A stretch of DNA of 64,000 nucleotides from Pseudorhodobacter sp. (lineage in GTDB: Bacteria; Pseudomonadota; Alphaproteobacteria; Rhodobacterales; Rhodobacteraceae): NCBI GenBank assembly GCA_024642045.1, contig JAHEBX010000002.1, positions 1 through 64,000 on the forward strand, read 5' to 3'. Made by a program: the position numbers and the translations under genes. Position 1 is the stretch's first letter. Every line of letters begins with the position of its first letter. Under the pieces are notes generated by a model. The model was not told the DNA's origin, ran no database searches, and was given only the letters and a program-made list of their open reading frames with translations. Shown piece after piece: positions 1 to 64,000 of this stretch.

Positions 1-1
1 G

Positions 2-313
2 GACGCCCATCTGAATTGGGCCGAATTAAAGCTGACCGCGATCGGCAATATCGCATCAGATGCCCAAGGTTTTGCCGCAGGCGAGATCGATCTGCACTTG
101 CAGGGCTGGCAAAAACTGCCGCCGCTGTTGGTCGCAATGGGGATGATCCAGCCGCAGATGCAGCAACCGATCACCGGGATGTTGACAGGCCTCGCGGGTG
201 AAAGCGGCGATCCTGCGGCTTTAGACATGAAGCTCATCGCCAAAGACGGACAGATGACGCTTGGGCCGTTGCCGCTTGGCCCCGCCCCGATGATGGCACC
301 TTTGGTGAACTAA
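2..313 (+). CDS. C-terminal part of a DUF2125-like protein (truncated at window start)
   Basis: Open frame from base 2 (DAHLNWAELKLTAIGNIASDAQGFAAGEIDLHLQGW...) to the stop at 313; resembles DUF2125 C-termini. Confidence 0.6.
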   Translation, partial: DAHLNWAELKLTAIGNIASDAQGFAAGEIDLHLQGWQKLPPLLVAMGMIQPQMQQPITGMLTGLAGESGDPAALDMKLIAKDGQMTLGPLPLGPAPMMAPLVN

Positions 314-1140
314 TGGCAGTAGCCGCCGTTGCGATAGCTGGCGGTGTCAAAATGCAGATGGTCTTCGTGATACCCGTCTGATCCTGGGCCGAGTGTGGTG
401 CCAAATGGGCCGCAGGCTGCTTTTTGGGCTTTGCGGATCGACTTATTGTAATCTTGACGCACGGTCCATGTCTTGCCATCCGCAAAGATAAAACCTGCTA
501 TATCAATAGCCTTTCCGCGCCCATGTTCGCTGATTTTTGCCCCGCGCACGTTATTACGGCTACGGCAGCTATAGCTGCCAAAGATTTGCAACGCGACCAC
601 CTTGCGCCGGCCAAAGGCGGGCTTCAGTCCTTTGGTTATCCAAGTTTTCAACGCCTTGGCAGTGGGACAGTCAAGCGTTGCGGGTTGATCAAAGCTGACA
701 GCTGCAATCGAGCTGACCTTGACGGGCTCGGCAATGCCACAGCCTCGCGTTGGTGATCCGATCGGCGCAAGATCCTCACCGCGAATCGCAGGATCCCCAC
801 AGACCGAGCCGCGCAGACTTTGCTTTGGTGCTGCGGTCTTTTTGCCCTTTAAAGCCGGGGAGGCGAGTGTCATCCGTTCCATCGGGCGCAGGCGTGGCCG
901 CACGATGACCTCGGGCATGATCGAGGCAGCAACAGCCCGATCCGCCTTGGCAATCAGACCTTCCGGGCGTTTGCGTGGGTGGGCAAGGGCTGCCGAACCA
1001 CGCGCGATCGCCTCGGGTGCGGCAGAGGGGAGGATCGCCGCAACCAAAGCAGGGCGCGTCACCGGACGGATTGAGGATTTGGGCGGCTCGGCACATGCGG
1101 CGCTTGCCGCGACCATAAACCCAAGCAGCCAGCACCGCAC
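310..1140 (-). CDS. Extensin-like family protein, secreted
   Basis: C-terminal ...RNNVRGAKISEHGRGKAIDIAGF...GSDGYHEDHLHFD is typical of extensin-like proteins; GTG at 1140 just after the tyrA stop is the probable start (the ORF track extends to 1374). Confidence 0.8.
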   Translation of the reverse strand: MRCWLLGFMVAASAACAEPPKSSIRPVTRPALVAAILPSAAPEAIARGSAALAHPRKRPEGLIAKADRAVAASIMPEVIVRPRLRPMERMTLASPALKGKKTAAPKQSLRGSVCGDPAIRGEDLAPIGSPTRGCGIAEPVKVSSIAAVSFDQPATLDCPTAKALKTWITKGLKPAFGRRKVVALQIFGSYSCRSRNNVRGAKISEHGRGKAIDIAGFIFADGKTWTVRQDYNKSIRKAQKAACGPFGTTLGPGSDGYHEDHLHFDTASYRNGGYCH

Positions 1141-1145
1141 CTGCG

Positions 1146-2081
1146 CTATGCCTTTGTGGATTCGGTAGTCGGAGTTCGACCAAAATCGGGCGCCGATGTA
1201 TCTTGTCCCGCTTCGATAATCCCGCGTCGAATGGCCCGTGTCCGCGTAAAGTAGTCGTGCAACTGCTCGCCATCTCCCATCCGAATGGCGCGCTGCAGCA
1301 CGAACAACTCTTCGGTAAAGCGGCCCAGAATATCCAGCACGGCATCCTTGTTGGTCAGGAAAACGTCGCGCCACATGGTCGGATCACTTGCCGCAATCCG
1401 GGTAAAGTCCCGAAAACCGGTGGCCGAATATTGGATCACTTCTGAATTGGACACCTGTGCAAGATGATCGGCCACACCAACCATCGTATAGGCAATCAAA
1501 TGTGGTGTATGGCTGACCACGGCAAGCACCAGATCGTGATGGGCGGCATCCATCGTATCGACCTTGGCCCCCATTGCCTCGAGCAAGCTGCGCAACCGCG
1601 CCAAAGCAGCCGCATCCGTCGCTTCATCCGGCGTCAACAGCCACCAGCGGTTTTTGTACAGCGTCGCAAAACCCGAGCGCGGGCCCGAATATTCTGTCCC
1701 TGCCATCGGGTGACCAGGTATAAAGTGACAGCCCGCAGGCATATGCGGCGCAACTGCCGCAATGACCGCCTGCTTGACCGACCCCACGTCCGTAACAGTG
1801 GCCCCTGCCGCCAGATGCGGCCCGATTTCCGCAGCAATCGCAGCCATCGCGCCAACCGGAACAGCCAGAACCACCAGATCAGCCCCTGCGACCGCCTCTG
1901 CTGCCGTGGCGTAAACGCGGTCACATATCCCGATTTCCAAGGCCACAGCCCGTGTCTCGGCCGATTTTGCATGGCCAACAATCTCGCCCGCCAAACCAGC
2001 TGCCCGCATCGCATGCGCCATCGACGACGCGATCAGCCCAAGGCCGATCAAGGCCACGCGTTTGTAGATCACTTGGCTCAT
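1146..2081 (-). CDS. tyrA: Prephenate/arogenate dehydrogenase family protein
   Basis: N-terminal Rossmann motif [17 protein letters not shown] and [13 protein letters not shown] motif. Confidence 0.88.
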
Positions 2082-3163
2082 GCTTGCGCCTTGAACTGAC
2101 CAATGGCATAGGCCACGCGGCGGCAGCTTGCTTCGTCACCGATGGTAATCCGCAGGCAATGCGGCAACTTATAGCTCGCCACCCGTCGCACGATAAGCCC
2201 TTGCGATTGCAAGAAAATATCGCAGGCTTCGGCCTCTTCCGGCGAGGCAAAGCGGGCAAGGATGAAATTCGCCATCGAGGTATCAGACGGAATGCCATGC
2301 TCGGCCAAGGCTTCGGCCAGCCAGTGCCGCATCCGGGCATTATCGGCGCGGCACCGGTTGACATAGTCCTGATCGCGCACGGCGGCTTCGGCGGTGTCCA
2401 GCTGCGTGTTCGACATGTTGAACGGGCCACGGATGCGATTGAGCACATCAATGATGTGCTTGGGCCCATAGCCCCAGCCAACCCGCAGCCCGCCCAAACC
2501 GTAAATCTTGGAAAAGGTCCGCGTCATCACCACGTTGTCGCGCGCCTCAATGATCGACAAGCCTGCATCAAAGCCTTCGACAAACTCGGCATAGGCCCCG
2601 TCCAGCACCAGAATGGCCTGTGGCGGCAGTTTGGACGCCAGCCGCTCGATCTCGGCCGATGAAATCATCGTGCCCGTCGGATTGTTGGGGTTGGCGATGA
2701 ACACAAGCTTGGTGCGCCGGTTGCAGGCCTTCAGAATCGCATCCACATCGGTGGTGCGCTCGCGCTCGGGCACTTCGACCGGAACGGCTCCTGCTGCCAA
2801 AGCGGAAATGCGGTACATCAAAAAGCCGTGCTCGGTGAACACCACCTCGTCTTTGGGGCCCGCATAGGCTTGGCACAGAAAGTGAATGATCTCGTCCGAT
2901 CCGACGCCGCAAATCACTCGTGCCGCATCCAGCCCGTGCACATCCGCGATTGCATTCCGCAGGCTCTGATGATCGGTCGAAGGATAGCGGTGCAACTGAT
3001 GCACCGAGCGCGCAAACGCCTCTTTCGCCTTGTCCGATGGCCCGAACGGATTCTCGTTCGAGGACAACTTCAGCACATTATTGACCCCGGCAACCGAGGC
3101 CTTACCGCCCTCGTAAAGCGCGATGTCCATAATGCCAGGTTGCGGGCGGATTTGATCGTTCAT
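2078..3163 (-). CDS. hisC: Histidinol-phosphate aminotransferase
   Basis: [18 protein letters not shown] and [20 protein letters not shown] motifs; start at [10 protein letters not shown]. Confidence 0.9.
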
Positions 3164-3249
3164 CGGATTCCCCAAACACTCGGTTTGGGTTTTAGCCGCG
3201 CGATGGGACCAATGCCAGCAGCAATTGACCAAAGCTGCCGTCCAGCCGC

Positions 3250-3281
3250 AAAAACAAAAGGCCCGCCAAAAGCGGGCCCTT
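3250..3281 (-). terminator. Intrinsic terminator downstream of rpsD
   Basis: Minus strand GGGCCCGCttttGGCGGGCC followed by TTTTGTTTTTG. Confidence 0.8.
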
Positions 3282-3302
3282 GCTGCCGATATTCGGCTGA
3301 AT

Positions 3303-3923
3303 TTAGTTCTTGGCGTAGTATTCGACGACCAGGTTCGGTTCCATTTGAACCGGATATGGCACGTCCGACAGGCCGGGGGTGCGCACAAAGGTCGCGGTCA
3401 GCTTGCTGTGGTCGACTTCCAGATAGTCAGGAACGTCGCGCTCGGTCAAAGCAACGGCTTCCATGATCGCGGTCATCTGACGCGACTTTTCACGAACGGC
3501 GATCACGTCGCCTTCTTTGACACGGTAAGACGCGATGTTGACGCGCTGGCCGTTCACGGTGACGTGGCCGTGGTTCACAAACTGACGTGCTGCGAAAACG
3601 GTTGGCACGAACTTTGCACGGTAAACGACAGCATCCAGACGACGCTCCAGCAGACCGATCAGCAGATCGCCGGTATCGCCGCGCACACGCTCAGCTTCGG
3701 TATAGATCTTGCGGAATTGCTTTTCGGTCAGGTCACCATAGTAACCCTTCAGCTTTTGCTTCGCGCGCAGCTGGGTGCCGAAATCCGACAGTTTGTTCTT
3801 GCGACGCTGGCCGTGCTGGCCGGGGCCGTATTCACGCTTGTTCACCGGGGACTTCGGACGGCCCCAGATGTTTTCGCCCATACGGCGGTCAATTTTGTAC
3901 TTGGCAGACGTGCGTTTTGTCAC
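3303..3923 (-). CDS. rpsD: 30S ribosomal protein S4
   Basis: 206 aa, [41 protein letters not shown]; classic S4. Confidence 0.97.
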
Positions 3924-4027
3924 GGCTGATCTCCTTCTTTAGTTGCGAAGGGCGTTGTCCTCTGACCCCCACCTTCCACAAGGCTTCGGCCCGACAGGGT
4001 TCCTTTTGCAAGGACCACCAACACCAA

Positions 4028-4054
4028 TGAAAAGCCCCGGACCTTCGCCCGGGA
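4028..4054 (-). terminator. Probable terminator downstream of the Hint-domain gene
   Basis: Minus strand GTCCCGGGCGAAGGTCCGGGGCTTTTC hairpin plus short T tract. Confidence 0.55.
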
Positions 4055-4154
4055 CGTGTCGCGGCTTATACAAGCGCAAACCCCAGAGTCAACAACCCCT
4101 GCGCGCTTTTAATCACCAGTTTGCCCAAAAACCCAAATGGCGTAAGTCCGCGCG

Positions 4155-5228
4155 CTAAGAGGCCAGCTCATACCGCAAAATTGCGGCTTCAGAGGTGGAA
4201 ACATTGCGCCGTGCATAGTCACCATAGGCATGCGGGTTGTGTTCGACCTCTGGCAGGATTTCCTTCAAACCCTCGCGTTGGATCGGATCGACAGTATCCA
4301 GCGCCGTATTCGACGGATGAAAACTTTCGGTCTCCAGCCCGTTCGCCCAGACCACATTGTGGCGCTCCAACAGGATATGAACATAGGTCACTTCGCGCAG
4401 CTGATGGTCGACGGAAATCGTGCTGTCGTTGATCAGATCCTCAGCCGCGACCAAAACCTCGGGCGTGTTGAACAGCGCCTGCGCAGCGGCCCCCTTGACC
4501 AACATCCGGTGCTGCGGCGAAACCAGCAGATCTTCGTCAGGCCGGTAGAGCCCCATCGAATTCGCCTTGAACCGAACCGGGCGCAGATGCGGCATCGCAT
4601 AGAGCCGTGCGCCGCTCATCCGCCGGTGGCCCGTCCACAACACGTCTTGCGGGCCGTTATCGCGGGTCAGGATCTTGTCGCCGCGCCGCAAGCTGCGGAT
4701 CTGGCGCATACCGAGGGGCGTGGAAATTCTGGTGTCGGGCGTAAAGCAGATCACACCGCCCGCCAGACGCGCGCCTGCGCCCGAATGCGTGCGGTCGATC
4801 GAGGTGCGCACCACCCACAAATCCTGATCCGAAGGCGGCAACTCGCCGACCAACATCAGCAGCTGCGCGCCCGTGTCAGGGACTGGAATAATGGTGACCG
4901 TAAAACTTTGATGCCCGTCTGTGACAATAAAGGACTGATCCGGCAGCCGGTCCGACGCTTCGTCCATCTCGTCATCCAGCTGTGTGTCGCCGGTAACGGC
5001 AACACCAACCAACCGGCGCACCATCCGCGCCGCCCTTTTTCGTAAATCCGTCGCCCCTTCGGCCCCTTCCAGTCGCAGTAAGCCCTGAGGTCCGTCCACG
5101 CGCACGGCCGCTCCCGTCCAGCGCCACACGGTGCCGACGGTAAGATGGTCGAGGGACGCGGCCTTAAAGCCGTCTACTTCTGTTTGAGACCAGGAGATGA
5201 CGAACGTGCCCAGAGAGCCCGTTTTCAT
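4155..5228 (-). CDS. Hint (hedgehog/intein) domain-containing protein
   Basis: GGVICFTPDTRISTPLGMRQIRSLRRGDKILTRDNGPQ...VSPQHRMLV is the Hint_2-type signature. Confidence 0.88.
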   Translation of the reverse strand: MKTGSLGTFVISWSQTEVDGFKAASLDHLTVGTVWRWTGAAVRVDGPQGLLRLEGAEGATDLRKRAARMVRRLVGVAVTGDTQLDDEMDEASDRLPDQSFIVTDGHQSFTVTIIPVPDTGAQLLMLVGELPPSDQDLWVVRTSIDRTHSGAGARLAGGVICFTPDTRISTPLGMRQIRSLRRGDKILTRDNGPQDVLWTGHRRMSGARLYAMPHLRPVRFKANSMGLYRPDEDLLVSPQHRMLVKGAAAQALFNTPEVLVAAEDLINDSTISVDHQLREVTYVHILLERHNVVWANGLETESFHPSNTALDTVDPIQREGLKEILPEVEHNPHAYGDYARRNVSTSEAAILRYELAS

Positions 5229-5338
5229 GCCTGTTTGCCTGCTCGTTTGTCGTTTTTTATAGTTTGTTCACAAACGTTAACAGAGCCGCGTCCGACGCGC
5301 TATTGCAAATTAGCCACAACCGAAGGGAAAATAGCCAA

Positions 5339-6251
5339 TCAGAACTTCAGGTTCAGGTTTAAAGCTCCGACAACCTGACCTTCAGGCTGGCTGTTAAATT
5401 CCGGACTAAGATAGCTAACGCCATAGAAAACAGAGGATTTTTTGCCCTGCCAATGTGCCCCAAGCCGCAAACGGCTGCGATCTTCGGTCAACACCGCGGC
5501 ACCGCCACTTGGCAACAGCGCAGAGTCGAATATGCGTGCAAGATCCGCGCCCATGACAAAGCTAAGCCCTTCATTATGTGCGCTTTCTACCGCGCGATAG
5601 CGTTGGCCGGTCACCTCGTCGCGCACCATAACAGCGCCCTTGCCCAGATTGCCGATAACCACATCGCCGCCAATACGCACGAAACTTTCGACACCCGCCT
5701 GCGCCTCGGCAAAGGGACGTAGCGTCACCTGATCCGAAATCGCAAAGTCGCGGCCAATTTCGCCGCTAAGGGTCGGGAAAATGCCGTTGCCGAGTTGGTT
5801 CGACACCACCAAAGGGGCAGGCAGGCCAATCGAATGGTGGATCCATTTCTGAAAATTACTGATCCCGGTCTGTGGGCCGATCAGCGCCAGATCGCCGCCA
5901 AAGCTGACTTCATTTCCACGCCAGTCGAATTGCGTATGCGCGCCAAGCGACAGCATGCCGACATAGCGGCGATCGTTCGCCGCCGCGACGGTCAAGCTGG
6001 CAGGCGCCACGATCTGCGCCATCGCGCGAAATTCAATCAAATCGCCCATTTGCTTGGGCAATTCGCCATCAAACGTCACACCCCGCACCATGCTGACCTG
6101 ATAAGAGCCCGTGCGCCAGCGGTCGTGGCCATCGCCCAGGGCGTCATTGCTGAACATCCGGCCCCAGCCCAAAGTCACCCGCTCCTCCGAGACAGCGGGG
6201 GCTGCGATCAGCAGACCTGCGGCGACCAAGAGTGCCCCTAAAACCTTCATC
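5339..6251 (-). CDS. LpxR-like (DUF2219) outer-membrane lipid A deacylase family protein
   Basis: Signal peptide MKVLGALLVAAGLLIAAPAVSEE; MFSNDALGDGHDRWRTGSY and WIHHSIGLPAP resemble LpxR family motifs; ends in aromatic/Phe C-terminus (LNLKF). Confidence 0.78.
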
Positions 6252-6618
6252 CCACTGCCCTTTGTCCTTGGGAGCCGCGCCCCCTTGTTCCCAGTTCGTC
6301 TCGACTTCACGCCTGATGGCGGTTCATGCTGCTCATGCCACTGCACTGTGGCAAGATAATGGACAAGATTTTCTTAATTTTGGACGCAGTGCTGAAATTC
6401 AAATCGGCCGCAGTGCCACACCTTTTCCGTCTCGGCCTTGCAACCCCAATAAGCGCGGCTTTTCCGCCAATCGCCACGCAAACCCTTTCCAGCCCGCAAC
6501 CTTGCCTGTATCATAGCGCGGAAAAGCCCTGTAAAGCAGGCGTAAGGCAGCAGTTTAGCCACCGAAAAGGTGGAGATCAGTTAGCGCGAGACATAGAATT
6601 CCGCGCAGAGGAGTGGGC

Positions 6619-7575
6619 ATGACAGGTTCGGCAATACGTAGTCTTTTATTGGCCGCTGCGGCCAGCGCGATTTTGGCAGGCTGCCAGGAAGGGTCGGGCG
6701 GGCCGCTTGCCAGCAAGGCTGCGACCGGCGCAGACGCTACAGCGCAACCCGTTGCAGGCGCCAAATCGGTCAAGTTGGTGGATCGCGATGTAGAGGCGCC
6801 ACAGGTCTTTCAGACCTCCGATCAGGCGCTTTGGGATGGCCGCCCCTCGCTGGGTGGCGTCTGGGTCGCCTCGCCCGATGCCAAGGACCCCGAGCGGGTG
6901 ATCCTGCGCAATCCGGCCAACGGCAAGTTCGTTATCGGCGCGCTCTTCCGTCGCGAAATCGACAATCCGGGTCCGAAACTGCAAATCTCGTCTGATGCTG
7001 CCAGTGCGCTTGGTCTGCTTGCGGGTGAACCCGGCAAGATCTCGGTCACCGCGCTGCGCCGCGAAGAGGCCAAGGTCGCGCCGGATGCGAGCAAACCCAT
7101 TCTGGACGCGGCTGAAACCGTTTCGGCCGAAACAACAGACCCGGTCGCGGGGGCTGCTGCTGCGCTTGACCGAGTCGATGCCAAGGGCAAACCTACCTCG
7201 CCCGCCGCCGCACCCACGATCACCTCGCAACCCATTCCCGCAGGCACGATCAACCCCAAAGCGGGCAACCCCAAAGCGGGCAACCCCAAAGCAGACAGGC
7301 CCAAAACGGGCAAAGCTGTCGCCAAAACCGCTGCCGCAGCCATCCCCGCCCCTGCGGCATCGGGTGGTGGCACCATCCAGATCGGCATCTTCTCGGTCGA
7401 GGCGAATGCCAACCGCGCGGCAGCCACGCTCAAATCCGCTGGCGTCGCCGCCGAAGTGCGCAGCGAAACCAGCCAAGGCAAACCGTTCTGGAGCGTCACC
7501 ACCAAGGGCGACAAAGCGGCCTTGGCCAAAGTGAAAAAAGCAGGCTTCAAGGACGCCTACTTTCTGAAAGGCTAA
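6619..7575 (+). CDS. SPOR domain-containing lipoprotein
   Basis: Lipobox LAGC; C-terminal GGGTIQIGIFSVEANANRAAATLKSAGVAAEVR...GKPFWSVTTKG SPOR domain; ATG 6619 preceded by GAGGAG. Confidence 0.85.
   Translation: MTGSAIRSLLLAAAASAILAGCQEGSGGPLASKAATGADATAQPVAGAKSVKLVDRDVEAPQVFQTSDQALWDGRPSLGGVWVASPDAKDPERVILRNPANGKFVIGALFRREIDNPGPKLQISSDAASALGLLAGEPGKISVTALRREEAKVAPDASKPILDAAETVSAETTDPVAGAAAALDRVDAKGKPTSPAAAPTITSQPIPAGTINPKAGNPKAGNPKADRPKTGKAVAKTAAAAIPAPAASGGGTIQIGIFSVEANANRAAATLKSAGVAAEVRSETSQGKPFWSVTTKGDKAALAKVKKAGFKDAYFLKG
7251..7300 (+). repeat. 15-bp tandem repeat inside the SPOR protein (NPKAG units)
   Basis: Repeated GGCAACCCCAAAGCG, encoding NPKAGNPKAGNPKA. Confidence 0.85.
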
Positions 7576-7578
7576 TCG

Positions 7579-8739
7579 ATGATCTTCCGTTTTCTGTCCG
7601 CAGCCCTTTTCGCCCTGATCTGCCTGCCTGCGCAAGCGTTCGAAACCAGCGCCACGTCGGCTTGGGTGTTCGATGTGGCGACCCATACCGTGTTGATGGA
7701 TAAAAATGGTGAGGCGGCGGTTCCCCCGGCGTCGATGTCAAAGCTGATGACGGTTAACATGCTGTTCGAGGCGCTTAAGGACGGGCGCGTGACGATGGAT
7801 ACCACCTTTGGCGTCTCGGACCATGCGATGAGCTTTACCGAAGCTGGCGGCTCGACGATGTTTTTGCAAAAAGGCGACCGCCCGAATGTGCATGACCTGA
7901 TCCGCGGCATGATTGTCAATTCGGGCAATGACGCCTGCGTGGTGGTGGCCGAGGGGTTGGCGGGCAGTGAAGAGGCTTTCGCCGACCAGATGACCGCGCG
8001 CGCCAAGGCGATCGGGCTGGAAAACTCGACCTTCGCCAATGCCAGCGGCTGGCCCGACGCACGCCAGCGGATGAGCATGAAAGATCTGGGCGTGCTCTCC
8101 CAACGGTTGATCGAAGTTTTTCCAGACCTCTACCCGGTGTTTGCCGAGACGGAGTTCAACTATAAAAACCGCGCACCTGCAAATGCCAACAACCGCAACC
8201 CCTTGCTTGCCTTGGGAATTGGCGCGGATGGGTTGAAAACGGGCCATACTGAAGAGGCAGGCTTCGGCATGGTCGGCTCCGTCAAACAAGGCGAGCGTCG
8301 TATCATCTTCGCGATCACGGGCATGACGTCGGCCCCCGAGCGCGCCGCCGAGGCCGAAAAGATTTCGCAATGGGCGTTTCACCAGTTCGCGCTGAAAACT
8401 GCGGCCAAGGCAGGTCAGCCCATCGCACAGGCCGCCGTGTTTATGGGCGCAGAAAAGACCGTGGGCCTCGTGCCAGCCCAAGACGTGCGCCTGCTGATCC
8501 CGGCGCTGGCCCAGGACGGGTTGCAGGCCGAAGTCGTTTATAACGGCCCGCTGGTTGCCCCCGTCGCCAAAGGTGCGCAAGTGGCCGAACTGGTGATTGA
8601 CGTGCCGGGCCTTCCCGAGCACCGTGTGCCGCTGGTAACCGAAGCCGCCGTCGCCCAGGGCGGTTTTGTCGACAGGCTGACCGCCGCCGCGCAACGTCTT
8701 TATGCTGAATATGTCGCCAAGGGCGCTGCGGCGAGCTGA
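7579..8739 (+). CDS. dacC: D-alanyl-D-alanine carboxypeptidase
   Basis: PBP5/6 motifs SMSKLMT (SxxK), NSGND (SxN), LKTGHT (KTG); signal peptide. Confidence 0.88.
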   Translation: MIFRFLSAALFALICLPAQAFETSATSAWVFDVATHTVLMDKNGEAAVPPASMSKLMTVNMLFEALKDGRVTMDTTFGVSDHAMSFTEAGGSTMFLQKGDRPNVHDLIRGMIVNSGNDACVVVAEGLAGSEEAFADQMTARAKAIGLENSTFANASGWPDARQRMSMKDLGVLSQRLIEVFPDLYPVFAETEFNYKNRAPANANNRNPLLALGIGADGLKTGHTEEAGFGMVGSVKQGERRIIFAITGMTSAPERAAEAEKISQWAFHQFALKTAAKAGQPIAQAAVFMGAEKTVGLVPAQDVRLLIPALAQDGLQAEVVYNGPLVAPVAKGAQVAELVIDVPGLPEHRVPLVTEAAVAQGGFVDRLTAAAQRLYAEYVAKGAAAS

Positions 8740-9359
8740 TGACCGGCACGTTTCTGAGTTTCGAGGGCATCGACGGATCCGGCAAATCCACTCAGGCGCG
8801 CCTTCTCGCCGAGGACCTGCGCACGCGAGGGTATACCGTCACTCTGACCCGCGAACCGGGTGGCAGTGCCGGGGCCGAGGAAATCCGCCGCCTCGTGCTG
8901 GAGGGTGAGGCCGACCGATGGTCGACCGAGACGGAGCTTCTACTGTTCACCGCGGCCCGTCGCGACCACCTGGAAAAGACCATTCGTCCTGCCCTTGCTC
9001 GCGGTGAGGTCGTCATTTCAGACCGTTTCGCCGACAGCACCCGCATTTATCAAGGCCTGACGCGTGGTGATCTGCGCTCGACCGTTGACCAGCTTCACGC
9101 ACTGATGATCGGCACCGAACCCGATCTGACCTTTCTGATCGACATTGACCCCGCGCTTGGCCTGTCACGCGCCGTTGCCCGCGCAGGGGCCGAGCAACGG
9201 TTTGAAGGCATGGGACTTGGCTTGCAAGAAAAGGCCCGCGCAGGATTTCTGGCGCTTGCTGCGGCCCATCCCGCGCGCTTTCGCGTGATCTCAGGCGACG
9301 CCGCCCCCGAGGCCGTCGCCGCTCGCGTCACCGCTGCAGCCCTTGCGCCTCTGAAATGA
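8739..9359 (+). CDS. tmk: dTMP kinase
   Basis: FLSFEGIDGSGKSTQARLLAEDL; DRFADSTRIYQGLTRG. Confidence 0.95.
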   Translation: MTGTFLSFEGIDGSGKSTQARLLAEDLRTRGYTVTLTREPGGSAGAEEIRRLVLEGEADRWSTETELLLFTAARRDHLEKTIRPALARGEVVISDRFADSTRIYQGLTRGDLRSTVDQLHALMIGTEPDLTFLIDIDPALGLSRAVARAGAEQRFEGMGLGLQEKARAGFLALAAAHPARFRVISGDAAPEAVAARVTAAALAPLK

Positions 9360-10474
9360 GCGAAGATCACCCCGAACCAGATCGCATCGAAGGCGCGCCG
9401 CATCCGCGCAACACGCGGCGGCTGATCGGCCAGACGCGCGCCGAAGCGGCTTTCCTGCAGGCCTTTACCGGCAAGCACTTGCACCATGGCTGGCTGATCA
9501 CTGGCCCGCGTGGCGTGGGCAAAGCCACCCTCGCGTGGAAAACCGCGCGCTTTCTGCTGGCCACCCCTGAGGATGATGGCGGTATGTTCGCACCGCCCCC
9601 GCCCGAGAGCCTCGACATTCCCGACGCCCACCCGGTTTCACACCGCATGGCCGCACTGACGGAATCGCGCCTGTTTCTGTTGCGCCGCCCCTACGATGAC
9701 AAGGCCGCGCGGCTGAAACACGACATCACCGTTGATGAAGTGCGCAAGATGAAAAGCTTTTTCTCGCTTTCCGCCGCCGATGGCGGCCGCCGCGTGGCGA
9801 TCATCGACAGCGTGGACGAGATGAATCCTTCGGCCGCCAACGCCCTGTTGAAACTGCTGGAAGAACCCCCGCCCCGCGTCACGCTGCTGATGATCTCGCA
9901 CCAGCCTGCAAAACTTTTGCCCACGATCCGTTCGCGGTGCCGCGAGTTGCGGCTGGGCGCTCTGACGCCGGAAGATCTGTCTGACGCGCTGACCCAAGCG
10001 GGGGGCGACGTCGCCCCCGAGGACCGCACCGCACTTGCGGAACTCGCCGGCGGCTCGGTGGGCGAGGCGTTTCGGATGAGCAACCTCGACGGGCTGAAAC
10101 TCTATGACAACATGGTGAGCCTGTTTGTCACCCTGCCCCGCCTTGACCGCCCGCGCGCGCTGACCTTGGCCGAAAAGACCGCAGGCAAAGGGGCCGAGCC
10201 GCAGTTTGATCTGATTGTCACCCTGCTTGATCTCTTTCTCGCCCGCCTCGCCCGCGCAGGCACGCTGCAAGCCTTGCCACCAGAGGCCGCGCGGGGCGAG
10301 GGCGATCTGATTGCCCGCCTGTCGCCCACGCCTGCGCATGCCCGCGAATGGGCCGATGCCGCCCAACATCTTGGCCTGCGCGCGCGCCGTGGACGGGCGG
10401 TCAACCTTGACCCTGCCGCGCTTCTGATGGATATGCTTTTGCATATCAATGAGACGGCGGCCAAGCTGGCCTAG
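9356..10474 (+). CDS. holB: DNA polymerase III subunit delta'
   Basis: GWLITGPRGVGKATLAWKTARFLL; DSVDEMNPSAANALLKLLEEPP; RSRCRELRL. Confidence 0.93.
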   Translation: MSEDHPEPDRIEGAPHPRNTRRLIGQTRAEAAFLQAFTGKHLHHGWLITGPRGVGKATLAWKTARFLLATPEDDGGMFAPPPPESLDIPDAHPVSHRMAALTESRLFLLRRPYDDKAARLKHDITVDEVRKMKSFFSLSAADGGRRVAIIDSVDEMNPSAANALLKLLEEPPPRVTLLMISHQPAKLLPTIRSRCRELRLGALTPEDLSDALTQAGGDVAPEDRTALAELAGGSVGEAFRMSNLDGLKLYDNMVSLFVTLPRLDRPRALTLAEKTAGKGAEPQFDLIVTLLDLFLARLARAGTLQALPPEAARGEGDLIARLSPTPAHAREWADAAQHLGLRARRGRAVNLDPAALLMDMLLHINETAAKLA

Positions 10475-10483
10475 GGGGGCCGG

Positions 10484-11272
10484 ATGGCAATCGAAATCGT
10501 AGACAGCCACTGCCACCTCGATTTTCCAGACTTTGCCAACGAGCTGCCCGAAGTGATTGCCCGCGCCCGTGCCGCAGGTGTGTCGCGCATGGTGACCATC
10601 TGCACCAAGCTGGTGAACCTGCCCCGCGTCCGCGAGATCGTCGCCACCTATCCGGGCGTCTATTACGCAGCGGGCGTGCATCCGATGTCTGCCGCCGAAC
10701 ACCCGCCCGTTTCGGTGGCCGATCTGGTGGCGCTGGCCGCAGACCCGATGTTCGTTGGTATCGGTGAGACGGGGCTTGATTACCACTATACCGCCGAAAG
10801 CGCAGAAATCCAAAAGACCTCGCTGCGCATCCATATTCAGGCCGCACAGGAAACCGGATTGCCGCTGATCATCCACGCCCGCGCCGCCGATGACGATATG
10901 GCCCGCATCTTGGCCGAGGGCATGGCGGAAAAACCTTATTCCTGCGTCATGCACTGCTTTTCGTCGTCCGAAGCGCTTGGGATGGCCGCGCTCGAGATGG
11001 GCTTTTATCTGTCGATGTCGGGCATCGCGGCCTTTCCGAAATCGCAAGAGCTGCGCGATATCTTTGCCAAGGCGCCGCTGGACCGCATCCTGCTGGAAAC
11101 CGACAGCCCCTACCTTGCCCCCCCGCCCTATCGCGGACGTCGCAACGAGCCTGCCTATACCGCCTTTACCGCCAAGGCCGGTGCCGCCGTCTTTGGCGTG
11201 ACCGAGGCCGAATTCGCCGCCGCCACCACCGCCAACTTTGACCGCCTCTTTACCCGAGCAAAGGCCCTCTGA
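10484..11272 (+). CDS. TatD family hydrolase
   Basis: VDSHCHLDFPDF; GIGETGLDYHY; ETDSPYLAPPPYRGRRNEP. Confidence 0.93.
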   Translation: MAIEIVDSHCHLDFPDFANELPEVIARARAAGVSRMVTICTKLVNLPRVREIVATYPGVYYAAGVHPMSAAEHPPVSVADLVALAADPMFVGIGETGLDYHYTAESAEIQKTSLRIHIQAAQETGLPLIIHARAADDDMARILAEGMAEKPYSCVMHCFSSSEALGMAALEMGFYLSMSGIAAFPKSQELRDIFAKAPLDRILLETDSPYLAPPPYRGRRNEPAYTAFTAKAGAAVFGVTEAEFAAATTANFDRLFTRAKAL

Positions 11273-12072
11273 TGGCACAGATGCGCTTCACCATCCTTGG
11301 CTGTGGGTCGTCAGGTGGCGTGCCGCGCCTTGGCGGCCATTGGGGCGATTGTGACCCCGATAACCCGAAAAATCGCCGCCGCCGTTGTTCCATGCTGGTC
11401 GAGCGCATCGAGGGTGCCGCGATCACCCGCGTGCTGATCGACACGACGCCAGACATGCACCACCAATTGCTGGATGTGGGCGTCGGCACGCTTGACGCCG
11501 TTGTCTACACCCATTCGCACGCCGATCATGTGCATGGCATCGACGATCTGCGCCAGATCGTGCTGAACATGCGCGCGCGCCTGCCGGTTTGGGCCGATGT
11601 GCCGACCCAAGAGGCGCTGCTCAACCGCTTTGCCTATGCTTTCGTCGCCCCTGACGACAGCCCCTATCCGCCGATCCTCGATATGCACACAATCCACGGC
11701 GCTTTCGAGATCGCAGGCGCTGCCGGCCCGATCCGGTTTCAACCTTTCACCGTCGATCACGGCTCGATGGATGCGCTTGGCTTTCGCATCGGCGGGCTGG
11801 CCTATCTGCCCGATGTCATCCGCATACCCGATGCGGCTTGGGCGCATCTGCAAGACCTCGACTGCTGGATCATCGACGCCCTGCGCCGCACACCGCATCC
11901 GACACACGCGCATCTGGCGCTGGCGCTGGAGTGGATCGAGCGGGCCAAGCCCAAGACCGCAGTGCTGACCAACATGCATCTGGATATGGACTATGCCACG
12001 CTCTGCGCTGAACTGCCCGCCCAAATTACGCCCGCCTTTGACGGTCGCACGCTGATCTTTGATCTGCCATGA
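11272..12072 (+). CDS. MBL-fold metallo-hydrolase (PhnP-like)
   Basis: TILGCGSSGGVPR; THSHADHVHGIDDLR; LTNMHLDMDY. Confidence 0.9.
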   Translation: MAQMRFTILGCGSSGGVPRLGGHWGDCDPDNPKNRRRRCSMLVERIEGAAITRVLIDTTPDMHHQLLDVGVGTLDAVVYTHSHADHVHGIDDLRQIVLNMRARLPVWADVPTQEALLNRFAYAFVAPDDSPYPPILDMHTIHGAFEIAGAAGPIRFQPFTVDHGSMDALGFRIGGLAYLPDVIRIPDAAWAHLQDLDCWIIDALRRTPHPTHAHLALALEWIERAKPKTAVLTNMHLDMDYATLCAELPAQITPAFDGRTLIFDLP

Positions 12073-13007
12073 GCGCGCTTCTCGACGTCATTTTGCCGGT
12101 CTTTCTGCTGATCGGCTTTGGCTATGCCGCCGCGCGCTTTGGTGCCTTCAGCGAGTCTAATGTCGACGGAGTCATGCGGTTTGCGCAAAGCTTTGCGCTG
12201 CCGGTGCTGCTGTTCAAATCCATCGCAGCGCTGGACCTCACTCAGGCCTATAACCCCGGCCTGATGCTGTCGTTCTACATCGGCGCGTTTGCGGGCTTTG
12301 GCTTTGCTTTCCTTGGCGCCAGATATATCTTCAAACGCTCGCTGGTCGATTGCGTCGCCATCGGCTTTGCGGGGCAGTTCTCCAACACCCTGCTTTTGGG
12401 CCTGCCGATTACCGAACGCGCCTATGGCAGCGGGGCCCTAGCGGGCAATTTCGCCATCATCTCCATTCACGCGCCGCTTTTGTATACCTTTGGCATCCTG
12501 CTGATGGAATGGGCGCGCTCGCGTGGGCATGTCAGCAACATCCCAGCACTTTTGCGCCAAGTTGGCAAAGGCGTGGTCACCCAGCCACTGGTCATCGGCA
12601 TCCTCTGCGGGTTTGCGGTCAATCTTTCAGGTGTGACGATCCCCAGCTTTGCCGCCTCTGCCGTCGAGATGATGGCCCGTTCCGGCATCCCTGCGGCGCT
12701 GTTCGGGCTTGGCGGCGTACTCTGGCGGTATCGCCCCGAAGGCGACAAGGCGACCATTGCGATGGTCTGCGCCGCCTCGCTGCTGGTGCATCCGGGCGTG
12801 GCCTATGCGCTTGGCCACTTTGGCTTTGGCCTTGATACGGCATCGCTGCGCTCAACCACCATCACCGCGGCCATGGCCCCCGGTGTGAACGCCTATATGT
12901 TTGCGCATATGTATGGCGTGGGCAAACGCGTCGCGGCTTCGTCTGTGCTGATCGCCACGGCGCTGTCGATTTTCACGACTTGGGGCTGGCTGCACTTACT
13001 TCCCTAA
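12069..13007 (+). CDS. AEC family transporter
   Basis: Multi-TM; MSALLDVILPVFLLIGFGYAAARFG, typical of AEC/malonate-auxin permeases. Confidence 0.85.
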   Translation: MSALLDVILPVFLLIGFGYAAARFGAFSESNVDGVMRFAQSFALPVLLFKSIAALDLTQAYNPGLMLSFYIGAFAGFGFAFLGARYIFKRSLVDCVAIGFAGQFSNTLLLGLPITERAYGSGALAGNFAIISIHAPLLYTFGILLMEWARSRGHVSNIPALLRQVGKGVVTQPLVIGILCGFAVNLSGVTIPSFAASAVEMMARSGIPAALFGLGGVLWRYRPEGDKATIAMVCAASLLVHPGVAYALGHFGFGLDTASLRSTTITAAMAPGVNAYMFAHMYGVGKRVAASSVLIATALSIFTTWGWLHLLP

Positions 13008-13955
13008 ACGGGCGTGAAAGATAAAGCCCAGAAAGTTCAGCAAGATCTGCGCCGCCAGAATGCTGGTCGATTGCGTCGGATCATAGTCCGGCGCGACCTC
13101 GACCAGATCCATGCCGACAACTTCGTGCCGTTCGGCCAGCGCCTGCAGCATCTCCAGCACTTCGTAATACAGAAATCCGCCGTGGCTGGGCGTTCCCGTC
13201 CCCGGCGCGATCGAAGGGCAAAATCCGTCGATATCCAGCGTCACATAAACCCGCGCGCCTGCGGGGATACGGCCGATCACCGCCCTCGCACCCAAAGCCC
13301 GCATCTGGCGCACCGACAGAATGTCCGACCCCATCGCGCGCGACGCTTCATAGCCTTCGCGCGCGGTGGATGACACGTTGCGAATACCCACCTGCGTCAG
13401 ACCTGTGACCCAAGGCTTTTCGGCCGCGCGCCGCATCGGGCTGCCATGCCCGACCCGCACACCATGCCGCTCATCGACAAAATCCAGATGCGCGTCGATC
13501 TGCAGAATATGGATCTCGCCCTGCCCCTCAAAGGCCTCGATGATCGGAATATTCACCGAATGATCGCCGCCGATGACCACAGGCAAGGCCCCCGCCGCCA
13601 GCATCGCTTGGACGCCAGTGCGGATGTTGTCATGGCTGCGCGCGGTGTCTGTGTGAACAATATCGGCATCGCCAATATCGACGATCCGCACCCCGGCCGG
13701 CAAATAGGTGCAGTCATCCTCGTGGTCATAGGCGCCCGCGTGCCCAAAGGAAAACAGGGTCGAGGCCTCGCGGACCGAGCGCGGACCAAACCGCGCCCCG
13801 GCCCGAAACTGCGTGCCTGCATCAAAGGGCGCGCCCATCACCGCGACATCGGCGTCAATCGTGGCCCAATCTTCGACATAGGGCCGCTTGCCAAAGGTCG
13901 CGATCCCCACAAAGGGCAGGTTCAGCCGCCCTGTCTCATAGCCATGCCCTGCCAT
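12996..13955 (-). CDS. speB: Agmatinase / ureohydrolase family
   Basis: GGDHSVNIPIIEAF, DAHLDF, TLDIDGFCPSIAPGTGTP metal-binding motifs. Confidence 0.88.
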   Translation of the reverse strand: MAGHGYETGRLNLPFVGIATFGKRPYVEDWATIDADVAVMGAPFDAGTQFRAGARFGPRSVREASTLFSFGHAGAYDHEDDCTYLPAGVRIVDIGDADIVHTDTARSHDNIRTGVQAMLAAGALPVVIGGDHSVNIPIIEAFEGQGEIHILQIDAHLDFVDERHGVRVGHGSPMRRAAEKPWVTGLTQVGIRNVSSTAREGYEASRAMGSDILSVRQMRALGARAVIGRIPAGARVYVTLDIDGFCPSIAPGTGTPSHGGFLYYEVLEMLQALAERHEVVGMDLVEVAPDYDPTQSTSILAAQILLNFLGFIFHARLGK

Positions 13956-13964
13956 AATCGCTCC

Positions 13965-14885
13965 TTATGACGGGGAAATTCCGCGCAACCGCTCGGACCG
14001 CCGCCGCAGCAGTTCAATCGTTGCAAGCAGGCTGACAGAAAAAATCACAAGAATCGTCGCCACCGACAGGATCGCCGGGCTGATCGCTTCGCGAATACCG
14101 TTCCACATCTGGCGCGGAATGGTCTGCTCGTCGTTTGCCCCCACGAACAGCACGACCACCACCTCGTCAAACGAAGTGACAAAGGCAAACAGCGCGCCCG
14201 AGATCATTCCCGGCAGGATCAACGGCATGATCACCTTGAAAAAGGTCGTCGATGGTGATGCACCAAGGCTGGCGCTGGCCCGGGTCAGCGAATGGTCAAA
14301 GCCTGAAAGTGTCGCCGTGACGGTGATGATAACGAAGGGAATGCCCAAGGTCGCATGCGCAAGGATCACGCCCAGATAGGGAACGCCCCATTTGTTGATG
14401 CCGATGCTCGAGTAGAAAAAGAACAGCCCCAGCGTGATGATGATCAAAGGGACAATCATCGGCGAAATCAAAATCGCCATGATCGCGCGGCGGTATGGCA
14501 TCTCGGGGCGCGACAGACCAAGGGCTGCCAAGGTGCCAAGAAAGGTTGCGGTGATCGTCGCAAAGAACCCGATAATGATCGAATTCTTCGCCGCATTCAC
14601 CCAGGCGGCGTCTTTCCAAACAATGCTCCACCAAGCGGCGTCACGCGGCACATTCGTAGGCACGTTCGGGTGGGTCAGCAGCAGGTCATACCACCGCAAC
14701 GAATATCCCGTCGGGTCAAACGACAGCATCTTTTGGGTAAAGGTGAAGTAGGGCTCGGCGTTGAATGACAGCGGGATCACGATCAGGATCGGCGCGATCA
14801 GAAACAGCAGGATCAGACCGCAAATCACCCGAAAGGTGTAGTGCCAGACGCGTTCCAGCGGCGAGGCGTAAATTGGAAGTGCCAT
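13965..14885 (-). CDS. ABC transporter permease (PotC-like)
   Basis: Multi-TM permease with ASASLGASPSTTFFKVIMPLILPGMISG EAA loop. Confidence 0.9.
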   Translation of the reverse strand: MALPIYASPLERVWHYTFRVICGLILLFLIAPILIVIPLSFNAEPYFTFTQKMLSFDPTGYSLRWYDLLLTHPNVPTNVPRDAAWWSIVWKDAAWVNAAKNSIIIGFFATITATFLGTLAALGLSRPEMPYRRAIMAILISPMIVPLIIITLGLFFFYSSIGINKWGVPYLGVILAHATLGIPFVIITVTATLSGFDHSLTRASASLGASPSTTFFKVIMPLILPGMISGALFAFVTSFDEVVVVLFVGANDEQTIPRQMWNGIREAISPAILSVATILVIFSVSLLATIELLRRRSERLRGISPS

Positions 14886-14895
14886 CTTGTGCCCC

Positions 14896-16161
14896 TTAAC
14901 CCAGTTTCAGTTTATCAATGCCGACCAGTTTGTCGTAGAGCCAATACAGCAACAGGATCGACGCCAGCAAAATTGTTGCCAGTGCTGCGGCAAGCGACCA
15001 GTTGTTCGATTTGGTCACATGAAATGCAATCAGGTTAGAAATCAACTGGCCCGAGGCCCCCCCCACCAAAGCGGGGGTGATGTAATAGCCGACCGACAAG
15101 ATGAACACGAGCAACCCGCCCGCCCCGATTCCGGGGATCGTCTGGGGCAGATACACCCTGCGGAAAGCGGTCCAGGACGTCGCGCCAAGGCTGCGCGCCG
15201 CGCGCACATAGCTTGGCGGAATCGGCTTCATCACCGAAAACAGCGGCAGGATCATGAACGGCAGCAGGATATGGGTCATCGCAATCACCGAGCCCATCAG
15301 GTTGTTGATCATCACCAGACGCTGGTCATCCGAAATGATCCCCGTCCAGACCAGAATACTGTTGATCACACCCTGACTTTGCAACAGCACCATCCACGCC
15401 GTTGTTCGGACCAAAAGCGATGTCCAGAAGGGCAGAAGCACCATGATCATCAAAAGGCTGGAATAGCGCATCGGCAGCGACGAGAGTAAAAACGCCACCG
15501 GAAAGCCGATGATCAAGCAGATCACAGTGATCGCCGCAGAAAGCACAAAGGTGCGCACAAACAGGTTCACATAGACCCGTTCATTTTCCGGCACTTGTCG
15601 GATCGCGCCATTCGCATCACGCTCGAGGTCAATTGCGGCCAGGTAGAAATCACCGGTATAAGCGCTGCTTACACGACGCATCACCCCCCAAAGCTCGGGC
15701 GAGCCCCAGTCTTTGTCCAAGGCGACCAACGAGTCTTTGAACGGCGGTTCTAATTTCTTTGCATCGCGCCCTGCCTTGGTGAACAAGGACCGCGTGCCCG
15801 GCATTTCATAATTCACCCGCTCACCGGCAACGGCAACTGTTCTTGCAGCACCGGCAGAGACAAGGTCGTTTACAAGCGCAGTATAGGCGGCTTCATCAGG
15901 CTCGGTTCCATTCGGATGTGTCCGGAACCATTCACCGATCTGCGGCATGTTTTCCGAGAATCTCGGGTTGTAGACCGACTGATGCAACACCTGTGCAATT
16001 GGCCACGCAAACGTAATTAGAATGAAGGACAACAGCGGCAGCACCAGCATAAAGGCGCGCCACTTTGCTTTCGACTGCGCTTGGGCCAAAGCCTCCTTCA
16101 ACGGTCTCCCGTCAGAGGTTTTGAGCAATTCACCTTGATCAGCAGCAAGATCGGCCATCAT
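14896..16161 (-). CDS. ABC transporter permease (PotB-like)
   Basis: RAARSLGATSWTAFRRVYLPQTIPGIGAG EAA loop; multi-TM. Confidence 0.9.
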   Translation of the reverse strand: MMADLAADQGELLKTSDGRPLKEALAQAQSKAKWRAFMLVLPLLSFILITFAWPIAQVLHQSVYNPRFSENMPQIGEWFRTHPNGTEPDEAAYTALVNDLVSAGAARTVAVAGERVNYEMPGTRSLFTKAGRDAKKLEPPFKDSLVALDKDWGSPELWGVMRRVSSAYTGDFYLAAIDLERDANGAIRQVPENERVYVNLFVRTFVLSAAITVICLIIGFPVAFLLSSLPMRYSSLLMIMVLLPFWTSLLVRTTAWMVLLQSQGVINSILVWTGIISDDQRLVMINNLMGSVIAMTHILLPFMILPLFSVMKPIPPSYVRAARSLGATSWTAFRRVYLPQTIPGIGAGGLLVFILSVGYYITPALVGGASGQLISNLIAFHVTKSNNWSLAAALATILLASILLLYWLYDKLVGIDKLKLG

Positions 16162-16229
16162 CCATCCTTCGATCGGTCAAAGTCGTCATAGAATTCGGGC
16201 GCGAAGTCTCCTCCGCGCCCGCGTTCAAA

Positions 16230-17303
16230 TCAGTTCGCTGCAAGCCAGGAGTTGAAGCGATCGTTCAGCTCGCCATCATGATCAACCCAGAACTCGTAGG
16301 ACGAGGCCAGCGCGTTCTTCAGGTTCTCAGCCGAGGTAGGCATATAAGGGCCCATCTCGGTCTTACCGTCGTTGAACATGCCAACCAGAGCGCCCGAAGA
16401 CTTGCGTGCCGGACCATAAGAGATCCACTTGGCCTGATCGGCCAGCGCTTGGGTCGAGGTCGCGAACTTCACGAACTCCAGAGCCTGATCCTTGTTCGGT
16501 GCGCCCTTCGGAATAACGAACAGGTCATATTCGTAAACCTGACCATCCCAGACGGTGGTAAAAGGCTTGCCCTCGGACACAGCGGCCGAGAACAGACGGC
16601 CGTTATAGGCGGTGGTCATCGCGACCTCACCGTCTGCCAACAGCTGCGGCGGCTGAGCGCCAGCTTCCCACCAGATAACGTCTTTCTTGATGGTGTCGAG
16701 TTTTGCAAATGCCTCGTCAACGCCCTCTGGTGTGCCCAGTTTGGCATAAACGTCAGCCGCCGGAACGCCATCAGCCATCAACGCCATTTCGAGGTTGGCT
16801 TTGGCGCCCTTGCGCATACCGCGCTTGCCGGGGAACTTCGTGGTGTCGAAGAAATCGGCCATCGTGGTCGGCTTGTCGCCTGTGAACTTGGTGTTGTCAT
16901 AGCCGTAAACGGTCGAAAACACGATCGTCGAGACTGCGCAATCGGTCACAGCGCCGGGCAGGAAGTCGTCAGCAGCAGGGGTGCCATCAGCACCAGCCGG
17001 CAGTGCGTCCATGCCGATTGGCTCGAGCATGCCTTCGTCGCAAAGACGGATCGCGTCAGCATATTCCACGTCAGCCACGTCGATCGAGACGTTGCCAGCT
17101 TCGACTTGGGTCTTGACCTGCGGCGCCGGGTTGTCCGAGTCAACCGAGATCACATTGATGCCGGTCGCGGCGGTGAAAGGCTTGTGATAGGCCTCAACCT
17201 GGCTTTTGGTGTATGCGCCACCCCATGACATCACCGTTACGTCGGCCTGTGCGGCAAACGAAACGGCGGTCAGGGCGGTAGACAGAACGAGAAGTTTCTT
17301 CAT
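16230..17303 (-). CDS. Extracellular solute-binding protein of polyamine-type ABC transporter
   Basis: Signal peptide MKKLLVLSTALTAVSFAAQA; DVTVMSWGGAYTKSQVEAYHKPFTAATGI, PotD/PotF-like. Confidence 0.88.
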   Translation of the reverse strand: MKKLLVLSTALTAVSFAAQADVTVMSWGGAYTKSQVEAYHKPFTAATGINVISVDSDNPAPQVKTQVEAGNVSIDVADVEYADAIRLCDEGMLEPIGMDALPAGADGTPAADDFLPGAVTDCAVSTIVFSTVYGYDNTKFTGDKPTTMADFFDTTKFPGKRGMRKGAKANLEMALMADGVPAADVYAKLGTPEGVDEAFAKLDTIKKDVIWWEAGAQPPQLLADGEVAMTTAYNGRLFSAAVSEGKPFTTVWDGQVYEYDLFVIPKGAPNKDQALEFVKFATSTQALADQAKWISYGPARKSSGALVGMFNDGKTEMGPYMPTSAENLKNALASSYEFWVDHDGELNDRFNSWLAAN

Positions 17304-17377
17304 TCGGTAGCTCCCATAGTTGGTGTAGGACGATATTTCAGGCTGCGTCCTTTGCAGCCAACCCCTTGATCGGGGCA

Positions 17378-18481
17378 TCACATAGGATCAAGCGCGCGGG
17401 CGTCTTGTGGCGCCCAACCGATCTTGATCTTTTCACCTGGGCGCAACATCCGCTGGCCCAAAGTGTTTCGCGATTTGATCACGAACTCATCCGAACCCGC
17501 CACTTTGAGACGTGTGCGGAACAGATCGCCCATGTAGATGAATTCCATCACTTCGGCGTCGATTGTATGCGCACCGGCGGGCATCATTTCGGGCTTGAAT
17601 TCAACCCGCTCGGGGCGAATCGATACCAGCGTCTTGGCACCTTTTTCCGATACATTTACCGGTGTTGCGTTAATCACCTCGCCGGTGGCCAGACGCACGG
17701 TGCAGCTGTCGCCGTTGATGGATTCAATCACGCCCGGCAGCTTGTTATTCTCGCCGATGAACTGTGCGACAAAGCTGTTGTCGGGCCGCTCGTAGAGGTC
17801 TGAAGGGCTCGCCAATTGCTGGATGCGGCCATCGTTGAACACAGCAACACGGTCCGACATCGTCAGCGCTTCACCTTGGTCATGGGTCACATAGACCACG
17901 GTGATGCCAAGAGTTTCGTGCAGATGCTTGATTTCATACTGCATGTGTTCGCGCAGCTGTTTGTCCAAGGCACCCAAGGGTTCGTCCATCAACACAAGGC
18001 CGGGATCGAACACCAGCGCCCGCGCCAAGGCGATACGCTGCTGCTGTCCGCCCGAAAGCTGTGCGGGGCGACGGTTGGCAAATGCCCCCATCTGCACCAT
18101 GTCCAGCGCCCGCGTCACTTTGGCATCACGTTCGGATTTACCCATCCCGCGCACTTCCAGTGGAAAGGCAAGATTCTCACCCACTGTCATGTGCGGAAAC
18201 AGTGCATAGTTCTGAAACACCATCCCGATGCCCCGTTTGTGCGGCGGCACCTCGTTGATATTCACTCCATCCAGTTTGATCTGACCGTTGGTCGCCGTCT
18301 CGAAACCGGCGAGCATCATCAGGCAAGTGGTTTTGCCTGAGCCAGACGGTCCAAGCATCGTCAGAAACTCACCCTTGCCGATTGCAAGATTTAGGTCCTT
18401 TACGACAAGCTGAACCCCGTCATAGCTTTTCTGAACGTGCTCAAAAGCGACGAAAGCGTCGTTCGGGCTGGATGATACCAC
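17378..18481 (-). CDS. potA: ABC transporter ATP-binding protein (PotA-like)
   Basis: Walker A GPSGSGKTT; LSGGQQQRIALARALVFDPGLVLMDEPLGALD; TOBE-like C-terminus. Confidence 0.92.
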   Translation of the reverse strand: MVSSSPNDAFVAFEHVQKSYDGVQLVVKDLNLAIGKGEFLTMLGPSGSGKTTCLMMLAGFETATNGQIKLDGVNINEVPPHKRGIGMVFQNYALFPHMTVGENLAFPLEVRGMGKSERDAKVTRALDMVQMGAFANRRPAQLSGGQQQRIALARALVFDPGLVLMDEPLGALDKQLREHMQYEIKHLHETLGITVVYVTHDQGEALTMSDRVAVFNDGRIQQLASPSDLYERPDNSFVAQFIGENNKLPGVIESINGDSCTVRLATGEVINATPVNVSEKGAKTLVSIRPERVEFKPEMMPAGAHTIDAEVMEFIYMGDLFRTRLKVAGSDEFVIKSRNTLGQRMLRPGEKIKIGWAPQDARALDPM

Positions 18482-18597
18482 GCCAATCTCCCCATGTGTC
18501 CGGCAGTTTTCCTGCGCTTACTTACAGGCTAAGCATCAATCGCGCTAAACGCAATTCCTGAATTCACCCTTCGGTTTGCACGCGGAAATTGCCCATA

Positions 18598-18610
18598 AAT
18601 TGGTCCAATT
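18598..18610. promoter_or_regulatory. Palindrome AATTGG-T-CCAATT upstream of the ABC operon (candidate operator)
   Basis: Perfect 6-bp arms with 1-nt centre, about 117 bp upstream of potA start. Confidence 0.4.
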
Positions 18611-18876
18611 GCGCCGGAATTGACGACAAGAACGGCAGGTGAGGCACCCGTTGCGCGGCTTAGACAAACGATTTCAGCCTCGGGATTGCTGGTCAGGCCA
18701 AACGTTCAACTCATGCGGCCAAGCCAAGCCTGTTGGACATATCGCCAGAAATTCCAGTATGATTCGCGCACTTGCGATGGAATACAAGCGATCGGTAATC
18801 GCCCTCACAAAATCGCTGCCATCAATCGCTATCGGATCTCTTGCGCGAGCTACGCTCAAACGCTCCCTCGCCGGAT

Positions 18877-18963
18877 TGGTGCGGATGAAAGGACTCGAAC
18901 CTTCACTCCGATTAAAGAACAGCGACCTCAACGCTGCGCGTCTACCAATTCCGCCACATCCGC
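18877..18963 (-). tRNA. tRNA-Leu (anticodon GAG)
   Basis: GCGGATG.../CATCCGC acceptor stem, anticodon stem CAGCG-TTGAGGT-CGCTG, long variable arm, GGTTCGAGTCC T-arm and encoded CCA. Confidence 0.95.
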
Positions 18964-19117
18964 ACTTAGATCCGGCTAGGATGGGCGCTATCTAGCGGCA
19001 GTTTTCCGCGATGAAAAGGGGGATTCTGCATTGGCTTGCAACTGTGCGCGCCGGCGTGGTTGCATTCAAGCCCCGCGAAGGTCATTTCTGACCCAAACAG
19101 CCAGCAAAGAGAGCAAG

Positions 19118-19777
19118 ATGACAACCGATCCCGTCGAATGGCGCCAAATCGAAGGCCTTGCCCCCTATTCCGAGACCCTTGCGGCGATGGAGGCGCGCGT
19201 TGCCGCAATTTCGGAGGGCACAGCACCCGAGGCGATCTGGCTTTTGGAACACCCCCCCCTTTATACAGCGGGCACCTCTTCAAATGCCGCTGATTTGACC
19301 GAACCTGACCGCTTTCCGGTGCATATTGCCGGACGTGGCGGGCAATACACCTATCATGGTCCGGGGCAGCGGGTGGCCTATACCATGCTTGATCTCAACC
19401 GGCGCGGCCGGGATGTGCGACAGTTTGTGTGCGCCTTGGAAAACTGGGTGATTGCGACATTGGCCGAGTTCAACGTGCGCGGAGAACGACGCGCGGGCCG
19501 AGTCGGCGTCTGGGTGGTGCGGCCTGATCTGCCTCCGAATGCTGATGGCAGCCCGCGCGAAGACAAGATCGCGGCAATCGGGGTCAAGCTGCGCAAATGG
19601 GTCAGCTTTCATGGCATCTCGATAAACGTTGAACCTGACCTGTCGCACTTTAGTGGCATCGTGCCCTGCGGTATCCGCGAGCACGGCGTCACCAGCCTTG
19701 TCGATCTGGGCCTGCCGGTCACGCTGGCCGACCTTGACGCCGCGCTCATCGCCACCTTTCCGCGCGCCTTTCCTTGA
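19118..19777 (+). CDS. lipB: Lipoyl(octanoyl) transferase
   Basis: [57 protein letters not shown]. Confidence 0.95.
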
Positions 19778-19858
19778 CCGCTGCGACCATCCGTCCTTTG
19801 CATCTTGCGGCTCAATAGCGCACAAAGAGTTAGAATTTTGCTGACGAAAGTGAACACC

Positions 19859-20278
19859 ATGACCAAACTCTCGCTAATCTGTGGCCTCGCTCTGGCCGTA
19901 TCCACCTCCGCCGCTTTCGCAGGGGACGCCGCCAAGGGCGAATCCGAGTTCAAGAAATGCAAAGCCTGTCATTCGATTGTGGCCGATGATGGCACCAAGA
20001 TCGTCGCGGGTGGCAAAGTCGGACCCAACCTCTATGGCGTGATTGGCCGTCAAATCGGCAGCCTCGATGGGTTTGCCTATGGCGACAGCATCAAGGCGGC
20101 CGGAGCCGGCGGTGCGGTTTGGGACGAAGCGAGCCTTGCCGTATACGTGGCGGATCCGACCGCGTGGCTCAAGGAAAAGACCGGCGATGCGGGCGCGAAA
20201 TCCAAGATGAGCTTCAAGCTTGCCAAGGGTGGCGAAGACGTTGCGGCCTATCTTGCTTCGGTAAAGCCCGCGCAATAA
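19859..20278 (+). CDS. Class I cytochrome c (c-550/c-552 type)
   Basis: Signal peptide; haem motif CKACH; C-terminal MSFKLAKGGEDVAAYLAS. Confidence 0.88.
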   Translation: MTKLSLICGLALAVSTSAAFAGDAAKGESEFKKCKACHSIVADDGTKIVAGGKVGPNLYGVIGRQIGSLDGFAYGDSIKAAGAGGAVWDEASLAVYVADPTAWLKEKTGDAGAKSKMSFKLAKGGEDVAAYLASVKPAQ

Positions 20279-20295
20279 TCGCGCGAATATCCCGG

Positions 20296-20328
20296 AACCG
20301 GCCCGTCTCTGGCGCGGCCGGTTTTTTG
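20296..20328 (+). terminator. Intrinsic terminator downstream of cytochrome c gene
   Basis: AACCGGCC...GGCCGGTT followed by TTTTTG. Confidence 0.8.
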
Positions 20329-20432
20329 TTGCCCGCGGCCCAACGGCTGACCGGGACTTGCTGCGACATTGCGCCTCAAGGTGTCCAAGCTGCCGCAAAT
20401 GCGCAAAAATCTTTCAAAACCAGCTGGAAAAC

Positions 20433-20446
20433 TTGATCTGGGTCAA
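20433..20446. promoter_or_regulatory. FNR/FnrL-type box TTGATCTGGGTCAA upstream of ctaD
   Basis: Matches TTGAT-N4-(A/G)TCAA dyad, about 106 bp upstream of ctaD start. Confidence 0.65.
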
Positions 20447-20551
20447 AGTGAGACATTGCCCTAGACCAACCCGCAATCTAAACAAGTCTTGTAACTTCGG
20501 CGTGGCGACTCCATGCACGAAATAAAATTGCAATAGAAACGGGAGATGCCA

Positions 20552-22222
20552 ATGGCCGACGCAGCCATCCACGGCCACGACCATGACACCCGCGGGTTCT
20601 TTACCCGCTGGTTTATGTCGACGAACCACAAAGATATCGGGATTCTCTATCTCTTCACCTCGGCGCTTGTCGGCTTGGTGTCGGTGATCTTCACCGTCTA
20701 CATGCGGATGGAATTGATGGAGCCGGGTGTTCAGTACATGTGCGCCGAAGGCATGCGCCTGATGGCCGATGCCACGCAGGAATGTACGCCAAACGGCCAT
20801 TTGTGGAACGTCACTGTCACCGCCCACGGCATCTTGATGATGTTCTTCGTGGTTATTCCTGCGCTGTTCGGCGGCTTTGGCAACTACTTCATGCCGCTGC
20901 AGATCGGTGCGCCGGACATGGCCTTCCCGCGGATGAACAACCTGTCCTACTGGATGTATGTTGCCGGCACCTCGCTGGCGGTTCTGTCGGTGTTCTCTCC
21001 CTCCGAGGGCGGAGAGCTTGGCTCGGGCGTGGGCTGGGTGCTTTACCCGCCGCTTTCGGTCAAAGAAGGCGGCTATTCGATGGACCTCGCGATCTTCGCG
21101 GTTCACCTGTCGGGTGCCTCGTCGATCCTGGGTGCGATCAACATGATCACCACCTTCCTGAACATGCGCACGCCGGGGATGACCCTGCACAAAGTGCCGC
21201 TGTTCGGCTGGTCGATCTTTGTCACCGCTTGGCTGATCCTTTTGTCGCTGCCGGTTCTGGCGGGCGCGATCACCATGCTGCTGACCGACCGTAACTTCGG
21301 GACCACCTTCTTCGACCCCGCTGGTGGCGGCGATCCGATCCTCTACCAGCACATCCTGTGGTTCTTCGGCCATCCGGAAGTCTATATCATCGTGATCCCG
21401 GCCTTCGGCATCATCAGCCAAGTCGTCTCGACCTTCTCGAAAAAGCCGATCTTTGGCTATCTTCCGATGGTCTATGCGATGGTTGCAATCGGTGTTCTGG
21501 GCTTCGTCGTCTGGGCGCACCACATGTATACCGTGGGCATGTCCGTCACCCAGCAAAGCTACTTCATGCTGGCCACCATGGTCATCGCGGTGCCGACCGG
21601 CATCAAGATCTTCTCGTGGATTGCCACCATGTGGGGCGGGTCGATCGAGTTCAAAACCCCGATGCTCTGGGCCTTCGGTTTCTTGTTCCTCTTCACCGTC
21701 GGTGGCGTCACCGGCATCGTGCTGAGCCAAGCGCCCGTCGACCGCGCCTATCACGACACCTATTACGTCATCGCGCACTTCCACTATGTGATGTCGCTGG
21801 GCGCTGTGTTCGGCATCTTCTGCGGCATCTACTTCTGGTTCGGCAAAATGTCGGGCCGTGAATACCCTGAATGGGCAGGCAAGCTGCACTTCTGGGCGAT
21901 GTTCATCGGCGCCAACCTGACCTTCTTCCCCCAGCACTTCCTGGGTCGCCAAGGCATGCCGCGCCGCTATATCGACTACCCCGAGGCCTATGCCTATTGG
22001 AACTACGTCTCGTCGATGGGTGCGTTCCTGTCGTTTGCCTCGTTCCTGTTCTTCATCGGCATCGTGTTCTATTCGCTGCGTTACGGCCGCAAAATCACGG
22101 TCAATAACTACTGGAACGAATACGCCGATACACTGGAATGGACCCTGCCTTGCCCGCCGCCTGAACACACGTTCGAGCAGCTGCCCAAGCGCGAAGACTG
22201 GGACCACGCCCGCGGCCACTAA
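20552..22222 (+). CDS. ctaD: Cytochrome c oxidase subunit I (aa3-type)
   Basis: [56 protein letters not shown]. Confidence 0.96.
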
Positions 22223-22238
22223 GACCGCCGGCAAAGTC

Positions 22239-22268
22239 AAAAAGCCCCAGAGAAATCTGGGGCTTTTT
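22239..22268 (+). terminator. Intrinsic terminator downstream of ctaD
   Basis: AAAAAGCCCCAGagaaatCTGGGGCTTTTT perfect hairpin. Confidence 0.85.
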
Positions 22269-22286
22269 CATATCATCGGAGGCACC

Positions 22287-22778
22287 ATGCTAACCTTCAT
22301 CGCCTTGATCCTCTGGATCACCCTACCAGCTCTGGCTGCGCTGCAACTGTGGCGCATGGGCCTGCCGCGCGCCGGCTTACTGGCCTTGGTGCTGGGCGTC
22401 GCCATCATCCTGCTTGCCGCGGCGACAGAGGCACTTGACCCGCCCACAAATCACCAAAGCCTGCTCAACCTAGGCTTTGTTTACATCGCGATCAGCGGCG
22501 CCGCATTTATAAGCTATGGTCGCAACGCGGGCTGGCAAAAGCTGGTTTTTGCTTTGGGCTTCTGGTCGGCACATATCGGTATCGGGCTACTGCTTGCGCT
22601 TGGTTCGGCCGGCAGCCTGCTACCCGGCCTTGGCCAGTCCGATCTGCCCGCTTGGGCTGGGTCTTTGCCACAACTGCACAGCGCCGCTGCGGCGCTTAGC
22701 CTTTTGGGGATCTTGACCATGACCGTGTTCGCCTTATTTGCCCTTGTGCAGGTTGTGCGGCGCAAGCCCCTGCCTTGA
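22287..22778 (+). CDS. Hypothetical membrane protein (164 aa)
   Basis: ATG 22287 after GGAGG; about 5 predicted TM segments. Confidence 0.65.
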   Translation: MLTFIALILWITLPALAALQLWRMGLPRAGLLALVLGVAIILLAAATEALDPPTNHQSLLNLGFVYIAISGAAFISYGRNAGWQKLVFALGFWSAHIGIGLLLALGSAGSLLPGLGQSDLPAWAGSLPQLHSAAAALSLLGILTMTVFALFALVQVVRRKPLP

Positions 22779-22805
22779 CATCATCTGAGCCAAAGGACCG
22801 CGCTG

Positions 22806-23444
22806 ATGCTCACGATCTGGGGCCGCAAGACTTCCTCGAATGTGCAAGCCGTGATGTGGTGCGTGGAAGAGCTTGGCCTGCCGTTTAAACGGCTTGATAT
22901 CGGCCATAAATTTGGGGGCACTGACACACCCGAATTCATCGCCATGAACCCCAATCAAACTGTGCCCGTCCTGCAAGACGGCAGCCATTCTCCGCTGTGG
23001 GAAAGCGGCGCGATCCTACGATATCTTGCCACGGCTTATGCACCCGACAGCTTTTGGCCCGCCAATCTGCTGGCCCGCACCGAGGTCGACCGCTGGGCAG
23101 AATGGGCCAAGATCAACGTTGCGCTCGGGTTCACCACCCCGGTGTTCTGGCGCGTTGTGCGCACTCCTGTCGCCAATCGCGACCCCAAGGCCATCGCCGA
23201 GGCTGTCGCCGCGCTTGAGGCTAAACTGCGCATCGCCGACAAACGCCTCGGCCATCTGCGCTTTATCGCAGGCTCTGAGCTGACGCTTGCCGATATTCAA
23301 TTCGGACATCTGCTCTATCGCTATTTTGAGATCGACATTGCCCGTGCAGATCTGCCCAATCTCGCGCGCTATTACCAAGACCTGACCACGCGCCCCGCGT
23401 ACCAATCACATGTGATGATTTCCTACGAGGATCTGCGCGCCTAA
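22806..23444 (+). CDS. Glutathione S-transferase family protein
   Basis: LTIWGRKTSSNVQAVMWCVEELGLPF; NPNQTVPVLQDG; WESGAILRYLA. Confidence 0.9.
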   Translation: MLTIWGRKTSSNVQAVMWCVEELGLPFKRLDIGHKFGGTDTPEFIAMNPNQTVPVLQDGSHSPLWESGAILRYLATAYAPDSFWPANLLARTEVDRWAEWAKINVALGFTTPVFWRVVRTPVANRDPKAIAEAVAALEAKLRIADKRLGHLRFIAGSELTLADIQFGHLLYRYFEIDIARADLPNLARYYQDLTTRPAYQSHVMISYEDLRA

Positions 23445-23927
23445 ATGCCTTATGAATGGCTCCCCCCGACGCCTGAGGAAACGCGCCTGCACCTCTGGCC
23501 CTACCGCAGCCTGCCCCGCCGCGGCATGGTCTGGTTCCTCTCGGCCACCATCATCCTGATCGCGCTGCCGCTCTTGGCGCTGATCGGCACGCTTGCGCTC
23601 TGGGGCCTGCTGCCGTTTCTGCTGGCCGCCATCGCGGGTATCTGGTGGGCGCTCAATCGCTCGTTCCGCGATGGCGAGGTACTGGAAGACCTCGCCCTCA
23701 CCGCAACCGAAGTGACCCTCACCCACCATGGCCGCAAAGGCACCCAAACCTGGACAGCCAACCCCCATTGGGTCCGCGTCATCCTGTATCCTAAATCAGG
23801 CCCGGTGCCGAATTACCTCACTCTGCAAGGCGGCGAACGAGAGGTTGAACTCGGGGCGTTCCTGTCGTCGGAAGAGCGGGTAAAACTGCGCGCGGAGCTG
23901 CAAGAGGCCCTCGCCGCCCGCCGTTAG
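23445..23927 (+). CDS. DUF2244 domain-containing protein
   Basis: Two TM segments followed by ...WVRVILYPKSGPVPNYLTLQGGEREVELGAFLSSEER. Confidence 0.75.
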   Translation: MPYEWLPPTPEETRLHLWPYRSLPRRGMVWFLSATIILIALPLLALIGTLALWGLLPFLLAAIAGIWWALNRSFRDGEVLEDLALTATEVTLTHHGRKGTQTWTANPHWVRVILYPKSGPVPNYLTLQGGEREVELGAFLSSEERVKLRAELQEALAARR

Positions 23928-24001
23928 GCCAATCATTTGCCCATGACTGCGCTGCAAATTGCGGCCATAGGCTGGACTGACATCACACAAAGGGCCGCGC
24001 C

Positions 24002-24385
24002 ATGATCTATCGCTACACAATCCTCTACGTCGCTTCCGTTCCCGAAACCCTCGCCTTCTACGAGGCAGCCTTCGGCTTTAAAACGCAGTTCCTGCACGAC
24101 AGCGGCGACTATGGCGAATTGGCGACGGGCGACACCAAACTCGCCTTTTCCTCGCACGCCTTGATGGCGCAGATCGGCAAGGACGTAGCCACCAAGCCGC
24201 CCGCAAAACCTTCGTATGAACTGGCCTTTGAAACCACAGATGTCGTCAAAGCGCTCGAGCGCGCGCTGGCCGCCGGGGCCAAGCTGGTCAAGGCCGTTAC
24301 CGACATGCCTTGGGGTCAAACGCTGGCCTATGTCAGCACACCCGAAGGCACGCTGGTCGAACTTTGCACCCCGACCACGCCCTGA
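24002..24385 (+). CDS. VOC family protein (glyoxalase-like)
   Basis: YRYTILYVASVPETLAFYEAAFGFKTQFLHDSGDYGELATG. Confidence 0.88.
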   Translation: MIYRYTILYVASVPETLAFYEAAFGFKTQFLHDSGDYGELATGDTKLAFSSHALMAQIGKDVATKPPAKPSYELAFETTDVVKALERALAAGAKLVKAVTDMPWGQTLAYVSTPEGTLVELCTPTTP

Positions 24386-24445
24386 GGCTGTAATTCTCGC
24401 GCAAATCGCGGGTGGCTGCGGGGGTCGCTCCCCCCGCCCACCGTC

Positions 24446-24898
24446 TCAACCAAGCTGCGCCTTGATCTGCGCACCCACCGCGCCAAAATCCATCTGGCCG
24501 GTGTATTTGCCTTTCAGAACGCCCATGACACGGCCCATGTCCTTGATACTGCTGGCGCCCGTCTCGGCAATCGCCGCAGCAATTGCCGCCTGAACCGCAT
24601 CCGCGTCCATCTGCGCGGGCAGAAACTCGGAAATCACCTCGACTTCCTTCATCTCTTTGGCGTGCAACTCTGGCCGACCGCCCGCCTGATAGGCCTTGGC
24701 GCTCTCGTGGCGCTGCTTGACCATCTTGCCCAACAGCGTCAACAGATCGTCGATACCCACATCGCGGCCCTCCCCGCGTGCTGCGATCTCGTGATCTTTG
24801 ATTGCAGCCGACATCATCCGCAACGTCGACAACCGCTCGGACTCTTTTGCCCGCATTGCGTCCTTGACTGCCGCCCCTAGCCGCTCACGCAACTCCAT
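24446..24898 (-). CDS. GatB/YqeY domain-containing protein
   Basis: MELRERLGAAVKDAMRAKESERLSTLRMMSAAIKDHEI. Confidence 0.9.
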   Translation of the reverse strand: MELRERLGAAVKDAMRAKESERLSTLRMMSAAIKDHEIAARGEGRDVGIDDLLTLLGKMVKQRHESAKAYQAGGRPELHAKEMKEVEVISEFLPAQMDADAVQAAIAAAIAETGASSIKDMGRVMGVLKGKYTGQMDFGAVGAQIKAQLG

Positions 24899-25014
24899 CT
24901 TTCGCACTCCTTCAAAACCCAAGCCTCATCCTATACCCGCACCAGATTTCGCGCAACCAAGCCCCCATTTGTCAACCCATTGATATGACATACAAATCCA
25001 TTTCTCGCGAACCC

Positions 25015-25043
25015 TTGACCCTAAGCGCGCGCGCAACTAGTGT
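25015..25043 (+). promoter_or_regulatory. Candidate sigma70-like promoter of carA
   Basis: TTGACC - 17 bp - TAGTGT, 32 bp before carA ATG. Confidence 0.35.
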
Positions 25044-25074
25044 CCCCCAGATTTTGCCATTGGGAGTCGCCACC

Positions 25075-26232
25075 ATGACCAGCTCCACCGAAACCCGTCC
25101 CACCGCCTGCATTGCGCTCTCGGATGGCTCTGTGTTCTTCGGTCGTGGCTTTGGCGCAGTTGGCGAAACGGTGGCAGAGCTGGTGTTCAACACCGCGATG
25201 ACCGGCTATCAGGAAATCATGACCGACCCCTCCTACGCAAGCCAGGTCGTGACCTTTACCTTTCCCCATATCGGCAACACCGGCGTCAATATCGAAGACG
25301 ACGAGACCGCCACCCCCGTCGCCGCAGGCATGGTGGTGAAATGGGACCCGACCGAGCCGTCAAACTGGCGGGCAACCGCAGACCTGCAGGCGTGGCTGGC
25401 CTCCAAAGGTCGTATTGGCATCGGTGGCATAGATACCCGGCGGCTGACTCGTGCCATCCGCCAGCAAGGCGCGCCACATGTCGCGCTCGCGCATGATCCG
25501 ATGGGGAACTTTGACGTTGGCGCCCTTGTGGCCAAAGCCCGCGCCTGGGCTGGCTTAGTCGGCCTTGATCTGGCCAAAGACGTCTCCTGCAGCCAATCCT
25601 ATCGCTGGGATGAAAAGACTTGGGCTTGGCCAGCTGGCTATACCAAGCGCACGGGCGACGGACTGCGCGTTGTTGCCATCGACTATGGCGCCAAGCGTAA
25701 CATTTTGCGCTGCCTTGCTTCTGCAGGGTGCGACGTCACGGTCCTGCCCGCTACCGCTACTGCCGAAGACGTGCTGGCGCTGAACCCCGAAGGCGTGTTC
25801 CTGTCTAACGGCCCCGGCGACCCGGCAGCAACCGGCAGCTATGCCGTGCCCATGATCCAAGGCGTTCTGGCCGCGGACCTGCCGGTCTTCGGCATCTGCC
25901 TTGGCCATCAGATGCTGGCGCTGGCGCTTGGTGCGACCACGGTCAAGATGAACCACGGCCACCACGGCGCCAACCATCCGGTCAAGGATCTGACCACTGG
26001 GCAGGTCGAAATTACCTCGATGAACCATGGCTTTACCGTAGACAGCCAGACCCTGCCTCATGGCGTGTCAGAGACGCATGTGTCGTTATTTGACGGCTCG
26101 AACTGTGGCATCGCGGTGGATGGCAAGCCAGTGTTTTCGGTGCAATACCACCCCGAAGCCTCGCCCGGACCGCAAGACAGCTACTATCTGTTTGACCGGT
26201 TTGCCGAGGCAATGCGCGCTCGCCGCGCCTGA
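25075..26232 (+). CDS. carA: Carbamoyl-phosphate synthase small subunit
   Basis: TGYQEIMTDPSYASQVVTFTFPHIGNTGVN; FGICLGHQMLALALG; QYHPEASPGPQD. Confidence 0.96.
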   Translation: MTSSTETRPTACIALSDGSVFFGRGFGAVGETVAELVFNTAMTGYQEIMTDPSYASQVVTFTFPHIGNTGVNIEDDETATPVAAGMVVKWDPTEPSNWRATADLQAWLASKGRIGIGGIDTRRLTRAIRQQGAPHVALAHDPMGNFDVGALVAKARAWAGLVGLDLAKDVSCSQSYRWDEKTWAWPAGYTKRTGDGLRVVAIDYGAKRNILRCLASAGCDVTVLPATATAEDVLALNPEGVFLSNGPGDPAATGSYAVPMIQGVLAADLPVFGICLGHQMLALALGATTVKMNHGHHGANHPVKDLTTGQVEITSMNHGFTVDSQTLPHGVSETHVSLFDGSNCGIAVDGKPVFSVQYHPEASPGPQDSYYLFDRFAEAMRARRA

Positions 26233-26245
26233 CATCGAAAGATCG

Positions 26246-26260
26246 TTAACCAAGCTTTAA
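26246..26260. promoter_or_regulatory. CtrA-type box TTAA-N7-TTAA
   Basis: TTAACCAAGCTTTAA, 40 bp upstream of the glycosyltransferase ATG. Confidence 0.5.
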
Positions 26261-26299
26261 CCCTTCGGACGCAAAGTGATCTCACTGTCCGGAGGCACG

Positions 26300-28174
26300 A
26301 TGTCGTTAATTCCTTTGCGCCCTTTCCAAGGCATCTCTCTTGCTGCGTCCGTGCCAGAGGGCGATGCGAGCCTGCGACCTTCGGCGCAAAGCTTTGCCAC
26401 AGTGCTGCTGCAAGAACAGATGGTGGCACCGCACCAATTGGTGCAAGCGCTGTCGCAGCATCGCTTGCGGCGCCGGCATCTGGCAGACATCCTTTTGGCG
26501 CAGGGTGTTATCTCGGCCGAGGCACTTTACGACGCGATGGGCCGGCATTGGTCCGTGGGTGTCGCGAATTTTGCAGCAGACCCCCCGGACCCGCGACTGA
26601 CCCGGCGGGTCAACCATGTCACTACGCTGCGCGACGGGTATATGCCTTGGCGCAAGACCGGAAATGTCACTGTGATTGCCACGGCCTATCCAGACGAATT
26701 CCACCGCCACAAGGCCTGGTTGGAAGACGTGTTTGGCCCGGTTGCCATGGCCGTAGCGCCCTTGCGCGAGATCGAGGCAGCCATGCTTTCGATTCACGGC
26801 CAGCAACTTGCCTTCGCAGCAGAAAATCGTGTGGATGCCAGCGAAAGCTGCCGCAGCTACAGTGCTCGCAGCCTGCGGTTTCGGGTCGCGGTTCTGATAG
26901 GTTATGCCGTCACCCTCGCGCTTGTTGCCCCGCTTGGAATGCTGGGATTGCTGTTTGGTGTGGCTTTCGCTGCGGTGCTCGCCGCCAATCTGCTAAAGCT
27001 CGCAGCCCTGCTGATGCGGCCCGCACCGATCATGGCAGAAACGGCGGCCGTGCACATCGCACATCTGCCAATCGTGTCGATCATGGTCGCCCTATACCGC
27101 GAAGACAACATCGCGCCTCGGCTGGCAAAACGACTTGATAAACTGAATTACCCTAGGGAATTATTAGATATTCTTCTGATTGTTGAGGCAGATGACCATC
27201 TGACTCGTGACGCACTTGCCCGCACCGATCTGCCAGGGTGGATGCAGGTGATCGTAGTGCCGCGCGGCTCGGTTAAGACCAAGCCACGCGCGCTGAACTA
27301 CGCGCTGGATCATTGCCGCGGTTCAATCGTTGGTATCTATGACGCCGAGGACGCACCCGAAGCTGACCAGATTACCAAAGTTGTGAACCGCTTTTATGAG
27401 CGGGGTCCCGAGGTTGCCTGCCTTCAGGGCAAGCTCGACTACTACAACCCACGAAGCAATTGGCTGGCGCGCTGTTTCACCATCGAATACGCCGCTTGGT
27501 TTCGTTTGTTTCTGCCGGGGATAGAGCGGCTTGGGCTGGCCATTCCGCTTGGCGGCACAACGGTATTCTTTCGCCGTCGTGCGCTTGAAGAATTAGGCGG
27601 TTGGGATGCGCAGAACGTCACGGAGGACGCGGATCTGGGCATGCGCATATATCGCCACGGTTTTCGGACAGAGTTGATCGACACCACCACTTTCGAAGAG
27701 GCCAATTGCCGCGCGCTGCCTTGGGTCAAACAACGCTCGCGCTGGATCAAGGGCTATATAATGACCTACCTCACCCACATGCGTGACCCTGCACTGCTCT
27801 GGCGTCAATTGGGCACACGCCGTTTCATCGGGTTTCAGATGCAATTTCTCTGCAGCACATTGCAAACGCTTTCTGCCCCCCTGATCTGGAGCCTCTGGCT
27901 CGTGCCTTTCGGGGTAACCCACCCGATTGTGGCGGCACTTCCGCCAGCGCTGTTCAACACGATTTGGGTTATGATGTTCCTGATCATGGTCTTGGTAATT
28001 GGGTTTGACATCAAGGGGATGCGAAAAACTGGCCACGGGCTGAATCCGCTCTGGGCCTGCACTCTGATTCTCTACCAACCCCTTGCTACCCTTGCTGCCT
28101 ACAAGGCGATCTGGGAGCTGCTGACCAAACCCTTTTACTGGGATAAAACCAGCCACGGGCATTTCGATCTTTAA
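26300..28174 (+). CDS. Family 2 glycosyltransferase with N-terminal MshEN/GspE-N-like region
   Basis: DAEDAPEADQ, TEDADLGMR, QRSRWIKG (D,D,D,QxxRW); N-terminal duplicated helical motifs SFATVLLQEQMVAPHQLVQALSQH and HLADILLAQGVISAEALYDAMGRH. Confidence 0.85.
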   Translation: MSLIPLRPFQGISLAASVPEGDASLRPSAQSFATVLLQEQMVAPHQLVQALSQHRLRRRHLADILLAQGVISAEALYDAMGRHWSVGVANFAADPPDPRLTRRVNHVTTLRDGYMPWRKTGNVTVIATAYPDEFHRHKAWLEDVFGPVAMAVAPLREIEAAMLSIHGQQLAFAAENRVDASESCRSYSARSLRFRVAVLIGYAVTLALVAPLGMLGLLFGVAFAAVLAANLLKLAALLMRPAPIMAETAAVHIAHLPIVSIMVALYREDNIAPRLAKRLDKLNYPRELLDILLIVEADDHLTRDALARTDLPGWMQVIVVPRGSVKTKPRALNYALDHCRGSIVGIYDAEDAPEADQITKVVNRFYERGPEVACLQGKLDYYNPRSNWLARCFTIEYAAWFRLFLPGIERLGLAIPLGGTTVFFRRRALEELGGWDAQNVTEDADLGMRIYRHGFRTELIDTTTFEEANCRALPWVKQRSRWIKGYIMTYLTHMRDPALLWRQLGTRRFIGFQMQFLCSTLQTLSAPLIWSLWLVPFGVTHPIVAALPPALFNTIWVMMFLIMVLVIGFDIKGMRKTGHGLNPLWACTLILYQPLATLAAYKAIWELLTKPFYWDKTSHGHFDL

Positions 28175-28857
28175 CGGGTTTTCAATTCGCCCGCATCCAC
28201 CCGCAGGCGCGTTTCGAAGGCCTTGGATATATGCGATTTCAACGCGTGATAAGCCGCATCGCCATCATGGGCCTCAATGGCCCGCACGATCAAATCGTGC
28301 TCTGCCAGAGCAACTTCGTCGCGTCCCTCGGCGGCAAAAGTTGTGTTTGCCATCAGTGCCATTGAGCGGTGCACCAAATCCAGCTGCTGCACCAAAAAGC
28401 GGTTATGGCTGGCCAGATGGATCAGACGGTGAAAGCGTTTGTTGGCGCGGCTTAGCAGGCGGGGGTCGCCCCCCAGCAGTACGCGATCATCCTCGACCAT
28501 GCCGCGCAGCACCTTAATTTCCTCGTCAGAAGCATGTCGCGCCGCCAGTCGGGCTGCCAACCCCTCAAGCTCGGTCCGCACGACGTAGAGTTCGGCCAGC
28601 TGGTTGTGGTCCAGTGAGGCGACGATCAAGCTGCGCCCGTCCCGCGTCAGCATGCCTTGCGTTTCAAGCCGTTGCAGCGCCTCGCGCACAGGGGTGCGCG
28701 ACACGCCCATCCCTTCGGCCAGTTCACTTTCCACCAACCGGTCCCCCGGTTTGTAAGTGCCGCCCTCAATCGCCTCGAGGATCAACGTATAGGCATCTTT
28801 TTGCACGCAAAGCCCTCCACTCTGCCCCGACACTACCCCGCTGCCGTGCAGGATCAA
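28171..28857 (-). CDS. GntR family (FCD) transcriptional regulator
   Basis: DRLVESELAEGMGVSRTPVREALQRLETQGML wHTH plus FCD-like C-terminal domain; exact start uncertain. Confidence 0.88.
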   Translation of the reverse strand: MILHGSGVVSGQSGGLCVQKDAYTLILEAIEGGTYKPGDRLVESELAEGMGVSRTPVREALQRLETQGMLTRDGRSLIVASLDHNQLAELYVVRTELEGLAARLAARHASDEEIKVLRGMVEDDRVLLGGDPRLLSRANKRFHRLIHLASHNRFLVQQLDLVHRSMALMANTTFAAEGRDEVALAEHDLIVRAIEAHDGDAAYHALKSHISKAFETRLRVDAGELKTR

Positions 28858-28897
28858 GCAGATTGCCGACCGAACGGCATCGCGCTATCTGTGATCC

Positions 28898-29542
28898 ATG
28901 GAAAAACAGCATTTCTCTCACGTCTCTGCTTGGGTCTTTGACCTCGACAACACGCTCTATCCACCCCAGTTCCGCCTGTTCGATCAGATCGAGGTGCGCA
29001 TGACCGCTTGGGTTATGCAGGCTCTGCAGGTTGGCAAGACCGAAGCAGACCGACTGCGACAGCACTATTGGGACACCTATGGCACCACGCTGGCCGGGCT
29101 GATGCGCGAGCATGACGTTGACCCGGGTCCTTATCTGACCGATGTCCATGACATTGATTTCACGGTGCTTCCTCGCGACCCTGACCTTGCGGCACGCATT
29201 CGGGATCTGCCCGGCCGACGCATCGTCTATACGAATGCTTGCCAGCCTTATGCGTACCGCGTGCTCGAGGCCCGAGGGCTGAGCGGCCTTTTTGACGCCG
29301 TCTACGGGGTCGAGCATGCGGGGTTTCGTCCTAAACCCGAGCCCGAAGCTTTTCAGACGATCTTTACGCAGGACGGGCTCAACCCTGCCACCGCTGCGAT
29401 GTTCGAGGATGATCCGCGCAACCTTGCAGCGCCGCACGCGATGGGCATGCGCACCGTCCATGTCGCCCCCAAACCGCTTCAGGCGCGGCATATTCATCAC
29501 CATACCGATGATTTGGCAAAGTTTTTAGCAAAGCTGATCTGA
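28898..29542 (+). CDS. Pyrimidine 5'-nucleotidase (HAD superfamily)
   Basis: WVFDLDNTLYPPQFRLFDQIE; GRRIVYTNACQPYA; MFEDDPRNL. Confidence 0.88.
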   Translation: MEKQHFSHVSAWVFDLDNTLYPPQFRLFDQIEVRMTAWVMQALQVGKTEADRLRQHYWDTYGTTLAGLMREHDVDPGPYLTDVHDIDFTVLPRDPDLAARIRDLPGRRIVYTNACQPYAYRVLEARGLSGLFDAVYGVEHAGFRPKPEPEAFQTIFTQDGLNPATAAMFEDDPRNLAAPHAMGMRTVHVAPKPLQARHIHHHTDDLAKFLAKLI

Positions 29543-29614
29543 TCTGCGACACCTCACCGCGTCGCAATTCTTGTTCAAAGTTGTATCTATCACTCACCTT
29601 TACAGGAGTGTCCG

Positions 29615-29857
29615 ATGTCTTTGACAGCCCAAGCCCAGCCGTCGCGTTTTGATCGCATCTTGTCCGCTACACCGATCTTTGGTCCACTTGCCCGCGCGAT
29701 CGGCAAGGACATCAACCTGATTTATTACCTCTTGGTGATCGCTGTCACGGCGCTTGTGCTTGCCATCAAAGCCTTTGGCATCGCGGCCTTGGTAATGACC
29801 TATCTGGCGTTGATCCCGCTGATCTTTTTGTTCTTTATCGTGATCACCCTGCCCTGA
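29615..29857 (+). CDS. Small hypothetical two-TM protein (80 aa)
   Basis: ATG after AGGAG; two hydrophobic segments LIYYLLVIAVTALVLAIKA and MTYLALIPLIFLFFIVI. Confidence 0.55.
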   Translation: MSLTAQAQPSRFDRILSATPIFGPLARAIGKDINLIYYLLVIAVTALVLAIKAFGIAALVMTYLALIPLIFLFFIVITLP

Positions 29858-29923
29858 GCCGCGCTGCTTTGTCGCTTCGCTTTCGCCCCTTGACACGCTA
29901 GTTTAGGGTCAAAGGGAGCGATC

Positions 29924-31120
29924 ATGCGTATATCCACCGATATCCTGATTTCTGGCGGCGGCGTGGCGGGGCTAACCGCGGCGGCGGCCTTTGGCACCGC
30001 GGGATTTAGTGTCATCTGCGCCGACCCCACTCCGCCTGTCACCTCGCCCGAGGCTGCGGGCGCCGATCTGCGCACGACTGCCTTTTTGCAGCCTTCGGTT
30101 TCGGTTCTGGACGACGCGGGTCTCTGGCAAAGGCTGCAACCCTACGCCGCACCGCTGCAAATCATGCGTATCATCGACGCAGGGGGACCCGAAGTCGAGC
30201 CCCGCGTGATCAAAGATTTCGATGCCGCCGAGATTTCGGATCAGCCCTTTGGCTGGAACCTGCCCAACTGGCTGTTACGGCGCGAGATGCTGGCCCGGCT
30301 GGTCGAACTGCCAAATGTGACGTTCCTCTCGGGCATCGCGACCAAGGCGCTGATGACCCGCCAATCCGAGGCGCTCGTGACCCTGTCCGATGGTCGCAAG
30401 GTCGCGGCCCGGCTGTTAATTGCGGCAGACGGGCGCGATTCCACGATGCGCGAGGCGCTTGAAATTCCCGTGAAAACAACCCGCTACGGGCAAAAAGCCC
30501 TGGTCTTTGCGGTCACTCACCCGATCCCGCATCAAAATGTCTCGACCGAAGTGCATCGCTCTGGCGGCCCCTTCACGCTTGTGCCTCTGCCCGATCGTGA
30601 CGGCACGCCCTGTTCCGCCGTAGTCTGGATGGAAGCCGGACCAGAGGTTGTGCGCCTGGCGGCCATGCCCGTGGCCGAGTTTGAGGCAGCGGCTAGCCTG
30701 CGTTCGTGCCACATCCTCGGGCCGCTGACACTCGCCAGCCCGCGTTCGATATGGCCCATTGTCACCCAGATAGCCGCGCGAATGTCGGGCGAACGTACCG
30801 CGCTTCTGGCCGAGGCCGCGCATGTCGTACCGCCCATTGGCGCACAGGGGTTGAACATGAGCCTTGCCGATCTGGCCTGCCTGCTGGAGCTTGCATGGGC
30901 GGATCGCGAGGGTCTTGGAAACGCAAAGATGCTTGATGCCTATCACAAACGGCGACATTTGGACGTGCAGGCACGGGTGGCGGGTATAGACGCGCTCAAC
31001 CGTGCCTCGATGCTGCAAGGTCAGGGGCTGCGCGATCTGCGTGCAGGCGCCTTGAATGCGCTGTATAGTCTTGCCCCACTTCGCAAAACGCTCATGCAAG
31101 CAGGGCTGGGTATCCGGTAA
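29924..31120 (+). CDS. UbiH/UbiF family FAD-dependent hydroxylase
   Basis: DILISGGGVAGLTAAAAFG; LLIAADGRDSTMRE; GAQGLNMSLADLACLLEL. Confidence 0.9.
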   Translation: MRISTDILISGGGVAGLTAAAAFGTAGFSVICADPTPPVTSPEAAGADLRTTAFLQPSVSVLDDAGLWQRLQPYAAPLQIMRIIDAGGPEVEPRVIKDFDAAEISDQPFGWNLPNWLLRREMLARLVELPNVTFLSGIATKALMTRQSEALVTLSDGRKVAARLLIAADGRDSTMREALEIPVKTTRYGQKALVFAVTHPIPHQNVSTEVHRSGGPFTLVPLPDRDGTPCSAVVWMEAGPEVVRLAAMPVAEFEAAASLRSCHILGPLTLASPRSIWPIVTQIAARMSGERTALLAEAAHVVPPIGAQGLNMSLADLACLLELAWADREGLGNAKMLDAYHKRRHLDVQARVAGIDALNRASMLQGQGLRDLRAGALNALYSLAPLRKTLMQAGLGIR

Positions 31121-31162
31121 ACTGGTGCCCAGTTGTGCAGGTTAGTGCCCGTAAGAACTCGC

Positions 31163-32287
31163 CTACAAGAGTGCATCCACACCGCGCCGCAGCCGCGCCA
31201 CCGTGGCGTCTACATCGGCCAACTTGTCCAGCCCGAACAGACCCAGCCGAAAGGTGCGAAATTCCGCCCCCTCGCCAATCTGCAACGGCACCCCCGCCGC
31301 GATCTGCATCCCCAGCTCGCGAAACTTCGAACCGTTCTGAATCGCCGGATCCTCGGTAAAGCTCACCACCACCCCCGGCGCGGTGAACCCCTCCGCCGCC
31401 ACCGAGACAACCCCGCGCGCGGCCAGCAGCCCCCGCACAGCCCGCCCCAAGGCCCATTGCGCGGCCTTGGCTTCGGCAAATCCCATCGCCTTGGTTTCCA
31501 CCATGGCATCGCGGAAGCCCACAATCGCATCGGTCGGCATCGTGGCATGATAGGCATGCCCACCGCCCTCATAGGCCGCCATGATCGCGCGCCATTTCTT
31601 CAGATCAATCGCAAAGCTGTTCGACGTGGTCGCCTCCAGACGCGCCTCTGCAAGCGGGCTCATCACCACGATCCCCACCGCGGGAGAGGCCGACCAACCC
31701 TTTTGCGGCGCCGAGATCAGCACATCAACACCCGTGGCCGCCATATCGACCCAAATGCAGCCGCTGGCGATGCAATCCAGCACCATCAGCGCGCCCACCT
31801 CATGCGCCGCCGCAGCCATCGCCGCGATATAATCGTCAGGCAGGATGATCCCGCTCGACGTTTCCACATGCGGTGCAAACACGGCGTCAGGCTTCACTTC
31901 GCGGATTTTCGCGCAAACCTCGTCAATCGGCGGCGGCGCAAATGGCGCTTTCGCCCCGTTTCCGCTGGCCCGCGCCATCACGACGCTGGTCGATTGCGCA
32001 AATCCACCCGCTTCGAAAATTTGCGTCCAGCGATAGGAAAACCAACCGTTGCGCACAATCAGCGCCGAGCCCTGTCCGAACTGCCGCGCCACGGCCTCCA
32101 TCGCATAGGTGCCGCCCCCCGGAACCAGCGCGACAGCCGAACCGTTGTAGACCTCTTTCAGCAGGCCCGAAATCTCGCGCATCACGCCCTGAAACTTGGC
32201 CGACATATGGTTCAGTGATCGGTCGGTGAACACCACCGAGAATTCTTCCAGTCCATCAGGATCGACATGCGTATGCGGCAATTTCAT
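31163..32287 (-). CDS. Class V aminotransferase (alanine-glyoxylate aminotransferase family)
   Basis: ALMVLDCIASGCIWVDMAATGVDVLISAPQKGWSASPAVGIVVMS, PLP lysine in SAPQKGW. Confidence 0.85.
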   Translation of the reverse strand: MKLPHTHVDPDGLEEFSVVFTDRSLNHMSAKFQGVMREISGLLKEVYNGSAVALVPGGGTYAMEAVARQFGQGSALIVRNGWFSYRWTQIFEAGGFAQSTSVVMARASGNGAKAPFAPPPIDEVCAKIREVKPDAVFAPHVETSSGIILPDDYIAAMAAAAHEVGALMVLDCIASGCIWVDMAATGVDVLISAPQKGWSASPAVGIVVMSPLAEARLEATTSNSFAIDLKKWRAIMAAYEGGGHAYHATMPTDAIVGFRDAMVETKAMGFAEAKAAQWALGRAVRGLLAARGVVSVAAEGFTAPGVVVSFTEDPAIQNGSKFRELGMQIAAGVPLQIGEGAEFRTFRLGLFGLDKLADVDATVARLRRGVDALL

Positions 32288-32374
32288 CGGCAATTCCTCC
32301 ATTTCAGGTCACTCTACCTCAGTCAGCCTCCCCGAAACCAGCCCTCATCCTTGCGTTTTAAACGTCGGCGGCGC

Positions 32375-32833
32375 CTAACCCAAAGGCCCCGCGCGGCGTT
32401 CCTCGGTCAGCAAGACATTTGCCTCCACCTGTCCGACCCCCGGCAAGGTCATCACCCGCCGCCGCAGGACGCGTTCGAAATCGGCGATGTCGCGCGCCAC
32501 CACCCGCAATCGGTAATCGAACAACCCAAGCACATGCTGGACCACTTGCACTTCGGGAATGGCCTGCACCGCGCGCTCGAAATCCTCCAGCGAGACACGG
32601 CCCTTGGTGGCCAGTTTCACCCCCAGAAACACCGTCACCCCAAACCCCAACGCAGCGCGATCCACGTCGACCCTTGCACCAGCAATCACGCCTGCGTCTT
32701 CCAACCGCTTGATTTTGCGCCAAGCGGCGGGCTGGCTGATCCCCAGCCGCCGCCCCAATTCTCCGGCAGAAACAGTCGCATCAGCGGCCAATGCGCGCAA
32801 AATGGCGCGGTCCAGATCGTCCAGATCAATCAC
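32375..32833 (-). CDS. Lrp/AsnC family transcriptional regulator
   Basis: LDDLDRAILRALAADATVSAGELGRRLGISQPAAWRKIKRLEDAGVI. Confidence 0.93.
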   Translation of the reverse strand: MIDLDDLDRAILRALAADATVSAGELGRRLGISQPAAWRKIKRLEDAGVIAGARVDVDRAALGFGVTVFLGVKLATKGRVSLEDFERAVQAIPEVQVVQHVLGLFDYRLRVVARDIADFERVLRRRVMTLPGVGQVEANVLLTEERRAGPLG

Positions 32834-33288
32834 AGCGGCAACCCCTCGCCCTCTTTGATCGTCGCGATCAGCATCAGCGCATCCAGTTCCGAAATATGCG
32901 GCAGAGCCAGAATCCTCTGCCGATAGACCTCTTGATAATGCGCCATATCCCGCGCGATCACGTTCAGTCGCACATCGACGCGCCCCAGAAACGTCTCGAT
33001 CCCCAGAACCTCGGGCACCTCGCGCGCCGCCGCGATAAATTCGTCAAAAGCGCGCGGATCGGTCTTGTCCAAGGTAAACCGCAGCGAGACTTCGACCTCA
33101 TACCCCAGCTTTTTCCAGTCTATCACGGCGCGGGCTGGTGCAATCACGCGGGCTTCGGTCATCCGCTCCAGCCGCCGCCACAGCGTCGCCTGCGTCACGC
33201 CTGCTCGCAGGGCAAGCTCGGCGCGCGGTAACGCTGGCTCGGCAAGGTGGTGGCGCAAAATTCGACGGTCGGCGTCATCAAGCTGCAT
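32830..33288 (-). CDS. Lrp/AsnC family transcriptional regulator (second, tandem)
   Basis: LDDADRRILRHHLAEPALPRAELALRAGVTQATLWRRLERMTEARVI; ATGA overlap with the next gene. Confidence 0.93.
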   Translation of the reverse strand: MQLDDADRRILRHHLAEPALPRAELALRAGVTQATLWRRLERMTEARVIAPARAVIDWKKLGYEVEVSLRFTLDKTDPRAFDEFIAAAREVPEVLGIETFLGRVDVRLNVIARDMAHYQEVYRQRILALPHISELDALMLIATIKEGEGLPL

Positions 33289-33346
33289 GAATTATCCGCA
33301 ATATTGTGTTTTCTAGAATGATCTTTCCGATATTTCGGTAAAATAG

Positions 33347-34438
<1,092 letters not shown>

Positions 34439-34485
34439 GGGCGCCCGAGGACCAAGGGGGCGGTGACGCAAACCCTCACGTGACG

Positions 34486-34516
34486 AAAAGGCCAGGGGAA
34501 ATCTCTGGCCTTTTCT
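34486..34516 (+). terminator. Intrinsic terminator downstream of ilvC
   Basis: AAAAGGCCAGgggaaatctCTGGCCTTTT hairpin. Confidence 0.8.
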
Positions 34517-34569
34517 ATTTGCATTAGCCGCCATAGGCTCGCGTCATATCAGCGCGAAGGAGCAACCAG

Positions 34570-35337
34570 ATGGCGGGTCGTTTGCAGGGCAAGGTCGCCT
34601 TGATCACGGGCGGGGCGACGGGAATGGGGGGTGCGGCCTCGCGGCTGTTTGCGGCCGAGGGGGCCAAGGTGGGGATCCTTGATCACAACCTTGCCGCAGC
34701 TGAAGAAACCGCAACGGCGATCATTGCGGCAGGCGGGCAGGCTGTGGCCGTGCGGGCGGATGTGTCGAACGCGGGCGACGTGACGGCGGCCGTTGCGGCC
34801 GTGACCGCGGCCTTTGGCGCGATCACGGTGCTGTTCAATCACGCGGGCACCATTGTCATCAAACCCTTTCTGGACACCACCGAAGAGGAATGGGACTGGC
34901 TGCACGCCGTCAACGTCAAGGGGATGTTCCTGACCACCAAGGCGGTGCTGCCCCAGATGATTGCGGCGGGCGGCGGGTCGATTGTTTGCACCTCGTCGAT
35001 CTCGGCAGTGGCGGGCACGCCGATGGAGGTGCTTTATGACACGACCAAGGGCGCTGTGCATATGTTTGCGCGCGCCATCGCGGTCGAGTTTCGCGATAAG
35101 GGCATCCGCTGCAATGCCGTCTGCCCGGGTTTTATCGAAACCCCGCACGGTCTGCGCGAGGTGCGCGATCTGCAAGCCCTTGGCGTCGATGTCTCCGAGG
35201 CCGCGATCAAAGCGGCTCAGGGCAGGATCGGCAAGCCCGAAGAGGTCGCCTCGGCGGCGCTGTTTCTCGCCTCGGACGAAGCAAGCTTTGTCAACGGCAC
35301 GCATCTGTTCGTCGACAACGCCTTTACGGCGATCTGA
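34570..35337 (+). CDS. SDR family oxidoreductase
   Basis: VALITGGATGMGGAASR; NHAGT; YDTTKGAV (YxxxK). Confidence 0.92.
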   Translation: MAGRLQGKVALITGGATGMGGAASRLFAAEGAKVGILDHNLAAAEETATAIIAAGGQAVAVRADVSNAGDVTAAVAAVTAAFGAITVLFNHAGTIVIKPFLDTTEEEWDWLHAVNVKGMFLTTKAVLPQMIAAGGGSIVCTSSISAVAGTPMEVLYDTTKGAVHMFARAIAVEFRDKGIRCNAVCPGFIETPHGLREVRDLQALGVDVSEAAIKAAQGRIGKPEEVASAALFLASDEASFVNGTHLFVDNAFTAI

Positions 35338-35349
35338 TCGCAGTTGTGG

Positions 35350-36648
35350 CTACCACTGACGCGGTTTGCTCAGGTGATCCTGAGGCTGATCAAGGCGGGT
35401 GATCTGGTCGTGCAAGGCCTGCAAATGGGCCAGGTCCTCGGGCAAATGCAGCGCCGCTTTTGCCAGATGCAAAGCGCGCTCTGACTGCATTCTTGCGACA
35501 GTGCCAAAGGTCGTGGCGTCGATCTGTACCAAGGCCAACAGCGTTTTTTGCAGCCGCATCTGTACTTCGATCAACCCGGCACCATCGCGGGCGATCGTTG
35601 CGAAGGCGTCGGTGAGCAAATCATGCAATGACAGGCCCGGAACCCATATCTGATCCAAGGCCGGCGGCGTATCGCTGTTTTTCCAATGGGTCAGGTTGCG
35701 CAGCTGACGCCCCAGCACATCAATCGCGGTGCCGGGATCATTCACCGCAGGCGACAGCGCGCGCGACGCAATTTCAGACAGAACGATGATGCCAAAGCGC
35801 GGATCCTGTTCATAACTGCGCAACTCGGCGATCTCGAAAGCACCGCGGATTTCATCGGCAATCTCTTCAGTCATCGCCTTTGCAAGCAGAATACGGGCAA
35901 TAACGCTGCCGCGATGCACAAAGCCCCCGGGCAAGACCTGCACGGCGATCTGCGACTCTGATCGCAGCGCCATTTTTTGCAATGCGCTTGTATTGATCAT
36001 CTGGATGTAGCCCGTTTCGTGCGCAAGGACCGCAGCCCCCGAAAGCTCGAATTCTGCCATACTGGACGGGTCAAGCCGATGCCCGCCCAGATAGGGGTTC
36101 TTCATCCTCCCGATCATCGCTTTTGCCGCAGCCTCTTCGACCCGCGAAATGGTGTCCGACAAGCGCCCGTAATCGGTCATGTGCACGATCCAACGCAGCA
36201 GGCTGCCCACAATCAGTGCGATAACCACCAACGTCGCGGCAAACAGGATCACCCGGCCACCCTGTTGATAGATCCCCGATTGCAGGCCGATAATGCCGAC
36301 AAGGCTGAACAGAAACCCGCCCAGAAAGCTGGCCAGCACATGTTGGGTTGTGCGGTCGTCCTTGAGCAGTTGCGTCGCGCGCGGCGTGGCCCCGGTCGCG
36401 GCGGCGGCAAAGGCGCCCAGCATGATCGACAGCGAAAACGTCGTCACGGCCAGCATGGAAGACGCAAGAATGTTCAGAATTGTGCCGACAGAACCCGCCC
36501 CAAGCCGGGAGGACCAATCGGTGGACACATAATCGCCCAACACCGCAGAAACCAGAGAGGTGCCAATTGCCAGCACGCCATAGAGCGACACCGGAAACCA
36601 GATCTGGCGACGCAGGCGCCCGAGTATCCATTGCCATTTGGTCAGCAA
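35350..36648 (-). CDS. DUF2254 domain-containing membrane protein
   Basis: SSMLAVTTFSLSIMLGAFAAAATGATPRATQLLKDDRTTQHVLASFLGGFLFSL; typical of DUF2254. Confidence 0.85.
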   Translation of the reverse strand: MLTKWQWILGRLRRQIWFPVSLYGVLAIGTSLVSAVLGDYVSTDWSSRLGAGSVGTILNILASSMLAVTTFSLSIMLGAFAAAATGATPRATQLLKDDRTTQHVLASFLGGFLFSLVGIIGLQSGIYQQGGRVILFAATLVVIALIVGSLLRWIVHMTDYGRLSDTISRVEEAAAKAMIGRMKNPYLGGHRLDPSSMAEFELSGAAVLAHETGYIQMINTSALQKMALRSESQIAVQVLPGGFVHRGSVIARILLAKAMTEEIADEIRGAFEIAELRSYEQDPRFGIIVLSEIASRALSPAVNDPGTAIDVLGRQLRNLTHWKNSDTPPALDQIWVPGLSLHDLLTDAFATIARDGAGLIEVQMRLQKTLLALVQIDATTFGTVARMQSERALHLAKAALHLPEDLAHLQALHDQITRLDQPQDHLSKPRQW

Positions 36649-36714
36649 GGCCGGCCCTTTCGCAGTTTGGGGATCATGCGGATGGCTCCAGCCTAGCGCA
36701 TTCCCCGCTGGCGG

Positions 36715-38058
36715 CTAGACCGCCGATTGCACCGCGCCCACGATTTCGTCGACAACATGGCGCAGCATGGCCTCATCTTCGCACTCGGCCATCACCCGGA
36801 TCAGGGGTTCGGTGCCCGACTTGCGAATCAAGATACGACCCTTGCCGGCAATCGCCTCGGTCTTTGCCGCGATTACCGCGCGGACGGCTTCGGACTTCAA
36901 CGGCTCTTTTCCCGCAGCGTAGCGCACATTTTTCAGCATTTGCGGCACGGTTTCAAACTGACGGATCAATTCGCTGGCCGCACGGCCCGAACGCGCCATC
37001 TCAGCCAGAAACTGCAAGCCCGCAATCAGGCCGTCGCCCGTGGTCGCATAGTCGGTCATCACGATATGGCCCGACTGCTCGCCGCCCAGATTGAAGCCAC
37101 CACGCCGCATTGCCTCGACGACATATCGGTCACCCACCGCTGTGCGCTCCAAGCGCAGTCCGCGCCCGGTCAGGAACCGTTCCAGCCCAAGGTTTGACAT
37201 CACGGTGGCCACCAGCGTCCCGCCGCGCAGGCGCCCCTCGTCTGCCCAGCGCGCGGCAAGCATCGCCATGATCTGATCGCCGTCCGCAACATGACCGGTT
37301 TCATCCAAGATCATCACGCGATCCGCGTCACCGTCCAGACTGATCCCCACATGTGCGCCATGCGCCACCACGGCCTCGGCGGCGGTCTGAGTATGGGTCG
37401 ATCCGCAGCGTTCGTTGATATTCTTGCCATTGGGCGAAACGCCGATCGGGATCACCTCGGCGCCAAGTTCCCACAGCACTTCGGGTGCGGCCTTATAGGC
37501 GGCACCATTGGCGCAATCGATCACCACCTTGAGCCCATCCAGCCGCAAGCCTTGGGGAAAGGTGGTCTTGGCGTATTCCTCATACCGGCCCAGCGCGTCT
37601 TCGATCCGCTTGGCGCGGCCGATATTTTGTGCCTGTGCCAACTGGATCTCACCTGCCACCGTCGCCTCGATCTCGGTCTCGGCCGCATCCGACAGCTTGA
37701 ACCCATCGGGGCCAAAGAACTTGATGCCGTTGTCCTGATGCGGGTTATGGCTCGCGGAAATCATCACCCCCAGATCAGCGCGCATGCTGCGGGTCAGAAA
37801 ACCGACCGCAGGCGTTGGCACGGGCCCAAGCAAAAGCACGTTCATACCCGTGCTGGTCAGCCCCGCAGTCAATGCGTTTTCCAGCATGTAGCCAGACAGC
37901 CGCGTGTCCTTGCCGATCACCACCCGATGGGCAGTCGAGCCATCGCGGCGGAAATAGCGCCCTGCCGCTGCCCCCAGCTTCAACGCCATCTCAGCGGTCA
38001 TCGGATAGACGTTGGCGGTGCCACGCACCCCGTCAGTGCCAAACAGCTTGCGGGTCAT
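36715..38058 (-). CDS. glmM: Phosphoglucosamine mutase
   Basis: [56 protein letters not shown]. Confidence 0.96.
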
Positions 38059-39065
38059 TGTGCCACTCCTGAAGTTGAGGCCTGCCAGAGCGACAGCGCC
38101 TGACGGGTTTCCGCCACGTCATGCACGCGAATCATCTGCATCCCCTGCGCCACACCGGCAAGGGCGACAGCAAGACTGCCGGGCAAACGCTTTTGCGCAT
38201 CGGATTCCGAACTAAGCGTGCCGATAAAGCGCTTGCGTGAGGCGCCCAGCAAAACCGGCACGCCGAGATTGTGAAACAACGACAGGCGCGACAGCAAGGC
38301 CAGATTGTGCTGCAAGGTCTTGCCAAAGCCGATGCCAGGATCAACCGCCAGCCTGTCGCGCGCGATCCCTGCAGCCTCGGCGACAGCCAGACGTTCCGAC
38401 AACGCATCGTAAACGTCGAGCAGCACATCATCGTATTCGGGATCGTCCTGCATCGTTGCAGGCGTCGCAATCGAGTGCATCAGGATCACCGGCGCGCGCA
38501 ACTGAGATGCCACATCTGCCATCTTCGGGTCGAAGCGCAACGCGGTCACATCGTTCAGAATACTCGCCCCCGCCGCAAAGGCTGCCTCTGCAACGCCTGC
38601 CTTGCGCGTGTCGATTGACACCGGAATGTCCAGCCCCGCCGCGCGCAGCGCTGCAATCACGGGTGCGGTACGGGCAATCTCTTCGGGCTGCGCGACCTCG
38701 GCCGCACCTGGCCGTGTGCTTTCGCCCCCGATATCCAGAATGTCAGCCCCTGCCGCCATCACCCGCGCTTGCATCAGCGCGGCCTCGGGCTTCAGAAACA
38801 GCCCACCATCCGAAAAACTGTCAGGCGTCACGTTCAGGATGCCCATGATGCGGACACGGTCCATACTCAGGCCCCCAAAAGCGGGACGCTGCACTGACAG
38901 CCTGTCACGCGTCTCGGCGTCCAGATCGGCCACGGGCACGATGCGGGGCGGTGCATCACGCTCCAGCACTTCAGCGTGGGAAAACCATGCCCAACCACCT
39001 GCCAAGGGCAAAGCCCCGGCAGGGCGCGCAGGGTCATTCATGGCGATGGGGCGAACATAAATCAT
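38055..39065 (-). CDS. folP: Dihydropteroate synthase
   Basis: [42 protein letters not shown]. Start not certain. Confidence 0.93.
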
Positions 39066-39110
39066 CTCTGACAGGTAAATCCATGCGGCTGCTGTCGCAA
39101 GGGGGAAGGT

Positions 39111-40019
39111 TCAGGCCGGAACGACAGGCACGCGGCTTCCCGCTGGCAATGTTACAGGGCCGTGAACCAGCAAGCGATCTGCAGCCAAGACTTCGGCCAG
39201 CCAAAGCGCAAGCGCCACAGGCTCGCGGCTGTGCGGGCCGTCGACCGCGTCCAGCACCAGCTTGGAAGGCGCCCAGACCACCATCTGCCCCCGCTTGATC
39301 GCCCAATCAATCTCGGTCCGGGTCTGCATGACGACGCAGCGCGGGTCGCGTGCGGCCAGAACCCACGCGTTCTGTTCGATGGCCAAAAGATCGACACGGC
39401 GCTGGGTGGGGCGGTGGCCGGTTTGCGGTTGCGCCAGATCCGGCAACCCAACCGTCAGGATCACCGGACGTCCCTCGGCTTGCCAGCCATCCAGTCGCTG
39501 CGCAAGATCCGGCGCCGCAATCGTCGCGTTATCCAGATAAACAAGCAGCGGATGCACCGAGGCTTCCTCGCCATCCTGCCCCAACACCTTGACCGCCATT
39601 TCGGCCCGGCTGCGCACGATCTCGACGCCCAGCTTGAAAGGACCGATGTCCAGCTTTTCGATGCGGACGAACACGCGCATCGCCTGCGGCTCGGTCAAGA
39701 TACGTTCAGCCAGACGCTCGGCCAAGGTTTCAAGCAGGTTCAGGCGCTCGGCTGCAAGCTCGCTGGCGACAGCTTCGGTCAATCGGTCATAAGAAAGAAT
39801 ACGATCGACGTCGTCATTCAGCGGCTGCGGGGCGGGACGCACTTCAACCACGATGTTGAACATCACCCGCTGTTGATGCCCGCGCTCTTTCTGAAACGCG
39901 CCGATATCGACCTCGACAATGTGGTCGCGCAAGGAAATCCGGTCACGGGGGGCTGCCCCGGCAGAGGCAATGGAACGCTCTTCAGGATGGGCAAAGGCAA
40001 GCGTCACGTCGGATGTCAT
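39111..40019 (-). CDS. folB: Dihydroneopterin aldolase-like protein with C-terminal extension
   Basis: DRISLRDHIVEVDIGAFQKERGHQQRVMFNIVVEV... then about 150 extra residues. Confidence 0.85.
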   Translation of the reverse strand: MTSDVTLAFAHPEERSIASAGAAPRDRISLRDHIVEVDIGAFQKERGHQQRVMFNIVVEVRPAPQPLNDDVDRILSYDRLTEAVASELAAERLNLLETLAERLAERILTEPQAMRVFVRIEKLDIGPFKLGVEIVRSRAEMAVKVLGQDGEEASVHPLLVYLDNATIAAPDLAQRLDGWQAEGRPVILTVGLPDLAQPQTGHRPTQRRVDLLAIEQNAWVLAARDPRCVVMQTRTEIDWAIKRGQMVVWAPSKLVLDAVDGPHSREPVALALWLAEVLAADRLLVHGPVTLPAGSRVPVVPA

Positions 40020-40114
40020 GGGCCCCTCGAGCGGCAATGAGATTGGACGTAGCCTATAGGCTGCGCACCCTAGCCCCTAGTCCGAACCCGACAGGGAACG
40101 CAAGGGCTGCGACT

Positions 40115-40831
40115 CTAGCGCATCCGATAAAACAGATGCGCGCCGATCGACGCGGTTTTGGCAAAACGATGCGACCAACTGGGATTGACCGCCCGCGTGT
40201 GGAAATGCGTGGCCCCTGCGGTAAGCGCGCGCGGTGCGCCATCCATCATCACCCGTGCAATCCGGCCCGCAAGGTCCGCGGCCCCAGGATTGCCCATCAC
40301 GTCGCGATTGCCGTCGCAAGTATAGGAAAACTGACACGCGCCTTTTCCACCCTGCTTGACCACACCACAGATCGAGCGCGGATAGACCCCGCTGTCAACC
40401 CGGTTCAAGATCACTTCGGCCACAGCGAACTGCCCCTTGACGCCTTCGCCGCGCGCCTCGAAATACAAGGCCGTGCGCAGGCAGTCCCATTGGGCATCGC
40501 CCTGCGGCGCGGGCAGGCTCTCAAGCCAGTCTTTCGAGTATTGGACCAGCACCGGATTTTGGGTAGCAGGTTTCACCACGCCATAAGTCGATGTGATGTT
40601 CGAAGCGTTCGCTTTGGTGGCCGTGACCTGCGGGCCCTCCACCAGTTTTTGAATTCGTCCTGCAGGCAATGCGCCCACCGCCTGATGCTCTGCACCAAAC
40701 AGGGTTGCGAACTGACTGCTCATCAACGACGTCGGATCGTTGGAATGGCTCACCGTAACGTCGGCGAAGGCCGCCCCACTTTGGGCAAACATCGCCGCCA
40801 CGGCGAAAGCCCATGCTAGGTGCAAGCGCAT
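40115..40831 (-). CDS. Cell wall hydrolase (SleB-like)
   Basis: LYFEARGEGVKGQFAVAEVILNRVDSGVYPRSICGVVKQGG...CQFSYTCDG. Confidence 0.88.
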   Translation of the reverse strand: MRLHLAWAFAVAAMFAQSGAAFADVTVSHSNDPTSLMSSQFATLFGAEHQAVGALPAGRIQKLVEGPQVTATKANASNITSTYGVVKPATQNPVLVQYSKDWLESLPAPQGDAQWDCLRTALYFEARGEGVKGQFAVAEVILNRVDSGVYPRSICGVVKQGGKGACQFSYTCDGNRDVMGNPGAADLAGRIARVMMDGAPRALTAGATHFHTRAVNPSWSHRFAKTASIGAHLFYRMR

Positions 40832-41022
40832 ATCTGATAGCCCCGGTCTATTTCAGCAGCGTTGCGATTAAGAGTCCCCACGCAACAGTCGCTGGGCGTA
40901 GCCAATGAATCCCAATCGGTCTACCCGAGCACCCGATTCGCCCCCGAAAAGTGTAAAAAATGAGCGGAAACCTGCCTACAACTTACAGTAAAGTCTAAAG
41001 ATGTTTCCGTAAATATCTGAAA

Positions 41023-43644
41023 CTAAATAATTAAATTCAAATCATGCAGCGCGAGGTGCGCAGCAGCCAAACGCGCCAAAGGCACGCGATACGGCGAGCA
41101 TGAGACGTAATCAAAGCCAGCCTTGCGGCAAAAGGCAATCGATTCGGGGTTGCCGCCGTGCTCGCCACAGATCGAAACCGTCAGATTTGGTCGCGTTTTG
41201 CGCCCCCGTTCAGCCCCGATCAACAGCAGTTCTCCGACTCCATCGACATCCAGAACGTGAAACGGGTCCTCGGGGAAGACGCCTTGTTGTACATATGTAT
41301 TCATGAATCGGCCCGCGTCGTCGCGTGACAGACCATAGGTCATCTGCGTCAGGTCGTTGGTGCCGAACGACAGAAACGAGGCATGCTGCGCGATGTCGCC
41401 GGCGCGCAAAGCGGCGCGCGGCGTCTCCACCATGACCCCAAGTTTGAAGTCAAAGCCGACGCCGCTCTTGACGCGGACAGAGGCTGCAACCGCGTCAATA
41501 TGGGTCTTGACAAGCTCGACCTCTCGCTTCGCCGAGACCAGCGGGATCATAATTTCGGGCACCACGGGCGTGCCCTTGCGCGCCAGCACCACCGTCGCCT
41601 CAAAAATCGCCTGCGCCTGCATCGCATAGATTTCGGGCAAAACCACGCCAAGCCGCACCCCTCGCATCCCCAACATCGGGTTAAACTCGGCCAAGGCCTC
41701 GGCACGACGCATCACCTCGGACAGAGGACGGTCCAGCGCTTCGGCCAGCTCGCGCAGACCCTCACGGCTGTGCGGCAGAAACTCGTGCAGCGGCGGATCA
41801 AACAACCGGATGCAAACCGGCAGCCCCGCCATGATCTCGAACAGCTGCACAAAGTCAGCCCGTTGCATCGGCAAAAGCCTTGCCAGTGCGGCAGCACGGT
41901 CCGTCGGCGTATCAGCGAAAATCATTTCACGCATCACAACGAGGCGGTCTTCTTCAAAGAACATATGCTCGGTGCGGCACAACCCGATGCCCTGTGCCTC
42001 GAAACTGCGCGCTGTGGCGGCGTCGGCTGGCGTATCGGCATTGGCTCGGATGCCAATATCGCGCACGTTGTCGGCCCAGCCGAGCAGCTTACGAAACGCA
42101 TCATCAAGGGCCGGCGCAAGCATTTCCGCTGCCCCTGACAAGACCTCGCCCATGGTTCCGTCAATCGTGATCAGATCGCCTTCGACAAACACGCGGCCGT
42201 CGGCGGAGATCAAGCGCTTATCCTTGGCGTCAAGTCGCATACCCGAGGCGCCCACCACGCAAGGCACACCCAAGCCGCGGGCGATCACAGCCGCGTGCGA
42301 GGTCACGCCGCCCCGTTCGGTCAGCACGCCCACAGCGGCATGCATGCCACGAATATCCTCGGGCGCCGTTTCGCGCCGCACCATGATGCAGGGCTCGCCG
42401 CGGGCGGCAGAGGCCTGCGCGGCCTGACTGGAAAACACGATACGCCCCACTGCGGCCCCCGGCGAAGCAGCAATGCCCTTGGCGAAGACATCACGGGCGG
42501 CGTTGGTGTTGACTTGGGGATGCAGCAGTTCTGACAGCGCGCGCGGCTCGACCCGCAGCACGGCTTCGTTTTGCGAAATGATGCTGTCTTCTGCCAGAGC
42601 GACTGCAACTTTCAGTCCCGCACGCGCAGACCGCGCCACCTTGACGGCATCTAGCACCGATAGCTTGCTGTCCTCGATCGTGAACTCGATCTGCATTTCC
42701 TCACGCAAGCGCTGGCGACAGGCAGCGCCAAAGGCCACCAGATCTGTGAAAATCTCGGGGGCAAGGTCTTCGAGCGAGGCCCCCCGTTTGTCGCGCGTCA
42801 GGTAGATCGCCTCGTTGTTTTTCAACGCATCACGGCCCTGGCTTTGGCCAAGATAGCGCCCCTTGACCAAGGGTTGGCCGGTAACCGGGTCGATGAACTG
42901 GATCACCCCTGACCCAGAGATACCCTGCCCGATTCCTTGAGCCATTTCCTGCACCACAAGGCCAAGCGCGGCTTCCTCCGGCGCTCCTTTTGCCTGCCGC
43001 AGCAGTCGCGCCGAGGTGCCTTCCCAAGCCCGCGCCATCGACCTTAGCACTTCAGAAAGCTGAGTCTCCGCGCTTTCGGGAAAGGGTTCGTCCATCTCGC
43101 GTTCATAGTGCTGCAAGGCGTCGCGCAAGGCGGAGGCGGAGGCCTGGCTGACTTCGAACATATCGGGGTCAAGGCGGGCCACATGGGTGGCATAGGCCTG
43201 CACAAAGCGCAGATAGAGGGCGTCTGCGGCCTCGGCACCGTGGGTTTTTATCAATGCCTTGTGACGGTTAGCGTTCATGCCGATGTTGAGCACGGTGCCG
43301 GGGCCGCCCCAATCGGGGTTTTCGGGCGAGGGGCGAACCGAGATCAGCGCCGAGGGGCCAAAATGTGCCAAAATCGCTTTTACATCAATGGGATGGCCTG
43401 CCGCGATCGAGCGAACGGTTTGGGCCGGAAGCGCAACGGTTTGAGGAACGGGCAGATCAAGGCGGATCAGGCGCTGCAGACATTTCGCACGCCAGCCATG
43501 ATCGGCCACACGAATGTCTGCCGAGGGTGTTATTTCTGCGAAATCAGAGACTTGTGGAATTTTCTGCACTGCGGCACCTTTATTCTGCGCGGGCAGGATA
43601 CACGGCTTGGGGCATGGTGCAAGCGTTGTGGTTAGGCTGTGCAT
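41023..43644 (-). CDS. Pyruvate, phosphate dikinase-like PEP-utilizing protein
   Basis: GGVTSHAAVIARGLGVPCVVG, GIGLCRTEHMFF, CGEHGGNPESIAFCRKAGFDYVSCSPYRVPLARLAAA; exact start uncertain. Confidence 0.85.
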   Translation of the reverse strand: MHSLTTTLAPCPKPCILPAQNKGAAVQKIPQVSDFAEITPSADIRVADHGWRAKCLQRLIRLDLPVPQTVALPAQTVRSIAAGHPIDVKAILAHFGPSALISVRPSPENPDWGGPGTVLNIGMNANRHKALIKTHGAEAADALYLRFVQAYATHVARLDPDMFEVSQASASALRDALQHYEREMDEPFPESAETQLSEVLRSMARAWEGTSARLLRQAKGAPEEAALGLVVQEMAQGIGQGISGSGVIQFIDPVTGQPLVKGRYLGQSQGRDALKNNEAIYLTRDKRGASLEDLAPEIFTDLVAFGAACRQRLREEMQIEFTIEDSKLSVLDAVKVARSARAGLKVAVALAEDSIISQNEAVLRVEPRALSELLHPQVNTNAARDVFAKGIAASPGAAVGRIVFSSQAAQASAARGEPCIMVRRETAPEDIRGMHAAVGVLTERGGVTSHAAVIARGLGVPCVVGASGMRLDAKDKRLISADGRVFVEGDLITIDGTMGEVLSGAAEMLAPALDDAFRKLLGWADNVRDIGIRANADTPADAATARSFEAQGIGLCRTEHMFFEEDRLVVMREMIFADTPTDRAAALARLLPMQRADFVQLFEIMAGLPVCIRLFDPPLHEFLPHSREGLRELAEALDRPLSEVMRRAEALAEFNPMLGMRGVRLGVVLPEIYAMQAQAIFEATVVLARKGTPVVPEIMIPLVSAKREVELVKTHIDAVAASVRVKSGVGFDFKLGVMVETPRAALRAGDIAQHASFLSFGTNDLTQMTYGLSRDDAGRFMNTYVQQGVFPEDPFHVLDVDGVGELLLIGAERGRKTRPNLTVSICGEHGGNPESIAFCRKAGFDYVSCSPYRVPLARLAAAHLALHDLNLII

Positions 43645-43694
43645 ATCGCGTGCTTCTTGCGTGCATACGCGGCGTTTAGACAGGCCATGCCGTT

Positions 43695-43767
43695 GGGGGC
43701 CAGCCCCCAGGCCTCCTTGGCGTGCGCCAAGGAGGCCTCCCCCGGGATATTTGGGCCAGTATGAAAG
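43695..43767. repeat. Double hairpin plus conserved tail GGGATATTTGGGCCAGTATGAAAG directly after the glyS stop
   Basis: TGGGGGccagCCCCCA hairpin, AGGCCTCCTTGGCG-tg-CGCCAAGGAGGCCT perfect 14-bp arms, then a tail also present at 62167-62190. Confidence 0.8.
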
Positions 43768-43769
43768 CC

Positions 43770-46010
43770 TTAGCCTTCGAGTTTGGTGAGGTCGGCCACG
43801 CCCGAGCAGATGGTCCGGATGCGGTGCAACAGGTTCAGGCGGTTGCGGCGGATGATTTCGTTGTCGCTGTTCACCTGCACGGCGGTAAAGAAGGCGTCGA
43901 TGGGCGCTCGGAGTTTGGCCATTGCCTCCATCGCGGTGGCGAAGTCTTCGGACTTCATCGCGGGTGTGATGGTGGCTTCGGCGGCGTCGAGGGCGGCGAA
44001 CAGAGCGCGTTCCTCGTCGGTTTCGGCGAATTTGATGTCCGCCCCAAAGGAGTATTCGACGCCGTCCTTGGTTTCCGCTTGGGTCAGAATGGTGTTCGCG
44101 CGTTTGAAGCCTGCAAGCAGGTTCGGGCCGTCCTCGGTTTTCAGGAAGGCGGCGAGGGCCTCGGCACGTTTGACCAAGAGGGTAAGGTCGTCGTTACCCG
44201 GCATCGCAAGGCAGGCGTCGATAACGTCGTGACGGATGCCTTGGTCTTTCAGGAAGACTTTGAGGCGGTCGTGGAAGAAGGTGAGGAGGTCGGAGGTGCG
44301 GCTAGAAGGATCCTCGATGGTGGCCCTGATTTGTTCGCTGATCTCGTCGCGGAAATATTGGTAGTGTTCACGAACAGCAGAAAACAAAGCGTTTGCGCGT
44401 GTGGTAAGTGAACCCACCAAATCATTCAGCGTCTGTTCAGAGAACCCAGTTGGGGCACCGTGACTCTCACCGACCGCAATAGTATTCCGCGTCAAAGCTA
44501 ACAGCACCAGTGGGGCCAAATCTGTCCTGACTTTGCCGCCAAGCACCAACCGAATAACCCCTAGCGCTGCCCTGCGCAAAGCAAACGGGTCTTTGCTCCC
44601 CGTGGGTTTCTCGTCAATCGCCCAGAAGCCGGTCAGCGTGTCGATCTTGTCGGCCAGTGCCACGGCGACCGAGACGGGTTCGGTGGGCACGGTGTCGGTG
44701 GGGCCGAGGGGGGAGTAGTGGTCGCGGGCGGCCAGCGCTACGGGTTCGGGAAGACCCGCTTCGCGGGCGTAATACATGCCCATCAGGCCTTGAAGCTCGG
44801 GGAATTCACCGACCATGGCAGAGCGCAGGTCAGCTTTGGCCAAGCGCGCGGCCTGTTCGGCCAAATCGGGATCCGCGCCGACGAGGGGGGCGATTTCACG
44901 GGCAAGGGCCGCGATGCGGGCGATGCGGTCGGATTGGGAGCCGAGTTTGTTGTGGAAGGTGACGGATTTCAGGCCGTCGAGCCATTCGGTCATGCCGGAT
45001 TTGGCCACGCGCAGATCGTTTTCCCAGAAGAATTTCGCATCCGACAGGCGGGCCGACAGCACCTTTTGGTTGCCCGCAAGGATGGTCGCGCCATGATCGA
45101 CGGGGTCGGTATTGGCGACGGTCACAAAGCCTTCGATGCGGCCAGTTTTGGGGTTTTTGACCGAGAAGAACTTCTGATGCTCGCGCATCGAGGTTTGCAA
45201 CACCTCGGGTGGCAGCGACAGAAAGGCGTCGCCAATCCGGCCCATCAGCGGGACGGGCCATTCGACGAGGCCAGCAACCTCAGTCAGCAGTTTGTCGTCA
45301 GGCACAATTTCCATACCAGCTGCAAAGGCAAGGTTTTGCGCGCCTTGCCAGATCGCAGCCTCGCGCTCGGCCGAGTCGAGCACGACTTTGGCGCGCTTGA
45401 GTTTGGTGGCGTAGTCATCAAATGAGGTGACGGCAAAGCGGGCGGGGGCAAGGAAGCGGTGGCCTGCGGTGGTGTTGGACGCCTCGATCCCATCAAGGGT
45501 CAGCGGGACGATCTCGGTTCCGTTGTCACCCGAAAGGATGCAGAGGATCGCGTGCAGCGGGCGGACCCATTTCAGCGAGCCATTGCCCCAGCGCATGGAT
45601 TTAGGCCATGGAAAATTGCGAATTGTGGCCTCGAGCACTTCGGCGATGATCGCAGGGGCAGCACGGCCGGGCTTTTCGATCACGGCGTAAAGGGTTTCGC
45701 CTTTCTTGTCGGCGCGGCGTTCAAGCTGGTCAAGGGTCAGGCCGGTGGCGCGCAGGAAACCTTCGATGGCGGCGGCGGGGGCCGAGGCCGAGGGGCCTTT
45801 GCGCTCTTCACGGACGGGGCGGGATTCGCCACTGAGACCTTCGATCGACAGGGTGAGGCGGCGCGGTGTCGAGAAGGCCCCGACAGAGGCGTAGGTAAGG
45901 CCAGCCTCGACCAGACCGTTGGTGATCAGAGCCTGCAGGTCGGCGCGGGCGCGGGCTTGCATCCGGGCGGGGATTTCCTCGGAGAAGAGTTCGATCAGCA
46001 GGTCGGACAT
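43770..46010 (-). CDS. glyS: Glycyl-tRNA synthetase beta subunit
   Basis: [25 protein letters not shown]; 746 aa. Confidence 0.96.
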   Translation of the reverse strand: MSDLLIELFSEEIPARMQARARADLQALITNGLVEAGLTYASVGAFSTPRRLTLSIEGLSGESRPVREERKGPSASAPAAAIEGFLRATGLTLDQLERRADKKGETLYAVIEKPGRAAPAIIAEVLEATIRNFPWPKSMRWGNGSLKWVRPLHAILCILSGDNGTEIVPLTLDGIEASNTTAGHRFLAPARFAVTSFDDYATKLKRAKVVLDSAEREAAIWQGAQNLAFAAGMEIVPDDKLLTEVAGLVEWPVPLMGRIGDAFLSLPPEVLQTSMREHQKFFSVKNPKTGRIEGFVTVANTDPVDHGATILAGNQKVLSARLSDAKFFWENDLRVAKSGMTEWLDGLKSVTFHNKLGSQSDRIARIAALAREIAPLVGADPDLAEQAARLAKADLRSAMVGEFPELQGLMGMYYAREAGLPEPVALAARDHYSPLGPTDTVPTEPVSVAVALADKIDTLTGFWAIDEKPTGSKDPFALRRAALGVIRLVLGGKVRTDLAPLVLLALTRNTIAVGESHGAPTGFSEQTLNDLVGSLTTRANALFSAVREHYQYFRDEISEQIRATIEDPSSRTSDLLTFFHDRLKVFLKDQGIRHDVIDACLAMPGNDDLTLLVKRAEALAAFLKTEDGPNLLAGFKRANTILTQAETKDGVEYSFGADIKFAETDEERALFAALDAAEATITPAMKSEDFATAMEAMAKLRAPIDAFFTAVQVNSDNEIIRRNRLNLLHRIRTICSGVADLTKLEG

Positions 46011-46483
46011 TATTGGTCAGCTCCCGGGTGGAGTTGGTGCCACGCATAGGCGCGGCCATCGGGGAAAACCGCAACAACGCGGTCGATTTCGGGGGCGATA
46101 TTGGCTTGGGACAGAAAGGCGATTGCTTCGCCCTTTTCCAAGGCCTCGCCGATTTTCGCGGCATCAAAGCAGCCAAACCACGAAGGGCCGTTAAGGGGGA
46201 CGGCGCCTGTGTAGGTCTGGTACGTCTCTGTCAGCATGGCTTGGGTCATCGGCGTATGGAAGCAGGCCCGAAAGCGCAGGGGGGACGAGTCTGCGTCGAT
46301 GCCCTCGACATTTTCGGCCAGAATCGGTTCTGGCATGCCAGTTTCGAGCAGCGTCAGCTCGATTTCCTTACCCGTTTGGAAAACGGCCTTGGTGTAATAG
46401 GCGTATTCTTGCAGGTAATAGATGGCGGCACCTGCGATGGCGGCGGTGATCACGATAAAGCCTCCGACGATTTTGCCATTCAC
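46010..46483 (-). CDS. Hypothetical single-TM protein (DUF6446-like) between glyQ and glyS
   Basis: GTG start overlapping the glyQ stop; [35 protein letters not shown]; overlaps glyS start by one base. Confidence 0.75.
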
Positions 46484-47418
46484 GGGGTAACCTCGGCGTC
46501 GCGCCCTGCTTCGGTCAGCCGAAAAGCGTCGGCGCATTTTTTCGCCAATGCACGGACGCGGCCAATGTAGGCCTGACGCTCGGTGACCGAGATCACGCCG
46601 CGCGCATCGAGCAGGTTAAAAAGGTGGCTGGCTTTGATGGTCTGGTCATAGGCAGGATGCGCCATGATGATGGTTTTGCCCGTCTTGGGATCAAGCGGCG
46701 GAAACTCCAGCAGGCGCTGACATTCGGCCTCGGCATCCTCGAAATGGCGCAGCAGCTGTGCCGTCTCGGCGCCGTCGAAGTTGTGACGCGAATACTCTTC
46801 CTCGGTCTGGCGGAAGATATCGCCATAGGTCAGCGGGATCGGCGATCTTGGGTCGTTGAAGGGCATGTCCATAACGTGATCAACGCCCAGAACATACATC
46901 GCGAGGCGCTCAAGGCCATAGGTCAACTCACCTGAAACCGGGCGGCAGTCATGGCCACCGACCTGTTGGAAATAGGTGAACTGCGACACTTCCATCCCAT
47001 CGCACCAGACCTCCCACCCCAGCCCCCAAGCCCCCAGGGTTGGGCTTTCCCAGTCGTCCTCGACAAAACGGATGTCGTGCAGCGAGGCGTCAATGCCAAT
47101 TGCCGCCAGCGAGCCGAGGTAGAGGTCTTGCAGATCTGGCGGCGACGGTTTGATGATCACCTGATATTGATAATAGTGCTGCAAGCGGTTCGGATTCTCG
47201 CCATAGCGCCCATCGGTGGGGCGGCGCGACGGCTGGACATAGGCCGCCGCCCAAGGCTTGGAGCCCAATGAGCGCAGCGTGGTCGCAGGGTGGAAAGTGC
47301 CCGCGCCAACCTCCATGTCATAGGGCTGAAGCACCGCGCAGCCTTGCGCTGCCCAGTAATTTTGCAATCGAAGGATGATTTCCTGAAAGCTTTGTGGTGC
47401 TTTGGATGCCTCAGCCAT
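46480..47418 (-). CDS. glyQ: Glycyl-tRNA synthetase alpha subunit
   Basis: [43 protein letters not shown]. Confidence 0.97.
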
Positions 47419-47575
47419 GACAGACCTCTTGAAATGCAGCCTTTCCATAGGCAAGACGCGGGTCAGGGTCAATGCGGCGCAGGGGTTTGGCGCGGAAAGC
47501 GGGTGCAAGTTTCTGCTTCACTGGTTAGCATTGGCAAAAGACCGCACCAGCGCGGCGAATAAGATAGGCGAGTTG

Positions 47576-49324
47576 ATGATATTTCGAATAATGGCAGCAG
47601 CGCTTTGCATCATTCTGGGCGGCGCACAGATGGCAGCGGCACAACAGCAGGCCTGGGTTCAGATCGAAGCGCAACCAGATTTGCGCGCCGCCGAGGATCG
47701 CGCCCGTGCCTATGCTCTGGGCTTGCCCGACGTCGCGGGCTATCAGATCGCGCAAGGCTGGTATGCCGTGGTGCTTGGCCCCTATGAGCCCGCCGAAGCG
47801 GCGGCGGTGCTTGGAAAGTTAAAGCGTCAGGGCCTGATCCCGTCGGACAGCTACATCACCGATAGCAGCAAGCATCTGCAACAGTTTTGGCCCGTGGGGC
47901 AAATGACTGCCGGCGTGCCCGCTGACGGGGCAGCCGAACCCGTGGCGGAACCTGTGACTGAACCCGCGCCTGACCCCTTGGACGCAGTCCAGCAGACGGA
48001 AACAATCAGCCAATCGCGCGCGGCCGAGGCTGAATTGTCACGCGACGAACGCAAGGAATTGCAAGAGGCTTTGGCCTGGTATGGCTATTATAGCGCCAGC
48101 ATTGACGGGGCATTTGGCGCCGGCACGCGCAAATCAATGGCCGATTGGCAAGAAGCGGTCGGCTATGAACCAACCGGGGTTCTGAGCACCGAACAGCGCG
48201 CCATTCTGACCGCCAACCACAAGGCCGATCTGGCCGAATTCGGGTTTCAGTCAGTCAGCGAGGCCGAGGCAGGGATCGAGATTACCCTGCCACTGTCGCT
48301 GGTGCAGTTTGACCATTACGAGCCGCCCTTCGTGCATTTCAGCGAAAGAAACGGCTCTGGACTGCAGATCATCCTGATCTCGCAACCGGGCGCCACGTCA
48401 AGCCTCGCGGGGCTTTATGATGTGCTGCAAACGTTGGAAGTCGTGCCCGCGAATGGCGCTCGCAGCCTTGGCGAGCGCAGCTTTACCATCAATGCTGCCT
48501 CGGACAAGGTGGAAAGCTTTGCCTATGCCGAGACCGTTCAAAATGCTGTAAAGGGCTATCTGGTGGTTTGGAAACCGCAGGATGGCGCGCGCATGCAGCG
48601 TATTCTGCCCGCCCTGAAGGCAAGTTTCCGCAGTCTTGGCAACAAGGCGCTGGACCCGGGCCTCGTCCCTATGGATGCCACCGCGCGCGAAGGGCTGTTG
48701 TCGGGGCTGGAAGTCAAGACGCCCAAGCTGTCGCGTTCAGGCTTTTACGTCGATGCCAAGGGCGATGTGGTGACGACGATTGAGGCGGTGGCGCAATGCG
48801 GTCGCGTCACCATCGACACCGATACCGATGCCGAGGTGCTGTTACAGGATGCACGCTCGGGATTGGCGGTGCTGCGCCCGAAACAAGCACTCGCGCCACA
48901 GGCTTATGCGCGGTTGCAGCCGGGCCAGCCGCGGATCGGAGCCGAGATTGCGGTGGCGGGATATTCCTATGAGGGCAAACTACCCGCGCCAGTGCTGACG
49001 TTTGGCAGTCTGGCCGAGAACGCCGGCCTGAACGGCGAGGCAGAGGTCAGCCGCCTGACCGTGCCGCTGCTGCCCGGCGATGCGGGCGGGCCGGTGCTGG
49101 ATGCGACGGCCTCGGTCGTGGGGATGGTGCTGGCCGGGGTCAAGACAGGTGCCAAGGTGCTGCCCGAGGGCGTGGCCTTTGCTGTCCAAGGCCTTGTAAT
49201 CGCACAGGCTTTGGCTGCGGCAGGGATCACGCCAGAGCCGGCGACCGTTACTGATCTGGCGACACCAGACGCCTTGCAGGCAACGGGCATGGGAATGACC
49301 GTGCTGGTTTCGTGCTGGGAGTAG
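47576..49324 (+). CDS. SPOR-like / peptidoglycan-binding / trypsin-like (degenerate) protein
   Basis: Signal peptide; GWYAVVLGPYEPAEAAAVLGKLKRQG; LQEALAWYGYYSASIDGAFGAGTRKSMADWQ; trypsin-like fold with GDAGGPVL. Confidence 0.78.
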   Translation: MIFRIMAAALCIILGGAQMAAAQQQAWVQIEAQPDLRAAEDRARAYALGLPDVAGYQIAQGWYAVVLGPYEPAEAAAVLGKLKRQGLIPSDSYITDSSKHLQQFWPVGQMTAGVPADGAAEPVAEPVTEPAPDPLDAVQQTETISQSRAAEAELSRDERKELQEALAWYGYYSASIDGAFGAGTRKSMADWQEAVGYEPTGVLSTEQRAILTANHKADLAEFGFQSVSEAEAGIEITLPLSLVQFDHYEPPFVHFSERNGSGLQIILISQPGATSSLAGLYDVLQTLEVVPANGARSLGERSFTINAASDKVESFAYAETVQNAVKGYLVVWKPQDGARMQRILPALKASFRSLGNKALDPGLVPMDATAREGLLSGLEVKTPKLSRSGFYVDAKGDVVTTIEAVAQCGRVTIDTDTDAEVLLQDARSGLAVLRPKQALAPQAYARLQPGQPRIGAEIAVAGYSYEGKLPAPVLTFGSLAENAGLNGEAEVSRLTVPLLPGDAGGPVLDATASVVGMVLAGVKTGAKVLPEGVAFAVQGLVIAQALAAAGITPEPATVTDLATPDALQATGMGMTVLVSCWE

Positions 49325-49342
49325 AGCGTCTTAAATAAAATA

Positions 49343-49369
49343 AAAGGCAGCCCTGCGCGGGCCGCCTTT
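49343..49369. terminator. Bidirectional terminator between convergent genes
   Basis: AAAGGC-A-GCCCtgcgcGGGC-C-GCCTTT between stops at 49324 and 49392. Confidence 0.75.
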
Positions 49370-49391
49370 GCCTACTGCGGCAGCGCTTACA

Positions 49392-50480
49392 TCAGCCGAC
49401 GTGATAGAGGCTTGCGAACAGCCGCGGGTCAAGGCTGGTTGCGGCGAAGGTTTCGCCTACGGTCAGCACCGACACTGCATCGTGGCTGTGCAGGCTTTCC
49501 TGATGGCTTGCCACGACGCGGAAATCGCCAATGCGAGGGTCACTTTGCAGGGCTGCGCAAAAGCTGCGCGCGGCATCCTCGACAAAGATCGGGTTCGCGG
49601 CGTTCAGCTCGGCAAAGGCCTGCTCATCCTCGCGCTTGACCATAACTTGGGTTTCAGTCGGCACGGCAGAGCGGGCGAGTTCGATCAGGTCTTCGAACCA
49701 CAGGCATTTGTCGCCTTCGAGTTTCACCGAGATGCGCGCGACGGACCGCTGGCTGTGCGGCGTCGCCAGCTGTCCACGAGTCTGACGAGCGTGTTCCGAC
49801 AGCTCTAGGCTGCACGGGCAGGTCGAGGAATAGACGAAATCGAGGTGCATGATCCGAGTGCGCACCCCTGCGATGTCCACAAGTTCGAGGGCGATGTCAT
49901 AATACTGCCAGCCCGAAAGACCCGAACGCAACGAGCCCACTTTCATCGGAAAAGAGAACCGCATCTGGATTCGCGCGTCGAATGAGCCGAGGTTGGTCAG
50001 GTAATCTTCCAAGGCGTGTTCAATCACACCGAACGAAAAGTCGCGCTCGGCATGGGCATAAAATGAGCGCATGATGCGGCTCATGTTGATGCCTTTTTTC
50101 TCGGCCTCAAGGCTGACCGAGCCAGTCACCGAGGTTTCCAGCGTCAGCGGGCCATTGTCACGGGTGCGATAGTTGATCGGCAGGCGAAAATTCGAGATCC
50201 CGACGTGCTGGATCGTCTGCCTGGCCCCGACGATCAAACTGGACGGACCATTTTGCAAATCGGGCATCGAATCCTTATAGGCCTCCGTCACCTTGAAATC
50301 GGCGGGATATTCCCGCGACATCACAGGATAGCCTGCACCAACCAACGCGCCCGCCTCGGGTGCCAGTGCGACGATTTCCGTCTCGGACGCCCGCGCAGCC
50401 CAAAGCCGCAGCGTCGCAAGCGCAGCCTCGGCCTCTTCCAGCCCCGGTTTGTGATCACGATCCGGCATATGAATATTCAT
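49392..50480 (-). CDS. folE2: GTP cyclohydrolase FolE2 (type IB)
   Basis: VGISNFRLPINYRTRDNGPLTLETSVTGSVSLEAEKKGINMSRIMRSF; STCPCSLELSEH. Confidence 0.92.
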   Translation of the reverse strand: MNIHMPDRDHKPGLEEAEAALATLRLWAARASETEIVALAPEAGALVGAGYPVMSREYPADFKVTEAYKDSMPDLQNGPSSLIVGARQTIQHVGISNFRLPINYRTRDNGPLTLETSVTGSVSLEAEKKGINMSRIMRSFYAHAERDFSFGVIEHALEDYLTNLGSFDARIQMRFSFPMKVGSLRSGLSGWQYYDIALELVDIAGVRTRIMHLDFVYSSTCPCSLELSEHARQTRGQLATPHSQRSVARISVKLEGDKCLWFEDLIELARSAVPTETQVMVKREDEQAFAELNAANPIFVEDAARSFCAALQSDPRIGDFRVVASHQESLHSHDAVSVLTVGETFAATSLDPRLFASLYHVG

Positions 50481-50592
50481 CGCAGTGCCCCCAAAGGTTG
50501 CAGACCCGCAATATAGAGGATCTGCCCCCCTAACCCAAGCCTTACCGAAGAAATACGCGCCAAACGCGACATTGGATTAACGGCGGCTTCAT

Positions 50593-51057
50593 TTATTGGC
50601 CAATTATTCGCTGCATCCGAAAATTTTCGATCTGCTGGCCGTGGCGTTCGAGGGTTTGGCGAGCGATTTCCTGCCAGCCAAGGCGGACAAAGAAGCTATG
50701 AGCGGCCAGACTCGCCTCGACGGTGAGTCGCGGCAAGGCTCGGGTGCGCGCCTCGGCCAGAACTGCGGCGTGCAGCGCGTGCCCCAAGCCCCTGCCCCGC
50801 TGCTCGGGGGCGACAAAGGCGAGATCGAGGTAGCCATCGCCGCGCATCGACATAAAGCCCAAAGGTCGATCGGTTACAGCCACCCAAGTTGTCAGCCCCT
50901 CAAGCCGCGCCGACCACACTTGCGCGCTGGGACGCAAGGGCGCCCAAGCGGCAAGCTGGTCTGTGCTATAGTGCGCTGCTGCCCCGATGCGCACCGCGTC
51001 GAAAAATATCTGCGCCAACGCGTCAGCGTCTTCGGGCTGGTAGGCCCTGATGATCAT
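50593..51057 (-). CDS. GNAT family N-acetyltransferase
   Basis: YLDLAFVAPEQRGRGLGHALHAAVLAEAR. Confidence 0.9.
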   Translation of the reverse strand: MIIRAYQPEDADALAQIFFDAVRIGAAAHYSTDQLAAWAPLRPSAQVWSARLEGLTTWVAVTDRPLGFMSMRGDGYLDLAFVAPEQRGRGLGHALHAAVLAEARTRALPRLTVEASLAAHSFFVRLGWQEIARQTLERHGQQIENFRMQRIIGQ

Positions 51058-52229
51058 GCCAGGGCTGCGGTCAGTTCTGCGATCAGATCACCTGCATCTT
51101 CCAAGCCGACCGACAGGCGGATCAAGCCGCCCGTGATGCCCAGCACATCCTTTTGCGGCTGTGGCAGGCGCTGGTGGGTGGTGGTGGCGGGATGGGTCGC
51201 GATGGTTTTGGCATCACCAAGGTTGTTGGAAATCTTGATGATATCCAGCGCGTTACAGAATTTGAACGCGGCTTCTTTGCCGCCCTTTATCTCAAAGGTT
51301 ACAAGTGTGCCGCCCGACCCCATCTGCGCCATCGCCAACCCATGCTGGGGGTGTGAGGCAAGTCCGGGGTAGATCACTTTGGACACGGCAGGGTTGCCAG
51401 CCAGCGCAGTTGCAATTTTCAGCGCCGAGTCGGCCATCGCGCGGCAGCGCAAATCCAGCGTCGCCATGCCGTTCAGCATAATCCACGCGGTAAAAGGGCT
51501 CATCGCGGCGCCGGTGTGCTTGAGGTAAGGCTCGGCCACTTTGCGCACAAAGTCGCGCGTGCCGCAGATCACCCCGCCCAACGCACGACCCTGCCCGTCA
51601 ACGTGTTTGGTCGTCGAATAGACCACGACATCCGCGCCTTGCTCGACCGCGCGCGAAAAGATCGGCGTGGCAAAGACGTTATCGACGATAACAAGCGCAC
51701 CATGCGCATGGGCGATTTCGGCGACCGATTTGATGTCGACCAATTGCAGCGTGGGGTTCGACATGGATTCGAAGAACACGGCCTTGGTCGCGGGGGTGAT
51801 GGCTGTGCGCCATTGGTCCAGATCATCGCCATCGACAAAGGTGACATTGACGCCGTAACGGGTCAGCACCTCTTCCAGGATATAGAGACACGAGCCGAAC
51901 AGCGCCCGCGAGGACACCACATGGTCGCCTGCGCGCAGCATCGAGGTCAGCGCGCCGTTGACCGCGGCCATCCCCGAAGCGGTGGCGAAAGCGTCCTCAG
52001 TGCCCTCCAGGGCCGCAATACGCTCTTCGAACATGCGGGTGGTGGGGTTGCCATAGCGGGCATAGATGAATTCATCATCACCCGCCTTGATAAAGCGTTC
52101 TTCGGCAGATTCGGCCGTGGGATAGGCGAAGCCCTGCGTGAGAAAAATCGCCTCGGCCATCTCACCGTATTGGCTGCGCCGGCTGCCTTCGTGCACGAGC
52201 TTCGTGCGGGTTTTCCAGTCTTTTGTCAT
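51054..52229 (-). CDS. metZ: O-succinylhomoserine sulfhydrylase
   Basis: TKLVHEGSRRSQYGEMAEAIFLTQGFAYPTAESAEERF; YSTTKHVDGQGRALGG PLP-lysine region. Confidence 0.92.
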   Translation of the reverse strand: MTKDWKTRTKLVHEGSRRSQYGEMAEAIFLTQGFAYPTAESAEERFIKAGDDEFIYARYGNPTTRMFEERIAALEGTEDAFATASGMAAVNGALTSMLRAGDHVVSSRALFGSCLYILEEVLTRYGVNVTFVDGDDLDQWRTAITPATKAVFFESMSNPTLQLVDIKSVAEIAHAHGALVIVDNVFATPIFSRAVEQGADVVVYSTTKHVDGQGRALGGVICGTRDFVRKVAEPYLKHTGAAMSPFTAWIMLNGMATLDLRCRAMADSALKIATALAGNPAVSKVIYPGLASHPQHGLAMAQMGSGGTLVTFEIKGGKEAAFKFCNALDIIKISNNLGDAKTIATHPATTTHQRLPQPQKDVLGITGGLIRLSVGLEDAGDLIAELTAALA

Positions 52230-52246
52230 GGCGTCGACCCCCGGCC

Positions 52247-52280
52247 AAAGAAAAGCCCCGAAACCAAGAGGATTCGGGGC
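52247..52280 (-). terminator. Intrinsic terminator in the metZ leader (riboswitch expression platform)
   Basis: Minus strand GCCCCGAA-TCCTCTTGGT-TTCGGGGC-TTTTCTTT, upstream of metZ ATG. Confidence 0.88.
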
Positions 52281-52283
52281 ATA

Positions 52284-52344
52284 AACCCTGACCTCTTTAG
52301 CGGTTTATTTAACGTGGCCCGCAATCGGGTAACAAAGCGCCACG
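52284..52344 (-). ncRNA. SAM-II riboswitch aptamer
   Basis: P1 CGTGGC...GCCACG; L1 GCTTTGTTACCCGATTGCGG; core TTAAATAAACCGCTAAAGAGGTCAGGGT; matches the SAM-II pattern AUUGC...GCUAAA. Confidence 0.88.
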
Positions 52345-52350
52345 GGCGAG

Positions 52351-52379
52351 GGGATACTCTGCGTCAAAGCAAAGGTCAA
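52351..52379 (-). promoter_or_regulatory. Promoter of the metZ riboswitch transcript
   Basis: Minus strand TTGACC - 17 bp - TATCCC, placing +1 at the first bases of aptamer P1. Confidence 0.65.
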
Positions 52380-52380
52380 C

Positions 52381-52425
52381 GGGGATCAGGTCGGAGGGGA
52401 TCAGGTCGGAGGGGATCAGGTCGGA
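52381..52425. repeat. Three perfect tandem copies of GGGGATCAGGTCGGA (15 bp)
   Basis: Direct reading; spans the stop codon of the CDS ending at 52416. Confidence 0.97.
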
Positions 52426-53039
52426 ATGCCGTGGCCGTCTTGCACGGTTCGGATCAGCGCGGTGCGCACCATGTTGGAGAGAAGCGGCAGCAGGCCAAAG
52501 TACAAAAGCCATGTGCTTTGCGTCGCGTTCTGGATCAGGGTTTCGTTCGCCAGCACCATCGCGAGGTTATAGACAGCCAAAGCCCGCGTCATCATCGCAT
52601 CGGTGGGGCGCATGAAGGGTTCGGGGAAGCGGCGCTTGACGATGCTATAGCCACCGTCGATCACGTCGATGACATAAAGTGCGGCCGCGACTAGGAAATA
52701 GCCGCTGAGAAAGCGCTGACACAGATAGGGATCGGCTTTGAACGCCAATATCGCCAACAGACCGGGGCCACAGACCATCACCAACATCGTCGTCGCAGGC
52801 CCCGAAAAATGAGCGCGGGTTCGGGTTATCAGCTTGTTTGACTTCAATGCAAGCCTCAGCGCGGTCGCCAGCACAAAAGCGGTCATGAAGGCTGTGGCTT
52901 CGTCATTCAGCCAGATACGCAGTAACGGCCAAGCGATCAGGATCACCAACCCGGGAACGAGGATTTCCACATCGAAGGCCGCCGAGCGGCGCAGGGTGTG
53001 AAAGAGCTGCTGCGCATTTGCGATGGTCTGGTCGAACAT
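52416..53039 (-). CDS. Multi-TM membrane protein, distant YciB-like paralogue
   Basis: Starts MFDQTIANAQQLFHTLRR; ALAVYNLAMVLANETLIQNATQSTWLLYFGLLPLL resembles the YciB C-terminal region. Confidence 0.7.
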   Translation of the reverse strand: MFDQTIANAQQLFHTLRRSAAFDVEILVPGLVILIAWPLLRIWLNDEATAFMTAFVLATALRLALKSNKLITRTRAHFSGPATTMLVMVCGPGLLAILAFKADPYLCQRFLSGYFLVAAALYVIDVIDGGYSIVKRRFPEPFMRPTDAMMTRALAVYNLAMVLANETLIQNATQSTWLLYFGLLPLLSNMVRTALIRTVQDGHGIPT

Positions 53040-53155
53040 TCTGCCTCCGGAGCTGTCTGAGCGGCCAATCTGGGGCAGAATGAGTGTCATCTATAGACCG
53101 AAGTGTGGCGCAAATGCGTTATTATGCGCGCATTCGGAAAAACACTGTTTCCAGA

Positions 53156-53758
53156 TCACACCTTATCTTCGGGAATAGCATAGCGTGACAGCACGCCGGC
53201 CTGACTGAGGAAAAAGGCGAACATCGCCGCTGTCAGTCCAAAGGTCTTGAAGCTGACCCAGGTTTCGGTGCTGCACAGCCGCCAGATCGCCTCGTTCGCA
53301 ACGGCGAGTGCAAAGAAAAACGCACACAGGCGGCGCGTCAGGATCATCCAGCCCTCGGCTTGCATCGGCAGGGCCTCTTCCATCACGATCTTGAGGTACG
53401 ATTCACCGCGCAGCAGGCCAAACCCAAGCGCGCCGCCAAAAGCCAGATACAGCAACGTCGGCTTCATCTTGATAAAACGCTCGTCGTTCAGCCAGACCGA
53501 CAGACCGCCCATGACAACGACAAGGATCAGCGTCATCAGCTGCATCTTGGACAACTTGCCGGTCAGCTTCCACAACAGCGCGGTGCTGGCGATGATCATC
53601 AGCACGAAAAGCGCTGTCATCACGATAAAGCCCGAGTAGTCGTTGCCAAGGATATGGAAAGTGCGGTCCTTGAAAAAGCGAAAGCCCGCGAAGAACAGCA
53701 CGATAGGCCCGAGTTCGAGCCCGAGTTTCAGCATGGGATTGATCTTGTGGTCGCTCAT
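53156..53758 (-). CDS. Inner membrane-spanning protein YciB (septation protein A family)
   Basis: LKLGLELGPIVLFFAGF; LTRRLCAFFFALAVANEAIWRLCSTETWVSFKTFG. Confidence 0.9.
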   Translation of the reverse strand: MSDHKINPMLKLGLELGPIVLFFAGFRFFKDRTFHILGNDYSGFIVMTALFVLMIIASTALLWKLTGKLSKMQLMTLILVVVMGGLSVWLNDERFIKMKPTLLYLAFGGALGFGLLRGESYLKIVMEEALPMQAEGWMILTRRLCAFFFALAVANEAIWRLCSTETWVSFKTFGLTAAMFAFFLSQAGVLSRYAIPEDKV

Positions 53759-54664
53759 CTAGCCCGCCATTTCCATAACAACTGCACCAAGTGCAATTAG
53801 CCCCATCAGAAGGGCGCGCGCCAGCCCTACCTTTTCTTTCAGCACCAGCCAGCCGATCAGCGCGGCAAAGACGGTCGAAGTCTCGCGCAGCACTGCCGCT
53901 TCGCCGACGCGGTCAAGCCGGGTGGCGAGCATGATCGAACCAAAGGAGAAAAAGGCTACGATTGCGCCCAGCAGCCCGCGTTTGAACAAGGGGATCGCCT
54001 CGGGCAGGCTGAGCAAGCGCAGGCGGCGGGCTGATAGCAGCGGCATGGTAAAGCTGTCGATCAGAAAGAACCACGCAAGGAACGTGAAGGGGTCTGCCGT
54101 CGCGCGGATCCCGTAAGCGTCATAGGTTGTATAGGCCGCGACAAGTGCCCCCGTCGCCACCGCAAAACCCAGCGCCGAGGCCAACCGGTCGCGGTTGAGC
54201 GTGACGTAGCGCAAGTTGTAGGCAGCCAGGCCAAAGATACCCGACGTCAGCAGCGCCACCCCCAGCCATTGCACAAGGTTGTAATGCTCGGCAAAGACCA
54301 CCCCCGCCACCAGCACGGTAAAAAGCGGCCCCGTGCCGCGCACCACCGGATAGACCACGGTATAGGCGCCACGGGTGTAGGTCATCGCTTGCAGCACCTT
54401 ATAGATTCCGTGGATCACAAAGGCGCCGGCAAAGATCGGCCACATATGCGGTTCGGGGAAGGGCACGACAAACAGTGCAAGCGGCAGCGCGATCAGCCCG
54501 TAGCAGATGTCGATCGCCGCGCGTGACATCCAAGGGTCGTGTCGCCCCTTTTGCAAAGCCCCAAACAAAGCGTGCAAGATTGCTGCGCTGAGCGCGAGGA
54601 TCAGCGCGACATGCTGGCCCTGCGGCGTGCCTTCGATAGAGATCAGCCAGTTGGACATTTGCAC
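53759..54664 (-). CDS. DMT family transporter (EamA)
   Basis: Ten-TM pattern; AGVVFAEHYNLVQWLGVALLTSGIFGL. Confidence 0.87.
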   Translation of the reverse strand: MQMSNWLISIEGTPQGQHVALILALSAAILHALFGALQKGRHDPWMSRAAIDICYGLIALPLALFVVPFPEPHMWPIFAGAFVIHGIYKVLQAMTYTRGAYTVVYPVVRGTGPLFTVLVAGVVFAEHYNLVQWLGVALLTSGIFGLAAYNLRYVTLNRDRLASALGFAVATGALVAAYTTYDAYGIRATADPFTFLAWFFLIDSFTMPLLSARRLRLLSLPEAIPLFKRGLLGAIVAFFSFGSIMLATRLDRVGEAAVLRETSTVFAALIGWLVLKEKVGLARALLMGLIALGAVVMEMAG

Positions 54665-54727
54665 TTTGCGTTGCGGGCCTTGGGGGCGTTGCCCTCAAAC
54701 CCCCGTGATAGTTGCGGGTAGAGGATG

Positions 54728-55843
54728 TTAATCGGGGGTTCCGACCAGCGCGCGGGCGAAGTCTTCGGGGTCAAAGGGAGCGAGGTCATCGATCTGCTCG
54801 CCCACGCCGATGGCATGGATCGGCAGACCGAATTTATCGGCCAGCGCCACGAGCACGCCGCCTTTGGCCGTGCCGTCGAGTTTGGTCATCACGAGGCCGG
54901 ACACATCGGCAATCTTACGAAAGATCTCGACTTGATTGAGCGCGTTCTGGCCTGTGGTGGCATCAAGAACCAAGAGGGTGTTATGCGGCGCGGTGGGGTC
55001 GACCTTGCGGATCACGCGGACGATTTTGGAAAGCTCTTCCATCAGGTCCTGACGGTTTTGCAAGCGGCCTGCGGTGTCGATCATCAGAAGGTCAACGCCT
55101 TCGGCGCGTGCGCGGGTCAGCGCGTCAAAGGCGAGAGAGGCGGGATCAGAGCCTTCGGGGGCGGTCAGCACAGGCACGCCTGCGCGGGTGCCCCAGACTT
55201 GCAACTGCTCGACTGCGGCGGCGCGAAAGGTGTCGCCCGCGGCGATGATCACCGATTTGCCCGCAGCTTTGAACTGCGAGGCGAGTTTGCCGATCGTGGT
55301 GGTCTTGCCCGAGCCGTTGACGCCGACCACCAGCACGACTTGCGGTTTTGTGGGGTAAAGCGGCATCGGTTTCGCTACAGGGGCCATGATGCGGGTGATT
55401 TCGGCGGCGAGTGCGTCGCGCAGTTCAGAGGTTGAGATGCGTTTGCCAAAGCGGCCCTCGGCGATATTGGCCGCAACGCGGGTGGCGGTTTGCACGCCCA
55501 TGTCGGCCTGAATCAGCACCTCTTCAAGGCTTTCGAGCATGGCGTCATCCATCAGACGACGCGGCTCTTCGGTCTTGCCCAGCAGCCTTCCGATCAGGCC
55601 GGGCTTCTGGCCAGAGCTTTCGGGTGCGCGCCCGGGCCTTGGCGGTGCAGGTTCGGCTGGAGCCGGTTCGGTGGGCGCAGGTTCGGCGGGCGCAGGTTCG
55701 GCGGGCGTAGGCGCGAATGGCGTTTCAACGGCGGGCGGCTCGGCATCCGCAGCAGGGGTTTCGGTGACCAGCGCCTCAAGCCCTTCGCCCAATTTATCCG
55801 ACGAGCGGAACATCCGGTCTTTCAGCTTTTTGAAAAAGGACAT
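54728..55843 (-). CDS. ftsY: Signal recognition particle receptor
   Basis: VVLVVGVNGSGKTTTIGKLASQF; AAGDTFRAAAVEQLQ; DTAGRLQNRQDLMEEL; TKLDGTAKGG; Pro/Ala/Glu-rich N-terminal linker. Confidence 0.95.
   Translation of the reverse strand: MSFFKKLKDRMFRSSDKLGEGLEALVTETPAADAEPPAVETPFAPTPAEPAPAEPAPTEPAPAEPAPPRPGRAPESSGQKPGLIGRLLGKTEEPRRLMDDAMLESLEEVLIQADMGVQTATRVAANIAEGRFGKRISTSELRDALAAEITRIMAPVAKPMPLYPTKPQVVLVVGVNGSGKTTTIGKLASQFKAAGKSVIIAAGDTFRAAAVEQLQVWGTRAGVPVLTAPEGSDPASLAFDALTRARAEGVDLLMIDTAGRLQNRQDLMEELSKIVRVIRKVDPTAPHNTLLVLDATTGQNALNQVEIFRKIADVSGLVMTKLDGTAKGGVLVALADKFGLPIHAIGVGEQIDDLAPFDPEDFARALVGTPD
55665..55709. repeat. Three tandem 15-bp units (GGTTCGGYGGGCGYA) in the ftsY linker
   Basis: Direct reading; encodes the APAEP(APTEP) repeats. 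Confidence 0.9.
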
Positions 55844-55905
55844 GGGCAGCTCCACCGAAAAGGGTTTGGTTTCACCTAGTCAATTCGGGGCGCTATTGAA
55901 AGGGC

Positions 55906-56673
55906 TTAGAACCAAAGCGCGCTTGCGTAGAACATGGCGCCAAGCATGATGAGCATCTGCGCCAACCAATAACTGGGCCAGACCAGCAGCGAAAGCGCCA
56001 GTTTCCAGCGCGGCCCCACCACCACAAACAAGCGGAGCGCCAGCAACAGATCCGACAGCACAAACAACGCCACGCCCAGACGCAACAGGCTGGCATCAGA
56101 GCGGCCCGGCAGCAGAATGGTCACAGCTGCCATCGCGCCAATCACCATGACATAGCCGCGCACAGGCCAGCGCAAAGACCCGGTGCGAGGTCTGAGCCAA
56201 AGCTCGGTCGACAGCACCAACAGAGCAAGGGTCCCGAGGGCGGCAATCTGCACAGGGGTCACGGCCCCGCTGATTGCGGCAATGCCCGTGCCAGGGCCGC
56301 TTTCGGTCTGCAAAATGTCATGGCCACGCCGCCAGAGCGCTGCCGCATAGACCAGATGCCCGGTCGCAAAAGCCGCCATACCCGCCAGAAATGCCCGCTC
56401 TCCGCGCCGGGCCAAGGCAAAGTCCCCGAGCGCTCCGCACACAAGGCCAAGTGCCATCAGCGGCAAAAAGGCCGTTTGTCCCTGTGGCACGACATGGGCA
56501 AGACGATCCAGCAGCAAGACAGGCACAACAAAAGCAACGGCGGCAGATTTGATCAACGCCCCGGTCAGCGAGATGTCATCCTTGTGTGCCCAAAGGGCCC
56601 AATAGATCACAAAACACGCCATCGCGCCGCAAAACAGCAGATTTGCAATGTTGGCGATAAGCGTCTCTGACAC
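55906..56673 (-). CDS. Lysoplasmalogenase family (YhhN) membrane protein
   Basis: KSAAVAFVVPVLL; LMALGLVCGALGDFALA; FATGHLVYAAALW; GTG start after GGAGG. Confidence 0.8.
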   Translation of the reverse strand: MSETLIANIANLLFCGAMACFVIYWALWAHKDDISLTGALIKSAAVAFVVPVLLLDRLAHVVPQGQTAFLPLMALGLVCGALGDFALARRGERAFLAGMAAFATGHLVYAAALWRRGHDILQTESGPGTGIAAISGAVTPVQIAALGTLALLVLSTELWLRPRTGSLRWPVRGYVMVIGAMAAVTILLPGRSDASLLRLGVALFVLSDLLLALRLFVVVGPRWKLALSLLVWPSYWLAQMLIMLGAMFYASALWF

Positions 56674-56731
56674 GTTTCCTCCTTGCAAGAATGGCTCTGG
56701 TCCTGTGCAGATCACATGCTAAGTTCCGCAC

Positions 56732-57775
56732 ATGCAAGAGAGAACGCAACGCCCGCTTCCGATGTTTGTCTTCGCTTTGGCGGCCCTGGCGCCTTTGGGG
56801 CTGTTTGGATTGGGCGTGGTCCTGGGCGGGGTTTGGGCCTGGGCGGGGCTGGTCTACATGACCGTTTTCGCGGCTGTTTTGGACCGGGTTGCCGAGATTT
56901 TCAGGGGCGATGCACCTGAGGCCACAGAGTTTCCTGCCGCAGACGGACTGCTGGTGGTTTTGGCTTTGGCGACCCTCGCGCTGATGCCAATCGCGGTTTG
57001 GGCGATTGCGGGGTCGGATCTGTCGGCTGGGGCGCGGTTTGCGATCTTTCTTGGCGCGGGGTTGTGGCTGGGGCAGGTCGCCAATTCGACGGCGCATGAG
57101 CTGATCCACCGCCAAAGCCGTGGGCTGTTCTGGCTGGGCGCTCTGGTTTATTCTGTGCTGCTGTTTGGTCATCACACAAGCGCGCATCGGCTGGTGCATC
57201 ACCGCCATGCTGCCAGTGCCGAGGACCCGAACACCGCGCGTCGGGGCGAGAGTTACTATCGGTTTTTCCTGCGCGCTTGGGCGGGCAGTTTTTGGCGCGG
57301 ATGGGCGGCAGAAACCGCGTTGCGGCAGGGCAAGGGGCTGCACCCTTATACGATCTATATCGGCATGGCGGCGGTAAGTCTGGGTTGCGGCTCTGCAATC
57401 GCAGGGGTCTGGGGCGTGTTGGCTTGGGCAGCGCTGGGGTTTCACGCACAAAGCCAGCTGATGCTGTCGGACTATGTGCAGCACTATGGGCTGATGCGGG
57501 GCCTGCGGGCAGACGGGCGGCTGGAGCCCGTATCGGCGCGTCACAGCTGGAACGCGCCGCATTGGTTTTCCAGCGCCTACATGCTGAACGCCCCGCGTCA
57601 TTCAGACCACCACGCTCACCCTGCCCGCCCTTATCCGGCGCTGCGCCTGCCCAGCGCGGATGAGGCGCCCACCTTGCCTTGGCCACTGCCGGCCGCCTGC
57701 ATGATTGCACTGGTCCCACCCGTGTGGAAACGCGCTATCCGTCCGCATCTGAAGCGCTGGCAATGCCCTGCCTAA
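56732..57775 (+). CDS. Alkane 1-monooxygenase (AlkB-like) membrane hydroxylase
   Basis: His boxes HELIHR, HTSAHRLVHHRHAASAEDPNTARRGESYYRF, NAPRHSDHHAHPARPYPALR. Confidence 0.88.
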   Translation: MQERTQRPLPMFVFALAALAPLGLFGLGVVLGGVWAWAGLVYMTVFAAVLDRVAEIFRGDAPEATEFPAADGLLVVLALATLALMPIAVWAIAGSDLSAGARFAIFLGAGLWLGQVANSTAHELIHRQSRGLFWLGALVYSVLLFGHHTSAHRLVHHRHAASAEDPNTARRGESYYRFFLRAWAGSFWRGWAAETALRQGKGLHPYTIYIGMAAVSLGCGSAIAGVWGVLAWAALGFHAQSQLMLSDYVQHYGLMRGLRADGRLEPVSARHSWNAPHWFSSAYMLNAPRHSDHHAHPARPYPALRLPSADEAPTLPWPLPAACMIALVPPVWKRAIRPHLKRWQCPA

Positions 57776-57837
57776 GCGGCGCAAGGGGCTGGAAAGCCGC
57801 AGCGCGACAAGGCATTATGGCGCAAATGGAGAACACC

Positions 57838-58251
57838 ATGCGCCGCCCAGCCCTGATCGCCCTGATCGCCCTGCTTGCACCGCCTTTGGCCGCGCAGGAA
57901 ACCGATCTTGGCGTGCCAATGAATGCCGAGGAATTTGATGCCTATGTCACGGGTCGCACGCTGACCTATGCCGACAACGGCACGATCTATGGCACCGAGG
58001 AATATCGCAAGGATCACAAGGTGATCTGGGCCTTTACGCAGGCCGAATGCCGCGAGGGCTATTGGTATCAGCTGGGCGAGCAGATCTGCTTTGTCTATGA
58101 GAACCCCAATGATCCGCAATGCTGGTTGTTCTTTAAGGGCAAGACTGGATTGCAGGCGCAATTCATGGGGCTTGGCGGCGGCACACCCTTGTCCGAAGTG
58201 CAGCAAAGCGCGGGCCCGATGAGCTGCGCCGGGCCCGACGTTGGGGTCTAG
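57838..58251 (+). CDS. Secreted Cys-containing hypothetical protein (paralogue A)
   Basis: Signal peptide MRRPALIALIALLAPPLAAQ; EEFDAYVTGRTLTYADNGTIYGTEEYR...GYWYQLGEQICFVY. Confidence 0.75.
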   Translation: MRRPALIALIALLAPPLAAQETDLGVPMNAEEFDAYVTGRTLTYADNGTIYGTEEYRKDHKVIWAFTQAECREGYWYQLGEQICFVYENPNDPQCWLFFKGKTGLQAQFMGLGGGTPLSEVQQSAGPMSCAGPDVGV

Positions 58252-58639
58252 AGCTTTGGCCTTTGCGCTGGTGGCCGCACCTGCCTTGGCGCAGGACGTG
58301 GCAATGACCAGCGCCGGGTTTGACAGCTTTGTCACTGGCAAGGCGTTTGCCTATGCGCGCGACGGGCGGGCGTTTGGCGTCGAGGCCTATCGCGCGGGCC
58401 AGCAGGTTCTGTGGCTTGGTGCGGATGGCAGCTGCCTTGCGGGCAATTGGTATGAAAAGGCCGGCGCGATTTGCTTTGTCTATGACATCGACGCCACGGG
58501 CATTCCCCGCGTTTGCGCACCGATTTATGCCGAAGGTGCAGGCCTGCGCGCCGAAGAAACGAGCGGCGCTGTGGTGATCGGCGAACCCACACCGACGCCC
58601 GATCTGACGGGCTGTCCGGGCCCAAAGGTGGGGGCCTAG
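58241..58639 (+). CDS. Secreted Cys-containing hypothetical protein (paralogue B)
   Basis: Overlaps paralogue A; GFDSFVTGKAFAYARDGRAFGVEAYR...GNWYEKAGAICFVY. TTG start inferred. Confidence 0.72.
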   Translation: MGSRALAFALVAAPALAQDVAMTSAGFDSFVTGKAFAYARDGRAFGVEAYRAGQQVLWLGADGSCLAGNWYEKAGAICFVYDIDATGIPRVCAPIYAEGAGLRAEETSGAVVIGEPTPTPDLTGCPGPKVGA

Positions 58640-60195
58640 AACAGGCTGCCCTGCTCTGGCCCGCCCGATTTCGCGCGTTTTGGCGCGGATTTGCCCAAGA
58701 TCAGACGACCATCTGCGAATTCGATCTCGAGGCTGGCGGCGGCTTCGGCCGAGGTCTTGCTGGTGACGACATGGCCGTCTCCACGCACCACTGCATAGCC
58801 GCGCTTCAGGGTTTCGGCATATCCAAGCGTGGTGCGGGTGCGGTCCAGCGCCTCAAGCCGCTGCGCCAATTGCCGCACGCGTTGGGCGGGGGCGGCTTGC
58901 AGGCGGGCGTCAAGCTGATCAAGCTTGGCGCGACCCTCGCCGGTCTTGCGGCTGGCATCGGCGATGAGACGAGTCAGCGCAGGGGCAAGGCGGTTTGACA
59001 GATTCGCGGCGCGGTCTGCGTGGCGTTCCAGACGGCGGGTCAGCGCCGCATCCAGACGGCTGGCTTGCGCCGCACTTTGGTCGCGTTTACGCCCGGTCAG
59101 GCCAAGCAGGGTTTCGGGGCGAAGACGGCCCGCGATAGTGGCAAAGCCCGCACGCTTGCGGCTGGCCGCCATACCCAGCGCACCACCAAGCCGTTGAACG
59201 GCGGAATCGAAGCGTTGATTTGGCTGCGAAAGAAGGGTTTCCAACCGAGGCAGTGCGCGCGCCAGATCGCGCAGCCGCTGGCCGCGTGTGGTGATGCCCT
59301 GCGCCAGTCCGCGCGATTGCCGCGCCGAGAGCGCATCCAGCGCCGCCAGCAGATCAAGGCGCACCGGCACCGCAAGTTCCGCCGCAGCCGTCGGCGTTGG
59401 CGCGCGCAGATCCGAGGCATAGTCGATCAGCGTGGTATCCGTCTCATGACCCACAGCCGAGATCAGCGGAATGCGCGAGACAGCCGCAGCGCGCACGACG
59501 ATTTCCTCGTTAAAGCCCCAAAGGTCTTCCAGACTGCCGCCCCCGCGCGCAACGATGATCAGATCGGGGCGCGGGATCGGCCCGCCCGGCTCGATTGCGT
59601 TAAAGCCGCGAATGGCGGCGGCGACTTCGGCGGCGCAGGCCTGGCCTTGCACAGCGACGGGCCAGATCAGCACATGGCGCGGAAACCGATCCCGCAAGCG
59701 GTGCAGGATATCGCGGATCACGGCCCCCGAAGGCGAGGTCACAACCCCGATAACGCGTGGCAGATAGGGGATCGGTTTCTTGCGGGTCGGGTCAAAGAGG
59801 CCCTCGGCCCCAAGCGCGGCCTTGCGCTTTTCCAGCATCGCCATCAGCGCGCCCGCGCCCGCGGGGGCGACATCCTCGACGATCAGCTGGTATTTCGACT
59901 GGCCGGGAAAGGTGGTCATCCGGCCTGTGGCGATCACTTCCATCCCCTCTTCGGGACGGACCTGCATCTTGGCGACCTGACCCTTCCAGGACACGGCATC
60001 CAGGCTGGCGCGGTCGTCCTTGAGCGCAAAGTAAAGATGACCCGAGGCCGGGCGCGACACCCGCCCCACCTCCCCACGCACACGCACGAGGCCGAATTCG
60101 CCCTCGATCACCTTTTTCACCGCGCCCGAAAGCTCGGAGACGGTGAATTCGGGCGAGTTACTGGGCGCGGGGCCGTCTTCGAACAGATCACTCAT
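58636..60195 (-). CDS. xseA: Exodeoxyribonuclease VII large subunit
   Basis: FTVSELSGAVKKVIEGEFGLVRVRGEVGRVSRPASGHLYFALKD; ARGGGSLEDLWGFNEE. Confidence 0.95.
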   Translation of the reverse strand: MSDLFEDGPAPSNSPEFTVSELSGAVKKVIEGEFGLVRVRGEVGRVSRPASGHLYFALKDDRASLDAVSWKGQVAKMQVRPEEGMEVIATGRMTTFPGQSKYQLIVEDVAPAGAGALMAMLEKRKAALGAEGLFDPTRKKPIPYLPRVIGVVTSPSGAVIRDILHRLRDRFPRHVLIWPVAVQGQACAAEVAAAIRGFNAIEPGGPIPRPDLIIVARGGGSLEDLWGFNEEIVVRAAAVSRIPLISAVGHETDTTLIDYASDLRAPTPTAAAELAVPVRLDLLAALDALSARQSRGLAQGITTRGQRLRDLARALPRLETLLSQPNQRFDSAVQRLGGALGMAASRKRAGFATIAGRLRPETLLGLTGRKRDQSAAQASRLDAALTRRLERHADRAANLSNRLAPALTRLIADASRKTGEGRAKLDQLDARLQAAPAQRVRQLAQRLEALDRTRTTLGYAETLKRGYAVVRGDGHVVTSKTSAEAAASLEIEFADGRLILGKSAPKRAKSGGPEQGSLF

Positions 60196-60263
60196 GTTTT
60201 GCCCCCCTGCTTTGCCGGCAGACTAGCCAATCCGCCGGCAGAGGAACAGACCCAAGCGGGCGC

Positions 60264-60611
60264 CTAGCCGTCCACCTCTTCGCCTTCGCCATAAATCCAC
60301 TTACCCATATCGCCCTTTGCGGTGGCCTTTAGGAAATCCACGGCTCCCTTTGGCGTGGTCAGATCCAGCGCGGGCCCTTCGTAGCCGTTTGAAAACACTT
60401 GCTGCGCGGTATCCTCGACACCAGTCCTGACCGCTTCCGAATAGATGCCGTCAAGCGGGCCATTATAAAGCCCGCCTGTCTGCATTTCTTCTTCGACCGC
60501 AACGCGATCATCTTGCGACAGGGCGTTGAAAGCGCTGGCAATGACATCAGTGGCCGCCTTGGCGGAAAGGGGGAGCGAAAGCAAAAGACAGATCAAGGTA
60601 CCGCGCAGCAT
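60264..60611 (-). CDS. Small secreted protein with peptidoglycan-binding-like repeat
   Basis: Signal peptide; GGLYNGPLDGIYSEAVRTGVE resembles a PG-binding motif. Confidence 0.6.
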   Translation of the reverse strand: MLRGTLICLLLSLPLSAKAATDVIASAFNALSQDDRVAVEEEMQTGGLYNGPLDGIYSEAVRTGVEDTAQQVFSNGYEGPALDLTTPKGAVDFLKATAKGDMGKWIYGEGEEVDG

Positions 60612-60827
60612 TAGGGCCTCCGAGTTGGATTTGCCCGCACCTTATGCCTGCGGAAATCGGCGGCAAGCCCCTTTGCGAAAACGTGATAAAGTCGCCGGCG
60701 CGATGCGGCTGTTCGGACGGGCGTTATAGAGCGAGCTTACATCGTCGCGTAAAGAGGCGCGACTGCTTGCCTCCTGCGGGTTGAGACCTTATGACCTCGC
60801 ATACCGAAGGCCAAGCGGGGGCGCGAC

Positions 60828-62093
60828 ATGAACATTCTGATTTTGGGAAGCGGCGGACGCGAACACGCGCTGGCTTGGGCGGTAAAACAAAACCCCAAGA
60901 CCGACAGGCTGATCGTGGCACCGGGTAATGCGGGCATTGCCCAGTTGGCTGAATGCGCGGATCTCGACATCATGGATGGCGCGGCAGTTGTAGGGTTTTG
61001 CGAGGCCAACGCGATTGATTTCGTCATCGTCGGGCCCGAGGCACCGCTTGCGGCAGGTGTGGCGGATGCGACGCGGGCGGCAGGGTTTCTGACCTTTGGG
61101 CCGAGTGCGGCGGCAGCACAGCTCGAGGCTTCCAAAGGTTTCACCAAGGCGATCTGCGATGCCTGTGGCGCACCGACAGCGGCCTATGCGCGCTTTGATC
61201 AGGCCGCAGCGGCCAAGGATTACGTGCGCGCGACGGGGGCTCCGATTGTGGTGAAGGCGGATGGTCTGGCGGCGGGAAAAGGCGTGATCGTAGCGATGAA
61301 CGAGGCAGAGGCACTGTCCGCGATAGACGATATGTTCGGCGGCGAATTCGGGGCGGCGGGCGCGGAGGTGGTGATCGAGGAATTCATGACCGGCGAAGAA
61401 GCCTCGTTGTTCGTGCTGACCGATGGCGTCAATGCGTTGCCGATCGGTACAGCGCAAGATCACAAGCGCGTGGGCGATGGTGACACTGGCCCGAACACTG
61501 GCGGCATGGGGGCCTATTCACCCGCACCGGTCTTGACCGATGAAATCACCGAGCGTGCAATGCGCGAGATTGTCCTGCCGACAATTGCCGAAATGGCGCG
61601 GCGCGGCACGCCGTTTCAGGGCGTGCTTTATGCCGGGCTGATGATCAAAGACGCTCAAGGCCGTCTTGTCGAATACAACGCCCGTTTTGGCGACCCCGAA
61701 ACGCAGGTCCTGATGCTGCGACTGGGGGCGCAGGCGTTGGATTTGCTTTTGGCCTGCGCAGAGGGGCGACTGAACAGCGCACAGGTGAATTGGGCCGATG
61801 ATCATGCGATGACAGTCGTGATGGCAGCCAAGGGCTATCCGGGTGCCTATGAAAAAGGTTCCGTAATCAATGGCTTGGACCGTATGCCTGAAGACAGCCG
61901 CCACATGACGTTTCACGCTGGCACGGCGTCCGAGGACGGGCGGATTGTGTCCAACGGCGGACGGGTGCTGAACATCACCGCACGCGGCGCCACCTTGGAA
62001 GAGGCGCGCAACCGAGCCTATGCGATGATCGATCATCTGAACTGGCCCGAAGGCTTTTGTCGCTCTGACATCGGCTGGCGCGCGCTGTCCTAG
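60828..62093 (+). CDS. purD: Phosphoribosylamine-glycine ligase
   Basis: MNILILGSGGREHALAWAVKQNP; GPEAPLAAGVAD; NTGGMGAYSPAPV. Confidence 0.96.
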   Translation: MNILILGSGGREHALAWAVKQNPKTDRLIVAPGNAGIAQLAECADLDIMDGAAVVGFCEANAIDFVIVGPEAPLAAGVADATRAAGFLTFGPSAAAAQLEASKGFTKAICDACGAPTAAYARFDQAAAAKDYVRATGAPIVVKADGLAAGKGVIVAMNEAEALSAIDDMFGGEFGAAGAEVVIEEFMTGEEASLFVLTDGVNALPIGTAQDHKRVGDGDTGPNTGGMGAYSPAPVLTDEITERAMREIVLPTIAEMARRGTPFQGVLYAGLMIKDAQGRLVEYNARFGDPETQVLMLRLGAQALDLLLACAEGRLNSAQVNWADDHAMTVVMAAKGYPGAYEKGSVINGLDRMPEDSRHMTFHAGTASEDGRIVSNGGRVLNITARGATLEEARNRAYAMIDHLNWPEGFCRSDIGWRALS

Positions 62094-62102
62094 CCTCGCG
62101 GG

Positions 62103-62190
62103 CTTTCATACTGGCTTAAATATCCCCGCCGGAGGCTGCTGAGCTGGCTGTAGGGAGCCTCCGGCGGGGATATTTAAGCCAGTATGAAAG
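62103..62190. repeat. Perfect inverted repeat, 35-bp arms, 18-nt spacer
   Basis: CTTTCATACTGGCTTAAATATCCCCGCCGGAGGCT (62103-62137) / AGCCTCCGGCGGGGATATTTAAGCCAGTATGAAAG (62156-62190). Confidence 0.98.
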
Positions 62191-62276
62191 CAACTCTGGC
62201 CCCTTGCGCGCCCAAGGCTTGCCGCATAAAGAAGCGCGCGACGACAGCCCTTATCTTTACATGGCGGAGGGAACGG

Positions 62277-63533
62277 ATGCCTGTTCTCGTGATGAAATTC
62301 GGCGGCACCTCGGTGGCCGACCTTGCGCGGATCGAAAATGCCGCGAAAAAGGTGAAGGCCGAGGTTGAACGTGGCTATGACGTGATCGTCATTGTTTCGG
62401 CCATGTCGGGCGAGACCAACAAACTTGTCGGCTTTGTCGAGGGCACTTCGAATCTTTATGATGCGCGCGAATATGACGCGGTCGTGGCCAGCGGCGAGAA
62501 TGTGACGGCTGGGCTGATGGCCCTTCGCTTGCAGGAAATGGATATCCCGGCGCGCAGCTGGCAAGGTTGGCAAGTGCCGATCAACACGACCTCGGCGCAT
62601 AGCTCGGCGCGGTTCATCAGCATTCCACGCGAACATATTGACGCGAAATTCGCTGAAGGCTTCAAAGTCGCTGTGGTGGCGGGTTTTCAAGGCGTTTCGG
62701 CTGAGGGGCGGATCACCACGCTGGGGCGCGGCGGGTCAGACACGACCGCGGTGGCCTTTGCTGCGGCCTTTGATGCGGAACGCTGCGATATCTATACCGA
62801 TGTCGACGGCATCTATACGACCGACCCGCGCATCACTTCCAAGGCCCGCAAGCTGGATCGGATCGCATTTGAAGAAATGCTGGAGCTTGCTTCATTGGGC
62901 GCGAAAGTGCTGCAAACCCGTTCGGTCGAACTGGCGATGCGCTATAAGGTGCGGCTGCGGGTGCTTTCCTCTTTCGAGGATACCGACGAAACTTCTGGAA
63001 CCTTGGTCTGCGACGAGGATGAACTCATGGAATCGAAAGTTGTCTCTGGCGTGGCTTACAGCCGCGACGAAGCGAAAATGACGTTGGTCACCATCGAGGA
63101 CCGCCCTGGTGTTGCCTCGGCGATCTTTGGGCCTTTGGCCGAAGCGGGTGTGAACGTCGATATGATCGTGCAGAACATCTCGGAAAAAGACATCGGCAAC
63201 CGCACGGTTGCGGTCACCGATATGACCTTTTCCTGCCCTGTCAATCAGGTTGCCCGCGCTCAGAAGGCGATGGAGGATGCCCGCGCGTCCGGCAAGATCA
63301 GCTATGATGATCTGGTCGTCGATACCGACGTGGCCAAGGTTTCGGTGGTGGGTATCGGGATGCGGTCGCATGCAGGCGTGGCTGCCAAGATGTTCGACGC
63401 GTTGTCGAAAGAGAACGTGAACATCAAGGTAATCGGCACTTCGGAGATCAAGATCTCTGTTCTGATCGACCGCAAATATATGGAACTGGCCGTGCAGGCG
63501 CTGCATGATGCCTTTGATCTGGACAAGGTCTGA
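62277..63533 (+). CDS. lysC: Aspartate kinase
   Basis: MPVLVMKFGGTSVADLARIENAAKKV; GRGGSDTTAVAFAAAF; two ACT domains. Confidence 0.96.
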   Translation: MPVLVMKFGGTSVADLARIENAAKKVKAEVERGYDVIVIVSAMSGETNKLVGFVEGTSNLYDAREYDAVVASGENVTAGLMALRLQEMDIPARSWQGWQVPINTTSAHSSARFISIPREHIDAKFAEGFKVAVVAGFQGVSAEGRITTLGRGGSDTTAVAFAAAFDAERCDIYTDVDGIYTTDPRITSKARKLDRIAFEEMLELASLGAKVLQTRSVELAMRYKVRLRVLSSFEDTDETSGTLVCDEDELMESKVVSGVAYSRDEAKMTLVTIEDRPGVASAIFGPLAEAGVNVDMIVQNISEKDIGNRTVAVTDMTFSCPVNQVARAQKAMEDARASGKISYDDLVVDTDVAKVSVVGIGMRSHAGVAAKMFDALSKENVNIKVIGTSEIKISVLIDRKYMELAVQALHDAFDLDKV

Positions 63534-63561
63534 TCCGGGATTGAACGTCGTCTATCCAAGC

Positions 63562-63590
63562 CGCCGGACAGATGCTTGTCCGGCGTTTTC
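63562..63590 (+). terminator. Intrinsic terminator downstream of lysC
   Basis: CGCCGGACAgatgctTGTCCGGCGTTTTC. Confidence 0.85.
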
Positions 63591-63684
63591 ATTTGCTGTC
63601 GCACAGTGTGACGCTGCGCGATACACGCAAAATCAATATGTTAGCGTTTCAGACTTACCAAATATTAACGGCTGTCGCTCAGAT

Positions 63685-64000
63685 CTATTTGGCCTTGCGC
63701 AGGCGCGGACGGCTGCGCATCGCGCGCGCGCCCTGTCTGCGGTAGTGGATCGACTTTGACCGATAAAGGTCGGCGTCTGCCAAAGCGATGGCGGCATCGA
63801 TATCATCGCCGGCATGAAGCACCGACAACCCGAAACTGGCCGATAACTGGAACGTTTGCGCCGGCGTGCCAACCGATTTCATCATAATATCCATCGCGAT
63901 GGCGCGGGCGCGATCATGGACGTGCAGGTGATCAAGCCCCGCAAAGAACGCCAGAAACTCATCCCCGCCCAGCCGGCACAGGTAGTCTTTGGGGCCAAGA
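63685..64000 (-). CDS. GGDEF domain protein (diguanylate cyclase), truncated by window end
   Basis: Minus-strand translation from the window end ...GPKDYLCRLGGDEFLAFFAGLDH...SASFGLSVLHAGDDIDAAIALADADLYRSKSIHYRRQ. Confidence 0.9.
   Translation of the reverse strand, partial: LGPKDYLCRLGGDEFLAFFAGLDHLHVHDRARAIAMDIMMKSVGTPAQTFQLSASFGLSVLHAGDDIDAAIALADADLYRSKSIHYRRQGARAMRSRPRLRKAK

Follow-up and report, generated by a model that had tools for sequence, protein, structure and literature searches.

A candidate antiterminator in the SAM-II riboswitch leader of metZ in Pseudorhodobacter sp.

In the window analysed here (the whole stretch of 64,000 nucleotides), the metZ gene of Pseudorhodobacter sp. 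is preceded by a SAM-II riboswitch, which raises the question of how an aptamer of this class might govern the gene behind it. A promoter just before the P1 stem and terminators after the aptamer were described for SAM-II in 2005 (PMC1273637), and such promoter-aptamer-terminator units are standard in alphaproteobacteria. A survey of 2007 found terminators in alpha- and betaproteobacteria to accompany SAM-II more often than any other class, by an unproven mechanism (PMC2258182); a review of 2024 has SAM-II acting by occlusion of the ribosome-binding site (PMC10907184). We found no sequence-level antiterminator for SAM-II published in the open literature, the supplement of PMC9373788 aside, and nothing on SAM-II in the TaRTLEt RNA-seq paper; no claim to priority is made. 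What this analysis would add is a concrete and testable antiterminator assignment for SAM-II, supported by comparison among relatives.

The riboswitch unit ahead of metZ

The sequence-only reading had claimed a complete SAM-II unit controlling metZ and had proposed a search with the Rfam model RF00521 as a check. This search matched the full-length model with 63.6 bits (E = 5.8e-12) against a gathering score of 36 bits, and the metZ leader is the only match in the genome (3.49 Mb). The coordinates given for the unit proved exact and each of its elements was found (Table 1). The leader possesses the P1 stem, the P2 pseudoknot and the conserved core (GUUAAA, GCUAAA-GAGG) of the class, and the downstream gene belongs to methionine/SAM biosynthesis; its protein scores 532.7 bits against TIGR01325, above the curated cutoff of 510.05, so that the name metZ is correct. 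The leader resembles Rfam SAM-II (Corbino et al. 2005, PMC1273637) in its P1 and pseudoknot consensus, in its methionine gene target, in the promoter right before P1 and in the putative terminator ahead of the open reading frame, while L1 is slightly shorter than in the consensus and contains ACCCGA where relatives mostly have ACCGGA, a difference that leaves the class unaffected. Judged from its sequence, it is a typical, well-preserved SAM-II riboswitch of a known class, ordinary for alphaproteobacteria, and its RNA presumably binds SAM.

Table 1. Elements of the metZ leader and their positions in the window
Feature	Position	Strand	Basis
SAM-II unit (promoter, aptamer, terminator)	52379-52247	-	all named elements read in sequence
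-35 hexamer TTGACC	52379-52374	-	homologous leaders
-10 hexamer TATCCC (weak consensus)	52356-52351	-	homologous leaders
SAM-II (SAM_alpha, RF00521) aptamer	52353-52276	-	Rfam match, model 1-79 complete
P1 5' strand CGTGGC	52344-52339	-	sequence
L1	52338-52319	-	sequence
Probable pseudoknot P2a 5' strand ACC	52330-52328	-	partner GGT 52293-52291
Pseudoknot P2b 5' strand GCGG	52322-52319	-	partner CCGC 52303-52300
P1 3' strand (P1') GCCACG	52318-52313	-	sequence and Rfam alignment
Aptamer 3' strand AAGAGGTCAGGGT, also candidate antiterminator 5' strand	52297-52285	-	alternative fold and own-versus-foreign tests
Candidate antiterminator 3' strand GCCCCGAATCCTCTT (terminator 5' arm and loop)	52280-52266	-	folding
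Intrinsic terminator hairpin, 8-bp stem GCCCCGAA/TTCGGGGC and inner CC/GG	52280-52255	-	folding, homologues
T tract TTTTCTTT	52254-52247	-	sequence
metZ, O-succinylhomoserine sulfhydrylase, 391 aa	52229-51054	-	TIGR01325

Comparison was made with SAM-II leaders of relatives, 145 from the family and genus and 29 from the class, all drawn from the better-scoring matches, so that the set may be tidier than the whole family. The aptamer was found in all 15 genomes of the genus, in 241 of the 298 genomes sampled from the family and in 70 of 143 sampled across the class. A metZ-like gene start follows it in every one of the 145 family and genus leaders, and the median distance between aptamer start and metZ in the family leaders is 126 bases. 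This bears out the earlier remark that SAM-II ahead of sulfhydrylase genes is known from alphaproteobacteria; in Rhizobiales and Rhodobacterales the core regulon consists of SAM_alpha before the sulfhydrylase gene, there called metY (PMC4239095). The P2b pairing of GCGG with CCGC is present in 124 of the 145 leaders, and most of the remainder have compatible pairs; the P2a strands are probable, being assigned from likeness to the SAM-II consensus. Second RF00521 matches in two congeners (L147, L148) score about 28 bits, below the cutoff, and lie within dnaK, in its coding part; they were dismissed as chance matches.

The promoter hexamers are separated by 17 bases, as the sequence-only reading had it. 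A simple consensus scanner reported neither promoter nor terminator in this sequence, missing the promoter because TATCCC matches just three of six consensus bases and the terminator because its 10-base loop exceeds the limit of eight. With a weak -10 that the scanner passes over, the promoter call rests on conservation: at least five of the six bases of TTGACA are matched in the -35 region of 136/145 homologous leaders, against 10/145 shuffles, and the TA of the -10 stands at -11 to -14 from P1 in 128/145, with the -35 offsets tracking it. The commonest offsets among the 145 leaders place the start at or beside P1, and transcription likely begins, on the evidence of this spacing, at or next to the first base of CGTGGC. 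Directly upstream of the promoter, at 52425-52381, a 15-base unit, GGGGATCAGGTCGGA, is present three times without a mismatch, and this array looks like a recent slippage duplication; the first copy (minus strand) includes the stop codon of the upstream open reading frame at 52416-53090. Beyond an open reading frame with no NCBIfam match, the upstream neighbour is an IspZ-like septation protein; downstream of metZ lie a GNAT acetyltransferase and FolE2.

Between aptamer and open reading frame lies the intrinsic terminator, whose 8-bp stem and T tract had been named in the earlier reading. With a folding energy of -18.0 kcal/mol, the hairpin leads into the T tract TTTTCTTT, from which 17 bases separate the metZ ATG at 52229; an inner CC/GG pair leaves approximately four free bases in the loop. 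Hairpins of -10 kcal/mol or better with a T tract occur in 126/145 family leaders, against 33/435 shuffled regions (7.6%). The scan returned no terminator at this threshold in the other 19 leaders, one of which (L033) was apparently missed only for an interrupted T run. Four metZ leaders of the family (L058, L060, L061 and L089) have a good aptamer but yielded no terminator ahead of the gene, and may be under translational or other control.

Two competing folds and a proposed mechanism

The sequence-only reading had also noted that CCTCTT in the terminator loop can pair with AAGAGG in the aptamer core, and had suggested that this match, of only 6 bp, may take part in switching. The six pairs exist (minus strand, 52297-52292 with 52271-52266), but they are merely the outer stem of a longer hairpin, AAGAGGTCAGGGTTTATGCCCCGAATCCTCTT, of 12 bp and -13.3 kcal/mol, in which the core, running to 52285, continues through inner TC/GA and GGGT/GCCC pairs (AAGAGGTC.GGGT / GCCC.GA..CCTCTT). 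This hairpin takes up the greater part of the terminator's left side, together with the aptamer strand needed for P2 around SAM; because it shares these strands it can coexist neither with the terminator nor with the pseudoknot that holds SAM, and is taken to be an antiterminator. The complementarity and its role in switching are thus supported, though not as a loop contact of the formed terminator. On paper the two folds exclude one another, and the elements of which they are built are conserved.

In prefix-by-prefix folding, with a program that does not score the pseudoknot, the antiterminator is the minimum free energy structure from about 76 to 88 nt and the terminator from 90 nt, coinciding with completion of the terminator right arm. 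For the full-length transcript without SAM the terminator fold is better by 7.3 kcal/mol at equilibrium, so that switching must be kinetic, during transcription.

We put at roughly 85% the probability that this riboswitch is a transcriptional OFF switch for metZ, acting through a choice between antiterminator and terminator. Transcription would start at P1. With little SAM present, the aptamer 3' strand (AAGAGGUCAGGGU) would pair with the nascent terminator 5' arm and loop (GCCCCGAAUCCUCUU) to form the antiterminator, and RNA polymerase would read on into metZ. With SAM abundant, this strand would instead be tied up in the P2 pseudoknot that surrounds SAM, leaving the terminator 5' arm free; the terminator would then form, a transcript of approximately 98 nt would be released and metZ would be off. 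We infer both the direction and the size of the SAM response.

Conservation of the core-loop pairing

A hairpin with this function should keep its pairing where its sequence changes. The core differs among relatives (examples are AAAGAGGTC, AAAAGGGTC, AAAGAGGGT and AAAAGGTCA), and the loop changes in step, with AAGGG/CCCTT in L133, AAAAGG/CCTTTT in L134, AAAGGG/CCCTTT in L136 and AAAGAGG/CCTCTTT in L011 and L121. The loop CCTCTT, whose conservation had been put forward as a test, is therefore not kept as a sequence, but its complementarity to the core of its own leader is, and the suggested covariation of AAGAGG with CCTCTT is borne out, more weakly under some definitions of the segments than others. 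The mean energy of own core with own loop is -6.05 kcal/mol, against -5.17 with swapped partners (permutation, z = -9.0); the terminator 3' arm, taken as a control, shows no own-partner effect (z = +1.4).

Since relatives are not independent, partners were also exchanged among disjoint pairs of nearest relatives, defined by MetZ distance. Here the own partner was better in 24 cases and the swap in 6 (p = 0.0007), a best p-value that is not to stand alone, the segment definitions having been chosen by us. The core10 x loop definition gave 25 to 11 (p = 0.014), the whole hairpin 31 to 20 (p = 0.08), and definitions including the generic, G/C-rich 5' arm 20 to 12 (p = 0.11) and 24 to 18 (p = 0.22). 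Under random pairings among near relatives the own partner was favoured in 77% on average; the genus alone offers four informative pairs, too few to tell. Whole hairpins have -13.9 kcal/mol with their own partner and -11.3 with foreign ones, yet foreign partners still reach at least four core-terminator pairs in 84% of cases, so that part of the complementarity is generic. The candidate antiterminator hence shares bases with aptamer and terminator and appears to be maintained by compensating change, to a degree that among nearest relatives depends on definition; the support for selection on the core-loop pairing is good but not overwhelming.

Alternative readings and related systems

The loop-side result, where co-variation is strongest (24 to 6), would also suit a kissing contact, in which the CCUCUU loop of an already formed terminator pairs with AAGAGG in the aptamer core over the 6 bp available and disturbs SAM binding. 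In the formed terminator, however, the loop CC is paired with GG, leaving about four bases free, and the core strand pairs on into the terminator 5' arm (TC/GA, GGGT/GCCC), to the exclusion of the terminator; the antiterminator reading expects the nascent RNA to contain AAGAGGUC...GGGU/GCCC..GA..CCUCUU. Such a contact would, moreover, arise only after the decision to terminate, and we regard it as very improbable. Another account, which we judge hardly more probable, has the terminator work independently of the aptamer: SAM would act chiefly through the stability of the RNA, and the complementarity would simply follow from base composition. In Sinorhizobium meliloti, metZ RNA is reported to be stabilised in a SAM-dependent manner (PMC9373788), and foreign partners pair well too; against this account stands the own-partner advantage, seen in both permutation and nearest-relative swaps and missing from the 3' arm.

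Likewise very improbable, in our estimation, is control of translation through a ribosome-binding site that the aptamer contains and occludes, as is the case for metX and metA leaders, the terminator providing constitutive attenuation. The core GAGG serves other SAM-II leaders as a Shine-Dalgarno sequence (PMC10907184; PMC9373788), and S. meliloti metA indicates that a distant one can still matter, which makes a secondary contribution possible. In the present leader more than 60 bases, a strong terminator among them, separate GAGG from the metZ ATG downstream, and the median of 126 bases between aptamer start and metZ in the family again argues against this account. The leaders of metX and of Agrobacterium tumefaciens and S. 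meliloti metA have the same aptamer, but the GAGG described there as a ribosome-binding site here belongs to the candidate antiterminator strand. That family metZ leaders reuse this strand as an antiterminator 5' strand, with core and loop co-evolving, seems to us fairly probable; if true, it would give SAM-II a defined transcriptional expression platform that has been little described until now. The comparative leader set shows which bases to change in order to separate antitermination from occlusion of the ribosome site.

A close known counterpart of the antiterminator-terminator switch proposed here is the metZ leader of S. meliloti, from another family of the same class, with which it shares its target gene and a predicted SAM-dependent terminator. 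There an RNA of about 100 nt (sRNA RZ) accumulates at high SAM and termination is predicted (PMC9373788); the transcript predicted here is 98 nt.

Two groups of leaders depart from the common pattern. Leaders L142-L146, of the same genus, have a divergent L1 (GCTTTATTCCGAATTGCGG) and the core GAGGGTC or AAGGGTC and score only 41-48 bits; this subgroup nonetheless keeps a terminator and a matching antiterminator, and its aptamers might serve as a test of altered affinity for SAM. In L048, L095, L034 and similar leaders, read by eye, there is an apparent second type of antiterminator, in which GGTCA of the aptamer is matched by TGACC or TGGCC in the terminator loop, with CGAAAG/CTTTCG flanks in some.
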